Below, in pieces: positions 1-64,000 of a stretch of DNA of 64,000 nt. Within the stretch, counting starts at the first letter, position 1, and each line of letters opens with the position of its first letter. A program made the translations under genes and the position numbers. The notes below the pieces were generated by a model. The model did no database searches, was not told where the DNA came from, and was given only the letters and a program-made list of their open reading frames with translations. The stretch is from Fennellomyces sp. T-0311 (Eukaryota; Mucoromycota; Mucoromycetes; Mucorales; Lichtheimiaceae). Location: the NCBI GenBank assembly GCA_025266875.1, contig JALLLT010000036.1, positions 390,025 through 454,024 on the forward strand, written 5' to 3'.

Positions 1-1729
1 CCCGAGACGAATCGGATACAACAGAGTCGGAATCGTGCAGATGGTGATCGCCCCCTGTAATGCTGTCCCAGAACTTGGGTCCGCCATGGCTATTATTATT
101 ATGGTTGGTGTTATTGTTATTGTTGTTGCCTTCAATGCTGCTGATCTTTTTTTATATATAAACACCTATAAGCTCACTCTGTCTCCTTTTTTTTCCACAT
201 TTTTTTTGTTGCAGACTTTTTTTACCTGCTCAAGTGTTGCATAAGTCAGCCGGAGTACGTCCACAAGGCCACAAATATTTCGATCCTCATCCAGAACTGG
301 CAGGTTGAGATAATGACCATCTAGCACATAAGCATGAGTGTTCTCCGCTCTCTCGGGCTTCCTTTTATCCCGCATCCACTATACCATGCATCTTTTTAAG
401 TGCCTCCAATATGCTGGTGGATGTCGTTGCAACGTCGGGATGAGGCGTCATGACACGGACCACCGAACAGTTGTCGGGCACAAGTCCCGCTGCAATCACA
501 CGAAGAACAATATCCTTTGACTGGTTCCGGTTTAGCCAAACTCCCCGCGCGACCAAAACAACAAACAATAACTTACCGTGAAAATGCCAGCCAGCCCACC
601 ATGGTCCATGACAAGCACAGCCGTCGTGCGATACTCTTTCATCAGTTTAGCCACATCCCGAACAGCCGCCTTTACAGGAACTTGGACAACCGGGTGATCA
701 TCATCCAACACTGTGGTAAGGTCCGGGCATGACATTTTGTCTCTTAAAGCGTCCATATACTGCACAAACTGGGCGGGGCTGTTCTTGGCCCACTCTCGCT
801 CAACACCTTCCAATGCATCATACAATTTGCGCGATGATTCGTATGCACGCTCCATCTTGTTCAGAGCTTCATACAGGCATTTGGTTATATCCAGCAGGCC
901 AAAGATGTCCCCCTCTTCGTTGCATACAGGCTGCATATGTATTATTGGTAAACAGACATGCAACATGTGCTTGCACCCATTTTTTTTCTTACCAGATGCC
1001 TGAAGCCGCGCGAAACCATCAAATTCAAGGCGTCTTGCGCGGATGTATCGGCCGTAACACACATTGGTCCGCGCGTCATGATCTCAGATACCGTTGTTGA
1101 TCTGCCCTTATTAGATCATGGGGGTCCAAAGGAGAAAACGAAAATAGGGAGTTTTCTCTTACCTCGTATCGAGATGATTTGCCACCACGCGATACGCCAG
1201 ATCTTTCGCCTAAATGAATTAAAAAAAAACAGTATCAAAAACGATGAGCGCCACCCACTGTTGATCAAAGCTATACCGTAAATATACCGCTCAAATGCTC
1301 TTCATCGTCGACAACCAATACACAGTCGCTTCGTTTGGCTGCCATTAGCTGTGCAGCTTCTATCACCAGAATGCTTTCCTTCATCGTCAGCGCCTGTGAC
1401 GGACGTAAAGCCGAAACAGTGCCTGCGATTTTTTTCGTTTGTCGGACTCGTGTTCCTGTGCCTCGTTTCTTTGATAGCTCCTGTTCGATCTTTTTACGGA
1501 TAGCCTATGCTGCTTTATCAGAAAGCCTATCCCTTTATTATCGTTTTGGCGAAAGAGTGAAATATAAAAAAAAAACCTCGTCTCTTTTTGATTGGCGCTG
1601 TCGACTGCTGACGGACAGTGTGTCCATGTCGTGCATTGTGGTGGTCATTGACGTGGTGCTGCTCATGGATGGCACCATCTTTGCCGATGATCGTCGTCCC
1701 GTTTGTGTACTACTTGATATGAAAGACAT
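1..1729 (-). CDS. CBS-domain protein, Mug70-like (3' part outside window)
   Basis: Multi-exon gene read leftwards from an ATG at 1729 and cut by the window edge. Exon 1 (about 1729-1580) encodes a Ser/Thr-rich, low-complexity N-terminus. Later exons encode four CBS-like modules: segments near 1430-1280, 1110-1000, 720-580 and 540-230 each end in the pattern of a paired hydrophobic strand followed by L-x-G-I/L-F/V-T/D. Introns are visible, for example one with its donor at 224-225 just after a Leu-Glu-Gln. The last exon seen contains an Asn-rich stretch followed by G-P-K-F-W-D-S, typical of the region before the C-terminal PB1 domain in fungal CBS/PB1 proteins such as fission yeast Mug70. CBS pairs bind adenine nucleotides and act as regulatory modules; the partner here is unknown. 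The PB1 domain, if present, lies off the edge. The family call is good; the exact exon ends are approximate. Confidence 0.8.
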
Positions 1730-4420
1730 GAAGAAGGAAAAGTAAAGGAAGGAAAAGGCGGGTCAGGAGGCAGGGCGTTTGCTTCTTAGTTGCCAAGCGA
1801 CCACCCTAAAAATAACAATGTGTTATTGTATTCCCCACTGCATGCTACATGCTTGCTGTTGTTGTTTGCTTATCATAAAGCAGATACGCAGTAGTACCGG
1901 CAATAACTGTCTCAGGTTGACCGTTGATGGCCACACAATGTTGAATGTTGAAATGATTCGTTAAAAAGCCTTTTAAAATTATCAAAGCTTACATTTGTCG
2001 TGCTCTTGTAAAAGCTAGTCAGCCGCTAACGTAAAAGCACATAGAGTGATCATAGCGATATGCAGTCGCCTGCAGCATATATTCTGCGCGCACAGAATAA
2101 AAGGATGATTTCAAAGCCTTGACTTTATGCACGCAGCACTTTACTGTTATAAGGAATCCCCACCTGTTGGTCAGGTTGAAAAAGCATGCCCATGCGTTGT
2201 TGTTAATTACATACTAGTGAATTATATATACGCTTTGCCCGCCCAACGTAGCTATTATATGCAATACGCCAATGTCGATTATAGCGTGAAAAGCCAACAT
2301 AAACGTATCATAAGATTCATCCAGGCGGAGGGTGGTTGCGCAAAGAGTTCTTTTTCGCTTTAATATCTCTTGGTAGAGCAAGGATACGGCGTATTTTTCT
2401 GTTAGTCGAACGTAAAATGCTATGGATAAGCAAGGTAATATTTTAACTTTCAACTGCCTTACGCCGCGTGTTCGTGCATCTTCTCAATTGATGAGCGGTG
2501 GATGTTCGTACGTACTTTGGCGTTGGTTTTTCCCATTTTCTCGACAGAAATGCTTGACGATTGATCAGTCTCCAGCCCATGTTAAATTAAATTATGTACA
2601 AAAAAGTATTAAATAAAGTTATCACTTTAATCTGCCAGTAAACGCGAATTATTGTTTAACTGTGAACGTTAGCTTCCTCTCGAGTTTAGGATAGGCAAAA
2701 CTTGATACAGCGATGCATATTATTTACAAAGCAAGTCCCAATACAGCAGCAGGCAGTAACCATCATTGTCTTGTCTAACGGCGGGCATAATCTTGATATG
2801 GTTATCATCTTCATCTTCAGGGTACGGCAGAGATAAAAAGTCAAGCTCTGAGAGGATGATACGTTTCTTGCAACTTGTATTCGTAAGTGACAGTTCGATC
2901 AATTCAATGGACATAGGCTTAGCGTAGTATTAGTCCATATGGCGAAATCTTCTCTGACAATGCGTAGTTAATGAGTAGAACGTAAACCTACATAATTACT
3001 AGCTGCTCTATCATAGTTAAGAGCGTCTTGCTCTTCTTTACGGATATAAGAGGATTACGGTCGTGTGGACTCGGGGCGGTGATGTAGTACCAGCAGTTTC
3101 CTCATAACAATCAGAGGACTCTGAGTATTGATACTCTCTTTGCTCGGTCGAAACAGGAATACAGTTGCACGTTAAGTGTGGGAATCTCCTATTAACTTTA
3201 CAGTAAATAGTAGATCGGCCGAAGTATGCTCGTTAGTAAGCAAGCGTGTGCCATGGGAACCAATCGCACCAATCCAGGAAGGTAGTAATTCACCTTCTTG
3301 CCGCCATAGGTAAGGAGACCATAAAAGTGAAGCATCACGTCAAGTAGGGGCAAATTGTAGTCAAAGGAGAAATGTTGAGTTACTTCAGGGAACGTATTGG
3401 CAAAGACAGAGATTCAATCGTGTAGTTTCCTGCTGGTGCGCCGACTTGCATGCCATAAAACCTGTGCTGAGAGGTAACTTTTGTTGGCTTGGTGCAAATG
3501 TCGAAGAGAAACAGAAATCCAGGCGCATAGACATACACAGTATAATCACCCGAGACTTGATCGCACAGGTACAACTAAAGATGCATGTCCCGGCCGACAA
3601 AAAGTAATCTTTTGGACAAAAGTGTTCTTTAAATGTCCATAGGCATTTGTTTCACTCTGATGTTGGGATTGTCCCTAGATCGACCCATCTGCGCTTTGGG
3701 CGGAATACTTGTTATTAAACGGCGCCGATCGTTAACGCTAGTCAATTCTGGGATGAATATAACCATGGATCGCTATAAGTTTTGTGCATCTCTTGTACTT
3801 CGCTCAATTTTTCGTCCGGATTATCTTGATCGATGCATTTCTGGTCGTACCCAATATATCGAACGCTAAAGTCCGGACATATCTGCTGAATGAGGTCCTC
3901 AAACTTGACCGATCGTGTCTTTGCAGGGACAAAAATTGCACGTCTTCCTCTGGTCTTGGATCGTAATCTCTATTTTTCCTCCGATAATATATAATCTTTC
4001 TGCTTGCTGCCGTCGGTCCGGGTATATTTTTCGCTACCGTTGCCTTGACAAATGTCACCAAAGTGATTCCAAGAATAGAATAACGTGTAATATGGCTCTT
4101 GCACATTGGATCTGCGAACTTTCTCCATATCGCTTGTGCGAACGAGCCACGTGGGCTTAAATTCCGGGATTACAATTGGACCTCAGCGTGGATGCTATGG
4201 TGTAAAGTGAGTAGCTGGACCAAAAGATGGGTCATTGCAAGATCCAAAGAAAGAATATATAAAACGTTAAAGTGTTTAGAATGTGATGTACATTTTATAA
4301 TTACAGCTTGTTAGCCTATAAATAGGCTCTTTTAGCATAGCGTGTCTCTGCCACATTTTATATTGCGAGCACCGATATATATTTTGTAATATATGAAATA
4401 TATCATACGCTATATATCCA
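1730..4420. other. Gene-poor spacer with decayed coding fragments
   Basis: No gene recognised. On the minus strand several open stretches read like protein but change frame repeatedly: about 4100-3800, 3960-3780, 3575-3380, 3420-3220 and 2914-2720. They include acidic, Tyr/Phe-rich segments without recognisable motifs. They may be remains of one degenerate gene; the family is not identified. The interval is AT-rich, with no terminal repeats that I could see. Confidence 0.4.
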
Positions 4421-4429
4421 AAGTGGAAA

Positions 4430-4870
4430 TTCAATGAGAAAAATCGTATTCTCCCTGAATTTTCAGTCGGTAGTAAGATCATGATTCTCAACATCAACAG
4501 GAAATCGAAAACCGACGCCCGTTACGAAGGACCTTTAAACGTACATGGCAGACGATCTGGTAAAAGTGGACCATATGTCCTTACAGACGAAACTGGAGCG
4601 CTATTGGCTCGTGATATTCCACCTTCCCACATTAAGCTCATCTCACAAGGAACGGTAGCTTCAGGCGAGGGCTTCTATGAGATTCAAAGCATCGTGGATC
4701 ACAAGAGTGAGAACGGTCAGTATAGGTATAAAGTGCGCTGGAAAGGTTACTCTCCTGAGGATGACACTTGAAAACCTCCGATCACTTTAACGACGAAGCG
4801 CTGATTGAAAAAATGCTGACAACGTCGCATCCTAGATCGACAGAATCTCAAACGAGGTGGTACACCACTT
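4430..4870 (+). mobile_element. Ty3/gypsy chromovirus relic: integrase C-terminus plus chromodomain
   Basis: The reading frame from about 4450 encodes the end of an integrase: a V-G-S-K-I-M-I-L-N segment, then D-A-R-Y-E-G-P, then L-T-D-E-T-G-A and I-P-P-S-H-I-K-L-I-S, the usual tail of fungal chromovirus Pol. A chromodomain follows (Y-E-I-Q-S-I-V-D-H, then Y-R-Y-K-V-R-W-K-G-Y-S-P-E-D-D-T). The Trp codon expected next is a TGA at 4769-4771, and a shifted frame continues with residues fitting the rest of the chromodomain. Everything upstream (gag, protease, RT, RNase H) is missing. Chromodomains direct integration to modified histones. This is a dead 5'-truncated fragment. Confidence 0.82.
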
Positions 4871-5516
4871 CGTCGCTCTAATCGCACAACCAAACGCAGA
4901 CGCACATAGGTCTTCTATTCTCAACACTTTTTCTCCCATTGGGTTTTACATTTAAGTTTCCAGATGGCACCTATACCGCATGTACACTTTATCTTATTCA
5001 ACCGGTTGCTTGAACCTGGTGGGGGGGGGCAATATTGTGTTCACAACATGATCATGACTTGTGCATCATTTACCCTTGTTTGCTTATTGACAACTGGTTA
5101 CCGATCTACAGCCACATCCCTGTTCTTGACGTGCGTTCATCGTAATAACCTTGCGTATCTTAGTGAAACCCACATCACCATGGTTACCACAGCGGCTTAT
5201 GTGCCTTATAACTATGTCAATGATCCAACCCTTCGAGAATAAGCTTTTATTATTTAAAGTGATGATTCCATATACAAAATAAATTAGTTATTACTTGAGT
5301 CTCGTCGCTTATCTTACTCTTTTAATTGTTGAATATCACACTATACTTCCTTTTATAACAACCTGTCCCCCCTACCTCCTGCCTTGAATCAATCAAATGC
5401 CTTTTGTGGTTTGGAAAACCATTGTGACAGGGTAGCATAATGAAAAAACAATAGTCACATAACAGGTATATGACACATGACGGTATATACAACGTTCGGA
5501 AGACAAGCATCTTCAA
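4871..5516. other. Spacer downstream of chromovirus relic
   Basis: No gene recognised. A G-run at about 5021-5030 (a GGT followed by ten G) about 150 bp after the chromodomain could be a degenerate polypurine tract before a lost 3' LTR. No paired LTR is visible. Confidence 0.3.
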
Positions 5517-7893
5517 TCAAGCTTGCTGTATTGAGATTGTTGCCTACAGCAACGTTAACGGTGGATGCTCTCAAAAAACCAAACACATATATACATACCT
5601 CTACGGTTTCAAGTACTTCGACAGCATCTTCCAGCAAAGGCAAGCCGCTTGTCCGTTTGATAAGATCAAAGGCTCCGATCTGGACAAAGCCATACACCGC
5701 CTCGTGTTTGAGGAACATTGTGTATGCCGTGCACTCCCAACCTGCCCAGTCATATTAGGTTTCCACCTCCACCTCATTTAATACCCGTGGAGCTTACCAT
5801 CGACAAGTAGCCCGCAAACCTCGCCCTCCGAGACACCATGCTCAACAAGATTTGTTACCATACACTTCATCTCCTGCGCAACCTTGAAAAAGTCATCGCT
5901 TTTCTGATTCCTCTGTGGTGCCTTGGCTTTGATCACAAAGACATTCATGACCTGGCCTCGATTTCCAATGACTGACGAAACATAGTCAGGGATCAGAGAT
6001 GCATTGTCGTCGAGTAGTGTCAAATTCACGTTCATCATCTGCTTATTCGTCCTATACTTCCATCATAAGTCATGGATCCATCATACCAGAGATTGTATAC
6101 ATTCTGCTTACCATTCATACGTCAAAAGCTCATTGCTGCCAAATATGATATCAATCATATCCGTGAGATGGTTTTGAATGAATGTTCCTTCGACCATTCG
6201 ATCCGCTTCCCATGCGATGAATCTTGGTGCACTACATAAATGTATGAGCATCGCCATACAATTCAAGCACGTTGCTGTGTACTTACATCCTATATGTGAT
6301 GTCCGCCAAATTTATGGCCACCTCGTTTTCGGTCTCGATTGCTTGGCTTAGCAGACGTGATCCAGCCTTTCTAATTGATAAATTGCTCCTTTCATCGCCA
6401 TCGATCGCCTAAACCATTTGTTAGTCTTCCACACAAGCATGCGATAAAAGTAACGTTACCATCCGATACGCTTCCAGCCATGTAAGTATTATTGCTGGAG
6501 TTCTGGTTTTAGGATGAAGACCAAGACCTTTCATTATAGACTTGTGTGTTGCGCGGCCCAAGTCTCTGGCCATTGATTCTTCGTAACGATCACAAAAGAA
6601 AAAGATAAAGTTGGCAACGTTAGTAAGTTGATGGTGAGTACTGCTATGGTAATAAAGATTTGGGCACTAAGTGACAGTCTTTCATTTGTCGTTAATCGCT
6701 CCATTTTGCCAGCGTTTCGCATCATTTCTTCTCGCTTTTCCATTAACATTTCTGAGATATCCACTCCATCCACTGTCCACTAAACCTTTGTTAGCATAAC
6801 TTGTCAGAAAAGATCCTTTTACACATACTCTTGCATTGTCTAGCTTCAACTCCGAGCTCCTATGGCCGCCATACTTCAACGGGTTCCGTTTCCTTCTTTT
6901 TGGCTTTTCGATATCACTTTCGGTCGGACGCTACCGAAAGTGAATCAGCTCGTCAGTGGAAGTATGGCCAAGAAATGACTCCACTGTATCTTTTAACCGG
7001 TGGTGTCACTGAATATTCAGGCGGATGATGGAACTTTGGCAGAGAGTGATAGATTCAGAGACCAACCAGCCGTATCTTACGCCAGCGTACTTTGCAAGCA
7101 TGGAAGAGGAGCTGCACACATTCAACCTTCCTCCCGGCTAGGAAATATCGAAGCGTAAGGTTGATCAGTGCTGTGTACATATGACAGCAGCTGAATGACG
7201 CGTGTGGACCTTGGCCTTCAGTCTGTCATGGGATTAATAAAAGAGTATTTACTAGTTTTTTAATACACAACTTACCTGAAGCTGGAGGCTTGGGAGTGAG
7301 TTGCTTGGAGACTGGCTGCGATCGCTGCCGTCACTGCATTCCGAGGTTTTGCCTACAGCGCAAAAAATGAGCATTGATAATAAGCAATATTGTTAGTTAC
7401 TTACATCCTGGATTCTTGATTTTATTGCTTCGGTAGAAATTGATGTTTTAAGCTTGTCCCAGAATTCCGTAACTGCATTGTTCCGGTGTCGCGTCTATTC
7501 AATTCTGTTACTACTACGCTTTCACGAACGAGAATCTAACCTTGAAATCACGTTCCAGTTGTTTGAGCCGGTCAACAATGACTGCATCCTCACAATTGGC
7601 TTCCAGAATCTGAAGCTCTTTTGAAAATTGGCGGTGCGCGGAATCTTTCGAGACGTCCGGCTTTTTTTCAACTAAAGCAATATCGTAATTTAACAAGCTC
7701 CATGTTTCAAGGTCGTTTTCCGCCCAGTAGTACCACAGTGGCGGCACATTCTGCTGTTGAAGAACTGCAGTAGTCGCCGTCGTTCCTCGCGATATCTGGG
7801 TTCGGAGTTGTGAGCCTTATGCAGTTGCGCTTGCAGGGAGTTATACCTGCTCACCATCAGAAGCTGCATGGGATCAAAGGATTTAGTATCCAT
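5517..7893 (-). CDS. PD-(D/E)XK-like family protein, copy 1 (multi-exon, probably decaying)
   Basis: About ten exons on the minus strand. Reading from the 3' end, 5517-5543, 5599-5741, 5798-6051, 6112-6231, 6287-6408, 6460-6578, 6668-6779 and 6829-6930 join in consistent phase; further exons lie near 7276-7352, 7395-7490, 7515-7740 and 7740-7893. The product has an N-terminal helical region, a basic K-P-K-R-R-K-R motif (likely nuclear signal) and a C-terminal domain of about 200 residues shared with the proteins at 49366-50792 and 22440-22805. In that domain an I-P-D-Y segment is followed by V-F-V-I-K-A-K-A-P, where the sister copy has E-V-K. The pattern suggests a PD-(D/E)XK nuclease fold with the acidic residue replaced here. 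The first exon needs a one-base shift near 7760. The donor at 6667 (GTGCCC) and the junction near 7390 are weak. The name of the family is not known to me. Confidence 0.62.
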
Positions 7894-9000
7894 AGTCGCC
7901 ACAATTCGATGTGCGCTTCAGTGTCTCGCTTCTACAAAAGAAGGCTTATATCTAAATGCCGCAGAAAGAGGCTAAAGATGTATTTTTCCTACGGAAAGGT
8001 TGGAAACGGTCCCAGATCGTTGTAAGTGGAAGATCCATCTGTAAGATCGGGTTTGTTAGTTTGTCCTTGTAGGGATCTATAAGGAAAGATCCCGCCATGT
8101 GAGCCAGGAATAAAGGATACAACAATTTAAAAATCTACCTATTCCTCTTAAGAGCTCTGATAAAGCGAAATACGAAAAAACTTCAAATAACCCAATATGT
8201 TACGAAGGACCTCCAGTTTCAAAATACGACAAGCTCTCGTGACTTCCACACGAGTCGAACTAATTTACAACATAGAAATACGTACAATGAGCATACAGAT
8301 AGGATAAGAAAGCTAACTAGACACTCACAGGCTGAGTTCTCCCTGTCGCGCTCTGGGAAGAAAGATCGACTTTTATTTTTCTCTCTTGGTAAAAATATAT
8401 AATGATAGTACTGATGGTTACATAGATATTAAACGGGGATATTCATATGGTGTTACTACTGACCATCTTTGGTGCTGGGGGTTCCTACTAAGCTAATATT
8501 TCCAGGTCGTTGCGGTACTACAATTTCATCTTATCCCCTAACACATTCAAGAACTTCGTGCGCCGCGCCTCCGGAAGAATTTGATACGATAATGACATCA
8601 CTTACATTTGTGCTTATGATAAAAAAAAAAGCCAAAGCTACAACCTATTCATCAACATCCCAATCGTCTAATCTAATAACGTGTCTCAATACTCAAATCC
8701 GCACCGCAAAAAGATGTTTATCCAGTGCACTAACTAACATTAAAATATATAGCTCGCTTTAGCCTGTGTACAGGGATCATAAACACACCCATACTCAAGG
8801 CTTGAATAGTAAATATAAGAAACATTGATTTCGTAGTGATCACGAAAAAAGATACAATGGGGAAAGTATTGGTACAACAAATTCAACTGACACCCACGCC
8901 CACTCCGGGCACGAACGCATCAATGCCTTGGGAATTTCTCAGGGTTCTAGCGGATACTCGTCATCAATGTAGACAGTCAAACTGAATTACTCAGTGTCGA
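7894..9000. other. Spacer, no gene recognised
   Basis: AT-rich. Short open frames near 8470-8760 have no recognisable motif and look fortuitous. Confidence 0.4.
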
Positions 9001-9003
9001 GTG

Positions 9004-10345
9004 AGGTGGGCTAAATGCGCCCCACTCTCCTGCACCTCATTCAGCACTTGTGACGTAGACAGCAGTTTCTTGCCAAGGCGCACCCTCAGCCCATACCCCT
9101 TCACCTTCCACTATGGAATTTGATTTGGCACGCCAATCCGACCAGTGAGAATCCAACGAAGCCATAATTAAATGTGTCATGCCAAATCGACCCGTAAGAA
9201 TCCAACAGAGCAATAATCGACACGGTAAGTCGACATGTGAGAATTTAGTAAAGCAGTATTCACAAGTCGATAGCGCTTGAATTTGCCGCGAGTGGAAAAA
9301 TGAATAAAGATATATTATACACCACTTCATGATAATTCCGTGAAAGTATCTGCACAACAGTTCACAAGAAGATAAAAGGGTAGTCCTGAGCATCACTATT
9401 AAGCTTTCTCCTTTTTTTATACTCAAATTTTCCAATGTCATCCTAATCTCAAAACACGCCATCTATCAATATCGGTGATCGCTTTCTGGCAACGGAAGAT
9501 GTTTGTACTGCAATCAGAAAATATATACAAGCCGTCGGCGTGTCCGCCATTACCATCAGAAGTGATATTGGCGAGCTTGAGATGGGCAGTAAGCACTCAC
9601 GTAAATCTCACAATACCTCTGTCCGTCCTGATGCGGTTACTGCCAACTGTGGTCAACAGTGGCGGTAAACCACAAAAAGAAGAGTCGAAGAAGACTAGAA
9701 AGCGGGATTCGCGGCGCAGTGGGTGCCTGTTCTATGTCAAGGTAGTAAGTAATTCGAGAAAGCCGAGAATGGGAGACTGTTCTAATCGTGGACGAACATA
9801 ACCACCGTATGGCACTGAATAAATTCTCGTATCCTATGAACCGACGTTTGAACCATTCACAACGCGAACACGCTGTGAAACTGACCAAGGCACATGCTTC
9901 AAATGCCCTAATCAGTAGTGCTTTAACGGCACTTGGTGCAGGACCGATTCCAAAGGACATAACTTACGCCGAGTCGTTTTCAACAATGATCCCGAACACC
10001 AGATGTTCCACTTGGTCAATGACCTCGAAGCAAATAGTAATCCGGTCAGGTTTCGGGTAAACGCCGATGAACAAGGAGGGTGTATCGACCCTTCGCTCCC
10101 TCGTTTTCTTTCCCATACAATGATGCGATCAACCTGGCATGAAAGTTCTCAGATGTTGTTTGTCTTGACGCAACATATAACACAAGCAAGCACAAGTTGC
10201 GAACATCAGTTATCCCAAACTGAAGACATTCTTCATAACTGGCTGTTGGATGTTAAACGAAGACAAGTCCACCTATGAATGGTTCGCCAATTATCTGAAA
10301 TCTGTGATCTAGCCAGCGAAAGAGCGGATAATGTCGGAAATGCGA
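9004..10345 (+). mobile_element. Degenerate, 3'-truncated MULE copy
   Basis: The left end (about 9004-9330) matches the terminal repeat of the intact MULE at 50995-56858: the G-G-C-T-A-A-A-T-G-C start, the C-A-C-T-T-G-T-G-A-C-G-T-A-G-A-C-A-G block, and three to four diverged copies of its GAATTC-type sub-repeats, here mostly GAATCC. Transposase remnants follow on the plus strand from about 9465: an I-G-D-R-F-L-A-T-E-D-V segment, S-D-I-G-E-L, and from 9795 the strongly conserved N-K-F-S-Y-P-M-N-R-R-L-N-H-S-Q-R-E-H-A-V block. Frames shift repeatedly, and a TAG interrupts the equivalent of the E-W-F-A-N-C-L-K-S-V-V-W segment near 10312. Similarity stops near 10345, so the catalytic C-terminal half, SWIM finger, OTU domain and right terminal repeat are absent. 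Confidence 0.85.
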
Positions 10346-10855
10346 GTGGAGAGTAGGAGCACGACCCAATAAGAGATAGCTAGGAACAAGACGGAGACAA
10401 GTGTACTAATCTACTAAGGGATAATACAACTACTAACCAATCAACGAGGATGCAAAGAATCCACGAGAATGGATCGAGCGGCAAGATAGAACAAGATAAG
10501 AACAAGACTAGGCTAGAAGGTGGGTGCTGGGTGCTTTCCACTACGCATTGACCAAATGAATGGTTACCGATGGCAGGGCCGGACAAGGACAAGGCTAGGA
10601 TAAAGATGAATCCTAGACGATGGTCAATACAAGGATAAGATAGGTAGGATAATGTGACAAGATAAACTGATGCCTTTATTGCTTTTATCCTTATCCGATA
10701 TATATACCCAATGTTCTCAAAAATAGTAAATACAACGATGGAGTTAATGACAATGGAATACAATATCGGTAAGATGAGCAATAATGCGGGGTAATATTGA
10801 TGAAGAAAGGGGAAGGAGTGACAACGACGCATAATGTTACTATGACCTAATCGTC
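10346..10855. other. Purine-rich spacer of unknown origin
   Basis: The plus strand is rich in A and G with many AGGATAAGA-like words. A 150-codon open frame on the minus strand (10380-10832) is only the hydrophobic translation of this bias. It may be part of a mobile element between the MULE and LINE relics, but no LTR or terminal repeat is evident. Confidence 0.3.
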
Positions 10856-10924
10856 ATGACAAAAACAGTAGCATGTACTGTACATCTTTTTGGATGTTAT
10901 TGTTTTGCCTGCCGTCTCCGTCCT

Positions 10925-11475
10925 TATTGGCGGGAACTGCAGAATACTGTATCAACCCCAGCCACCATCACCACGGAGATAGCTCCAAAGTTGTGGAAAC
11001 TTTTCTGGCGCACCACCATCCCACATGGCATTCGCACTCCTTGGTGGCGTCTTCTTCTGGACTGGCTCTCCAACAAGGCTCAACTCCACCGGATAATGGC
11101 AACAAAACATCCTACGGATATATGCCCGCTCTGTGCAACGGAAGTTCAAACCTTGCGACACTTTGCTATGGATTGCTCCCTCAAGACAACATTTTGGATT
11201 TATGCCCTTCTTATTATTGGTGCTCCGCACCAGATTTCCATTACAGACATTTGGGATGCTCTAAATATGCGACCGATGCTTTCTGCGTGCTGAATCTACC
11301 GGCAAGTGGACTTGTTTTTCAGACAATCTGGAGTATGCACTAGCGGAGTGTCATGGAAGGCTCCCCTTGGAATCTCACGGTAGCAACTGCACATCTGCAT
11401 GATTTGGTCGCTAGATATCCTTCCCTCATCCCTCCGTTGCTGATATTAATTTGGGAGCTTAAGCCCCCAAAATAA
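10925..11475 (+). mobile_element. 5'-truncated LINE relic (zf-RVT C-terminal region)
   Basis: The plus-strand frame ending at 11293 encodes P-K-L-W-K-L-F-W-R, then P-H-G-I-R-T-P-W-W-R-L-L, then a C-P-L-C...L-R-H-F...D-C zinc-binding segment. This is the layout of the reverse-transcriptase zinc-binding domain (zf-RVT) at the C-terminus of LINE ORF2 proteins. After a frame change, 11352-11472 reads on as a proline-containing tail ending in P-P-K-stop, followed by an AAATAAAG-like signal. The reverse transcriptase and endonuclease domains are missing, as expected for 5' truncation during target-primed integration. Confidence 0.7.
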
Positions 11476-11639
11476 AGAAACACATAATACATATTTTGCC
11501 GTGTGTCTGAATGAGTTTGAATTTTTTATCCGACAATTAATTACGCCGAATGTGCTTGGTTATTCCTTGTCTTCCTTTTACTTCTCGAAAATGTCTTATG
11601 ATCCTGCTACTTCTTCGTGAACCAATGTTCCAGCCCATT

Positions 11640-13800
11640 ATTCGGCCGATGGTTCGAATAGTGATCTTTCCGGCACATGATGCTGCACTTGCGGCCAACC
11701 TTGCCGTAGACAATGAAACTTCTCAGCGTAGCATTAATCTAAAGGAAAAGATCCAATCGGAAAACACGAAAAGAAGCATAAAAGATGCCTCGAAAGGCGT
11801 TTCTTGTGAGTCTCTTATTAAAGTATACATCGTGCTTTACGCAGGAATAACTAAAACAGAGTTCACTTTTAAGGGATGGTGTGCCAAAGTCTACTGACAT
11901 GAGACGAGTCCGGGTGTGTTTGAAGTTGATGAGAAAGTCTCAGAGGACAAGCTTATACGTTCTCGGATGAAGTCGTGGTACTGGCCGGCAAAAAAAAGAA
12001 CCTCCATGAACAAGGAAAGCCTCTTTGGTACGAAGGCTACCTCAATTCCATCATGGATTTGTATAAGGAGCAATACCTCGCAGGAGAAAACCACTACCCT
12101 CCCCGTGGTGAAAAACTCAAGAACTGGAGAAAAGAAAAGCTGGTGAATGATCGTGAAACGAAGCGCGCCAGGTTCGACGATCGAGGTCCCCGAACGCTGA
12201 GCGATGGCTATAACTTCGACAAAATGCTTGCAGTCTCTCGCTACTTCTTTTATCGTGGGACAGGAGCCGAATTACCGAACCGTGCTACTTTTTTGATCCA
12301 CCATATGATGCTTCTTCGTGGTGATAGTTCGCGCTGTGCAGAACTTGCTAATATTCTCTGCGTTCAATCCCCAGATGGCGATGGATATACGCCTTGCCCA
12401 GTCCTTGTATACCACACGGAATTTGGGAAGACTGATACTCCTGGCGTGAAGGAATATTACGGTACAATTCGCCATAAGAATATCGAAACTTGTGCTTTTG
12501 GCGCCCTGGCGTTCTATTTTTTCTACCGCTTCCATTGTTCCGATGAAGACTTCCCGGATTTCACACGGAACCAGGCCTGGTACGGTATCAAGATGTTAGT
12601 TGGACGAGATAAAATGGAAAAAATGGCATATCAAACCCAGCATACTGCGATCAAGCGCGCTTTTAAACCATACAATGTTATTTCGTTGCATACGACGCAT
12701 TCTGGACACGGATCAGGCGCAAGAGCTGCTGAAATGAACGGTACAACAAAAGATCAACTGCGTCGCCACGGTGGCTGGAATATGCAGAGTATGGAACGCC
12801 ATTATCTTTCGAAGCTACCCAAAGCATCGATCAGAGCTGTAAATGGCTTTCCTGCTGACCATGGACATTTCTGTTTGCGTCATGCGGTTCAGGAACCAGG
12901 GGAGTCATTGAAGCGGAAGGTTTTTCCTGATGTGGATGATTGGCTAAGACGCGTTGAGAGTGGTGATGGTGCAGCACGGTCGATCTCTGCCCAAGGTTTC
13001 CTTCACTTGTTGAAAACCATGCGCACAGTATTTCTTCACGATGCAGTAATGATGCACCGCCTATATCCAGTACACACAATCTTTCGCGATCCTCTTTTTT
13101 CTGACCAAGAGTATCGCGACTTTGAAACGTCGCTCCAAAACGCAAGTGATACGATGCAGCAACCAGCCGATATAAGCATCAATAATGTACTTCCGCGTGT
13201 TGGTCAACGTCTCGATGCGATCGACGCAAGGATCGAAATACATCATCGCTTGACCATCGAAACTCTTCGCCGTGAAAATCAGGAATTGAGAGAGCAGATG
13301 TCGGCAATGATGACTACGGTCAATCAATTCGCTTCTGGCCACTTTCGGTTCCACCCTGGTCCTGGTGTTGAACCACAAGGAAGTGTGTCGGGCGATAGCA
13401 CGCAGCAGCAGCATCCGGCGACCACATCTGCCAATGTCATTGATGGGCCTCCAAACTACGAGATAGATATGACTATCAAAAAGGTCATTGATGTCTGGAG
13501 CGAGTACCATCATGGAATTGGGGATCAGCCGGCAACCTTCCAATTGGAAGAAGAATGGGGTATGATCGGAGACGTAAGACATACGTGACCAAGCGCTTCA
13601 CCCGATGTTTAAAAGTTACAAAAGCCATTGAAGATATCACCGAACAAAGGGCTGATATTCATACCAATGTGACAGCAGCTGACCTCCTGCAGCGCGAGAT
13701 GTCAAGGAGAAACTGGTCGCTTAACCAGCTCATAAACGACCTGTACAAAAGCGAACCCTCTTCGCTGACAGAGCTTAGAGTGGCCAAAACATTCCAATAA
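11640..13800 (+). mobile_element. Crypton-type tyrosine recombinase element, frameshifted
   Basis: The main open frame (ATG at 11975, stop at 13588, 537 codons) resembles Crypton recombinases, the group related to Ndc10/GCR1_C proteins. Visible elements are a catalytic Arg in L-L-R-G-D-S-S-R (residue 115), a T-H-S-G-H-G-S-G-A-R block (H242 to R250), Q-L-R-R-H-G-G-W (W268) and the likely nucleophile Tyr277 in M-E-R-H-Y-L. A coiled-coil-like stretch (residues about 400-445) precedes a C-terminal GCR1_C-like domain. That domain is cut by a one-base shift near 13560: the frame ends at 13588, while 13555-13797 continues it (R-R-R-K-T-Y, then W-S-L-N-Q-L-I-N-D-L-Y). The N-terminal domain is also broken: 11650-11960 reads in other frames with a stop at 11896. 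In Cryptons the H-x-x-R motif would put Arg where His245 stands. Probably inactive. Confidence 0.78.
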
Positions 13801-16324
13801 ATCAAATCTTTGATTAGTTTATCAAGGGAATATCCTTGAAGATGTTTGCACTTGGCTTACCTATAGTACTGTGTTTGGGTTTATAAATAGGGATTGAAGC
13901 TGTTAGAAAAGATATCTGGATTGACTGTATGTGAAAAAACATCGATAGTAAGTAACAATGGGTGCGAAGATCGAAAAATTCGATGTGGAGAAATGAGTGG
14001 ACTCAGTACCGATATGTCTTGCTTGTAGTTTAGACGCGCACATAAAGCAGTTTTTTACACTAATGCAGATGACATTTTGGTGGCAGCACTCACAAAAACA
14101 TATGGATTGCATACATTCAGTATACGTGTGCTGATGATTCGAAAGATACGCATTATACTATGCCGCTTCCTGGCGCTACCATTGAAGGGGTATTTCAACT
14201 TTTACTATCGCCATTCTAGCGTAATCAGCCGAAACGTTCGAGCTGATAGGACAAGTTCAACTCAAAACAACATATTGAGGAATAACTGCTTAAGGTCCTT
14301 GCGGGATATATGTACTTGGTTGTTCCGTATTAAACCTAGTCATCGGTGACTACCCAGCACGCCAGCAACGAAGAACAGGGATAGAACATAGTAGCATAGC
14401 TTTACAAAGCACTGATTTAACGGATAACTTTTATATCATAACATGTCAAAATCGTACTTATCGGAATTGTGTATCCTATACTCAGTGTCAACCATACGTT
14501 TTCTAGGCTGCATGATATATTATACCCGCTGTCTGAAGACGAGATTAGTTCGTTGCCACCATCTCTTTCCAAGCCGATGGAATGAAAAACTAGACACCTT
14601 CTGAAAAAAAGTTGTCTAATAATCTCGAGTATTGGTTTTGTACGCTACCGCTTCCGTCGATCTACGACAAAATCAACTGCGATATATGTGTTGGATAATT
14701 GTAACGCCAATGGCTCTTCGCCATAATAGGCTATTGATGTCAACTTTTTTTAAGGGAGACCCTCAGCCCGATCAGACCCGCGAATATTCACACGAGTGTC
14801 TGGACTAAACATTTGATGGTTTGAGTAATATCGCTGTTTCCGAGGATCATTCGTTTACATTAATACGTTGAAACGATACTTGGAATAGCTGATCCACATG
14901 TAGTATCTCATAACCGCAGTAGTGTCGCTCCATGAAGAGGACTTATGTACACTAGCATGTATCATACTGCGTGTATAGTATGTGTTGATATGAAGGCCTT
15001 CTCAATTCCATGACCAGCATCAAAAACGTGCAAAATTCACGTATCAAAATATTGTCTTTAGTCATAAAGATCAAGAATTGATGACTGACGGTAATAAAAT
15101 GCCACATGTACTATTGGGATGGCGCAGTAATTTTTATATGCAACGTAAAAACATATGATACCACGAGTACGACAGCTCTTGCGCAGGTAAGCCCTTTATC
15201 GAGAAAGCATAATAATAGCGCCATAAAGTTGATAAGAATCAAAAATGTAAGAGGTAATATCTTATGAATTCAGAAGCTTTCAGCATTCTGCGTTACCGTC
15301 CGTGTCCCATGCTGTGTATCCGTCATTGACCACATGATGAATTTTAAATTTTCTTCTAAAGCTTTCTCGTAATCAGACTATCTAGATTAAGTGGAAGCAA
15401 AAAAAGAAGCATGTGGGAGTGCACGAGATCAATTACGCGCTTCAATGGTAAGAAAGTTTAGTTTGATCGGCGTGTTTTGGAACTAGAGCAAGAAAAAATA
15501 TCGAAAGGTTTGTTCACGTAACTCTCTCCTAAAGCCATATTTCTGCTTTCCATACGATCGTTCAAAAAGCTCTCTATTGTGTCCGTTCGGCGAATCAATC
15601 AACGGCGTAACATTACGTCTATTATTGTTTGTTGGCGCTGCAGCTGCTTAAAGACTATATATATCGCTCGCTCCCATTTTGTTGAAATAAAAAATCTGGT
15701 ACCATAAATTGTTTGCGTTCTTCCCCAAACTTTGTCGATCCCCCATTTATGGCGACGAAAAAGGGTTGCTTTTTATGGAAGAGTACAGAAAGCCATCATT
15801 TGTTCTATTTTGGAGATTTATCCTTACAGTCAGGTATTGATTGGGGTGTTAGCCCAAGCGTTGTTTCATTGTCGTTGGCCCATTTTTCGTGGCGAAAATA
15901 AACCAACTTGCGCGTCCAATCAGAGCAGTTGCAATAAAAGGCAAACGGCGTGACATTCGATAAAACAATTTTTTTTACAGTACACACAAAAAAAATAGTA
16001 GCAACGAAACGAAGCGATTTTGCCTATCATGCATAATGCCAGTTCATAAAGGTACAGACACGTCTCGACGGCAACCCGGTTGCCACCGGTGACTGGACAA
16101 AAACGGGCATTGCAAAGCCGTTATGAAACCGATCGGAACATTATTTTGCCTCATTCCGAGTCAGTGTTCAACTCAGATTTGAAGTTCACACCCGCCCATG
16201 ACTCAAAAGTGTTCCGCTTCATTTGGTACCTTCCAGAAAACCAACAAGAACAACAACAACGAAAAAAGCGCCAAGCTTTGTTCCAAAAAAAAAAAACTTC
16301 AACCTTCACTCATAACAACTAAAC
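13801..16324. other. AT-rich spacer, no gene recognised
   Basis: About 2.5 kb without supported genes. A short plus-strand run at about 14060-14110 reads T-N-A-D-D-I-L-V-A-A, reminiscent of the Y-A-D-D box of reverse transcriptases, but it has no supporting context. The last few hundred bases, with A-runs just before 16325, are probably the promoter and leader of the PPR gene. Confidence 0.45.
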
Positions 16325-19300
16325 ATGTACGGTGCAAAGGGCAGTTCTTTGCTCAACACCGTTGCTCGTCAAAGCGGTCTCTCCAAACAACTCGCTGCCG
16401 CTCACAGTACACCGAAATCAACCGCATTCCTTACCAATTTGCAATCACGCAATGTTAATTTCGCGTACACGACCAGTCGAGCCTCTGCTCACCTCAACAA
16501 GCAGTCGTCAACTGAAGACGATCAACAACATCGATCTGTGAAATTGCATCGTACGACCACGGCGAATTGGCAGCAACTTGCAAAGATCTCCAAGGTCCCC
16601 GCTGCTCGTTTCAACCATACACTTGCTGCTCAAAAACAACAAGTACCTGCCGAAAACGACGAAGGAATCAACAATCGCATTCTCAGTGCCGCCAAAGCAC
16701 AAGATCCAGAGGCCGTCGTCACCGAGTTTTTGGCCGGCAGAACAGCAGGTGCGGCCATGTCGACGCAAACGTACAATGCTGTGCTTGATGCGTATGGTTC
16801 GCTCCGCAAACACAACCATCCGCTCACGGCAATGTTGACAGTGTACGACGACATGGTGGCCAGTGGAGTCAATCCAACGTCTCACACCTACGCCACCTTG
16901 ATCAAGTTTTTGTGCACCCGAGACGATGAAGTCCACAAGACAGTCAACATGCTGCGTCGTCGGGTGGCTCGTTTCGGTGTCGAGGTGTCGAATCTCAGCG
17001 AACTCGAGAGCGAAAACAACTTGGACCGTGCCATGGCCTTGTTTGAACGTGCAGTCAGCGAACAACGGACGGAGGATTTCGATGTCGAGTTGTACAACCG
17101 CATGCTCTCGATGCTTTCCTACAAGGGCCAAACCAAGGATGCTCTGTACATTTACGAACAGCTTGAAATGTCAAAGACAGTCAACCCCAACGGCCACACC
17201 TTTGCCATGTTGATGACCATGTTTGGTTACGCCGGCGATTTGTCTGCTGTTCGCGAATGTTTCAAGGAATACAAGGCCGTCTGCAGCCATCTTCCCAAGC
17301 ATGATCCAAGCTACGTCTACAAGGCCTTCGTCTATGCCCATGTCGACGCCGGCGATCTCAAGGGCGCGTTGGAGATTCTCGAGGGGCAGATGGTCAAGGA
17401 TCATGTTCGTGTCACAATTGGTGCTTACAACCGTATCCTCAGCGGCGCAACCTCCCGCAACGATGTGGCCATGATCGATACGCTGATGCAACGTCTGGAG
17501 ACCAATCCCAGCATCAAGCCCGATGGAAACACATATGGCATCTTGCTGAGCATGTATTGCCGTACCAAGGAAACCGACAAGGCCACGGACATGTACAACA
17601 AGATGATCGAATGCGATATCTCCAAGCAGTACGGTCGTCTTGCCGACTATGTGTGTCTGCTACGCGCTGAGCGCATGCCTGACAAGAGCATGGAGGTCAT
17701 CAAGCACATGCATTCCAAGGGCTTTGAGGTAGACGTATCGATAGCGCGCGAGGTCGTCATGGGCTATTTGGACATGAACGAGGTCACCAAGGGTGTCGCC
17801 GCACTCAAGGAGGTCAGCAACCTGTACGCCACATCAAGCTACATCAGCGAACGATCCCCCTTGCTGGATGTTGTCCGCGAGTTCACCGTCAAGTGCAACG
17901 ATCTCGATTCGTCCATAGCCGTCATGCGATTCATGAACAAGTTTGGTGTCAAACTCGACAGCCGGGTGGCGCAATCCATTCTGACGCAATACGATGCAGC
18001 CAAGCAAGACACCAAAGCATGGGAAGCATTTTCCAAGGATGCGGATGTGCGCGACTTTACCACTCTCTACGAAGCCGTGTTTAAATCCGATATCCCAGCC
18101 AGCGTGTTCCGGGAACGCGTGTTTGAGCTGCTCAACACAATGCAGGCGATGGAAATCGAGCCCACGCTCAACCTGTACGTCCGCGTTTCGACTCGATTGA
18201 AAAAGTACAAGGACGCCGAAGCCGATGCTCGCTGGCAAAAGGTGTTTGAACCACATCTTGCCCAGTTGGAACAAAAGCAGCAATCCAACAAGAAGCAGCA
18301 GGCCGAGGTGGAAGGATGGACCATCGAATCCGACTTGCAATCTGGCGCAGCGCTCGATTTGGCTATCCAAGGCAACTTTAAGGGTGCAGTCGAGACATTG
18401 GATAAGCACATCATCCAGCTGGGCCAAATTCCCACCCCCGATGCCGTCCGTGACATTATCCAGCAGGCGACGCGACAAAAGAGCTTGAGCAGCGCGGTGC
18501 AAGTCTACAACGTGGTGATTGATTCGTTGATGAAGTTGCCCAAGAACTTGCAGCATCGTGCTCTTCAACACGTGTACAACAGCATGTTGGTCGCTTACGC
18601 ACGGGTGGATGATTTGCCCCACGCCCGCGAGTTTTATGACAAGATGCGACAACGCGGCATGATTCCCGATGGTGATGCGTACGGTTCACTGTTGACTTGC
18701 ACGGCCAACAGCACAGCAGATGAATCGATGGATGCGTTGGAAATCTACGAGGAAGCCATGAAGAACAAGGTTCGACCCACGGTGTACTTTTACAACGTTG
18801 TCATGTCCAAACTGGCCAAGTGCCGCAAGATCGACCACGTTCTCCGCTTGTTTGATGAGATGAAGAAGTTTGGTGTCCAGCCCAACTCGATCACCTACGC
18901 TGCTTTGATTTCGGCTTGCATTCGATGCAGTTCGGAGGCACGTGCTGAACGCTTCTTCCACGAAATGTTGCGCTCTCCAAAGTACTATCCTCGCATCGGT
19001 GTATTCAACAGCATGATCCAGTTCTATACGCAGCAAAGACCGAACCGTGACAAGGCGCTCGAGTATTATCACTTGTTGCTGCAGTACAATCTCAAGCCAT
19101 CGGGTCACACTTACAAGCTTTTGATGGAAGTGTACGCCAATATACCCCCGTATGACATGCTGGCTGCCCACAAGCTGTTGACCGACATGACCAAGCGCCA
19201 CGGATTGAAACCCGGTCCGAGCCATTTTGCCACGCTCATTCGTTCCTATGGCTGTCTCCATCGCGACGTTGGTTCCGCCGTTGCCGTGTACAACGAAATG

Positions 19301-19696
19301 AAGAAGGCCAAGGTCAAGCCCGATGAAACCGTGTATCAGGCCATGCTCAACACGTACATCGACAACAACGATATGCAAGCGGCCGAGAACTTGTACAAGG
19401 AAATGCTCAATTCCGGTGCCCAGTCTTCGCCGTACATTGAAAACTTGTTCATTGCTGGTTACGGCTCGCGCGGTGACATGGAACACGCTGAAAAAGTCTG
19501 GCAACGCATGGTGGATGTCAAGGACAAGAACGGTGCTCTTGTCCGTGAGCCAAGCACTTACGAGGCGATGGTCAAGGCATATCTGGCGAACGGTCAACCC
19601 GACAAGGCGGCCGACGTCGTAGAACAGATGCACAATGGACGCAACTTCCCTATCAAGGTCATTGAAGGTGTTCGCACCTTGCTCAACAAACAGTAA
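16325..19696 (+). CDS. Mitochondrial pentatricopeptide repeat (PPR) protein
   Basis: Uninterrupted 1123-codon frame starting at an ATG preceded by an A-rich leader (AACTAAAC just before it). Residues 1-60 are basic and rich in Ser, Thr and Ala with almost no acids, typical of a mitochondrial presequence. Many 35-residue PPR motifs follow in two groups, roughly residues 140-470 and 745-1100. They show the T-Y-N/G-x-L-x-x-x-Y pattern and the P-N/D-x-x-T-Y linker (for example G-V-Q-P-N-S-I-T-Y and K-V-K-P-D-E-T-V-Y). A Gln/Lys-rich linker sits near residue 650. PPR proteins bind organellar RNA and act in processing, stability or translation; fungal relatives include Cya5- and Ccm1-type factors, but I cannot assign the RNA target. 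The gene has no introns, unlike most neighbours, and converges on the RhoGAP gene with about 150 bp between stops. Confidence 0.95.
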   Translation: MYGAKGSSLLNTVARQSGLSKQLAAAHSTPKSTAFLTNLQSRNVNFAYTTSRASAHLNKQSSTEDDQQHRSVKLHRTTTANWQQLAKISKVPAARFNHTLAAQKQQVPAENDEGINNRILSAAKAQDPEAVVTEFLAGRTAGAAMSTQTYNAVLDAYGSLRKHNHPLTAMLTVYDDMVASGVNPTSHTYATLIKFLCTRDDEVHKTVNMLRRRVARFGVEVSNLSELESENNLDRAMALFERAVSEQRTEDFDVELYNRMLSMLSYKGQTKDALYIYEQLEMSKTVNPNGHTFAMLMTMFGYAGDLSAVRECFKEYKAVCSHLPKHDPSYVYKAFVYAHVDAGDLKGALEILEGQMVKDHVRVTIGAYNRILSGATSRNDVAMIDTLMQRLETNPSIKPDGNTYGILLSMYCRTKETDKATDMYNKMIECDISKQYGRLADYVCLLRAERMPDKSMEVIKHMHSKGFEVDVSIAREVVMGYLDMNEVTKGVAALKEVSNLYATSSYISERSPLLDVVREFTVKCNDLDSSIAVMRFMNKFGVKLDSRVAQSILTQYDAAKQDTKAWEAFSKDADVRDFTTLYEAVFKSDIPASVFRERVFELLNTMQAMEIEPTLNLYVRVSTRLKKYKDAEADARWQKVFEPHLAQLEQKQQSNKKQQAEVEGWTIESDLQSGAALDLAIQGNFKGAVETLDKHIIQLGQIPTPDAVRDIIQQATRQKSLSSAVQVYNVVIDSLMKLPKNLQHRALQHVYNSMLVAYARVDDLPHAREFYDKMRQRGMIPDGDAYGSLLTCTANSTADESMDALEIYEEAMKNKVRPTVYFYNVVMSKLAKCRKIDHVLRLFDEMKKFGVQPNSITYAALISACIRCSSEARAERFFHEMLRSPKYYPRIGVFNSMIQFYTQQRPNRDKALEYYHLLLQYNLKPSGHTYKLLMEVYANIPPYDMLAAHKLLTDMTKRHGLKPGPSHFATLIRSYGCLHRDVGSAVAVYNEMKKAKVKPDETVYQAMLNTYIDNNDMQAAENLYKEMLNSGAQSSPYIENLFIAGYGSRGDMEHAEKVWQRMVDVKDKNGALVREPSTYEAMVKAYLANGQPDKAADVVEQMHNGRNFPIKVIEGVRTLLNKQ

Positions 19697-19843
19697 AAAA
19701 AAAAATCCATCATTTTACACCTTTAGCATTCTTTCTCTCTCTATCTCTTTGTACATTTCTTCCATAGCTTCTTTTTCCATAATAATAATAACTTTGTATT
19801 AGAAAGATTAGGTTGTGAAAGGGGTATAATGAAACATCATTTT

Positions 19844-21237
19844 TTATGAATTCCATTTTGCTTCAAACTGTCGACCTATTGCTTCGACACGAGTGCCTGT
19901 GCTTCGCTTCCAAGTGGCAATAAACGGCTGAGATGACGAAGACATGGATTTCGACCGCGGCTTTAATGTTTCCACTGCGGCCGGCGCAGTGGGGTTGCGT
20001 TGCTGTTTATGCGACGACGAGGACGACGGTTTGATGTGGTTGCGACTTGGTTTGGCAGGCGGCACGCGCATCAGATCGGTATCGGATAGCGTTTTGGATT
20101 TGAAATGGCGTGGTTTGGACGGCACGGGCGGTAACGGAAAGATATCGCGATAATGGTCGACTAGACAATGAAACAGGGTACGGTCGATGCCCAGCGTCGG
20201 AATAAACACCACCGCAAGATTGGAGGTTGGCATTCGATTCACGTCGTGGTGGTCGGCCACGTTTTTCAAGTGTCGACAGAGCCGACGCAATAGATGCATG
20301 TTGTGGATCGGGAGCTGCGTCGTGAGTGATTTGACCGATTGCAGTCGTGCAGGTGTGATTGCGTCGTCCACATCGTCGTTATCATCGTCGTTGAGTTTGG
20401 GATATAGATCGGATGGAATAATGGATTGTGGCACTGTGGGTTCTTTGTCATTCAACTCTCTCTCTCTTCCTCTTCTTTTGCCTGTGCCCAATCCAACTTA
20501 CATTCACGCAGATACATTTTCAACAAGGTGCTTACGACATGGGGGTCCGGTTCCAGCGATGGCAAATCCACGTCCGTACCTTCAACAACCGTTAGTTTCT
20601 ACGCGTTTCGACCGCATCGCCCGCAAATTTACCTGTATCGAACACTGCCCGCAGTTTATGCACCGCAGATAAACTGCCTGGTATCCTGTATATGCCCACT
20701 TCGCGTACACCTAATGATCCCATCAACTTTCACAGGCGGAGATGGATGGTGCTTGTCGCTTACCATGGGTGTCCAAATAATCCACGCATCGTTGTACCAC
20801 CAAAGGCAGGCTTGCATCCGGCGGTATCGCTTGCTCCAATGGCACTCCAAATATCATCCCTGCTGTTGTCGATGGTCGACTAGGCAACACAGGCGGTATC
20901 GACTCTACAAACCCCATCATTCGTCTTTCCTCTGCAACCTTCTTGTCTCTGTCTGTACAATATTACCTCGCTCAGCCAGCTCCTTTTTCCAACGATCAAC
21001 GGCTTCTTTGCCTTTTCGGCTCCATTCGATACCCGTCTCGCGAGCAAATTGACTATAGATTGCTCCTTTCTGTCGCCATTCCGGCAATTTCTCTTGCATA
21101 GTGGCATTCAACTCTAACTTTTTGGCTTCTACTTTGGTCCGAGTGTCTCGCATAAGTCGAGCAAACCGATCACTCTGGCTGCCATGATTGTTATCATTAT
21201 CGTCAAGTGAAACGTAGTCAGGCGATGAAGGCGCCAT
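19844..21237 (-). CDS. RhoGAP domain protein
   Basis: Five exons, complement of join(19844-20433, 20502-20579, 20633-20710, 20764-20931, 20967-21237), giving 394 residues in frame. Exon 1 encodes a charged helical N-terminus. From exon 2 on there is a RhoGAP domain: F-G-V-P-L-E-Q-A-I, then L-P-L-V-V-Q-R-C-V-D-Y-L, then V-R-E-V-G-I-Y-R-I-P-G-S, which carries the catalytic arginine finger. L-R-A-V-F-D-T-G-T-D-V-D-L, Y-L-R-E-L-P and N-L-A-V-V-F-I-P-T-L-G follow. RhoGAPs speed GTP hydrolysis by Rho/Cdc42-type GTPases and shape polarity and actin. The tail after the domain is Ser/Lys/Pro-rich and probably disordered. The segment between the Y-L-R-E-L-P helix and the N-x-A-V-V-F motif contains an acidic insert rich in Asp. 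Intron 1 is only 35 nt, which is very short. No BAR, PH or SH3 domain is seen, so the subfamily is open. Confidence 0.9.
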
Positions 21238-21943
21238 TACGACGGACGTTTTTTTTAAAATAAAAAAAGAAAGAAAAAAGAACAAGGCAGGCAGGCAGGC
21301 TCAAACTCAGTTTAACCCAAAAAGAAACAGATTAGAGTTATAATGGGCTCTTCCGCAACAGCATTGACTTGTTGCCCCAATTCATTTCGGCAATATCTGA
21401 CCATGAAGGTATCACATGCTATTTTTTGAAAAGCGTGTTCGAACCATGCTTTTTTTTCACATTGCCAGGGCGACTATAGCCATTGGTACGTGTTTCATCG
21501 GAAGGCTCTTTGTTATGCTTCGCCGCACATTTTATAGTACTATAACCATGCAGAATTCTATATAAAAGTACTATAGTGTGGCATCGAGTTGAAGACGTCA
21601 GATGATCCAATTTTTCCCGCTCCCCATGAAGTTTTCATCGTAAGTGCATGCGGCTTCTTAGGGTAAAACTCGGTGTATGCGTTATTGCTTGGAAAAACCA
21701 CAGCATGGGAGATAGATATATGTATTATTGATCGTGAGCGGCATACGAGAGAGGGGATAAATAAGAGGAGCATAAAGAGAATGAGAGGCGGCATGAAGGA
21801 GGTGAAGTTTACTTATTTGAGCTCCAGCTTTCTCCTGGCACTCTTCACTGCTTCAGCTGGCAGGCATGCAACAACTGACCGGAACGAATGGTTTAAGAGA
21901 CATTTAACCCATACTGAATGCCCAAGCCAAAAGCGCATACTTG
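21238..21943. other. Spacer, no gene recognised
   Basis: Includes the likely promoter of the RhoGAP gene, with A/T runs just upstream of 21237. A 91-codon open frame on the plus strand (21673-21948) has no recognisable motif. Confidence 0.35.
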
Positions 21944-22090
21944 GTTGAAAAAGTACGAGTTTTATTTGAAAGACTTATTGACCTGCTCCTATGAGTATAT
22001 GGTCGCTTTCTTCGAGTATGAATGTGTATATATAAAGTGCTGATGCCATGTCTGAAAGTACCCTATCTACCGAGAAAAAGACAGCCCTGT
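21944..22090 (+). repeat. Dispersed repeat, copy B of the 44-kb foldback family
   Basis: Starts GTTGAAAAAGT, continues through TTTTATTTGAAAGACTTATT and TATATGGTCGCTT, and ends near CCATGTCTGAAA...GAAAAAGACAG. It aligns along its whole length with 44320-44470 and more weakly with 37754-37920. No inverted partner is visible beside this copy. Confidence 0.7.
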
Positions 22091-22439
22091 ATAGTAAAAA
22101 TAAGGTTGTAATAAATACAAAAGGATAGCATAGCTATAGAAATAAGACACCACGCTAGATATGATTTCTTGTGGATATAGATGTTTCGCTCCGTAGACTT
22201 TCTTCTGGCGCCAGTGCGTCAACCTCAAACTGTTGATTTCTGTGGCTCGACTGGTCTATTTTCCAAAAGACATGCAAAAAGAGCGCACATTTTTACGATC
22301 TTCTGGCGCACGAACTTGTATGCTACAAGATTGGCAAAAAACATTTCTGCGTTGCTGTTGCTGCTGTCCACCGCCTTTCGTGTCCATTTGGTATACGTTG
22401 TAGTAGCTGCCTTGACAACCTTCTAAAGTGATTTGCATG

Positions 22440-22805
22440 TTAATTAGGTACGTTCCATTAGCAGGAAATATACATACTTGAAAATAACCTTGACGAACAC
22501 CATCGTTTCAAAACAAAGTGTAAAACATCAAAGCTATCCACATCCATCGGGCCCAACTCTTATCATTCGATAAATACCATGTTGCTCAATATCCAAAGCA
22601 AATACTCGGCAGCGAACACCTAAACTTAGAATGAATAGTCGATTTCATACAGCTTGGTTAATATTCTTACCTTCAGCGACAACGCCAATCGAGGTAAAGT
22701 CGTTGGAAAAGCCTTCCGACACTTCGTCGTCCAAGCCATCTTTCATACATAACGATCGTTCATTGCCTGACCAATTTTGACGAGGTCATTATTATTTGGT
22801 ACAGC
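22440..22805 (-). pseudogene. PD-(D/E)XK-like family, fragment copy 3
   Basis: Minus-strand pieces match the C-terminal domain of the proteins at 5517-7893 and 49366-50792. They include a D-L-V-K-I-G-Q-A-M segment, then a G-V-V-A-E-G segment ending at a donor GTAAGA, and after the intron R-C-R-V-F-A-L-D-I with H-G-I-Y-R-M-I (sister: G-I-L-V-E-G...T-Y-S-M-Q-L...E-G-V-Y-V-M). The two first segments are in different frames because of extra bases around 22746-22763, flanked by a five-base direct repeat (ATGAA on this strand). The nuclease-like core upstream is not found. A decayed fragment. Confidence 0.55.
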
Positions 22806-22809
22806 TGTG

Positions 22810-22829
22810 GAGAGAGAGAGAGAGAGAGG
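22810..22829. repeat. (GA)n microsatellite
   Basis: About ten consecutive GA units just right of family fragment copy 3. Confidence 0.9.
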
Positions 22830-22859
22830 AAGGACATTTACACTTATTTACACTCAAAC

Positions 22860-25800
22860 AACATGACAGTCTGAATCCGTTGTGGTATGTATACTGAAAC
22901 CACTATTACAGCCGTCAGTGTCCAGGGCAACAACTCGGTTCTTCCTTCAAGGATCCTTTATCGCACTGTTGACCTATTTCGAGAGCGCATGTAAGTACCA
23001 AAACACATCAAACTTTCGATCATAAATGAACTATAGTTGCTGAATTCGGGGAAGTACACCTTGAAGAAGTGAATGTTCACATCCTGGAAAACCGGAAGCC
23101 TCATTTAGGGCGGTCACTGTATATCCAGCAGTTCATGATTTCAGGCTACTGACAATGAGTGAAATTATAGGAACCAGCACAAGGGAAACGGTATTCACAG
23201 CTGGCGGTGTGAATCCCGGATAAAGACACAAGAGTAAGCTGTACCAAGTCGTGCTCAATCTTCCCAAGATGCACATTGCTCTTATGAGCTCCAGTACTCA
23301 TCTTACAGCACCATAAACCGTTATATTAAGACAGCTCAGAAATGGCGAACTCCAAAGTGATGGCGGTGATCGGACGGATTGTGCGGCCAAAAGACACAAT
23401 GTTATCAAAGATGATGATCAAGTTCAAAGCCCCGAACATGTACAAGTAAGCATAAGGTATTCATATCTAGATCGCAGCTTGCAGCTCATCCCATGGCGAG
23501 AGCTCGTTATAAGTCTCAGATTTTGTAACCATAGTAACACGATACGCGGTAAACGCTTCGGATGCATCGATGCCATCAACAGCCTCACTAGGTATGAAGC
23601 GTGCGTATGAGAATTTGCATTTGCAAAAGTACGGACTTGATAATAGCAAGACCTTTTCTGCACTCTCAGTCAAGGAGTGCTGAATACCAAGACCGACAAA
23701 GATAATTACACTGTATGGTTTTTCTTGTCTTTCACGATCCGAGAATCGCCAGTGCTGAGGCCGCTTGATGGTTAGCACCTGAATCTATCTCCAGATTCGC
23801 TATAATGATTACTATTGTTATCCTACGGAATAAGTTGGCTTTAGTCTATTGATTTACGTCATTTTATAATAACATTGACCAGCAATCTTTTTCGTCTCCT
23901 TTGCAAAAGACGTGGTAGCGTTCCGTCGCCGCACGTCGCTGATCTCCAGATTTTTTATATTTATAATTCGCTACGTACATACGCCGATGTCAACATCGGT
24001 TGTCTATGGTAATGTACTAATTTTGGCGTGTACCTGTGAGCATTCGGATACTACTTCACCCCAGGGATCGATTGGCGCACCGTCACCGACCTATGAAAAC
24101 TACTTCACTGGTAAACTTTTAAATCAAATTGTAATGCTCATGAATCATTAGTGAATCAATCTCTAGCCAAGTTTCATAGTAAAAAGGTACTTCGCTGTTA
24201 TGTACGGTTGAAAGCACAGTCAGATCAAATATCAAGGTCCTAAACTACCTATGTACGTATTTTTGATTTTCGAACGCCTATCTCAGTTAAAAGCTCTCTA
24301 ATTACTGTTCATTTCCACGGATTGTTTGATGAATTGACTAACTTTATGTTTATTTTACTTGATGAAAACCTCGTTGGTTGTACGTCCATCTAACTTTATC
24401 GCAGCCCGGACGTCAATGGAGCACGTATTCACCCATGTGCATATGTTTTGTGTGGATGACTTGCATCGTTCATTTTTCTGTCCAAAAGTACTCAGTAAAT
24501 AAAACAGGATCCAAGGTTCGAGTTTCAAGAACTAGCCAAAGTTGTTTCGACAAAATCCTCTAAATACGACCGTGCCACTCGCAAGTGTTTAAATTGACGC
24601 GTGCTTCTCATACCGACGTATGCTCTCTGGCGGGTCGTTCCATTCGTGCAAACTTGCCTTTTTCAATGAGCCCAAAGATTCACTGGACCAAGATCCTGCA
24701 GATTTTTTGACAGCTTGATCATCGTGACCTTTGAAGATCAGCGAAAGTTCACGGGATGGTATTTTTTTTCGGGGTCATGGGTGGATGCTGGGAGATTGCC
24801 TATGATTTGGAAAAAAGCGTATCGGCACATTATCGACCCCAAGCTCGGCGTGGTCGCTCGATGTAACGTGTATTTCGGTGACAAAGTTTCCGTGGAACGG
24901 GGAATATATGCTCATCTGAAGCGCCGAGGACACCGTATCAAAGTTGAGCTCATCAATGAAAAGAGAGAGACGGGTAGCTTCCATCATACTGCACGTACGT
25001 GTATTAATATTTCAAACCTGCAGTGAAAGTCACAGAATGACTTTGACGTGTAACTTGGCTTCCGGTATGAAAAAACATGCCACAGCTGCTTTTGCCAAGA
25101 CATCTGTCATTGTCATGTCGATTAGCTGGAGAAGTTGCTCGTTCTAACGTGTATAACTGTCTTATGATCGCAGTCGCACTGGCTGGCCTTCCGCATCTAA
25201 AGTTCGTATCTGGGATTATCATCCGCCAGAGCGATAACGTTACGTTGAAAGACTGGTGACCGGGCATACGGTGGTCGATGGAGGATTGGCACTGACCAAG
25301 TGTCAGAAGTATGCCCATACTAACGTGTATTGTGCACAGTGTGTGTTGCCGTTACTGAAAATTACATAGCTCCGGGATCGTTTTTGTCATCCAGCAAGAG
25401 TTCCTCTTCCAAAAGAGGGGGGTTCTTCTACCCCAGTTAGTGTACGCTTGCATTGCGACGCCGCAAAGAAACGTTGTGCAATGCATCCATTGTCACGCAT
25501 GGTGTCGCAAGTACCGAATGTAGCATCTAGTTGTTATGATAATAAGATGGAATCGGTATCGTCCTGTAAAGACTAAAAGCAGAGAGTGTGTGTGTTTCCT
25601 TGACGGACATACTGATCGTTGCTCAAACTGAGCGTTGGGATCTGCCTGTCAACTTTGTCACCATGACTTTGGTTCAATATCGTAGCATCCGTCTGTGCCA
25701 TGACATGCTGGATAATATTCATGCCAGTGACAATGTCCACGAGCGCAGTTGATTCCATCAATGGTGAAGCGCCAGTCTCTTGCATCTAAAGTGAATCGAT

Positions 25801-27540
25801 TCAATGGATTAGCGTTGGAATGACCAAAAGCCATGTGAGAACCAATGTTGTTTGAATGATCGTTGCAATTGGCCTTTGAAATTTTTTAAAAAATGGACGC
25901 AGCGCGCAAAGATATTAATTCCAAGTGTGTCACCTTGTGAGACGTGATCGAGAACTTGGTTGGTGACACATCAAAGCATGTATTGACGGGCGACATTCTG
26001 TCCATGTCCACACAATTGACTCGAAGTTGATACGAATGCTGTGCATAAAATGTTAGACAATTACCGGGCTGCGTTCATGAATCGATTTTGCTTTATGGGT
26101 GAGTCATCAGCATTTGACAAAGCTCATAGAGTCGCTCAGCCAGTTGATCTTGCGCAAGTCAAAGTTGTCAAGTGCACCTCTTTGATAGGTCGGGCCGTTG
26201 AATTCTTGGGTGCAAGGAGCTTGGATGCCAACAAGAGCTCGGATAGACGAGCACGCGCCTATCGAAGAATACGCAGAATGACAGTGTCCCTTTTTCAAAG
26301 CAGTCAACTGCATGGTTTGCTTCCTGGCTCAACATTTTCGAAAGCTGCTTGGCAACAATCAAGCAGAGTTTCCATGCGCGTGATGGCATGATGAAGATAC
26401 AGACGGCAGGACAATCACCCAGACACTCGATGTAGACGGGGCAATTTGTTATTGGCTGCTTACGGATAGAGACCAATAAAAGTACGTCTTTTAGCATATG
26501 ACAATGTCTTCTTGATACGCCTATTACAACGAGATGATCTGCCCGTATACAAAGATCCAATGGGTTTGGCACTCTTGTCGAAGCTGGTCTGTTTGCCAGG
26601 GAGGAAATCTGGGTGCAGTTCACATGAGCGAGCGTTGTGGAAAAGAGACTGGATTCCAAGATGCATGATATTAAAGTCACAGGAAATACTTTCTACCGCC
26701 TTCCGGAGCATGCATTCGTGCCAAGAATCTGGTCTCCTGCCATCCAACCCAAGCTACAAGTGGAACCAGCACGGACAGCTTTCAGCTTGACAATCTGGTT
26801 TCAGAAAGAAGTGGTCGTACAAAAGTACTTTGAAAAAGGCTCATACGTCGACGTGCTCGCTGAATCGGAGAACGCCCCAACCTAGTGACGGTCCCATGCG
26901 CTCACCAAAAGTATGATAAAGTAGAACCTTGGACATGTCCCGTCGATGCAAAAGAAACAAAGTAGTGGTTCAAGAATGTTCCTTGATTTTCCTACCATTT
27001 TTGAGACTCCTTGTTCAGTTCGACCAATAATTGGCGTTGTATTTGATTTCAAGCGGGCGGCTGGTAGCGCAATAATAAGCACAGCGTTTTCTGTGTGGCC
27101 TGTTATGGTGCGCGTGTGTCATGTTGCACGCATTGATTCTGTGGAGAAACCTCATTAAACTGACGCTCACGTGCCGCATGGTCACTGGACAATGGAAGAA
27201 CCCCTCCTCGCTCTTGGCTGTATAAATCTATCATCCTTGGATGCGGCATCGCTCGCCAGCAAGCTTGTTGGGAGAATCGGCGGTGCTGTTGGAGGAAGAA
27301 GAGTAAAGAAGCATGGACTCCTAAGACATGTTACGCAAGCAGCCCCCTTTATCGCTGTATCACTTCCCAAACCCGACATCGCACACGAGCAGATAAGAGA
27401 GTAGAAAAAAAAGAGCCATGTATTTACAAAAAGCGGAGGGTGTATGCGTTGGGAGGGTTTTTTTTTCCTTTGGCGAAGGGAATGATGTAGGGTGTATGCA
27501 AAACGGAGGTTGGGTTGTGATATGGTACATAGGCGCTGAC
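22860..27540. other. Gene-poor stretch with unrecognised coding fragments
   Basis: Several stretches look protein-like but I do not recognise them. On the plus strand 22890-23140 joins across an intron (donor near 22992, acceptor near 23039) into a peptide with L-Y-R-T-V-D-L-F-R-E-R and E-F-G-E-V-H-L-E-E-V-N-V. Segment 24715-25026 contains A-R-C-N-V-Y, 25110-25260 contains A-R-S-N-V-Y, and 25310-25340 contains A-H-T-N-V-Y, so a short module may be repeated. Segment 26637-26885 contains T-G-N-T-F-Y-R-L-P-E-H-A-F-V-P and ends in a stop. Parts of the minus strand are also open. No complete gene can be supported. Confidence 0.35.
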
Positions 27541-27543
27541 GGT

Positions 27544-27954
27544 TCAGAGAGACTGTTGCTGTGGAAAGGGAAATGAATACAGGGTTTATTGGCTTGGCAG
27601 ACACAAGACGCATACCTCATTCATCCAATAATGTGCAAAGTAATGGTGGGATTGCTGTTCTTGTTCTTGTTGAACCAATTGCTGCTTGATCAATTGAAAC
27701 AACCGATGCTTTTCGTCTCGCAGTTCCTGCAGTTTGACACAAATATCCGCCTTGGTCAGCCCGGAGACGGTGGGCGGTGGTGCTGGTGGGGGGCTTTTGA
27801 AGGTGTCCATGGGCGGTGAGGGCAGCCCGCTCTTCATGACCGTGGAGGCTTTGCGATGGCGGCGGTTTTGAATGGCCTTGCTGATAAGGTGGTAGTGCGG
27901 TGACCGATCGAAGCTATAGATGGTGGGCTCGTCGTCGTGATGGGGATCGAACAT
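27544..27954 (-). CDS. Small conserved-looking protein, function unknown
   Basis: Two exons, complement of join(27544-27558, 27616-27954), 117 residues. I start at the Met of M-F-D-P-H-H because a polypyrimidine tract and TTCCAG lie just upstream, suggesting a 5' UTR intron; a longer frame from 28086 is otherwise open. The protein has Y-S-F-D-R-S-P-H-Y-H, a basic R-R-H-R-K segment, a Pro-rich stretch (P-P-P-A-P-P-P) and a helix K-L-Q-E-L-R-D-E-K-H-R-L-F-Q-L followed by Gln/Glu-rich sequence. The helix looks like a conserved fungal coiled-coil motif, but I cannot name the family. It is divergent from the Fanzor gene with about 430 bp between starts. Confidence 0.65.
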
Positions 27955-28381
27955 TGGGCTGGAATAGAAAGAGAAACATGAAAACGAAAGAGCAAAAAAG
28001 AATTTATTTATTCCTCGTTTAGGGAGCTTTTTTTTTTCTGTTAGCGCGGACTGCTGGTTTGCCTCATTCTCTTTACTGCCTGCCATTGGATGCGTTCACC
28101 ACGTTTTCTCTACTGCGCAGTCTCGTGCTGGTCTATACGTACGCAACTCACTCTCTTTCTCTTTCTCCTCAGCGCGTATTCATGCGGACGTCCTGCAAGT
28201 CTTGTCACTGCGCGAATGACTCAAAATACAGCAGAGGCAGGTCACCAACCCGCTTGGATGTCAACGTTAGCCTAACTTAATAAGGAAGTACCAAATAAAA
28301 TACACGCCCAATTGCGTGCTTCCGTCGACTCTCTTTTTTTTCGCGTTTCGCGCTTCATGCTGTACCACATTCTTTCCAACT

Positions 28382-31300
28382 ATGAATCCTACGCTTGTAC
28401 AGAAGATCTTTGGTCATTCGGAAGAGGCACAGATCGAAGCACCACCCATCTCAGCCAACCGGCTCGAGAACGCCTTCAGTGGTCTGCATAACTTTGTTCC
28501 CAGTGCCGAGAACCTGCGCAAAACAACCAAGGCCCTTAAAAGAAGCGGCATGGATATTCTCCAATCCACGTCATTGACACGGTTGCTTTCCGGTGACTCT
28601 GATCATGCCATTTTCTTGCGAACCGCGCCACCATCGTCTACTGTAGCCACGATTACAGGCCATGGCGAGGATAACGTGGACAACGAAGAGGTGACAATGC
28701 CTCGGACAGGTATTACCCGAGACCAGATCATCAGCGAGTTTGAGGCCGGGGTCAGGCGGTTCCATCGTCAAGAGATTGAAGAGGCATTTAAAGGAGCGGA
28801 AAGCAAGCAAAAAGCTGTCAAGATGCTAGAAAAGCTGCACAACAAGCACGACAAAAGAAAAAACGTTCCCCGCATCTATGACGAGATCCAAGCATCCATC
28901 CTAAAACGGCATTCCATGGACGTGGCTCCTAACTGGTTCGCTGACCGGATAAAAGGCTATAAAGATTACGACCGATTTCAATACTTCAAAAGTGAAGGGC
29001 ATCGGCTGCATGAGGAAGTACAGGGTTTCTTGGACTCATGTACCTGGGACGAAGTCATGGGTGTTCAGGACAGCGATCAAGAAGCCAATAGCAACGATGA
29101 CCAAGAAACCGACGACGAAGATAGCCAAGCTGTCAAGAACAAAGACACTTCAATACGCGAAACAGCAACTTTCACAGAAACTATGACGTTTTCATTGCGG
29201 TCTATTTTACGAGGGGAAATCGCCTACGACGGGTTCTTGAACCGATTGGAGAACGAGAAATTGCGCGTCGGTCGATGTATGGCACAGCTTTCGAACGGGG
29301 TATCGGCTTTGACTGATATGATCGCCAGCGGAAGAATGGCCCGACTGTGCGGTACTGTTGTCGACGACACAATTTTCGATATCCAAGCTCTGGTACCTGG
29401 TTTTGATTTCGGACCAGAGGCGAAAACGGCTGTCCATGTGTCACCGATACCACCAGATCTGGACAAGTTGGAAGATGCCCGCGTGTATCAGCTTGAACAT
29501 TTCTCGAACATACTGTCAGGTACGTCATCGCAGTGTACACTTTCCGTTTCCATCAGTTAACGTGTTATGTTTTATGCTTAGGGTGCGTCGGTTCAAGCGT
29601 GAACGAAAAGATGGAATCATTTGTCTTTCATGAATCACGCAACGCGATCGTGGATACTGGTGTTGTCACCAAGCAGGATGACTTGGCCTTCAACGGTGCC
29701 ATGAACAATGCTCTGCGGGAGTTCAAGACTGCTGCACACAACCTCTGGTCGCGGAAGCGCCACGACAGAGATCTCCGAGTCCTAACAACTGCTCTCATTC
29801 GGCTGAGGCTCGCTCCAAATCGCGTCCGTCGTTATCTGGCACGGATTGCAGCTGAGAAGAGAAAAAAGGAGGAGACAGAAACCGGCAATCCCGTGGATCG
29901 GCGTATTAGCATAGCACATGCTAAGAGTAAGGCAGATTACCACCGGAAAGAGCTTGAGAATTCGATTGTTCGCGGAAGAGACGATGCTGTGATCGAAATG
30001 TTATTCGAAAAGCTAAACAACTGGGTCGCGAAGGTAAATCGACAGAATTTTTGTGTGCTCACCTTTCGCACTAACAGAGTTATTCTAAAAGCTTGACAAG
30101 CTGTCTCGTTCATCAAAAGTTCTTAGCAACAAAGAGGAGTCCGAGAAAAAAGAAAAGCACAAACAGGATCGCACTCTTTCTAAGAATCTTGACAAGGACA
30201 ATCCGATTAGTACAAAGACCAACGACGCCGACGAGGAAGAAGTGGAAGAGTCTGCCGTAGATGCCCAAGAAAAAGAAGTTACCACCCGTCAAGTTCGAGC
30301 ACTGGTAGCCATTATCAAACGAGTCCTGTTCACCACCGCCAAGCAGGTGTCTGCCAGAGCAATTCGCGATGCAGCCTACAAGGGGAGCGACCTAACAGAT
30401 AAGCAGTGCCAGACTGCTGCCGAAATCGCCAACGCAGTTCGACCATACTACCACCCCGAACCAGATCAAGACGATAGCGCGGAAGACGACGATGACGACG
30501 AAGCGGATGTTCTGTCAGTGCATGAATGCGTCCCTCTGGCTTATATCACAAACGCTGTCATTAAATTGGTGGTCCCGCAACAGAATATCTGGGCGATCGT
30601 CCCGGACGTCGACTGCAAAGACCACTCCATCCATATTGGAGCAGATGTGCTTTACACATTATTCTCCGGTACTTACACGATCCCATCTACCAACGCCAAG
30701 GTGAAAGTCACCAGCAAACGAGAGGCGGGCCTGCCAGAGAGGCGCGATGACGTTTTCGGTGCCTTTTTCCGCTTACCGAAGATAACACAAGCTCTCAAAA
30801 CCAAGAACCTTGTCTTCAAGCACCGTTTGACCTATGTTAACAAGTATCAGGTCCGGGTGCTTGGTCGTGGTCGCAAGACCGCTGACCCGAACGATAGCAG
30901 CCAAGCAAAGAAAGAAGCAAGCAGCGTCCTGTCTGCCGATCAAAATGAAGAATCTAGCTACTCTGATTCCAGTGCGGAGGAAGTGCTTCCTGTTCGCAAA
31001 GGGAAGGGTAGGGCTGTGGTGACGCCCTCCACAGCAAAGAACAAGGCTGGTAAGGGAATGGCTGGCAAAGGAAAGGCCAGGAAGGCTCGAAAGCGAGAAA
31101 AGAAGAAGGCAATCAAGGCGGCCGGGCAGAAAAGGCCGCACCCTTCAGCAGCGGAATCTGGGTCGAAAAGGGCTAACATCGACCAAAATCTCAACCAGCA
31201 ACTTCTGGAAGAGAAGGAGAAACAGGTCAAGGAGCTACTGGCCGAATTCACATCGGTACGCAAGAAGTGCAATAAGTACGAGATCGAGCGTGCAGACCTA

Positions 31301-32385
31301 GGTCGTACATTCCGGAGCGGGAAAAAGAACAAGGGGAAGAAGGATTGGGATCGTGGTGTTTACACGAAGCTATGGGCGGTGCGAAGAACTGTCCGGGAAT
31401 TTGAAAAGGACATCTCATTGAAGCAAAGGAAGTTGGCGGATTTGCGTGCCGAGCTGTTTCGGATGCAAGCGTTAAAATCGAACAAAACAGTTCGGCCTCA
31501 AGAAACAATAGAACAGGTAGAGCGCTTGTATCAAAGGGCCGTTATATGTATGCTTATCACTGTGTTTGTAGAAACGTATCCGAAAGACGATCATTGACAG
31601 CTTTGGCAGCCAGAAACCGCTGGGTATCATTGGGATCGATCCAGGGATAGTTGTCACGGCAACCGCGGTTACCACCACCTTTGACGCCGTGATGAGCGTT
31701 GTGCGAAGGTACACCTCACCACCATCACCTGAGCAGCAACCGCCGCAACAGACAACACGCCCACCCAAAGCGAAAAAATATACATCATCAATAAAAAAGG
31801 CTGCGACCTTCGAAACAAAGCATGCCAAGCGACGCGAACGCGACAAGGAAAACGACGACGGCAACAGGAGGAATAAAGAGTCAAGGACGAGGGAGATCCG
31901 TCACTCTATCCTGCATCGAAAGCTTGCAACATCTTGGCGCGTTCAGCAATCGATAGCAACACCGGCTTTCTATGGCGCATATCGTGCAGTCAACAGTCGC
32001 ATCAAGAAGCATGCTAGAGGCGCGAACGCAAAACTGAGACAGGCTCTCGAGTCATGCAAGCAAGATACCGTCATCGTCACCAACGAATATCGCTCATCTA
32101 ATGACATGCCCTGAATGCCATGCACCGACAAAACTGCAGAAGTACCGAGTAGATGGAAATCTCAAGGCAGCTAACGGTGCCATCAGGTGCACGAATCCGG
32201 ACTGTCCTCTCCACCATGCGAATACTTTCAACCGTGATGCAGCAGCAGCATTCAACATCGCTGTCAGTAGCCTTTCGAAAGCTGTATCTCACAACAATTT
32301 ACCCATCCCACCCTTCTCCCGCTCCCACGACCAAACCTTCCAACTCGCTGCCTCCATGGAGCGATTGACGGAACACCAGCGCTAG
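28382..32385 (+). CDS. Fanzor-type (eukaryotic TnpB-like) RNA-guided nuclease, with apparent +1 frameshift
   Basis: Four exons: 28382-29519, 29582-30033, 30092-31516 and 31572-32385. The first three sum to 1005 codons. The C-terminal part carries the TnpB/Fanzor signature. A RuvC-I strand G-I-I-G-I-D-P-G-I-V-V-T has its Asp near residue 1028. The helical region that follows ends in T-N-E-Y-R-S-S (Glu near residue 1177). A zinc finger (C-P-E-C, then C-T-N-P-D-C) and RuvC-III N-R-D-A-A-A-A-F-N-I complete it. In published Fanzor analyses the RuvC-II acidic residue is often moved to a Glu just before the zinc finger, which fits the E-Y-R-S-S position. Exon 3 holds a Lys-rich linker, likely nuclear targeting, and a coiled coil. 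The zinc finger and RuvC-III lie one frame off: an extra A at 32100 separates T-N-E-Y-R-S-S from M-T-C-P-E-C. This could be a sequence error, a real disabling mutation or recoding. The N-terminal half is long and unassigned; no other transposase ORF is adjacent. Confidence 0.85.
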
Positions 32386-32645
32386 GTGCTTTTTGTCTCC
32401 CCCGTGACGGTGGATTTAAAGTAGTATAGAACGTCTGATTTTTCTAAACCCAGTTCAAAAGCTGTCAAAGTAGCTGAGTTTCCCAGCAATGGATACACTC
32501 TCTGTCGAGCTATTTATTTCCACCCGCCATCGAGAACTATGGAATAAAAAAAAAGCCTGCCATCACGGACGCCCCACGACGAATCGCTTGGTGCCCCTAC
32601 TAAACACGCTTGTGAGCTGCCCAGTTAAAAAAATGGGTATTTTTT
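32386..32645. other. Short convergent gap downstream of Fanzor
   Basis: A 260-bp gap between the Fanzor stop and the CSN7 stop. Guide RNAs of Fanzor and TnpB loci often start at or overlap the 3' end of the nuclease ORF, so this is where one would look for it. No structure or terminal repeat is obvious by eye. It ends in A/T runs (about 32620-32655), likely polyadenylation regions of both genes. Confidence 0.35.
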
Positions 32646-33616
32646 TTAATTCTTTAACCTCTTCTTGGCTCTGCCTGTACGCTCACTCGTAGGATCATGC
32701 GCGCCTTGATCTCTCGACCGCATCACGCCCGCCGAATCTGATTCATCCGTATCCATTTTGCTCGACGACTTGCTTCGAATCTGACGACGCACACGCTCCA
32801 CGCGCTTTTCGTAATCCTCCTTTTCCGCCTGGTTGTTTGCAATCATCTCGTGTGCTGCCCGAATGCGGTTGTCGATCGCCTCCAGTACCGTCTTTGTGTT
32901 GCTCGACCATGTCTTTAATGCCTCCACCGTTTCCTCCAATTGCTCCGGTCGTACGTCGCGTCCCATGGTGTATTCCACTTGCAGCTGCTGTTGTCGCTGA
33001 TCCAGTTTGCCCACAAGAATCCCTTGGTAAAACGCATCAATGATCAGATCTTCCAGCGCGCGTACGTTGGGGATATCGAGGTATTCTTGCAGCAATGGGT
33101 ATGGCAGTGTCTAAAGCTTTGGATCAGTACGTTTATCGTTGCCTTTTTATCATCCTTGCTTGGTTTTACCCGGCTCGTTTCAGACATGGTGACGATGGAA
33201 AGGTGTTTCAGTTTGGTACGTTGTGTATCGTTAAGCGCAGGCAAGTTACTTTGCTCAGCTATCGTATCCAATATCAGGAATCCCTTTAAGCTTTCATAAA
33301 GAAAAACGTACCAACGTAATCCTTGTAGGTACCGTACATAAAGATCTTTAAAAGAGCATAGTATGGTGCTACTTCAGGTGATTGCGAGGCCTATGGCATT
33401 GTCATGAGGGACCGCAGCTGCTACGCCTTTTTTTTCTTCTTTTTTTACCTCGACGACATTGGGAGATTCGGCTAGTTCTGAAAACACGTAAATGCCAGGC
33501 GTAGCAAGTGCATCGACAATAAGCTTCGAGTTGGCAACGCCTTTGACCGATTTTGATAGTAGCAGGAAGGTCTGCAATTTATGGCTGGTTGACAGTGTTA
33601 GATTCGACTCGTTCAT
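32646..33616 (-). CDS. CSN7: COP9 signalosome subunit 7 (PCI domain)
   Basis: Four exons, complement of join(32646-33110, 33170-33258, 33312-33390, 33449-33616), 266 residues in frame. Exon 1 encodes L-L-S-K-S-V-K-G and A-T-P-G-I-Y-V-F-S-E-L-A-E-S-P-N-V, and exon 2 Y-Y-A-L-L-K-I-F-M-Y-G-T-Y. Exon 3 encodes L-P-A-L-N-D-T-Q and L-K-H-L-S-I-V-T, exon 4 R-A-L-E-D-L-I-I-D-A-F-Y, G-K-L-D-Q-R and M-G-R-D-V-R. This is the order and spacing of the CSN7 helical repeats and winged-helix PCI domain. The C-terminus is a coiled coil ending in a basic K-K-R-L-K-N nuclear-signal-like tail. CSN7 is a scaffold subunit of the complex that removes NEDD8/Rub1 from cullins. Convergent with Fanzor, upstream of an F-box gene whose class of products works in the same cullin ligases, probably by coincidence. 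Confidence 0.93.
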
Positions 33617-33960
33617 TGTGTTAAAGTATGCAGCAGTGTAAAAAGAAGCGCCATGCGTAAGTGCTCGTCGGGACCTTAAAATCGAGACATCAACCCGCCA
33701 TTGATATGTATTAAACGTAGCTGGCGGTAGACCAGGCCGCCACAATAAAATCGATCATTCAAAACGTCTATTTTCAATATTAGCAGGGTAATAATTAAGC
33801 AGGTGTCGATCCAACATGCGGCCAGCGTTTACAACCAAAAGAGAGCACTATGTATAGTTTATATTACAGAATAAAAAGGAAAATAGAGAACAGAAACCAG
33901 CTGTGTACATGAGGGGAATAATAAGTCTACGTAAATAACAAATCCAAAAAAAACAACACT
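33617..33960. other. Short spacer
   Basis: Promoter region of CSN7 and 3' flank of the F-box/LRR gene. Nothing else seen. Confidence 0.4.
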
Positions 33961-35688
33961 TTATACATCGACCTGGCGCGCATCCAGCCGTTCCTGGACA
34001 TAGCTTATCGTGTCCCAGCTGACCTGCTTGCACTGGTAAATTTCCAAAGCCTCCAGATCCGAGTCGACTTGCACGAGGTCACGCATGCCTTTATCGGTAA
34101 GATAATCACAGTGCCACAACTTGAGTGTTTTCAACTCAGGAACAGACGCCAATTCCATGAGAACGCCATCAGTGAGACCGCCGACAGTGCTGAATCCCAT
34201 GTAATGCAACGACGATCGACTCCGGCTGGCCAATTTCTGGGCGAACTGGACCAGGACGCTGGTGAGGAATATGCAATTGTCAAGTTGGAGCGCCTGCAGC
34301 GCTGGGAAATCCAGCAGGGACGGTAAAATCGTTGCACCGCCAGAAGGGCTCTTGGTGAGCCGGAGTCGTGTGACCCTGTGCGACGTTGCGATGGTGTTTG
34401 CTTTCAACGCAGCGATGAACGAAGACACATGACTCTCGTGATCGGATAGTTTGAATGTGCAATGGACGTGCCACAAACGTGGTCCCGTGGTATCATCATC
34501 ATGTCCAATAATGGTCGCATCCAGTTCGGCAGAGTAGCCCCAGCCAGCGTTACACCCATACAGGTTCAGCCACTTGCCGCGAAAGTTGCGAATAAGATGC
34601 CCCGCATCGAACTCTTGATAGTCGTGATACACCGTCAGCTTTTCCAGCGTGCCTGCCTCGTTGGCAACCACCGTCTTGATATCGTTCCAATCCTCGCGCG
34701 TGGTGCATGATCCTACCCATGCGCGCAATCCCGGCTGCGTGTCGTCGTCGTCGTCGCTGTCCCAATAATCCATATCCGGGGTATAGCCATCCAAGACGTC
34801 GCCAATGCTGAGAAATTCCAAACTGGGACGATGTTCCGGCTTGATCAAGATGGACGTGTCGCCCGCATACGAGCCGATTTGGAGATATCGCAGGCCTGGA
34901 CAGCTTGTTAAAACAGCTTCAATCTCCGCCTGCTGTGTCGCTGATCCTGTTGTCCAATTCAAATGCGTCAGCTGTAGCTTGGGTAATACAGCCGGCTCGA
35001 CGGGTATTTCAATGTCGCTGAGTGGCAATGCCACATTGACCCTTTTAAGCCCTGGACATGCTTCCAAGATGGATAATAAATGCGGTGTATCGTATGCACG
35101 TGTGTACTCGCCCAGTTCCCAATCCGCAACAAGCACCAGCTCGGTCAGCGACGACGACAGGTACCGTATGGAATCAAGCACATCCCTGTGATCGCATAGA
35201 CAGTTTTCCCACGCTGCACAACGTTAGCCATGTCATAATAAAAAATAAACAACGGCTGTCCCAGTAAACTCACTCAGAGATCGAACATTGCGCATGCTTC
35301 CATAAAACATCATGTTGAGACTGCCATCAACGACTTTGGCTCCGCCGTCATAAATAACGTATTTCCGAATATGTTTGCCGATCGTTGATAGTTTAGGAAT
35401 TAGCTCGTACTGGTTGTCTGCCACCGTAATTTCGTGCCATAGGTTGGGCGAGTTCATGATACGCTGCCGCCAGCCTCGGCTGACCTTCATGGCTTCAAAC
35501 AGATCCGCCGTGCACAGCCCCTGCAGTATCGTCGATGCCACTTCAAATGGAAATTGGGATACGAAATCGACGCGCTTGCTCTCTTGCACTTTCCGCCAAC
35601 AATCTTGAGGTATCGCTCGAGGCATCTCGACTGGACATTTTAACGAAATGGTCATTTGTGAAAAGATCTCGTCAAAAGTCTGGGCCAT
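33961..35688 (-). CDS. F-box/LRR-type protein 1
   Basis: Two exons, complement of join(33961-35213, 35274-35688), 555 residues. The N-terminal part (residues about 45-95) has the F-box layout: F-P-F-E-V-A-S-T-I-L-Q-G-L, then A-M-K-V-S-R-G-W-R-Q-R-I-M and P-N-L-W-H-E-I. Leucine-rich repeats follow to the end (for example L-T-E-L-V-L-V, L-E-F-L-S-I-G, L-Q-A-L-Q-L-D-N-C and L-K-T-L-K-L-W-H-C-D-Y-L-T-D-K-G-M). An acidic D-D-D-D-D run lies mid-protein. F-box proteins link substrates to SCF ubiquitin ligases through Skp1; LRRs bind the substrate, which is unknown. The intron has clean GTGAGT and GTGCAG ends, and the ATG at 35688 is the first in frame. Confidence 0.88.
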
Positions 35689-36000
35689 TGGTGTGTGTAC
35701 TCAAAAGAATATTTTTAAAGGAAAAAAAGAGTTCTTTTTGTTCTCAAGAACCAGCTTGAAAAGAAAAAAGAACTTGTGGGAACGTCTTATCAAAAAAAAA
35801 AACGAGAGGGGGGCTGTGTAAAAAAAAAAGTGTAAACAAGTGTGTTACCATGGTAATTTGCGGGGTGAATGGTCGCGAATGGTAACATCTGCATTGTGCT
35901 AGCCCTTTGCTTGACGAATGGCAATTCGACTACAGATCACACGCCTTATTGGATATCGCAAAAAAAAGCTTTCTGTACATGGAAACAATACTTGACATCT
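35689..36000. other. Upstream flank of F-box/LRR gene 1
   Basis: A-runs (about 35790 and 35820) and a T/A-rich stretch. Likely promoter. No gene recognised. Confidence 0.35.
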
Positions 36001-36010
36001 GTGATACAGT

Positions 36011-36269
36011 GGTTTTTTTTTTAAAAAAAAAAACCAGCACGTGTGCCTTTCGAAACGTCAACATCTTCTTTGATAGACTTCCTTTTCACTATCGCTTTTT
36101 GGGCGGACATAAGTTGAGCCAATATTTTAGATTGAACCTTACGTAAAGTAGGTTCAATCATCCTATAGTACCCTTTTATTACCCTGAGTCTTTTTTTAGA
36201 CGAGCCCTCGATTGTGAGCCTGGTGAAACTTTTATCCATTTACTTTTTTTTTTAAAAAAAAAAAGAAAG
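36011..36269. repeat. Two T-run/A-run palindromes bracketing a hairpin
   Basis: Near 36011-36035, ten T are followed by about eleven A inside GG...CC. Near 36243-36268, a second T-run/A-run palindrome is flanked by C and G. Between them, at about 36130-36160, an exact ten-base inverted repeat (GATTGAACCT / AGGTTCAATC) encloses a ten-base loop. A 72-codon, Lys-rich minus-strand frame (36021-36239) spans the interval. No identity is assigned. Confidence 0.55.
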
Positions 36270-39200
36270 TTCGCAACTATTGTTTAAAAAAGATAAGATA
36301 AAAAAGAAAAAAAAAGGATGGAGAATTTGATAGGTTCATGCAATCATTGCTTCTGGAGCATAGCAATCGGTTTCTAGTTACACTGCGGATAACGTTCGTG
36401 CGTCTTGGCTAATCGAACCCCGTTTTCGTAATACCGTTGCACGAACCATCAACCTTGCGTGCGCGCGCAAATGGATTTAAATCGATGGTTGACGTTATCG
36501 TGCCAGGAGTATTACTCAATTACTCATCATACTTTGCAACGATCCGATATCCTCCAAGATGTCCTAAGCGCCAGACTTTGCTCAACATGACTGATATTTG
36601 GCCACTGAATTCAATCCGATGCCAGTGCGTATGCAGATAAACTACTCGACGACTTTGGCTGATCGACGCAAGAACTCATCACTCGAGACATGTCGAATCC
36701 GGCCACTGCGACTTTTTTTTTTGCAACGTGATTTGAGAATCCGCACAGAGAAGCTGCTGGGACTACAATCCTTTGGGTGCGTCGTATCGTACGCCCTACC
36801 CATTACGCATATTCAGCAAGTTGTCGTCACCAAAAAAGAGATCGATACGGATTGTTAAAGAATGTCATCATCAAATGTCGATAGCGGGCAAACGACGAAG
36901 CTGATGCAACCTGCAAAGGACAATGGCTCATCCTCGGTATCATACGTGAACAGTTTGGAGTGCAACTATCTCTCTCAAGTGTCACATTCTTTAAAATCGA
37001 TTGACGGCTTGTTGCGATCGATCGGTGGTTGCACAGACGCTTCCTTGCTGTCAAGCATGTCATTCGTACCAATGACATGATCGTGTCATCCCTTTAAAAC
37101 CATAAAGTACGTTATATGGCGTCGATGCTTTATCGCTTTGGCATGTTTCTCGATTGCAAAAACACCGATAACCTGATAAGCTTGCCTCAGATACCGGAAC
37201 GCCCGTAAGCTATTTATGTTGACATGATAATCACGTGCTTGACAGATACCACTATCACCGTCTACTCAAAAAAAATAAGCAGATTGCTGATAAGGTCGCC
37301 AAGTCCAATAAGTTGAATGTTTACGAGATGCTGGTGGAGTATCTATTGTAACCAGATTGAGGCCAAGACAGTATCATTTCGAACCTATCATCCATTGAAG
37401 GCTACCAGTGCTATAGATTTCTGAGACGAGGCACTGCCGAGGGGTCTTTCATGTAAGGCCCTGCCCTGCGCATAATGGGCAGTGCGATGCATATAAGCAG
37501 AGAGACGCACACTATTGACAAAGCCGATAGAAATTCGGGCAGCAGCTTAGATTATGGATTTTCTATACACTGAATGGCCAAAGTTTGATGAACCGTGCCT
37601 TCGTTTGCCACAATGGACCGCTTCACAGAACCGGATAAGTGCGATACCTTGCAAGGTCATGGAAGCTTATTAGTTACTGAGCAATATGTTAGTTTTACAC
37701 TGAGGTTTATGTACATTCGTAGCTGCAATGAAAATTAGGCGACTTCGTTTCTAGGTGAAAAAGCGTGAGTTTTATTTATAAAAGACGTGTGGACCTGTCC
37801 CTGTAGGGATACAGTTTCGCTTTCTAATGATACAGATGTGCAGATCTATACGGGTGTCAAGGTAGTTCGGAAGCCATATCTGAAAAACCCCTACTGGGAG
37901 AAAAGGCAGGCAGATGTGATAGGCATGGTAGGTATGAGAGAGATGGAGAAACTTTGGGGCGGGGACATAATGCCGGGGAATTAAATTTGCATAAAGCCAT
38001 ATCATTTATCACAACGCGTTTTATTATGCGTTCGATTATCAAGTAAAACATGTTTCTGCCATATTTACATAGAGTAACTCGAGAGATAAAGATGGCAGAC
38101 TTAATTATGTAAACACATGTCCAACCAAGCGTTCATCTAATGCACTGCATAAATTCAAAACTTGCAATGGATGATGACTGGGAGGAATAGCTTTGGTGTC
38201 CCTTACCCGGATCGCACCAAATGTTTACGCATGAAACAAAGCTCCCCTGTGTTGGGTTGAGCAACCTACACATGCAAGCGCTGTGAACTGGACTGCAGAT
38301 TCATTTTTTCTGGATGACCTGCCGATCGTCTACGTACCTTATATAGAATGCTCCGCATGATTCGCTAATGCGGTACAAGGCACATGCTGTATAAGAGAGA
38401 TCGATTTGGGATTCGCTTTAAAGAAGGATGATCGTGTTGTACTGTGACGACTACCATTCTCTTGATAGTGCACGCATACCAACGAGAAACAAAGAGCGAT
38501 ACTAACAGCATCCGTAATACCCACCAACTCGCGTCAACGCCGCCGAGCTATTTTGGGATGGATCTAGAACTTTTGGTAGACAGTTCTACAGAAGGAAAGA
38601 GGCTAGTTATCGGAAGGCGCCAAATTAGGCGAGTACTTGAATCCCCACACGCATTCGATCAAAAAGACAAATGTCTCTCTGTGTAGCATGCAATGACTCA
38701 TCTCTTAGTCACGGACGGATATATAACCTTAATTAATTCACGGCGTAAATACTTGATATGGTTCCTCCATCTATTTCTGTACACTTTTTGTTTATTTGAT
38801 AATAACCGTTCACGCGCGGCATATTAAAATCGAATTCTTCTAGCATGTTGCAGATGTTGATCATTGCCTATTTGTGAATCTCAGCAATGACTCGGGTACC
38901 CGCGAGCACGTACACACCGACCACTATGAAAATGAAGTAATAATAACTTTAAAAAAAGCTATGTGTTACCGGCCGCTGTTGGCGTTTTCCAAGCCCTATG
39001 GAGTTGGGTTTTTGGGGATCCAGAAAATCACACAAGGAGCGGAACGCCTTGATCAGGTATGTGTGACATTAAATGTTTGTACTTTGTAAAAAGTCCCGAA
39101 TAGTCCTTTCAAAAAAAGACTTCTCAGATGTACTGACAGCGTTCAATGTGTGACCATAAACCTCAGCAATCACGATGTGGAACTAGGATGCGGATCGCCT

Positions 39201-39293
39201 ATTCAATGGAATGGCCAATGCTTCAATTCAACCCCGCATTGCCAAGGCCCATTTCCATTTTATTGCTCTTCTTTAAACCGTAGCTTTCCAAAG
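36270..39293. other. Gene-poor spacer
   Basis: Three kilobases without a supported gene. Small plus-strand frames near 36860-37080 and 37110-37360 have protein-like composition but no motif I recognise. The interval holds copy C of the dispersed repeat at 37754-37920. Confidence 0.4.
37754..37920 (+). repeat. Dispersed repeat, copy C of the 44-kb foldback family
   Basis: Begins GGTGAAAAAGCGTGAG, then TTTTATTTATAAAAGAC, and ends CATATCTGAAAAACCCC...GAAAAGGCAGGC. It aligns with 44320-44470 and 21944-22090 with several short insertions. It is the most diverged copy. Confidence 0.6.
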
Positions 39294-40814
39294 TCATGGT
39301 TGATGCAGTTTTCTATATTCCACATCCGTTGTTCCTTGGTATATGGGATGCGCGGATTTGAGATAGGAGGATGCGTCTACGGTGAACCTCCACTGCCCTA
39401 CGTTTCTGTCAATGCAATCGAGTAACTTTTCAAAGCGAGACGGACTAGGTAGAAGGTGCTTCATATAGACGGATATAACGACATTCAGCTTTGAACGCTT
39501 ATTTTTTTTCAGACAAAAAGTGAGCAAAAAACCCGAATGCATGCATTTTTTTGAAGATGCTCTTACATTGTCAGCCTGGTGCAAGGCAGCTTCAAGGACA
39601 TCCAAAAAGTCAGACGAAGGGGTATAATCAAACCGTAAAGTGATTTCATGAAGATCCACTTGATTCAAGAACCGTGCGAGCCGGCCCGAACTAATGCTGG
39701 GCCGCGACAATGATAGGCGTTTCAAAGACTTTGCCGCCATTGCCAGTCCATCGAGTGCATCGTCATCGATAAAATCTGTTTGAAGTGCAGACAAATTGGG
39801 CGTCGAGGACATGAAAAGCGAGCGCAGCGCGGGTCCCCAAGTGTCTTCCAGCAAGCGAATGTAGAGGAAGGTGAGCGAAGGGAATACAAATGTGGCCAAT
39901 TGATCCAGCGTCTCCTCGTGTGATATGTCCAAGTAGAATAACTCGAGATGCTGACTCCATTGCTGAATGAGACCAAAGAATTCAGGAACCGCATGCGTGT
40001 CCTTCAACAAGAGTTTTTTCCGTCCTGGCAACGGCACCCGGCCATCATGATCGCGAAAGTTTGCCAGAACCTCAAGCTCTGGGCAGTACTGAAGCGAGGA
40101 TACAGTGGGCGAATTGAAGTTATCCAACCACAATCGTTTCAGGTTGGGCAATGCACAAAGGAACAGCGTCGGATCGAAATCAAAATCGTCAATGTTGGCG
40201 AACCGGAGCGTCAGTTCCGATAACAAGTGTGGCTCCACCTTGGGTTGCCACGATTGAGGAAGACTGATCCATCCATCGAAATGCAATCGAGTCAGGTTCG
40301 GACACTGTTGCAAGAACGCATCGGGACGGACATTCTTTGGGTCTCGCAGTCGCACGCGGATCGCAATATCCGCCACAGTGTCACCGCATCGTTTCACTAG
40401 CATATTAAAATCTGTTATTGTAAAGTAATCCAGGTTGAGATCAACTTGGGTGGACGTTAGTGTGCGGCTGCATTTTCGGACGCTTTTTGATCAGCACTTA
40501 CTGCAGGTAATCGAATGGATTTGCAGCCTGTCGATAAAGTGAAAGATTTCATGCAACTTTTCCGAAAATCCTTGCACGTAGATACGTTTGACAGAGCTAC
40601 TGTGTATCAACGACGCGTACGCTGACACATCTTCTATATCTGGTCGGTCTGGGCTCGATAGAGTTTCCCACAATGGCTGCCAATTGAGAATCATGGCACG
40701 CCAATCTTGACATACGCCAGCGCATCGCCAGCATTGTTGGATGGTTAATTGTTTGAGAATCACATCTTGAATTTCGCCAGGCAGTAGTGGCAATTGTTGA
40801 ATGGTATATAGCAT
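39294..40814 (-). CDS. F-box/LRR-type protein 2
   Basis: Exon 1 40502-40814 and exon 2 39294-40444, joined at GTAAGT and CCCAAG in consistent phase. A further 69-nt in-frame intron (39498-39566) is possible: GTAAGA after A-D-N, and a T-rich tract (complement) before AATAAG. The product is 487 residues unspliced or 464 spliced. Residues 1-60 form an F-box-like region: L-P-L-L-P-G-E-I-Q-D-V-I-L-K-Q-L, then W-R-C-A-G-V-C-Q-D-W-R and P-L-W-E-T-L. LRR-type repeats follow (L-T-R-L-H-F-D-G-W, L-K-R-L-W-L-D-N-F, L-K-R-L-S-L-S-R-P). It probably acts as an SCF substrate receptor like the gene at 33961, but the two are not close copies. The C-terminal 70 residues after the optional intron are less conserved in look. 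Confidence 0.85.
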
Positions 40815-43800
40815 GGACCTCTATACGAAAGAAAATAAGGCTGGGACCTTTTCGAATTTAGGTGGCGACTGGCATAAAATTGTCGTGGCCAGCATAAAGC
40901 CAGCTTCTTCAAAAGACAGATGTAGCTATCTCAGTACTTACGCTGGATAAAGCCAAGTGATCTCACCTTAATTAGATGTGTTGATTCATTTCCCTAGAAG
41001 GCCGATCGTACTAAATACTGGTGGCTCGGCTTGTTCATATAACTTGCTGAATGTCCAGCGCTTTCGAAATTTTAGTTACCCAGTGTACAGATAATATCAG
41101 TGCATCTTGAATATGGTATGTGGGAAGAGCATTGACCTAGTACTGATGAAGCTGTAAACCATACATAACCAGTATTTTTTTTTTCATGCCAGCGTTCTAC
41201 TCTAATATGGATTAAGCAGATATTTCGGATTGATGAAAAAAAATACCCATTTTTGCTACGCAAGTCGTAAATTTGTTTCAGAAACTGATGGACAGATACA
41301 AATTTGTATAGCTAAATACATCTGGAAGGACTTGATGGTCATTCGGTATGAGACCGTATATGTATTATAGCACTTGCTTCTCTCTAGGGAGCATGATTTC
41401 GTAAAGTTAATACATTATCCACACCGCTCACTCCTGGCAAGCCACCCTCGCCTTCCTCCGCTTGACAACCGTGGCTACTCAAAAAAAAGCACGAGAAGCG
41501 CCGAGAGAAAGAACGCAAGAAGTGTATGGGCCTCGTTAACTTGATAGCGGGGGTAAAATAAATGTTCAATAGTTTTCCAGATGTGATCCTTGGCTACATG
41601 TTTTTTTTTTCAGATATTTGAATTCGTTGCATCTTGCAACGTATAGTACTGTTGATGGGATTAGCAGAATGCTGATAGCTAGAAATACAATACTAAGCCG
41701 TGATGCATCAGTGTCTTTCATTACATATGAAAGTGGCGTGAAAATGGCTAAAACGGTTCGACTACTAGTTATACTCTGATTCTCAGCAAGTCGCAAAGTA
41801 GTTCACCGTTGCTCATCGTTTTTCATGTTATCTACATGTAGGTAATGATCGTAGTTTAGATAGGATTTCTAGTTCGGCTGCTGGTATTCGTTGACTTTTC
41901 ATCATGCAAAAACCAGTATAAAATATTCTCATGTGTATCATACGCAGATCGTTTGACCGAGGCTGAGCAAGGTAATAAGTTACAAGGCTTTTTGATGGAC
42001 CTCAAAGTCAAATTCGAGTACCACCGAGTCATACGATACAACGCATCAAATAGTATGGCAACATACAGCGTATGCTTTCTTCGACTGTCAACCTAACCCT
42101 TTCCCCGCTTAAGTCCATTTATTCCTCGCCCTTCATTCATCCATTTTAGATTGTACTGATTTAATACTATATTGCTAGTATGTGGAATATTGGATTCTTT
42201 TTATATCACATTTGATGGACAAAAATGATTAGGCCTAGTTAAATGTGTAACACAATGCAAGGTTTAATTTTTACATTATGTATATCGTAGTAATCTGTTG
42301 TATTGAATTAGCGTAAGTGCATCATATGGTTTAATTGCTATCCTTTATCACTGCTGGAAATGCAAATAGGCAGCTAAGGTTGCTTGTATTGATGGTGGTA
42401 ACTCTCTACTGGGTCCATACGTACATGGTTCCACAGACTAGGTATAAAGTTTTACCGGCGCCGAAACAGAATTTGACCCAGGAAATAGATAGAAGAAACG
42501 GTGTTTGTCCACAATGCTCTTCTGGAAACTCAGAAAAAGACCATCATCTAACTGGAATTGGACAGGATCAAATGTGTCACAGGTAAAGATATGCAATTCA
42601 CTTGGTACGTGTACAAAGTAGCTCAGCCTCGAACTCTCATTGACCGTGTGAAGTAGTTGTTCATATAAACTTGGCCACGTACTTTTGCTAAAACTCCATT
42701 CCTCTCATTGTGAACTTTCCTCTTTACTTCCTTATCCGACAAAATGTACTTGTTACGGTTTCCCAATGTTTTTCCTGACGACAGCTACCCAAGGGTGTAT
42801 ATTTCCATTGGCTGGTCACATGTCGAAGAATATTTAGTTTCTAAATCACTGAAGTATACCATTAATGAAGACGAGGATGTCAGTGTCTTTTGCACTTGGA
42901 GTTAATACGTAGATTTCAAAGAAGAATTCGAAAAAGACATTGTCAAGGATACGGCTGAGCGTTAATGTACATTTTAACCTGCGAGTGCAAGTGTTTTGTA
43001 ATATTACGAAGCTATCGCAGCCTTACCCATGATTTTTTATCCTCACCAATTTGCTTCCTATCCTTTGTATAACTTCGTTCTATATTTATCTCATTATATT
43101 GATATCAATTCTATTATCATGAATAATAAAAGGATTCATCGAGTATGCTTCCTTCGCATTTACTCTTAGGTTGCTGCTATTTTTTCTACCTAACTAAGTA
43201 TTGTGATACCCACTTTGCGCACATCCTAGACTTTATTCAAAGTCACTGGTATGTGGTGTACTACGTAGGATCCAACCGTCACCGGTGCATCTGCTCCAAT
43301 CTGTACGTTCTAAAACTCATTGTGTTCTACGTGAAGTACATTACTTTAACACCCCCAACCTATGTTAGAGTGGGGTAATGATATTTTTTGGGTCCAGGTC
43401 ATCTGGCATTCGATGTACGGAAACTAGTTGATTATAATATACGAGATATCAGCAGGCAGTATTGCAAGGAAACCCATCCTCGTGTTGATATGAGCTTTAG
43501 ACGTCTCGCCTTTCCTTGCAGCATACAATACTTATCAATTAAAGCGCAAAATGATGAAAAGATTGACTCATCAGTAACTGATGGTTGAGCTTTGAAGTTG
43601 TTGAAAGCCCATGGTGGCGATTGGAATGTAGCCTTGACACAAGTCAGCGAGGCGTCGATCTCAAAGATAACGGGGCCAGTGAGAAGTGCAAAAGAAATAA
43701 TCTGAACAGAATCAGTCGACTCAGGGTCGGGTACAACTGGAAAAACTTTCAGTGGCTCTATGACGGATATTGGAATGCTGAAAACAGTGCAAAGGATATA

Positions 43801-44070
43801 GCTTGAGAAGCCTCCCACTATGATCTCCTACAATGAGCTATGTTCATCAGACGATTTTTGACACAGCCGAGATTCTCTTAATAGACAAGTGCCCATAGAG
43901 ATGAACCGTTTGACGATGACGAACCGGCGCTAGATGAAGCCTTACAAGGCTAACCATCGACGCTCATAGGCAATCACACGTAATGTGGTGCATCATTAGT
44001 CAAACACCTTTTTCCTTTTCAGCTTTATGTCCTCACAGCTTCTTTATCTTATATCAATCTTTTATTCATA
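40815..44070. other. Long AT-rich spacer, no gene recognised
   Basis: Open frames are short. A minus-strand frame at 43432-43818 (128 codons) and a small plus-strand frame at 42335-42586, which contains one C-P-Q-C pair, have no recognisable family. Splicing could not be established. Confidence 0.4.
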
Positions 44071-44074
44071 CAAG

Positions 44075-44470
44075 CATGTCGTTTTCCCAGTAGGGATTTT
44101 TCAGACGTGGCATCAGCTCTCTTCACTATATATATATTTGTACTGCAAGTTAGCTACCACAACATATAGGGACAAGCCAACTAGCCTTCCAAATAAAATC
44201 TGTACTTTTTTTCAGCTAATGGAGAAGAGTTCTCGGGAAGGAGTGAATTCACATCTGTGCCGTCTGGGAAGAAGGATAAGGTATGCCGTGAGCTTTACTG
44301 GATGATGTGGTTAGGTATAGTTGAAAAAGTATAAATTTTATTTGGAAGACTTTTTGACCTGTTCCAATAGGTATATGGTCGCTTCCTTGCGGTACAAATG
44401 TACAGATATAAAAGGATATCTGGTGCCATGTCTGAAAAAACCCCTTACGGGGAAAAAGGCAGGCCGATAT
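44075..44470. repeat. Foldback element: two inverted copies of a dispersed repeat
   Basis: The segment 44320-44470 (GTTGAAAAAGT... to ...AAAAAGGCAGGCC) is matched in reverse complement by 44075-44217 (TTTCCCAGTAGGGATTTTTC ... ending TTTTTTTCAGC), with about 100 bp between. Solo relatives lie at 21944-22090 and 37754-37920. The arrangement resembles a foldback or MITE-like element of about 395 bp. Identity between arms is moderate, so it is not recent. A plus-strand frame (44321-44539) runs through the right arm and is probably fortuitous. Confidence 0.62.
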
Positions 44471-46099
44471 CGAAATGTCGCGAAGAGTTATAGAACTAGA
44501 GAGAAGAAAAACAGTGTAGGTATAATATCAATAATGTAAACGTGGGTGCCACCCTAAGTGTGGTGCTGATGGTCCACCTTGAAGAGCTTCTTCCGGTGCC
44601 GGTTTGTGGTTAGGTATAAGTAAGGAACTCTGGCGCATATTGGACTTAAGCGAAGAGAGCGAAAGGGAAAGGAATGGTTATACAGGTTAAGTATCAGGTC
44701 TACCCACTGATTTTCCGTCGCTTACCCACAGCATTGTTGCAGGTCGGGCGGAATATGTGTACAATAACACTTGGTGTATCTCCATCGTGGCAATCACTCA
44801 GCGTACATACCGATGGCAACAGTCAAAGGGATTTATCGGAAGGCTGGTTTTGAAAGTTGGAGCATATAAGCCGTGCTGTTATTTCTTGATGCGTTCGCCT
44901 GGATGTCCATGCCATATATGTTTTGCTTATTTTGTGCCGTATTAAATGTCGTGTCGAAACTGCAAAAAGTGGTTCTTGTTAAACTTGAAACGACAACATT
45001 TGTGCTCAACCATTGTGACACAATTCCTTGAAGCAAGGGAAAACTAGTCGCGCTGCACTTTATTTTCTTAAGCAGACACAAATTAAAGCCTGAGAACACA
45101 TAGCTGTGAATGCATAACATCGAGAAAGCACCGAGTACTTGGATAGATATTAAGAGACGCTCATGTGACATATTGGCACAATATACGTGCACGCGTTTGA
45201 ACGTTCCAGCGGTCTTGTAATGATAAAACTGATTTATTTTGACCATGAATTGAAGAGAAAGGCGCGATGCAGCCTAAGAATATAAGTCTTTGCGATGATG
45301 TGCGTAAAAGATAAGGCAGTAATAACACGGGGAGGTATTTATACAGGTGGCTACAATAACCAGCACCCGAAATTGGGCTAAACAGAAATCTCGATGGTGC
45401 GACCTGCCTTATATATCGGAACGAATGTTCTGGCAATTCATCAACTCCCGGGGGAGGGGGGTTGGAAAATGAGCGAAATTTTAATGAGAGAAAGAGAGGA
45501 AAAAAAGTGCAAACTGTGTAAGTTGAAAAATGATGTACGGGTTCTGCATTGCAAAGAAAAGCGATCCCGGAAGGTGCTATTCCGCCAAATCGACTTTTTC
45601 AGCAAGCGCGACCATAGAAATATCCTAAGTCCTTGCTCATCGGTTGGCATGACCTATATACAGAGAGTACGATATCTCGTATAGCGCAGTATCATACCGC
45701 AACATTTTGCGGATTAGGGAAGCTTCTAGACCATTGTCAATGCAAACATACGTGGATCTTCACTTGGAGCGACAAAGGAAGCAATTGGTTACCAATACGG
45801 TTACGCAACCACGCGGCAAACGCAAAGGAACGGCACTTTATCGTTTATAGACGACAGAAGCATAATGTGCGGTGAAAAGAAGCTTTTATTAAGATTGACT
45901 ATCGACTTTAACGCAGTGTACAGTATTGCCAAAAAGTAAGTTTGCTATTTATAAAAATCAATGTTGCTATCGCTTCAAAATTAAACCCACGTGAAGTTGA
46001 TCTTGCGACCAGAACAGCTCGCATGCTTAGAAATCAACACTGGCACTGGGCACTATATAAAAAAGTCGTCATAACAATCTCCGTGCCACGTTTTCTCTT
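44471..46099. other. Spacer, no gene recognised
   Basis: Only short open frames, none with a recognisable motif. A G-run lies at about 45450-45462. Confidence 0.35.
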
Positions 46100-47450
46100 T
46101 CACTAAACCATTAAAATTTATAACATGCGTACACAAAATTTTGCATTTCTTTTCGAAGACGGACAGGGGAATATTGTCGATGAGGCCGGCATCCCTGAGT
46201 CCATGTAATATGTTGTTGACGAAGAACATTTTTCAGTTGAAACGGTTGCCTCGCGTACCAACTATATGGAAAATCTTCCAAACTTAGCTTCAGAGTCTTT
46301 TCGACAGCGAGTTCGTCGTCATCGAATGCAGATAGATAGGCCAAGGGATGAAGGAGTTTATATGTGGTAAGTAACTGAAAAACGAGATTATACTCCATAT
46401 GCTGTCAAGGATAAGGAGCGATTCTTTCTGAAAAAGATATCGAAATGCTTGAGTGCATATGATGTAGCCAAATAATTGGGCATCGGTATCCGTAATGGCT
46501 AGCCGTAGGTCAGAAAGTACGCTGGACGAGGGGACAGTTTTTTTGAGTTTCTCAAAAAGCCAAGTCGCAGACAAATTCTGGCAGAAGAGCACCAGAGAGT
46601 TGTCGAAGTTTTCGTCGACGAAGATGCACATTGTACTGCTGTTGAAGTTGTCGAGCACTTACAGGAAAAGTTCTGTGACTTTCAAGTTCCTTGTACTGCA
46701 GTTCACCGTTTTATGACTACAACGTGTACTCTTTCGCTAAGCAAGCAGACTTCCACTCTGAGGAAAGAAATTCCCCAGCGAAGGTCAAGGAACGTTATAA
46801 GTGGGTTACCTAGCCAATGGAAAAAAACCGACATGGATCATGAGACAAACTGGGTATTCCTTGATGAATCTGCCTTTCATATCAGCTTGAGACGCTCTAA
46901 GGGTTGCTTTAAAAGAGGTACTCGTGCAATTGTCAAGAGACCTAAACAACGGCGGAAACAACGACCACATTAGGCGCCATTTCTTCTTCAGGCGTGGCCA
47001 ATGTTAGTGTGACAGTTCCAAAGGCAACCAAGAGGCAGAAGACTAACGATGATGCGTATATAAGTACCTGTGCCATAACAGGTCACTACTTCAGTTCCTT
47101 GAAAGCGACAATGGATGAGATCGACAGGCATGAGAAGCATAAGGACTACTGTACCGGCATGGTAATGCACCCGTTCAGATAAACAGAGATATAGAAAAGT
47201 ACATCAAGTGGCGAGGTTACCGATGTGTCTATTTACCGGCATACTCTGGTGAACTTAATCCAATTGAGAACTTCTGGTCAGTGGCAAAAAGTCATGTTAA
47301 GCATGACCGGCTTTTGACACAGGAAACATTAATAACTAGAATTAAGCAACGGTGCCTCATAGTGAAGCCAGGGGATTACGAGGGCTTTACTAGGCACTTA
47401 CCGGAAGTTTGGGGGAAGTGTCGAAACAGGGAATTGATCTAACATGCATA
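46100..47450 (+). mobile_element. Degenerate Tc1/mariner transposon (DDE_3 transposase relic)
   Basis: Pieces of one transposase lie in order on the plus strand but in shifting frames. An N-terminal HTH-like part at about 46560-46720 includes I-L-A-E-E-H-Q-R-V-V-E and C-D-F-Q-V-P-C-T-A-V-H-R-F-M. Then T-N-W-V-F-L-D-E-S-A-F-H (46850-46880) carries the first catalytic Asp, followed by K-G-T-R-A-I-V and G-V-A-N-V-S-V-T-V. The block 47183-47440 has Y-L-P-A-Y-S-G-E-L-N-P-I-E-N-F-W with the catalytic Glu, ending K-C-R-N-R-E-L-I. The second Asp, normally in M-D-N-A-P, is replaced by M-V-M-H-P near 47165. At least four frame breaks are needed. Terminal repeats were not identified. A dead member of the Mucoromycota IS630/Tc1 group. 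Confidence 0.8.
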
Positions 47451-48131
47451 TCGGTCATTTCCCAAAGTAAGTACATAAAAAAGTAGGAAAACAGAAAAAA
47501 ACAAAACCAAAAAAAAGGTGATTAGGTAAGTGACAGCCATATGTTAGGTAAGCAGCAGGTTGCCAAGCTTTTGCCAGTATTAATTTCTAAGTATGCAAGC
47601 TGTTCTGGCCACAAAACCAATTTCACATGGGTTGAATTTTCAACCTATGGCGACATTGACTTTTATGATTAGCTACATCACTGTTTGGCAATACTGTACT
47701 CCTTAGTTCATCTTACTTTTTGGTACGTGGCTCGTTAATCTTCATGCAGTATGTAACGTTTTCTGGTGTGTCGCTCGTCTCGAATTGGTTTTTCAGGAGG
47801 AAAGGTATTTTAAAGCGTTCCAGTGCTGAATATACACTTGCATATGGCTTTTATAAGTATGGTACTCTTATATCCTTTGAGCAAAAAAAAAATTACTCGT
47901 ACAGTTTGGTGCGTGTGTGTTCTCAAAAAGGAACAGGAGTTACGCAAAAAGAGTTGCTAAGCTGTCTAGGAATTTTGGTGCGTCTGTAGCAATCGCCGCC
48001 CTTTAAATCAGATTGCACGACTTAAATATTATCATTTCAAGTCTTCCAAAGCGCAGAGATGGCGGATACCCGTAAGCGATTACAGAGGTTTGACAACAAA
48101 TTAGGTGATGCATTTCTACTTTTGAACTCCC

Positions 48132-48160
48132 TGTCCGGTGTCCGGTGTCCGGTGTCCGGT
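48132..48160. repeat. Heptamer tandem repeat (TGTCCGG)x4
   Basis: Four exact head-to-tail copies of TGTCCGG. Confidence 0.9.
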
Positions 48161-48455
48161 CGAGGTTGAGAATCAGCGAATTTTCCAGTGATGACTGCTT
48201 TCTGAACATTCCGCTCTTGTTAGTTGCCCAGCAGCAGTTCCAAATATTCACTTTCAACGACGATGCAATGTCTTCAACTTGTGCGTTAAGCTTGATACTG
48301 GGTTTTTATCAACTGAGCCACGCCTCTTGTTATCGACTCTCTCTTGCCAGTTGAAAAATGTAGGTCTTTAATTTAAAATGTTGTTTGAAGTTTTGAATGC
48401 CGATTGCGGAATATTATAGGGTTCCTTGGACCCTCACCATGGCTGTTGCCCATTC

Positions 48456-48865
48456 AGTATGCTGCTTTTTGCCTGCGGTCGCCGGGTGTGCTGAGCCTTT
48501 TTCAAGCCTTGGTACGTCTGCCGTAATGCCAGCCGGACAGTTTGTTGAATATTTGGCTGATGGTTTCTCCACTGACCAAACCGAACTGGAAGCCACGATT
48601 CGACCTTGTAAAAAGGAGGGCACTAAGTATGTTTGTATTGGCTGATTGGACCAACCGGTTACTAGGATTTCCCTTCCAGTATGCTGCTTTTTGCCTGCGG
48701 TCGCCGGGTGTGCTGAGCCTTTTTCAAGCCTTGGTACGTCTGCCGTAATGCCAGCCGGACAGTTTGTTGAATATTTGGCTGATGGTTTCTCCACTGACCA
48801 AACCGAACTGGAAGCCACGATTCGACCTTGTAAAGGAGGGCTCTAAGTATGTTTGTACTGGTTGG
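48456..48865. repeat. Tandem duplication, 222-bp period
   Basis: The segment from 48456 (AGTATGCTGCTTTTTGCCTG...) to about 48641 recurs from 48678 to about 48863 with nearly identical sequence. One copy has AAAAAGGAGGGCAC where the other has AAAGGAGGGCTC. Both encode the same plus-strand peptide segment (M-P-A-G-Q-F-V-E-Y-L-A-D-G-F), and the frame stays open through most of the repeat, but no start, splice or family can be given. Confidence 0.8.
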
Positions 48866-49365
48866 ATAGCTCAGTTTGCTCAGCCCATGAGAGTTTTTTT
48901 TTCCGATGGATCTCCAAAGGTAAGCGTACAATCCATTTCTTTCGGCGTATCTATGCCTGTTGACACGAATGCTTTTTCTAGCTACATTTTGCAATTTGTA
49001 TGGCAAACTATGGTTGCTGAGCCCAAAGTGGAAGCATGAAAAGAAGAGAGAAGGGCGAAGGCGACAAGAAAAGGATGACTAAAAGAGAAACTAATATGGG
49101 CCGCCGCTTTTTGTTTCATAATTGTAGCCCAAGATTATAGTACTTTATTAAAATGGCATGGCTAATGTGAATGGGTATCTAACTGATAGCATTCAAGCTA
49201 TAGCTATTGACTTTCACGAGGAGTATTCTTGTGAGCTTTACCATGCCAAGCGTGCCTAGAGACGTCCGCTTTGAAAAAAAAAAACCTTGGTTTTAAACAA
49301 AAGGAAGGTGGGAACTGCCCAGATCGGATATATTTGCTTGTTGAGTGAGGCAAGATGCAATTCGT

Positions 49366-50792
49366 TCAGATATCCTCTCGACGTTCGGCCGTGCGCATCG
49401 GAATCCCTGCTGATCTGCGCTTCCATGATGCTGGTGCTCCGTGTGATGGTTCCGAAGAAAGCGCGATCTCGTCAATACGTTTGATGGTTGGCTGTACAAT
49501 GTTTTTCAATTGGACAAAACATTCCACAATTGCAGGTAATGAGTGCACGTCTTCGGGAGTTTCTAGTAAGCGAACAGATTCGTGGTGTAACATGACATAT
49601 ACGCCTTCGCATTTTAGTTGCATGGAGTATGTTTTTACGGCGAACCCTTCGACTAGAATCCCACACGCACATGGTGCTTCGACACCGAAATCGATCAAGG
49701 CGTCAATGATATCCTTCATTTCCTTGCCCAATTTTACAAAATCAGATTGCAGCTGATTTCTTGACGATTTTGCTGGTGGTTTAACTTCTACAACGAGTAG
49801 GTCGTACTTGGCTCCGGTGGTCGTGGTATGCGACCCGATATAATCGGCCATCAGTCCATGCGCGTCGCCTGCAACGTGGGACTCGCCAAGACGCATTGAA
49901 ATGGAATGCCTGGCAAAAACTTCTTGTGTGATGGGAGTGATGTGTTGCTCTATGAACGTGGCCTCCAGAACGCAATTGCTTTCCCATACATTGAATTTCT
50001 TGACCATTGTTGTGATGATAGCCGAGAACATGACCATATCTTCGTGTTCAATGTCGTATTCGTTTTCGTCGTCACTGCACCTAATCTGGCTCAGAATCCC
50101 GACACTTTATCGACTAAAAAAATTGGCGGATTACCGAGAGGCTTTCGATCCGCCGCCTATCCGCCGCCTATCCGGCACCTATCCGTCATGCTGCGGCGCG
50201 TAACCAGTTCGTACGTACGCGAGTCTGGATCACCATGTGCGATCCCACGCAAGTACGCCTTCTTCAGATCGCCGTATGAGTTAGCCCAGTTGATGGCTGT
50301 GCGATCACTGGCGGTCAACTGAGCACTCGCCACAGTATATGTTCCTGAGAAAGATGGTCGGCGATGGTTGGCGTTGGGCAACTGACGTTCTTCGCTAACT
50401 GGAGAAGCTGCAGAAGCAATTGACTGCGAGTGCTGAGCATCAACCATGGGAGCTGCAGCCACTTCATCGCCTTGGCTTACGGGAAAAGTTGGAGGTGTGG
50501 AAGCCAGGGGTGCGTCATCGTCACCGAAATCCAACTCAAAATCGTCGTAATCCGTCGATTCATGACGTTGCGTCTCGGTCTCCTCGAAGTTGCGATGTTC
50601 ATCAACGATTGCCGAGTGCGTCGAATCGTTGTTGCTACGAGTTGGTAGTGCGCCATCACGGGAAGCAGAGCTCACAATTGTAATGCGAGGTGCTTTTGAG
50701 GGCGACAGCTCCACTTCTTCACCATCCTCAAAGAAAGAGCCGCTGGTAGCGATGCAGCGTTTGCGTGCTTTTCTAACATATATGTCGCTCAT
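49366..50792 (-). CDS. PD-(D/E)XK-like family protein, copy 2
   Basis: Two exons, complement of join(49366-50074, 50179-50792), 440 residues in frame; donor GTGCCG, acceptor GTGCAG. Exon 1 encodes M-S-D-I-Y-V-R-K-A-R-K-R, then a long low-complexity Ser/Asp/Glu-rich region (with D-F-E-L-D-F-G-D-D-D), and near its end W-A-N-S-Y-G-D-L-K-K-A-Y. Exon 2 encodes the conserved domain. L-M-A-D-Y-I-G is followed by Y-D-L-L-V-V-E-V-K-P-P and S-D-F-V-K-L-G-K-E-M, a D...E-x-K arrangement typical of PD-(D/E)XK nucleases. G-I-L-V-E-G and E-G-V-Y-V-M follow. Unlike copy 1 the E-x-K is intact. Exon 1 sits inside a 903-bp unit bounded by perfect inverted repeats, and nearly all of the intron is the left repeat arm. 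Exon 2 alone (49366-50037) could be a separate shorter gene. Confidence 0.65.
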
Positions 50793-50994
50793 AGCAAGTA
50801 GATAAATATTAAGATAGAACAAGAGTAGCTTGATAACGCTTTGTTTATTAATTTTAACCGCTGAGAGGATTTTCTCGCTATACTGCTATACTCAGCATGA
50901 CGGATAGGTGCCGGATAGGCGGCGGATAGGCGGCGGATCGAAAGCCTCTCGGTAATCCGCCAATTTTTTTAGTCGATAAAGTGTCGGGATTCTG
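50092..50994. repeat. 903-bp unit bounded by perfect 102-bp inverted repeats
   Basis: The bases 50092-50193 (starting CAGAATCCCGACACTTTATC) recur exactly in reverse complement at 50893-50994. Inside lies exon 1 of the PD-(D/E)XK-like gene. Each arm includes a short tandem of a CCGCCTAT-like word. I see no target-site duplication: the left flank ends ATCTGGCT and the right flank starts GGGAACGG, which is the terminus of the MULE. It may be a short transposon with long terminal repeats that carries a gene exon, or an inverted duplication made when the MULE arrived. Confidence 0.85.
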
Positions 50995-51367
50995 GGGAAC
51001 GGCTAAATGCACCCCCCCCCCCTCTGGCGCCCCCCTCTTCACTTGTGACGTAGACAGTCAATTCTGTACTTAGACACCCCCCCCCTTATACCACTCGCCT
51101 GTTTTGAAGACGTTGACTTGACATTACAAATCGACCCGCGAGAATTCAATGAAGCTATAATTAAATGTGACATGGCAAATCAGACCGTGAGAATTCAACA
51201 AAGCAATAATCGACATGCCAAATGGAACTTTAAGAATTCAGCCAAATGATGTTCAGACGTGACATGGCAAATTGACGTACGAGAATTCAGTAACACAGTA
51301 ATCAGAAGTCGAACGCGTTTGAGTTTCCTACAAATCAACAGAAATATGAACGTACATATGGTTCACC
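50995..51367. repeat. MULE left terminal inverted repeat
   Basis: Inverted partner of 56485-56858. Contains four GAATTC-centred sub-repeats with flanking ATGGCAAAT-like words. Confidence 0.88.
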
Positions 51368-51478
51368 ATAAGGTTCGAATTCTTTAGTAGGAATTGAGTA
51401 CTATAGAAAGTGAATCAAGATCGTACCATTAAGTATATTTGGAAATATATAAAGAGGAAGGATAAAAACTAATAACGT

Positions 51479-53338
51479 CCGGCCGGAAAAAATGTATACA
51501 AAGTTTGATTGCTTATATCTTCATGGAATCACAGCCATTTTACATGAAACAAAAAAGATTTGATAGCCACGCAGTAAGATGATTTTATCATTTGGTTTTT
51601 AATACTATTTGTCCTGTTATGCATGTTTGGTGGCTAGTAAAATAAAATTGATCAGTTTTTTTTTTCAAGCAATTTTTCGGAGATTGAGTACCAACCTTCT
51701 TGCATTAATTTTCAGTTTCAAGAGAGCTACCATCTTCTTCAACAACTGCCACAGAATGGACAGCGTTTCGCTGATGCTCATCATGATAATATTTGCATTG
51801 AATGACCGTCTTTCTCCACAAAGATAAGAGGTCATTCGAATGCACTGCAGCAAACAGGCGGTACAGTCGATGTGCAAATTGAACCTCAGTAGTATTTGCT
51901 GGCTCTGGGTTGTATGCAATCTGCTGTTTGACAATGCCCCACAGGCCTTCAATCGGCTGCAGTTCACAATGATACGGAGGCGTTTTCATAACTGTATGAC
52001 CATATTTGCTGGCAATCTCATGCACAGCATAGGCAACAGGGTGCTCACTTCGTATTTCCTTGAGGCGTTCAAGAAGAACCCTCTTGGAAGGAAGTTTTCC
52101 AGGCTTTAGCGAAGGAGGCACTGTGTATTGGCTTTGTGAAAACCAGTCGCGGATATCCTGGACACGAGCGTTGCTGTTGGGAAGTGGGTCGACTTTGCGG
52201 AAATGATACTTCGCACCATCCATATGGATGATGCATCCAGAAGGGAACCGTTCGCTAAGTTTTTCACAAAGTCTTTCAAAGAGCTTTTCGAACAAACTTG
52301 CATTGAAGTTACCGTGGTAATCATGGTAATCTGGAGCGATATTGGCATCCTTTACACATTGTGGCAGATCGGCAAATGCTTGTGCAGTATTTTTTGTTGG
52401 GGGACGTCCACGCTTGCGCTTCATACCGACATTCTCTTCTTCTTGAACATGGGCTTTGCCTTTGACTGGCCAGATGATTGTATTTTCTTCAACTAGCTCA
52501 GCCCTGAGACAATTGTTCTCCTTATAAACTGCAAAGGCACCAAACATTACCAACATCGGCTTACGCCCAGTTTGGTTGACGACAGTGTCTGGGACATAGT
52601 ACGTCCGTCTGGCGTGATGGTCTAAGTGACAGTACGACTCATCAAGAAACACCTCCGGTTGGATAGGCAGCTCATTACAATTCAGATTGCTCAAGCGTCT
52701 TTCCAGATATGTCTTTCTGTAATTGACGATGGCTTCGCTGTCATGAAGAATATTTTGCCGTTTTCCCATCCCATAATGAAGTCCAGCAAGCTTCAAATCC
52801 TCTTTCATAACCGAGAGAGATGGCACATCAAATCCTTGGTTCTCGAGGTGCGTGCGGATACGTTTTGCTGTGGCTGGCTGACCGGTCTTGGTGCATTCCA
52901 CAGTGAAATTTCGAATTTCATTGACATACTCATCCGAGAGTACCTTCCTTGGGCGACCTAGCTTCTTACTTTCATTTGGCAAATTCAGGTCATTAGAAAG
53001 GGTAATGATTCGTCCCGCCGTTGTGTCCCCAATGCCAAAGAGGTCCTGCAACACCTTGCGCGGGGAGTCGTCGATATTGAAGTTTCCGAGTCTTCTGTGC
53101 TCACTTATGTATCGATGAGCGATAATAAATGAAGTCCATTCGTTTTTTGTAATGCGCGCTTGAGTGCGTTTTAATTCAGGTGATGCCATTGTATGCGATG
53201 AAATGTAGGTCAAACGAAAGCGAGACGTGTCAGGAACACGAAAATCGCAGTCTTAACGTAAAAAAATGACATCACGAGGAAGTTCTATTAATGAGCACTT
53301 TTTGCACCCAAAATTTTGTATACATTTTTTCCGGCCGG
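51479..53338 (-). mobile_element. Tc1/mariner-like element nested in the MULE
   Basis: Bounded by exact inverted termini CCGGCCGGAAAAAATGTATA (extending to about 24 bp), 51479 onward and ending at 53338, total 1860 bp. It lies just after the stop codon of the MULE transposase (53346), so that ORF is spared. It carries one intact transposase gene on the minus strand. The flanks read ...AATAACGT and TCTTTAAT..., so no TA duplication is evident at the boundary as I place it. Confidence 0.85.
51705..53189 (-). CDS. IS630/Tc1/mariner-like DDE transposase
   Basis: Intact single-exon frame, 494 residues. I use the ATG at 53189 (M-A-S-P-E-L-K-R) because upstream in-frame codons lack an ATG. The N-terminal half has HTH-like regions and an AT-hook-like G-R-P-R-K (about residue 80), followed by a second HTH. 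The catalytic DDE_3 core has E-V-F-L-D-E-S-Y (Asp183), C-I-I-H-M-D-G-A-K-Y-H (Asp324) and T-P-P-Y-H-C-E-L-Q-P-I-E-G-L-W (Glu414). A basic G-R-P-P-T-K motif lies between the first two. The D-to-E spacing of 89 residues is much longer than the 34-37 of classic Tc1/mariner, so this is a distinct subgroup. The enzyme would cut and paste the element bounded by the CCGGCCGG termini. No frame breaks, so possibly active. Confidence 0.9.
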   Translation of the reverse strand: MASPELKRTQARITKNEWTSFIIAHRYISEHRRLGNFNIDDSPRKVLQDLFGIGDTTAGRIITLSNDLNLPNESKKLGRPRKVLSDEYVNEIRNFTVECTKTGQPATAKRIRTHLENQGFDVPSLSVMKEDLKLAGLHYGMGKRQNILHDSEAIVNYRKTYLERRLSNLNCNELPIQPEVFLDESYCHLDHHARRTYYVPDTVVNQTGRKPMLVMFGAFAVYKENNCLRAELVEENTIIWPVKGKAHVQEEENVGMKRKRGRPPTKNTAQAFADLPQCVKDANIAPDYHDYHGNFNASLFEKLFERLCEKLSERFPSGCIIHMDGAKYHFRKVDPLPNSNARVQDIRDWFSQSQYTVPPSLKPGKLPSKRVLLERLKEIRSEHPVAYAVHEIASKYGHTVMKTPPYHCELQPIEGLWGIVKQQIAYNPEPANTTEVQFAHRLYRLFAAVHSNDLLSLWRKTVIQCKYYHDEHQRNAVHSVAVVEEDGSSLETEN

Positions 53339-53345
53339 TCTTTAA

Positions 53346-56300
53346 TTATAAATGAGGAAAAGCAAGTGAATAATCTTGAAGCTGATGGCGATGACAGAAG
53401 GAAGAGTGTGCTGGATATAGACGTGGCCACGTAATCCTTGCGCGAGTGTTATATTCGACGTGGTAGTAATGGGCACCATGCAATTGCAAAATAATAGGAT
53501 GCGGTGATGGTAAGCTGAACATTGGCACATAAAGAGCTGAACTATCCGGAGCATAGCATGCAATTGCCACGTTAAAGGTGTTAGCTGCAATAATTGAATC
53601 CTCTGGAATCATAAACCAATATGCTGAAGAAGTTGGCGAAGCACGGTTGGTTAACCGGTTCACAACCCTATGAACATCAGCTTCTCCAAGAAGAGGCACA
53701 TATAACTCTATATGGCTGTTAAGGTGATCCAGCATGGCACCTTTCACTTCTTCCCATTTGCTTTCATTGGATTTCAATGCCTGGGCAATTGCACGGTATC
53801 CGCAGTTACCATCATCTTTCACGTAGTTGATACGCTTGATTGCGCGACGAGGTGCGATGGCGTGAAGGACATAGCAATATTTGTCAAGCGTACTTTGATC
53901 GCTTGGTATGGTTGTTCCACATTGAACCACTAGCTGTCCTTGACTTTCTGGGTGTGGGCTTTTACCATTCCTATTGTGACATCGTGAATGTAAACGTAAC
54001 AAGTCTTAAGTACGATACCCTGACGACAGTATATACTTCAGTGATATACTTACCATTCATCGAGAGCATCTTTGGCGAACCGTGTCTTGGCTTTTTTCTT
54101 TGAATTTCTATCATGAACCTCGCTGAAAATAGCATCTCGCTTGGTGCTGCGCTTTTTTGATTCCTTTACTTCTGGAGGCTTAAGTTCATTAAGGTCAATG
54201 AAGGAATCTCGATTGATGGCAACCAGTTTCTCCAAAAGTGATGCTTGCTGCTGTTGATCGGTGTATATGTACTGGAGCTGTTCAATACGATACAGCTCTG
54301 TAGAGATGCGGTCATGGACTGTTTCGGGCTTATAATCACTGGCTATTGCAAGGATTGAGCCGCCATCTTTGTCATTTGGTGATGCATCGTTGGCTGCTTC
54401 TTTTGTATACGGATCAACTTTATACATAAGCATCAGTATATAGTACATTCGGCTAGTGGAATTGTTTTCTTCCTTACATGTCTCTTCCGGGAAAATATGC
54501 CATCTTCGCGGAACAATAGACAGTGGAATTTCGCCAGCAAGAGGAAGCACATGGCAACAAGGAATGTCAAATACATGCCTAATAACGCACTGACAATGTA
54601 TAGTTTGCAGCATATTCGATCGACGGATTTCTGTCTTGATTATGTCGAATGCAAACCATGAGATGTTACAGAAAAGAGCTTTCAGACGTTTGGCGTCACT
54701 TTCTGCAATATGTGCATCGAATCCAAGAACTTCTTTGTCGATTTGCTTACGATGTAAATCAAGCTAGTAGATATAAAACAATGAGACTTCCATAGCAATA
54801 CTTAAATGCATTCATGAAAAATCGATTATATACACATTTCTCAAATCATTATTAAAACTATTTATGCATACCTTCAAGTTGTAAAACTGATCAAGTATTT
54901 TAAATGCGAGGTAGAAATTACTCGATGCCTTCAGGTTCTTTTTCAGTTCAGCATGTGCACCTTCCACACGATTGGTGCTAGTGTTGCCTAGATGTGGAAC
55001 CTTAGCAATAAACTTGCCGGCCCAACGCTCTTCGACCTTCAGCTTTCTTTAAGCAATGAGGAGATCTAAGTGTTAGCAAGAGCGCATATAGATATTTGTG
55101 GTGTAATTACTTGTTCATATAGTTTCTGGCTAACTCTGGATCGTGTGCCTTTTCCAAGGCCGCCTCAACTAAACGGTAGCCGTCCTTATATGTATCTTCC
55201 GTAGCTATGACAGTAAGCCCAGTACGTTGATCTTCCATTTTCCACATCATCATCAAGTTGATCCCATGCATACAGGATTCGTAGTCGTTTTTGTCCTTGA
55301 AAAACTTGTCCATATTGGACTCAAAGTTTCGGCGTAGATGGACCTGGCACAAAAGCTTGTACGAGGTGGGAAATACAATATCTAAGGCATACATTAGTGC
55401 ATTATCACTGTCAGTGACAAGCACTTTTGGCGATGGGATGCCCTCTTCCGCTGGCCAGACAACAGATTTCAGACAGTTGGCGAACCATTCGTAAGTGTAC
55501 TTGTCTTCCTGCAATATCCAACCTCCGGCGATAAGGAATGTCTTTAGCTTAGGATGGCCAATATTCGCAGTGCCGGTGACATTGACAAAGGGTAGCTTGT
55601 GCTTGTTGGTCTTGTAAGTGGCATCGAGACATATAACGTCTGGGAACTGACGTGCCAGCTTTATCGCGTCATTGTGTGCGAAAAAAAGCGAACGGAGAGT
55701 ATTTGCGCCTTGTTCATTAGTGCTTGTCTGATACCTGACCTGATAGTTGTTTCCCTCGAGGTCATTGATCAGATGGAACATCTGGTGCTCAGGGTCATTG
55801 TTGAAAACGACACGGCGTAGGTTGCTGATGTCCTTTGGAGTTGATCCTGCACCAAGTGTCTGCAAAGAATTGCTGATTACGGCGTTTGAAGCATGCGCTT
55901 CGATCAGTCTCACAGCATGTTCACGCTGGGCATGGTTCAGACGTCGATTCATCGGATACGAGAATTTGTCCAGTGCCGTACGGTGGTTTGAATGGCATTC
56001 CACGATGTTGACGATCTTCCATTCTTGGCCCTTCTGGATCTTAGCCTTTACACGGAACGTGCACCCTCTGCGCTGCGAATCCCGCTTTCTGTTTTTCTTC
56101 GTATCTTGTTCCTGAAGCTTACCATTGCTGTCAACCACAAGTAGCTTTTTGGTAGCGTCTGTCCGGGCTGAGGTGTCACGAGGAACTCCTGAGTGACGGC
56201 AACCCATGATAAGCTTGCCAATATCACTTTTCAAGGTGGTTGCTGAGAAGTTACGATCAGCAGCGTATTTTCTGATAGCAATACGGGCATCTTCCATTGT

Positions 56301-56354
56301 GGGAAAGCAATCACCAATATTAAGTGCTTGCTTGTTTTGCGATTCAGATGACAT
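53346..56354 (-). CDS. MULE transposase with C-terminal OTU cysteine protease domain
   Basis: Four exons, complement of join(53346-53970, 54054-54763, 54872-55046, 55111-56354), 917 residues in frame. Residues 1-130 form a FAR1-like zinc-binding/DNA-binding region (C-R-H...C-T-F-R-V-K, E-C-H-S-N-H). The MULE catalytic domain follows, with V-I-C-L-D-A-T-Y (Asp244), V-L-V-T-D-S-D-N-A-L (Asp315) and N-R-V-E-G-A-H-A-E-L (Glu443). A SWIM zinc finger (C530, C532, C543, H544) follows, then a Lys-rich linker. The last exon encodes an OTU-type cysteine protease: D-D-G-N-C-G-Y-R with Cys766, and a later L-H-G-A-H-Y-Y-H-V supplying the His. OTU enzymes remove ubiquitin-like modifiers. The domain may protect the transposase or alter host chromatin, which is inference. 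No frame breaks, so probably a recently active element. Confidence 0.92.
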
Positions 56355-56484
56355 TGCTGAAAACTTGATGTTGAACTTTGAGTGTAAGAAAAGGAAGAAA
56401 GCTAACAGTGATGCCCTGAGCAATCTTTTATCAGCTTGTGAATCGTTGTACAGACAGCGCTAAGGAACCCAGATATATACTACG

Positions 56485-56858
56485 GGTGAACCATATGTAC
56501 GTTCATATTTCTGTTGATTTGTAGGAAACTCAAACGCGTTCGATTTCTGATTACTGTGTTACTGAATTCTCGTACGTCAATTTGCCATGTCACGTCTGAA
56601 CATCATTTGGCTGAATTCTTAAAGTTCCATTTGGCATGTCGATTATTGCTTTGTTGAATTCTCACGGTCTGATTTGCCATGTCACATTTAATTATAGCTT
56701 CATTGAATTCTCGCGGGTCGATTTGTAATGTCAAGTCAACGTCTTCAAAACAGGCGAGTGGTATAAGGGGGGGGTGTGTCTAAGTACAGAATTGACTGTC
56801 TACGTCACAAGTGAAGAGGGGGGCGCCAGAGGGGGGGGGGTGCATTTAGCCGTTCCCC
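56485..56858. repeat. MULE right terminal inverted repeat
   Basis: Inverted partner of 50995-51367, ending ATTTAGCCGTTCCCC. It ends about 180 bp upstream of the STT3 start codon. Confidence 0.88.
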
Positions 56859-57035
56859 GCATATTAGTATTCGCATGAAAACACCAATCCAATGAGATTG
56901 CTGCACATGGACAGCTACGCGTGTTTGATATCCCGCCGAAATTGGGCTCGTTTTTGCAGGCACGCTGCAAGTCCTTTTCTTTTTAATCGCCCAACCGATC
57001 TTGTACAGCACAAACCATTTACAAAATCATAAACC

Positions 57036-59484
57036 ATGGTTTCGCTGGAAGTCAGCAGCCAGAAAACACTATTAAAGACGGCCATTCTCGGCCTCATTGC
57101 TGCTGCTGCTTTTTCATCACGTCTCTTCAGTATAGTCCGCTACGAATCTGTCATTCACGAGTTCGACCCATGGTATATATATCATTTAAAGAAGAAAAAT
57201 AATGTACTTATTGGTGGTCTAGGTTCAACTACCGTGCAACACGCATGCTTGTCAAGGATGGCTTTTATGACTTTTGGAACTGGTTTGACGATCGGTCGTG
57301 GTATCCACTGGGTCGCGTTGTTGGTGGCACAGTGTATCCAGGCATTATGGTTACTTCGGCAATCATTCACAATATCCTCCATTATCTCAACTTTCAAGTC
57401 GACATTCGCAACGTATGTGTGTTGCTGGCGCCCATCTTTTCCGGTGCTACTGCCGTCGCCACTTACCTATTGACTTCGGAGCTCAAGGACTCATCCGCGG
57501 GCTTACTTGCTGCAGCCTTTATTGGCATTGCTCCAGGCTATATTTCGCGTTCGGTGGCCGGATCCTACGATAACGAAGGCATTGCCATCTTTCTGCTCAT
57601 GTTTACATTTTTTTTATGGATCAAGGCACTGAAGCTCGGCTCAGCCCTTTACGCTGCGTTCTGCGCATTCTTTTACTTTTACATGGTGGCTGCATGGGGT
57701 GGATACGTGTTCATTATCAACCTGATCCCGCTTCACGTCTTTGTGCTCATGCTAATGGGCCGTTTCTCAAGTCGCGTCTATGTCGCTTACTCGACCTTTT
57801 ACGCACTTGGAACCTTGATGTCGATGCAGATTCCCTTTGTCGGATTCCAGCCCACTCGTACTTCCGAGCATATGGCTGCCTTGGGTGAGTTGTTTTCTCT
57901 CGTCCCGCTTCCAGTAGTAGCAGTAGTAATGTTCATCGTTCATATTGCTAGGCATCTTTGGCTTGTGCCAGATTATGGGATTTGTCGAGTTATTGCGTAG
58001 CCATCTTCAGGCCAAGCAGTTCCAGACACTGTTGCGCGCTTTTGTGTTTGTCACCTTTATCGTTGGATTCGCGGCACTTGTTGGTCTGACACTGAAGGGA
58101 TACATTGCACCATGGACTGGCCGTTTCTATTCATTGTGGGACACCGGTTACGCCAAGATCCACATTCCTATCATTGCGTCTGTTTCCGAGCATCAGCCTA
58201 CCGCTTGGCCTTCATTCTTCTTTGATTTGGAAATGTTGATCTTCTTGTTCCCCGCGGGCATCTATCTATGCTTCCAGCAGTTGCGCGACGAACATGTGTT
58301 TGTCATTGTATACGGTATCTTTGCGTCCTACTTTGCCGGTGTCATGGTGCGCTTGATGCTTACATTGACACCTGTCGTCTGCATTTGCTCCGGTATTGCT
58401 GTTTCGACCTTGCTGGACACGTATCTCGACTTTAAGCAGGCACCCGCTTTGACCACGCCATCATCATCATCATCTTCAGCAGCCAATGTGTCGGAAAAGA
58501 AGAAGGGTAAACAGGCCATCAAGGAGAAATCGAGCGAGGAAAAGAAATCGTATTTCGGTATCCATAGCACCGACTCTCGCGCACTCGTCGTTACCAGCTT
58601 TGTTTTCTTCTTGATTGTGTTCGTGTGGCACTGCACATGGGTCACGTCGAACGCTTATTCCAGTCCATCCATCGTCCTTGCTTCGCGAAATCCAGATGGA
58701 TCCCAACACATTATCGACGATTTCCGTGAGGCTTATTACTGGCTGCGTCGCAACACCAAGGAGGATGCCAAGATCATGTCTTGGTGGGATTACGGTTATC
58801 AGATCGCTGGTATGGCTGATCGCCCCACGCTCGTCGATAACAATACCTGGAACAACACACATATTGCCACGGTCGGACGCGCCATGTCGTCCAACGAGGA
58901 GGATGCGTATGAGATTATGCAGAAGCACGATGTCGATTATGTTTTGGTGATCTTTGGAGGCCTTCTCGGTTATTCGGGCGATGACATCAACAAGTACCTG
59001 TGGATGATCCGTATTGCTGAAGGTAACGGCTGCCAGCGCGCGTGCGCTCGCCTTCATCGATAGATAGGCACTGACAGTGAATGTACAAATAGGAGTGTGG
59101 CCTGACAAGATCAAGGAAAGCAATTATTTTACATCAAGCGGCGAGTACCGCGTAGACGACCAAGCATCGCAGACCATGAAGGATTCGCTGATGTACAAGA
59201 TGAGCTACTATCGGTTCAACGAGTTGTTCGGAGGCCAGCAGCCGATGGACCGCGTACGGCAACAAAGATTGCCGATTCAAGGGCCAGAGCTGTCAGTGTT
59301 GGATGAGGCGTACACATCCGAGAACTGGATTGTGCGTATCTACAAGGTCAAAAAGTCCGACAACCTTGGGCGCTCGCATAAGGCTGCCCAGGCCTTCGAG
59401 ACTGGCAAAAAGAAGAGAAAGCCAGCAAGAAGTAAAAAGAGCAAAGAGCGAAGACGGCGAGCGGCGATGGACGATGTGGACTAA
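57036..59484 (+). CDS. STT3: Oligosaccharyltransferase catalytic subunit STT3
   Basis: Four exons, 57036-57172, 57223-57884, 57952-59022 and 59093-59484, 753 residues. The N-terminal membrane half has the first acidic motif F-D-P-W-F-N-Y-R (residues 43-50) and [10 protein letters not shown] after a long hydrophobic run. About a dozen transmembrane helices follow. The lumenal half carries W-W-D-Y-G (residues 544-548), the diagnostic acceptor-peptide-binding motif, then [12 protein letters not shown]3 transfers the lipid-linked glycan to Asn in N-x-S/T sequons in the ER lumen. A Ser-rich and Lys-rich insert (residues about 440-475) precedes the last membrane helix. The C-terminus is very basic ([12 protein letters not shown]). 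The start is the first ATG. The MULE terminus lies about 180 bp upstream, so much of the native promoter may be transposon sequence. Confidence 0.96.
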
Positions 59485-59552
59485 GTTCTAAAAATAAAAT
59501 AAAATTTGACGTCGCATAAAAGTTTCCTCTTTTTTTTTCAACTCGAGCTGAA

Positions 59553-60947
59553 ATGGAACCGCAAGACATTGAAGTATGTGATTGATTGGTCTGCAGTGCA
59601 AAGACGTTAAGCAATGCGCGTTTTTTCTGTTTTGTCTGCATAAAAATAAAAAGGGGAACGATTACCTGATTGATCTCTGTAGCTTACGTCGCCACCTACC
59701 GATGGCATCTCTGGGCTGTCCTTTTGTCCCGTAGCTGATTACTTGGCGGTGTCGTCGTGGGATGGACAGGTAAGGCATCGACAGCAATCGGGGGATGCTG
59801 ACTGACGCGGGACGACAGATCAGGATATACGAAGTGCAACCAAGTGGCAACACGGTCCCTAAAACATCCTATGCGCATGACGGACCTGCACTGTGTGTCG
59901 GGTGGAGCAAGGTAAAAAAAAAAATAAGCAATCAATTGTGCTAAAATATGGACCACGGCTTAAACGCAGTACAGGATGGCAGCAAGGTGGTGTCGGGTGG
60001 CGGTGACAAGACAGTGCGCATGACAGATATGAATACGGGCCAGACCACGCAGGTCGCTGAGCATGCCGAACCGGTGAAAGCCGTCAAGTTTCTTGACAAC
60101 AATCCCAGTATCATGGCAACGGGCAGCTGGGACAAGACGATCAAATACTGGGACCTGCGATCGCCGCAGCCCGTCAGCACCGCACAGTTGCCCGAACGGC
60201 TCTACTCCATGGACACGAAAAACAATCTTCTGGTGGCCGCCACGGCTGATCGCCATATCCTGCTGTATGATCTGAACAACCCCACAACCGTCTTCAAGGT
60301 ACACGCTTCATGCAAGTGCTAGGTGAGACGCGGTACTAAAAAGGAAAATGTGATTGCAGCAAGCGCCGTCTCCCCTCAAGTGGCAGACACGTGTCGTATC
60401 GTGTTTTATTGATGGTAAGGGATGCGCGATCGGCTCCATCGAAGGCCGTGTTGGCATCCAGTATGTCCAGGAAGCAGACGCATCGTAAGTACTGTACATC
60501 CGCGCACGAGTGATGGGACTAAACGCCTCTGCAGCCGGAGCTTCTCGTTCAAATGCCATCGCGACGAACAAAAGAATGTGTTTGCGGTGAATGATATATC
60601 GTTCCATCCCATCCACGGCACTTTTTCCACGGCGGGAGCAGACGGCACCTTTAGTTTCTGGGACAAAGACTCGAAACAGCGGATCAAGACATTCCCGAAA
60701 AAGAACGGCACAATCTCATCCACGGCATTCAGCAGAAACGGGGCCATCTTTGCTTATGCGGTGAGCTATGACTGGACCAAGGTAAAAGGGAAAAAAAAAG
60801 CAGTTGGCAGAGTAAAAGGCTTGTTAACCCACATGTATGAAAAATCCCCCGAAGGGATACAAGTTCGCAGCACCCAACGAGCAACACAAGATCTACTTGC
60901 ATGCCACAAGAGAGGATGAAGTCAAACCGCGCGTCGGCAAACGTTAA
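59553..60947 (+). CDS. RAE1: mRNA export factor Rae1/Gle2 (WD40 protein)
   Basis: Seven exons, 59553-59573, 59683-59769, 59819-59911, 59975-60298, 60360-60484, 60535-60781 and 60855-60947, 329 residues. The sequence follows the Rae1 seven-blade propeller: P-P-T-D-G-I-S-G-L-S-F, D-Y-L-A-V-S-S-W-D, I-R-I-Y-E-V, G-P-A-L-C-V-G-W, D-G-S-K-V-V-S-G-G-G-D-K-T-V-R, M-A-T-G-S-W-D-K-T-I-K-Y-W-D, F-S-F-K-C-H-R and V-N-D-I-S-F-H-P. It ends G-Y-K-F-A-A-P with a basic tail. Rae1 binds the GLEBS motif of a nucleoporin (Nup98/Nup116) and supports mRNA export and spindle function. The short 21-nt first exon (M-E-P-Q-D-I-E) is joined with GTATGT and TGTAG; an alternative upstream start was not seen. Same strand as STT3 with only about 70 bp between, so the spacer must hold both terminator and promoter. 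Confidence 0.94.
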
Positions 60948-61099
60948 GCGTGTTCGTGCGTGGCAATGAATAAAGAAAATGTTGGTAGCAAACGGATCAT
61001 TGATTGCTGGAGTTGGAATCAAAACAGAGCTGCGGGGTTTTGGAAACGGAGGATGCAAATGGGGAAGGGGCAGAGGGGGAGAGGAGGGCTTTTGCAAGA

Positions 61100-61200
61100 G
61101 GGAGCATGCAAAGTGGGGTTTTTTTTTTGGAGAAAAAAAAAAGGCAAGAAAATAACTGCAGCCAATGTTGGCGGCAAAAAAAAAGAGTGAGTAAGAGTGG
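61100..61200. repeat. Homopolymer-rich stretch
   Basis: G/T run, then A-runs, between RAE1 and the LEA2-like gene. Low complexity; translations on both strands are artefacts of this bias. Confidence 0.6.
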
Positions 61201-61588
61201 AGCGACGGATAAAGAAGCCGAGCATACACTCAAGTTAATGAGCAAGAAGCGACAGGAGGGGCGCAGGAGGCATTTTTTTTTCTGTCTCCATTATCGTACA
61301 TTAATATCGTTCCTTTTCTTTCTCTCGTCTCTTCTCTTTCTTCTTTGTTGAATGAGGCCAAGCAATTTATATGCGCCCACCACCACCACTGTCTGATCCG
61401 ACCGCATCGTTCCGCGACGACCCCTACCGCTGTCGTCGATCGTCGCACACTCGCCAAGGTTGGAAGCAGGTTCGCATCATTCAAGTCCACTAAAGACCAA
61501 CTCGTTTTTATTGTTGTGCACAAAAAAAGCTAGTAATGCCAACCCAGTGGAGGAGGAATCAGCCATATCCGATACAGTGACCGTGGCC

Positions 61589-62508
61589 ATGGATGAGCCA
61601 GGCCGCACCCATTCGTATCTACCCTACAGCAACCATCCGCCCAACATCCAGAAAGCGAACGGCCATGGTCTGTATGTGGAAGACGACGACGACCGGCCCG
61701 CCAACAGTCTGATGACCACGCATCATCGCATGCTCCCGCCCAACAGCGCATCGAGTCAGCACCTGGGTAGCTTTATCACCGAGCCCACCGTGCTCAACGA
61801 GGAATCCATGATAAACAACAAGCACCTCGCCGGCTCACTCACCGATTTGCGCAGGTTCAACAATCGACGGCATCGTCAACGGAAAGGATTCCTGCGTCCA
61901 GTGCTTCTTGTTGCGTTTACAATTTTGTTGCTCCTTGGACTGGCATTCTTCTTTTGCTGGCCTCGCACACCAAAGATTCGTCTGGCTTCCCAAGGTGCTG
62001 CAGGCCGCACTCGACGTCCAGACGATCAGACCGACTGGGGCAATGACCCGCAACACCCGTGGCTCAAAACGTCATGGATCGTTAACGTTACACTTGACAA
62101 CCATGACAACTTCATTCCGACCCACGTGAACACGCTCGAATTAATCATGGCCGATCAGCTCACCCAGCAGCCGTTCGCACGGTCAACCATCAGCGGCCTG
62201 AAGCTGCTGCCACGGACGGAAACGCTGCTCAACATGCTCTTTGATGTCGAATACGAAACGCCGTCGGTCAAGGACCCCACCTTCGAACACTTGTACAATG
62301 CGTGCGGGCCGCAAAAAATCAGCGCTTTGGCACCGCCGGCTCTTAATATCACGCTGCAGGTAAATTGTTCTGTTTAATAATAAAATAGCCTTCTTTGGGA
62401 TGTTAAGGATCTTGCTAGGCAACGTTTGAGATACCGGGGATCGCATGGAAACCGATGGTGTATCTGGACGCACCCTTGCCCAATGGCTTTCGCTGCCCCA
62501 ATAACTGA
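61589..62508 (+). CDS. LEA2-like single-pass membrane protein
   Basis: Two exons, 61589-62359 and 62419-62508, 286 residues from the first ATG in the open frame. The frame is open back to about 61460, so an upstream exon is possible. The N-terminal cytosolic part (about 100 residues) contains Y-L-P-Y and N-N-K-H-L-A-G-S-L-T-D-L motifs and a basic R-R-H-R-Q-R-K stretch before one transmembrane helix (V-L-L-V-A-F-T-I-L-L-L-L-G-L-A-F-F-F). The outer domain contains S-W-I-V-N-V-T-L-D-N-H-D-N and T-H-V-N-T-L-E-L, the beta-strand pattern of LEA14/WHy-type domains in fungal membrane proteins. It ends N-G-F-R-C-P-N-N. Function unknown; membrane or vacuole placement is inference. Confidence 0.72.
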
Positions 62509-62673
62509 CATGAGCTCCTTGCTTCTGGTGCTGCTTTTTAATTTCGACCAAATTTATAAAGTTAGGTCAAAGCGCACACCATTTAATCATCCTTTTCTCT
62601 TTTGATACCGTATGCCTTGTCCACTCATTTAATAACATTCACCTTTCTCCCGTGGCAAGGTCTCTTCCCCATC

Positions 62674-63484
62674 ATGACTCTGATAAAATCATTCCTTCCG
62701 CTCGTTATCGCAATCATCGTGTATCACCTTGGCTTTCTGGATGGTAAACACCCACTCTCGCTCGTTTATGGCTTGACGAACCGCAAAGTATTAAGCAACA
62801 ATAGGTGTCGACACTTTTACTCGCCTGCTGGACTCGCTTGTGATCGCCGTCATCATTGTAGCATCCGCCGATCGACTCTTTGAATCCATACGCCAAGCCG
62901 TTTTCCCCCAGTCAGAGGTCATTCTTACCCCTGAAAAACCTCCCAACGCAGCAACGCCCATCCATCATGACAACGCGATCACCGACCAAAGTACCGCATC
63001 AGCCGAGAAAAATGACATTGTCGCGCCGAATGAACCTGTCGCGCCGAATGAGATTGTCGCACCAACTCGTCAGCTCATGTCACCTATAGCAACCCACCTT
63101 ACCTATGAAGAAAGTGACAACGTGAGTGCACTCATGCTTTCACCACGACCCACCATGTCTTTTTCGACGCCGTTGCGACGCCACACAATGGATGAATGGA
63201 TGCCTCCGACTCCACAACTCTCGCCGTCACTGTCGATGAGCTCGACAAACTCAACCAAAGAGCCTGACTTGATCCGATTACGAAGGTCGTCGCGTGTAGA
63301 AGAGATGATCAAACAGTTCGACCGGCCCAAGCGTGCTTCTTATCGCCGTTACTCCATCGGGGGCATGGCTGAGCCACCAAAGCCTTTAATACGTACGCGT
63401 ACCTTCGGCTTCAAACCCATAATTGGAGTATGGGAAAAGAGAATTGAGTTGGAGGAAAAAACTCGTGAAATGATGCAAACATAA
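62674..63484 (+). CDS. Small membrane protein, unknown function
   Basis: Two exons, 62674-62743 and 62805-63484 (GTAAAC to AATAG), 249 residues. Exon 1 encodes a hydrophobic helix (L-P-L-V-I-A-I-I-V-Y-H-L-G-F-L). A second one follows the junction (L-V-I-A-V-I-I-V-A-S-A). The rest is polar, with a V-A-P-N-E near-repeat, Ser/Pro-rich stretches and a basic region near the end (R-P-K-R-A-S-Y-R-R-Y-S-I-G-G, then F-G-F-K-P-I-I-G-V-W-E-K-R-I-E-L-E-E-K). The basic part has several S-x-x-R-R-like sites that could be phosphorylated. I do not recognise the family. It lies 165 bp after the LEA2-like gene on the same strand. Confidence 0.68.
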
Positions 63485-64000
63485 CAACTCTGACGCAATG
63501 ATACCACGAGTTTTTGGCCGTAGTCTGTGTTTTTTTAAAGAGTAAAAAAGAGGATTTTGAACCTACTCATTGAATGAATTAAGTAATATTTTGTTTAGCC
63601 ACCGTCGTCATCCAGAAGGAGGTCAAGCGTCATCAATTGGGGAGCGTGCTCGGATGTGCTTGTCAGGAGGAGGGGAAATCTGTCGTAGGGAGCCTGTCTT
63701 TTATCGGGGGAGGCTTTGTATAATAAGAGCAGCGCTATCCGTTCTCTCGGATGTATGTTCAAGTGGCATATAGGGAGCACACCAAGCAACCAAAGGGGAT
63801 TAGGACGGAGGATTGCGAGCGGAAATATCAATCGAGTGCCAAAGAGAGAGCAAGAGAGTATGTAAAAATATGTGTACCGTCTAACCTCGGGAGACACCAA
63901 ATAAGTTTTTGACGCAACAATAGTCTTAAGTTTTAACTAGGAGTCAAGAGGAGAAGGAATGTGTAGAGGGGGGATGGTATATTCATTATGGGACAAGTTA
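63485..64000. other. Right-edge spacer
   Basis: No gene recognised. A minus-strand open frame (63595-63900) has no motif and overlaps likely 3' UTR sequence. Confidence 0.35.

Follow-up and report, generated by a model that had tools for sequence, protein, structure and literature searches.

A stretch of 64,000 nucleotides from Fennellomyces sp. T-0311 of the Mucorales (the window) was analyzed, and results revealed a forward-strand gene for a predicted Fanzor nuclease that lies, within a copy of a repeated element (family A), between two minus-strand ORFs at 27586 to 28086 and 32646 to 33095, the latter CSN7-like (Table 1). The initial annotation had given 28382 to 32385 as the limits of the feature; the gene does lie there, but element DNA runs from 28252 to 32443. 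Joined, the exons of the window copy give 1,276 codons with the stop included, in agreement with the length of about 1,275 codons proposed before, although the gene had then been taken as intronless and three GT-AG introns are present. A complete frame of 1,357 aa, distributed over five exons, is found in 3 of the 17 copies of the element, and the introns occur at the same places across copies, including these three intact ones; in C100 and C103, the 58-nt intron was lost together with adjoining exon sequence in one imprecise deletion. Scans of the window detected no RNA family with Rfam and no tRNA with ARAGORN.

Table 1. Features of the Fanzor element copy in the window.
Feature	Position	Strand	Basis
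Window copy, family A Fanzor element, 5'-truncated	28252..32443	+	Matches to sibling copies
Exon 1 of window copy (exons 1 and 2 of intact copies fused by deletion)	28382..29519	+	Open frame; collinear with Circinella P0001, 39% identity
Junction of in-frame internal deletion, between short direct repeats	28625..28633	+	Sibling comparison
Intron, 62 nt, GT-AG	29520..29581	+	GTACGT donor and TAG acceptor in 15/15 lifted siblings and window
Coding exon	29582..30033	+	Open frame; sibling comparison
Intron, 58 nt, GT-AG	30034..30091	+	Retained in lifted siblings except C100 and C103
Coding exon, 475 aa	30092..31516	+	No Pfam match
Intron, 55 nt, GT-AG	31517..31571	+	Splice-site reading and siblings
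Last exon, RuvC-I to RuvC-III with zinc finger	31572..32385	+	Frame broken between 32087 and 32107
RuvC-I catalytic Asp, GIDPG	31638..31640	+	Sequence motif
Rearranged RuvC-II Glu (Ealt), NEYRSS	32085..32087	+	Motif; spacing rule tested on intact copy
C4 zinc finger, CPEC ... CTNPDC	32107..32205	+	Motif; PF07282
RuvC-III Asp (NRD)	32236..32238	+	Sequence motif
Predicted 3' hairpin, CC.CCG-TGA-CGG.GG	32399..32413	+	Fold prediction
Subterminal TATAGAACGTCT	32425..32436	+	11/12 to 3' repeat of C120 Helentron
Element 3' terminus, GATTTTT	32437..32443	+	Junction comparison across copies

The motifs on which the Fanzor assignment had been based (DPG, Glu, C4 finger, and RD) are all present. GIDPG is found in both the window copy and an intact copy, the Cys codons of the window's zinc finger stand at 32107, 32116, 32188, and 32203, and the intact copy C139 reads DPG-x146-E-x6-CxxC...C4...RD in one frame. 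Such a set is not a chance assembly, because the same genome holds many matches to the exons (46 for the last exon and 52 for the preceding one, partial and more distant copies counted) and a single frame holds all of these motifs in intact siblings. The proposed rearranged RuvC-II Glu was also borne out: a Fanzor rule described in PMC10711439 places this residue six residues before the first CxxC and 120 to 160 after DPG, and in intact siblings the Glu stands seven residues ahead of the zinc finger (ExxxxxxCxxC), with DPG-to-Glu spacings of 146 in C139 and 140 in family B, a second related Fanzor family of this genome, both in line with the rule. The Circinella homologue (P0001; 1,415 aa) departs from it, with a Lys at the Glu position. 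According to PMC3627910, Fanzor1 proteins follow the pattern D-X(125,275)-[TS][TS]XX-[C4 finger]-X(5,50)-RD; its finger/RD part was matched by 3 of 3 proteins tested, and in the window copy the parts are split over two frames.

Profile searches agreed with this assignment. Five of 17 genomic matches exceeded the cutoff of PF07282 (OrfB_Zn_ribbon/Cas12f1-like_TNB), the profile family suggested in the initial annotation as a check, and the four members of profile A1 all matched at an E value of ≤0.1, the first of them below its cutoff; P0001, P0002, and P0004 scored below the cutoff, as did the zinc-finger piece of the window alone (E value, 0.19), and P0003 had no match. The best PDB match of the family profiles was SpuFz1 of Spizellomyces punctatus (8gkh; E values, 7.1e-4 and 2.0e-4), with finger and RD aligned and the match confined to the C-terminal ∼75 residues; the single-sequence PDB search gave an E value of 0.75. 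GtFz1 and PpFz1 were not among the PDB matches up to an E value of 10, in a searched set that may not include them. The NCBIfam search gave nothing useful, no relative emerged when viruses were scanned with profile A1, none of the 56 pattern matches being confirmed, and the AlphaFold2 model was poor (mean pLDDT, 52.3; pTM, 0.30). Judged by its motifs and profile matches, the gene encodes a Fanzor, which most likely belongs to the Fanzor1 group.

The family protein has roughly double the length typical of Fanzor1, since most Fz1 proteins have 600 to 700 aa (PMC11423790) and lengths of up to ∼800 aa are given in PMC10711439; it thus lies outside the typical range, but length does not define the group. 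As the initial annotation had supposed, the N-terminal part is large: this half (∼680 residues, conserved) matched no known domain, and it aligns with the Circinella protein, which is identical to the family protein at 575 of 1,316 aligned residues. The isolated 475-aa exon had no match in the protein set, in a search whose length window excluded full-length relatives. The dN/dS values among the three intact copies are 0.29 to 0.36 (the dN/dS pools comprised the 11, 9, and 8 copies with standard exon length), which shows selection on the protein, and the N-terminal half evolves under purifying selection.

The full element measures ∼4.78 kb, and at least 17 near-complete copies with sharp common ends occur in the genome, together with internally deleted derivatives; from these comparisons, family A is a mobile, multicopy element family. 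Matches of sibling 5' fragments to the window begin at 28252 in 16 of 16 cases, and at the 3' side they stop at 32443 or no more than 3 nt past it in 15 of 16 siblings, as well as in one partial copy, the exception among the siblings being C13 (32429). Siblings run ∼285 nt further 5', a stretch that the window copy lacks, and neither a T-run nor a duplication was found at the window copy's own 5' boundary. The internal deletion removed 82 codons and intron 1 of intact copies. The 82-codon segment is present in 13 of 17 copies (in C150a and C150b in a form shorter by ∼50 nt), is absent from the window copy, C100, C124, and C114, and contains the 50-residue block in which the protein is most conserved (101 to 150; 35 identical to the Circinella protein). 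In a tree built without C13 and C90, which were also left out of the diversity runs, copies sharing this deletion haplotype do not group together, the haplotype having moved from one to another.

The frame break ahead of the zinc finger, already noted in the initial annotation as a one-base break, was confirmed and placed between the Glu codon and the first Cys codon. It is private to the window copy: the last exon has standard length in 9 of 16 siblings, whereas the indels of the remaining 7 lie at different places. An assembly error in an otherwise open reading frame, which this privacy and the open frames of the remaining window exons would allow, is possible but doubtful; even so, the copy would still be without the 5' ∼285 nt and the 82-codon segment. 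Because of these two losses, the window copy is defective whether or not the break is real, and it is read here as a decayed, nonfunctional member of a mobile family. The initial annotation had instead suggested an orphan or domesticated host gene, and the position of the gene between two ORFs, with no transposase inside, would suit that view. Copy number and decay speak against it, and we reject it as very improbable: the genome holds no fewer than 17 near-complete copies with common ends, intact copies occur elsewhere in the genome, and the window copy is broken in three ways, which together rule out domestication of this copy.

Insertion occurred after (C)CCTTTTT; each of the two positions preceding CTTTTT is a C in 14 of 16 loci. 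Past the T-run, target duplications of 6 to 9 extra bases were observed at 3 of 16 loci, of 2 bases at one, and of 1 base at two, the other 10 having none (lengths of 9, 8, 6, 2, 1, or 0 bases). Matching bases in this region totaled 27, whereas permutations gave a mean of 4.2 and reached the observed total in 0 of 20,000 cases, in a test of 16 loci (C13, C90, C150b, and the window copy, with one end missing or disrupted, were left out) whose junctions were set by looking for CTTTTT and in which C124 and C114 have one common 5' flank. No empty insertion site was seen. Insertion adjoining a T-run, without duplication or with one of variable length, is the behavior of Helitron2/Helentron elements. 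Variable duplications, the T-run at the 3' end, and the 5' truncation of the window copy would equally suit copying through RNA by a LINE-type retrotransposon; however, the coding-strand 3' end has no poly(A) tail, and this explanation is rejected because the introns are retained at the same places, in the three intact copies as well, leaving it largely refuted and scarcely credible.

A resident Helentron (C120) encodes Rep (Pfam E value, 1.2e-23), PIF1 (4.4e-29), and Exo_endo_phos (2.3e-7) domains. The 5' ends of family A and C120 align with a score of 65, compared with 37 for the best of 2,000 shuffles, and the likeness reaches ∼80 nt: with the first 12 nt removed, the score is still 46, and the best shuffle gives 29. 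At the 3' end, where C120 carries TATAGAACGCCT, the agreement comprises only the 12-nt repeat (11/12) and the T-run. The inverted repeats of C120 pair exactly (12/12), and its hairpin lies downstream of the 3' repeat. In family A, the 5' AGGCGTTCTA and the 3' TATAGAACGTCT pair imperfectly as an inverted repeat that is short and not significant alone; within the terminal 200 nt, the highest-scoring inverted match sits elsewhere, and its score is reached by 240 of 1,000 shuffles. The family A hairpin stands upstream of the 3' repeat and not directly downstream, the Helitron2 position; the Fusarium FoHeli3-5 group, as described in PMC5148889, is also without a 3' hairpin. Family B has a predicted 3' hairpin of different sequence with an identical TGA loop. 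Diversity at the 3' end is low but unremarkable, 253 of 4,708 windows compared being equally low, and unusual 3'-end conservation is a weak sign of a guide RNA. No transposase was found inside the Fanzor element, in agreement with the initial annotation, but the C120 Helentron, which lies at another place in the genome and has similar ends, is a plausible helper.

Another DNA transposase (MuDR-, Crypton-, or Harbinger-like) could move this Fanzor1 element, with the Helentron-like ends coincidental or captured. Such associations are described in PMC3627910 for Fanzor1 elements of Mucor, Rhizopus, and Phycomyces, the inverted repeat in family A's own ends is weak, and most copies have no duplication past the T-run. 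Among the Mucorales elements of that source, MCi-2, MCi-5, ROr-4, PBl-3, and MCi-4 carry Fanzor1 genes, often without their own transposase, as here, with MuDR-like TIRs and 9-bp duplications, 11- to 12-bp ATAATT-type duplications, or 6-bp duplications, and none is assigned to Helitron2 in its account of them. In contrast, family A shows neither the long TIRs, sought in the terminal 200 nt, nor the constant 9-bp duplications of MuDR-type Fanzor1 elements. The varying duplication length, the extended 5' likeness to the Helentron, and a pattern that is that of Helitron2 Fanzor1 elements make such a transposase unlikely. SPu-1, the element of SpuFz1, is likewise a multicopy element with one gene, and its protein has the Ealt-type Glu, a C4 finger with CTNPxC, and RD, which align here; it differs in that its protein of 638 aa is encoded in a single open frame and in that it has TIRs of 33 bp with TA duplications (PMC3627910, PMC10432273), whereas family A has 1,357 aa, five exons, and Helentron-like ends.

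The closest parallels are CRe-1, CRe-2, and CRe-3 of Chlamydomonas reinhardtii, described by Bao and Jurka in 2013 (PMC3627910) as nonautonomous Helitron2 elements with an intron-bearing Fanzor1 gene. Like family A, they share ends with a Helitron2-type element, insert after a T-run, and show variable duplications in some copies and 5'-truncated copies with intact 3' ends; they belong to an alga rather than a fungus and have longer common ends (200 and 50 bp), and family A differs further in its hairpin order, its giant protein, and its endonuclease-bearing partner. Helentrons and HINEs/DINE-1, according to PMC4067079, have subterminal inverted repeats, a feature imperfectly developed in family A, and boundary T-runs, as family A does; HINEs/DINE-1 are also nonautonomous, with ends in common with Rep/helicase/endonuclease elements, but lack coding capacity, whereas the cargo of family A is a Fanzor gene. 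No Helitron2-borne Fanzor1 in fungi was found in the part of the literature covered. Rolling-circle movement is supported because introns are kept, insertion follows (C)CCTTTTT, and bases match past the T-run; the element in the window is probably a copy of a nonautonomous Helitron2/Helentron-type rolling-circle transposon with a single giant Fanzor1-type gene.

For such a transposon, the Helentron Rep-helicase would recognize the common ends and copy the Fanzor element in trans into T-rich (C)CCTTTTT sites. The Fanzor protein may bind RNA from the element's 3' end, the last bases being supplied by the 3' flank, and may cut target DNA beside a transposon-adjacent motif, which would promote retention or spread of the element through repair from another copy. 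The long N-terminal half could serve, in this fungal group only, as an additional part for recognition or for binding a partner. More speculatively, and with the odds rather against it, (C)CCTTTTT might double as the transposon-adjacent motif and the ∼680 N-terminal residues might form a new module coupling RNA-guided cutting to rolling-circle spread or sister-copy repair; if so, the deletion haplotype that moved between nongrouping copies would be a trace of copy-to-copy repair.

New genome-editing tools build on Fanzors, the RNA-guided nucleases of eukaryotes. Helitron2-borne Fanzor1s are already known in Chlamydomonas, and the present family is a giant Fanzor on a Helentron-like element in a fungus. 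A genome that holds many close copies (3 of 17 intact), derivatives, family B, and a Helentron makes the carriage of Fanzors in trans by rolling-circle transposition testable, as well as whether the insertion motif is the target-adjacent motif of the nuclease.

Translation of the window in all frames recovered every motif named in the initial annotation, together with the change of frame that it had placed between the glutamate and the first zinc-finger cysteine. The gene proved not to be a single long frame; its exons are joined by three short introns (see the table). The window splice sites were found again in sibling copies, except on contigs C100 and C103 of the same genome, where the second tabulated intron is gone together with adjoining exon sequence, an imprecise deletion.

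Introns and motif residues of the Fanzor copy in the window
Feature	Window position	Remark
Intron	29520-29581	GT-AG borders
Intron	30034-30091	GT-AG borders
Intron	31517-31571	GT-AG borders
GIDPG Asp	31638	All-frame translation
NEYRSS Glu	32085	All-frame translation
Zinc-finger Cys (CPEC)	32107, 32116	All-frame translation
Zinc-finger Cys (CTNPDC)	32188, 32203	All-frame translation
NRD Asp	32236	All-frame translation

The window copy was compared with 16 near-complete siblings of its family (family A). None of the siblings (0/16) has a frame break where the last exon of the window copy does; the exon was of standard length in nine of them and carried indels elsewhere in the other seven. Moreover, 82 codons and intron 1 were missing through an in-frame deletion between short repeats, which is common to the window, C100, C124, and C114 copies and removes the best conserved 50 residues of the protein (101 to 150; 35/50 identical to the Circinella protein). 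The window copy is thus broken, and since intact copies exist elsewhere, the object of interest is the family rather than this copy. The neighboring open reading frame at 32646-33095 (minus strand) weakly resembles COP9 signalosome subunit 7, with an E of 6.9e-5 that does not pass the cut-off.

In the same genome, the last exon had 46 matches and the exon before it 52, including partial and more distant copies, and many of these were >90% identical. The 3' border lay at 32443, or at most 3 nt past it, in 15 of the 16 siblings and one partial copy, and the match on C13 stopped at 32429. At 28252, the window copy diverged from all 16 siblings, which have ~285 nt more of the 5' end in common. The complete element measures ~4.78 kb. 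Three of the 17 copies (C139, C98, and C106) kept an unbroken 1357-aa frame in five exons, and two (C111 and C90) had one internal stop each. About 140 bp of the last exon was inverted in the C13 copy (L025, L037), and the C90 copy (L061) carried a ~390-nt insertion with a 6-bp duplication in its 5' region, at the place equivalent to window 28366-28371.

On its sequence features, the family A protein is a Fanzor. The intact protein has DPG, 146 residues, and then E-x6-CxxC, with the rearranged glutamate described as a Fanzor hallmark (PMC10711439), and the Fanzor motif of Bao and Jurka was found as well; the corresponding spacing from DPG to the glutamate is 140 in a second, related family of the same genome (family B). 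The zinc-ribbon profile (OrfB_Zn_ribbon type, PF07282) scored above its curated cut-off in 5 of the 17 matches in the genome, and the window piece alone reached E 0.19; the profile was found in all four profile members at E ≤ 0.1, and three of four annotated relatives matched below the cut-off, the fourth giving no match. Against the PDB, a single sequence matched SpuFz1 at E 0.75 only, but SpuFz1 was the top match of a four-sequence profile (E 7.1e-4; 2.0e-4 with ten sequences), in an alignment spanning the Glu, the finger, and RD; everything else that the smaller profile matched at E values up to 10 was apparently coiled-coil or unrelated proteins. The protein is most likely a Fanzor1 and not a Fanzor2, judging from its motif pattern, its match to SpuFz1, and the type of element that carries it. 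AlphaFold2 with ten sequences, run on P0002 (a Fennellomyces sp. T-0311 protein, Mucorales, Lichtheimiaceae, letter-for-letter the end of the protein encoded on C123), gave a mean pLDDT of 52 and no usable RuvC core.

The intact family A protein comprises 1357 residues; most Fz1 proteins are described as having 600-700 residues (PMC11423790), and sizes up to ~800 are mentioned (PMC10711439). Among the open-licence papers listed, none was seen to describe a Fanzor this large. A homologue in Circinella umbellata (P0001, 1415 residues) aligned over its full length, with 575 of 1316 positions identical; it has Lys where the rearranged catalytic Glu is expected and may be an inactive copy. No convincing domain was found in the N-terminal exons by Pfam search. 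Among the three intact copies dN/dS was 0.29-0.36, and pooled pN/pS was 0.43 in exon 4 (11 copies), 0.38 in exon 5 (9 copies), and 0.36 in the N-terminal exon 2 (8 copies). Relatives were seen in Circinella, Zychaea, and Fennellomyces only, in protein searches bounded by a length window and shared words, and none was found in viral contigs.

Both ends were readable at 16 loci (13 of family A and 3 derivatives of family B; the C124 and C114 loci have one 5' flank in common). The 5' junction, positioned by script via CTTTTT itself, was CTTTTT; each of the two positions before it was a C in 14 of the 16 loci. Bases following the T-run were repeated past the element's own 3' T-run at C79 (9), C139 (8), C98 (6), C102 (2), and two further loci (1 each), and at ten loci none were; the total of 27 matching bases was not reached in any of 20000 re-pairings, which averaged 4.2 and peaked at 26. 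We read the T-run and its C's as target, not element, because host bases stand between the T-run and the element start in C79, C139, and C98. The pattern is the same as that of Chlamydomonas Helitron2 Fanzor1 elements, which insert after TTTT, without duplication in copies ending at the consensus 5' end and with a variable-length duplication in others (Bao and Jurka, PMC3627910), and T-runs are also mentioned at Helentron boundaries (PMC4067079). The retention of introns argues against RNA-mediated copying.

The first ~74 nt of family A also start family B (C123, C137, and C172) and its ~2-kb deletion derivatives, three of which were read; these (L081, L082, and L083) are internally deleted to ~2.03 kb and retain the two element termini as well as the end that encodes the zinc finger. 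Further matches to the 5' end were recorded besides these. A genome search with the 5'-end pattern gave 43 matches, versus 7 for a control pattern, and led to an element at C120:49443; 2.3 kb downstream of it, in the same orientation, lies a match to Helitron Rep. By its domains (Rep PF14214, 1.2e-23; PIF1 helicase, 4.4e-29; Exo_endo_phos, 2.3e-7), this element has the makeup of a Helentron. Its 5' end aligned with that of family A at a score of 65 (best of 2000 shuffles, 37), or 46 without the first 12 nt (best shuffle, 29). Directly past its stop codon stands TATAGAACGCCT, which matches the reverse complement of its 5' AGGCGTTCTATA exactly; a hairpin and AATTTTT follow, in this order. The family A 3' end is TATAGAACGTCTGATTTTT; the two family A ends form a short imperfect inverted repeat, not significant by itself, and the 3' hairpin precedes the repeat instead of following it, which counts against a full Helitron2/Helentron match. 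A similar 5' end occurs at C172:46058, with a decayed Rep match (two stops) ~2 kb downstream. The C120 Helentron (~42700-49443; L092, L095, and L096), with Rep, PIF1 helicase, and Exo_endo_phos together, is a noteworthy case from Mucorales because an earlier survey, extended by 102 Pezizomycotina proteomes, reports no endonuclease domain in the putative fungal Helitrons that it found (PMC5148889).

The four deletion-sharing copies (window, C100, C124, and C114) diverged by 0.6-1.6% nearest the deletion, versus 5-9% from other copies, with the near-identity confined to the deletion surroundings (~600-bp haplotype), and were not grouped in the tree, where the placement of C100 was weakly supported. 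Conversion or template switching has probably carried a tract from one copy to another. The C124 (L068/L097) and C114 (L071/L098) copies are almost identical in their 5' flanks, which include the end of a family B copy, and their 3' flanks diverge 3 nt past the element's 3' end; this flank sharing may reflect read-through rolling-circle copying or segmental duplication.

Fanzor1 is known in Helitron2 elements from an alga and, in Mucorales, in elements that are MuDR-like or unclassified (PMC3627910); among the open-licence papers listed, none was seen to describe a Fanzor carried by a Helitron2 or Helentron in a fungus. SpuFz1 is reported to cleave DNA under RNA guidance (PMC10432273), and viral Fanzor1 guide RNAs are said to run ~15 nt past the element (PMC10711439). 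In the best-supported mechanism, the Rep-helicase of a Helentron would recognise the ends that the two elements share and copy the Fanzor element in trans, and the Fanzor protein would act as an RNA-guided cutter with its guide taken from the 3' flank.
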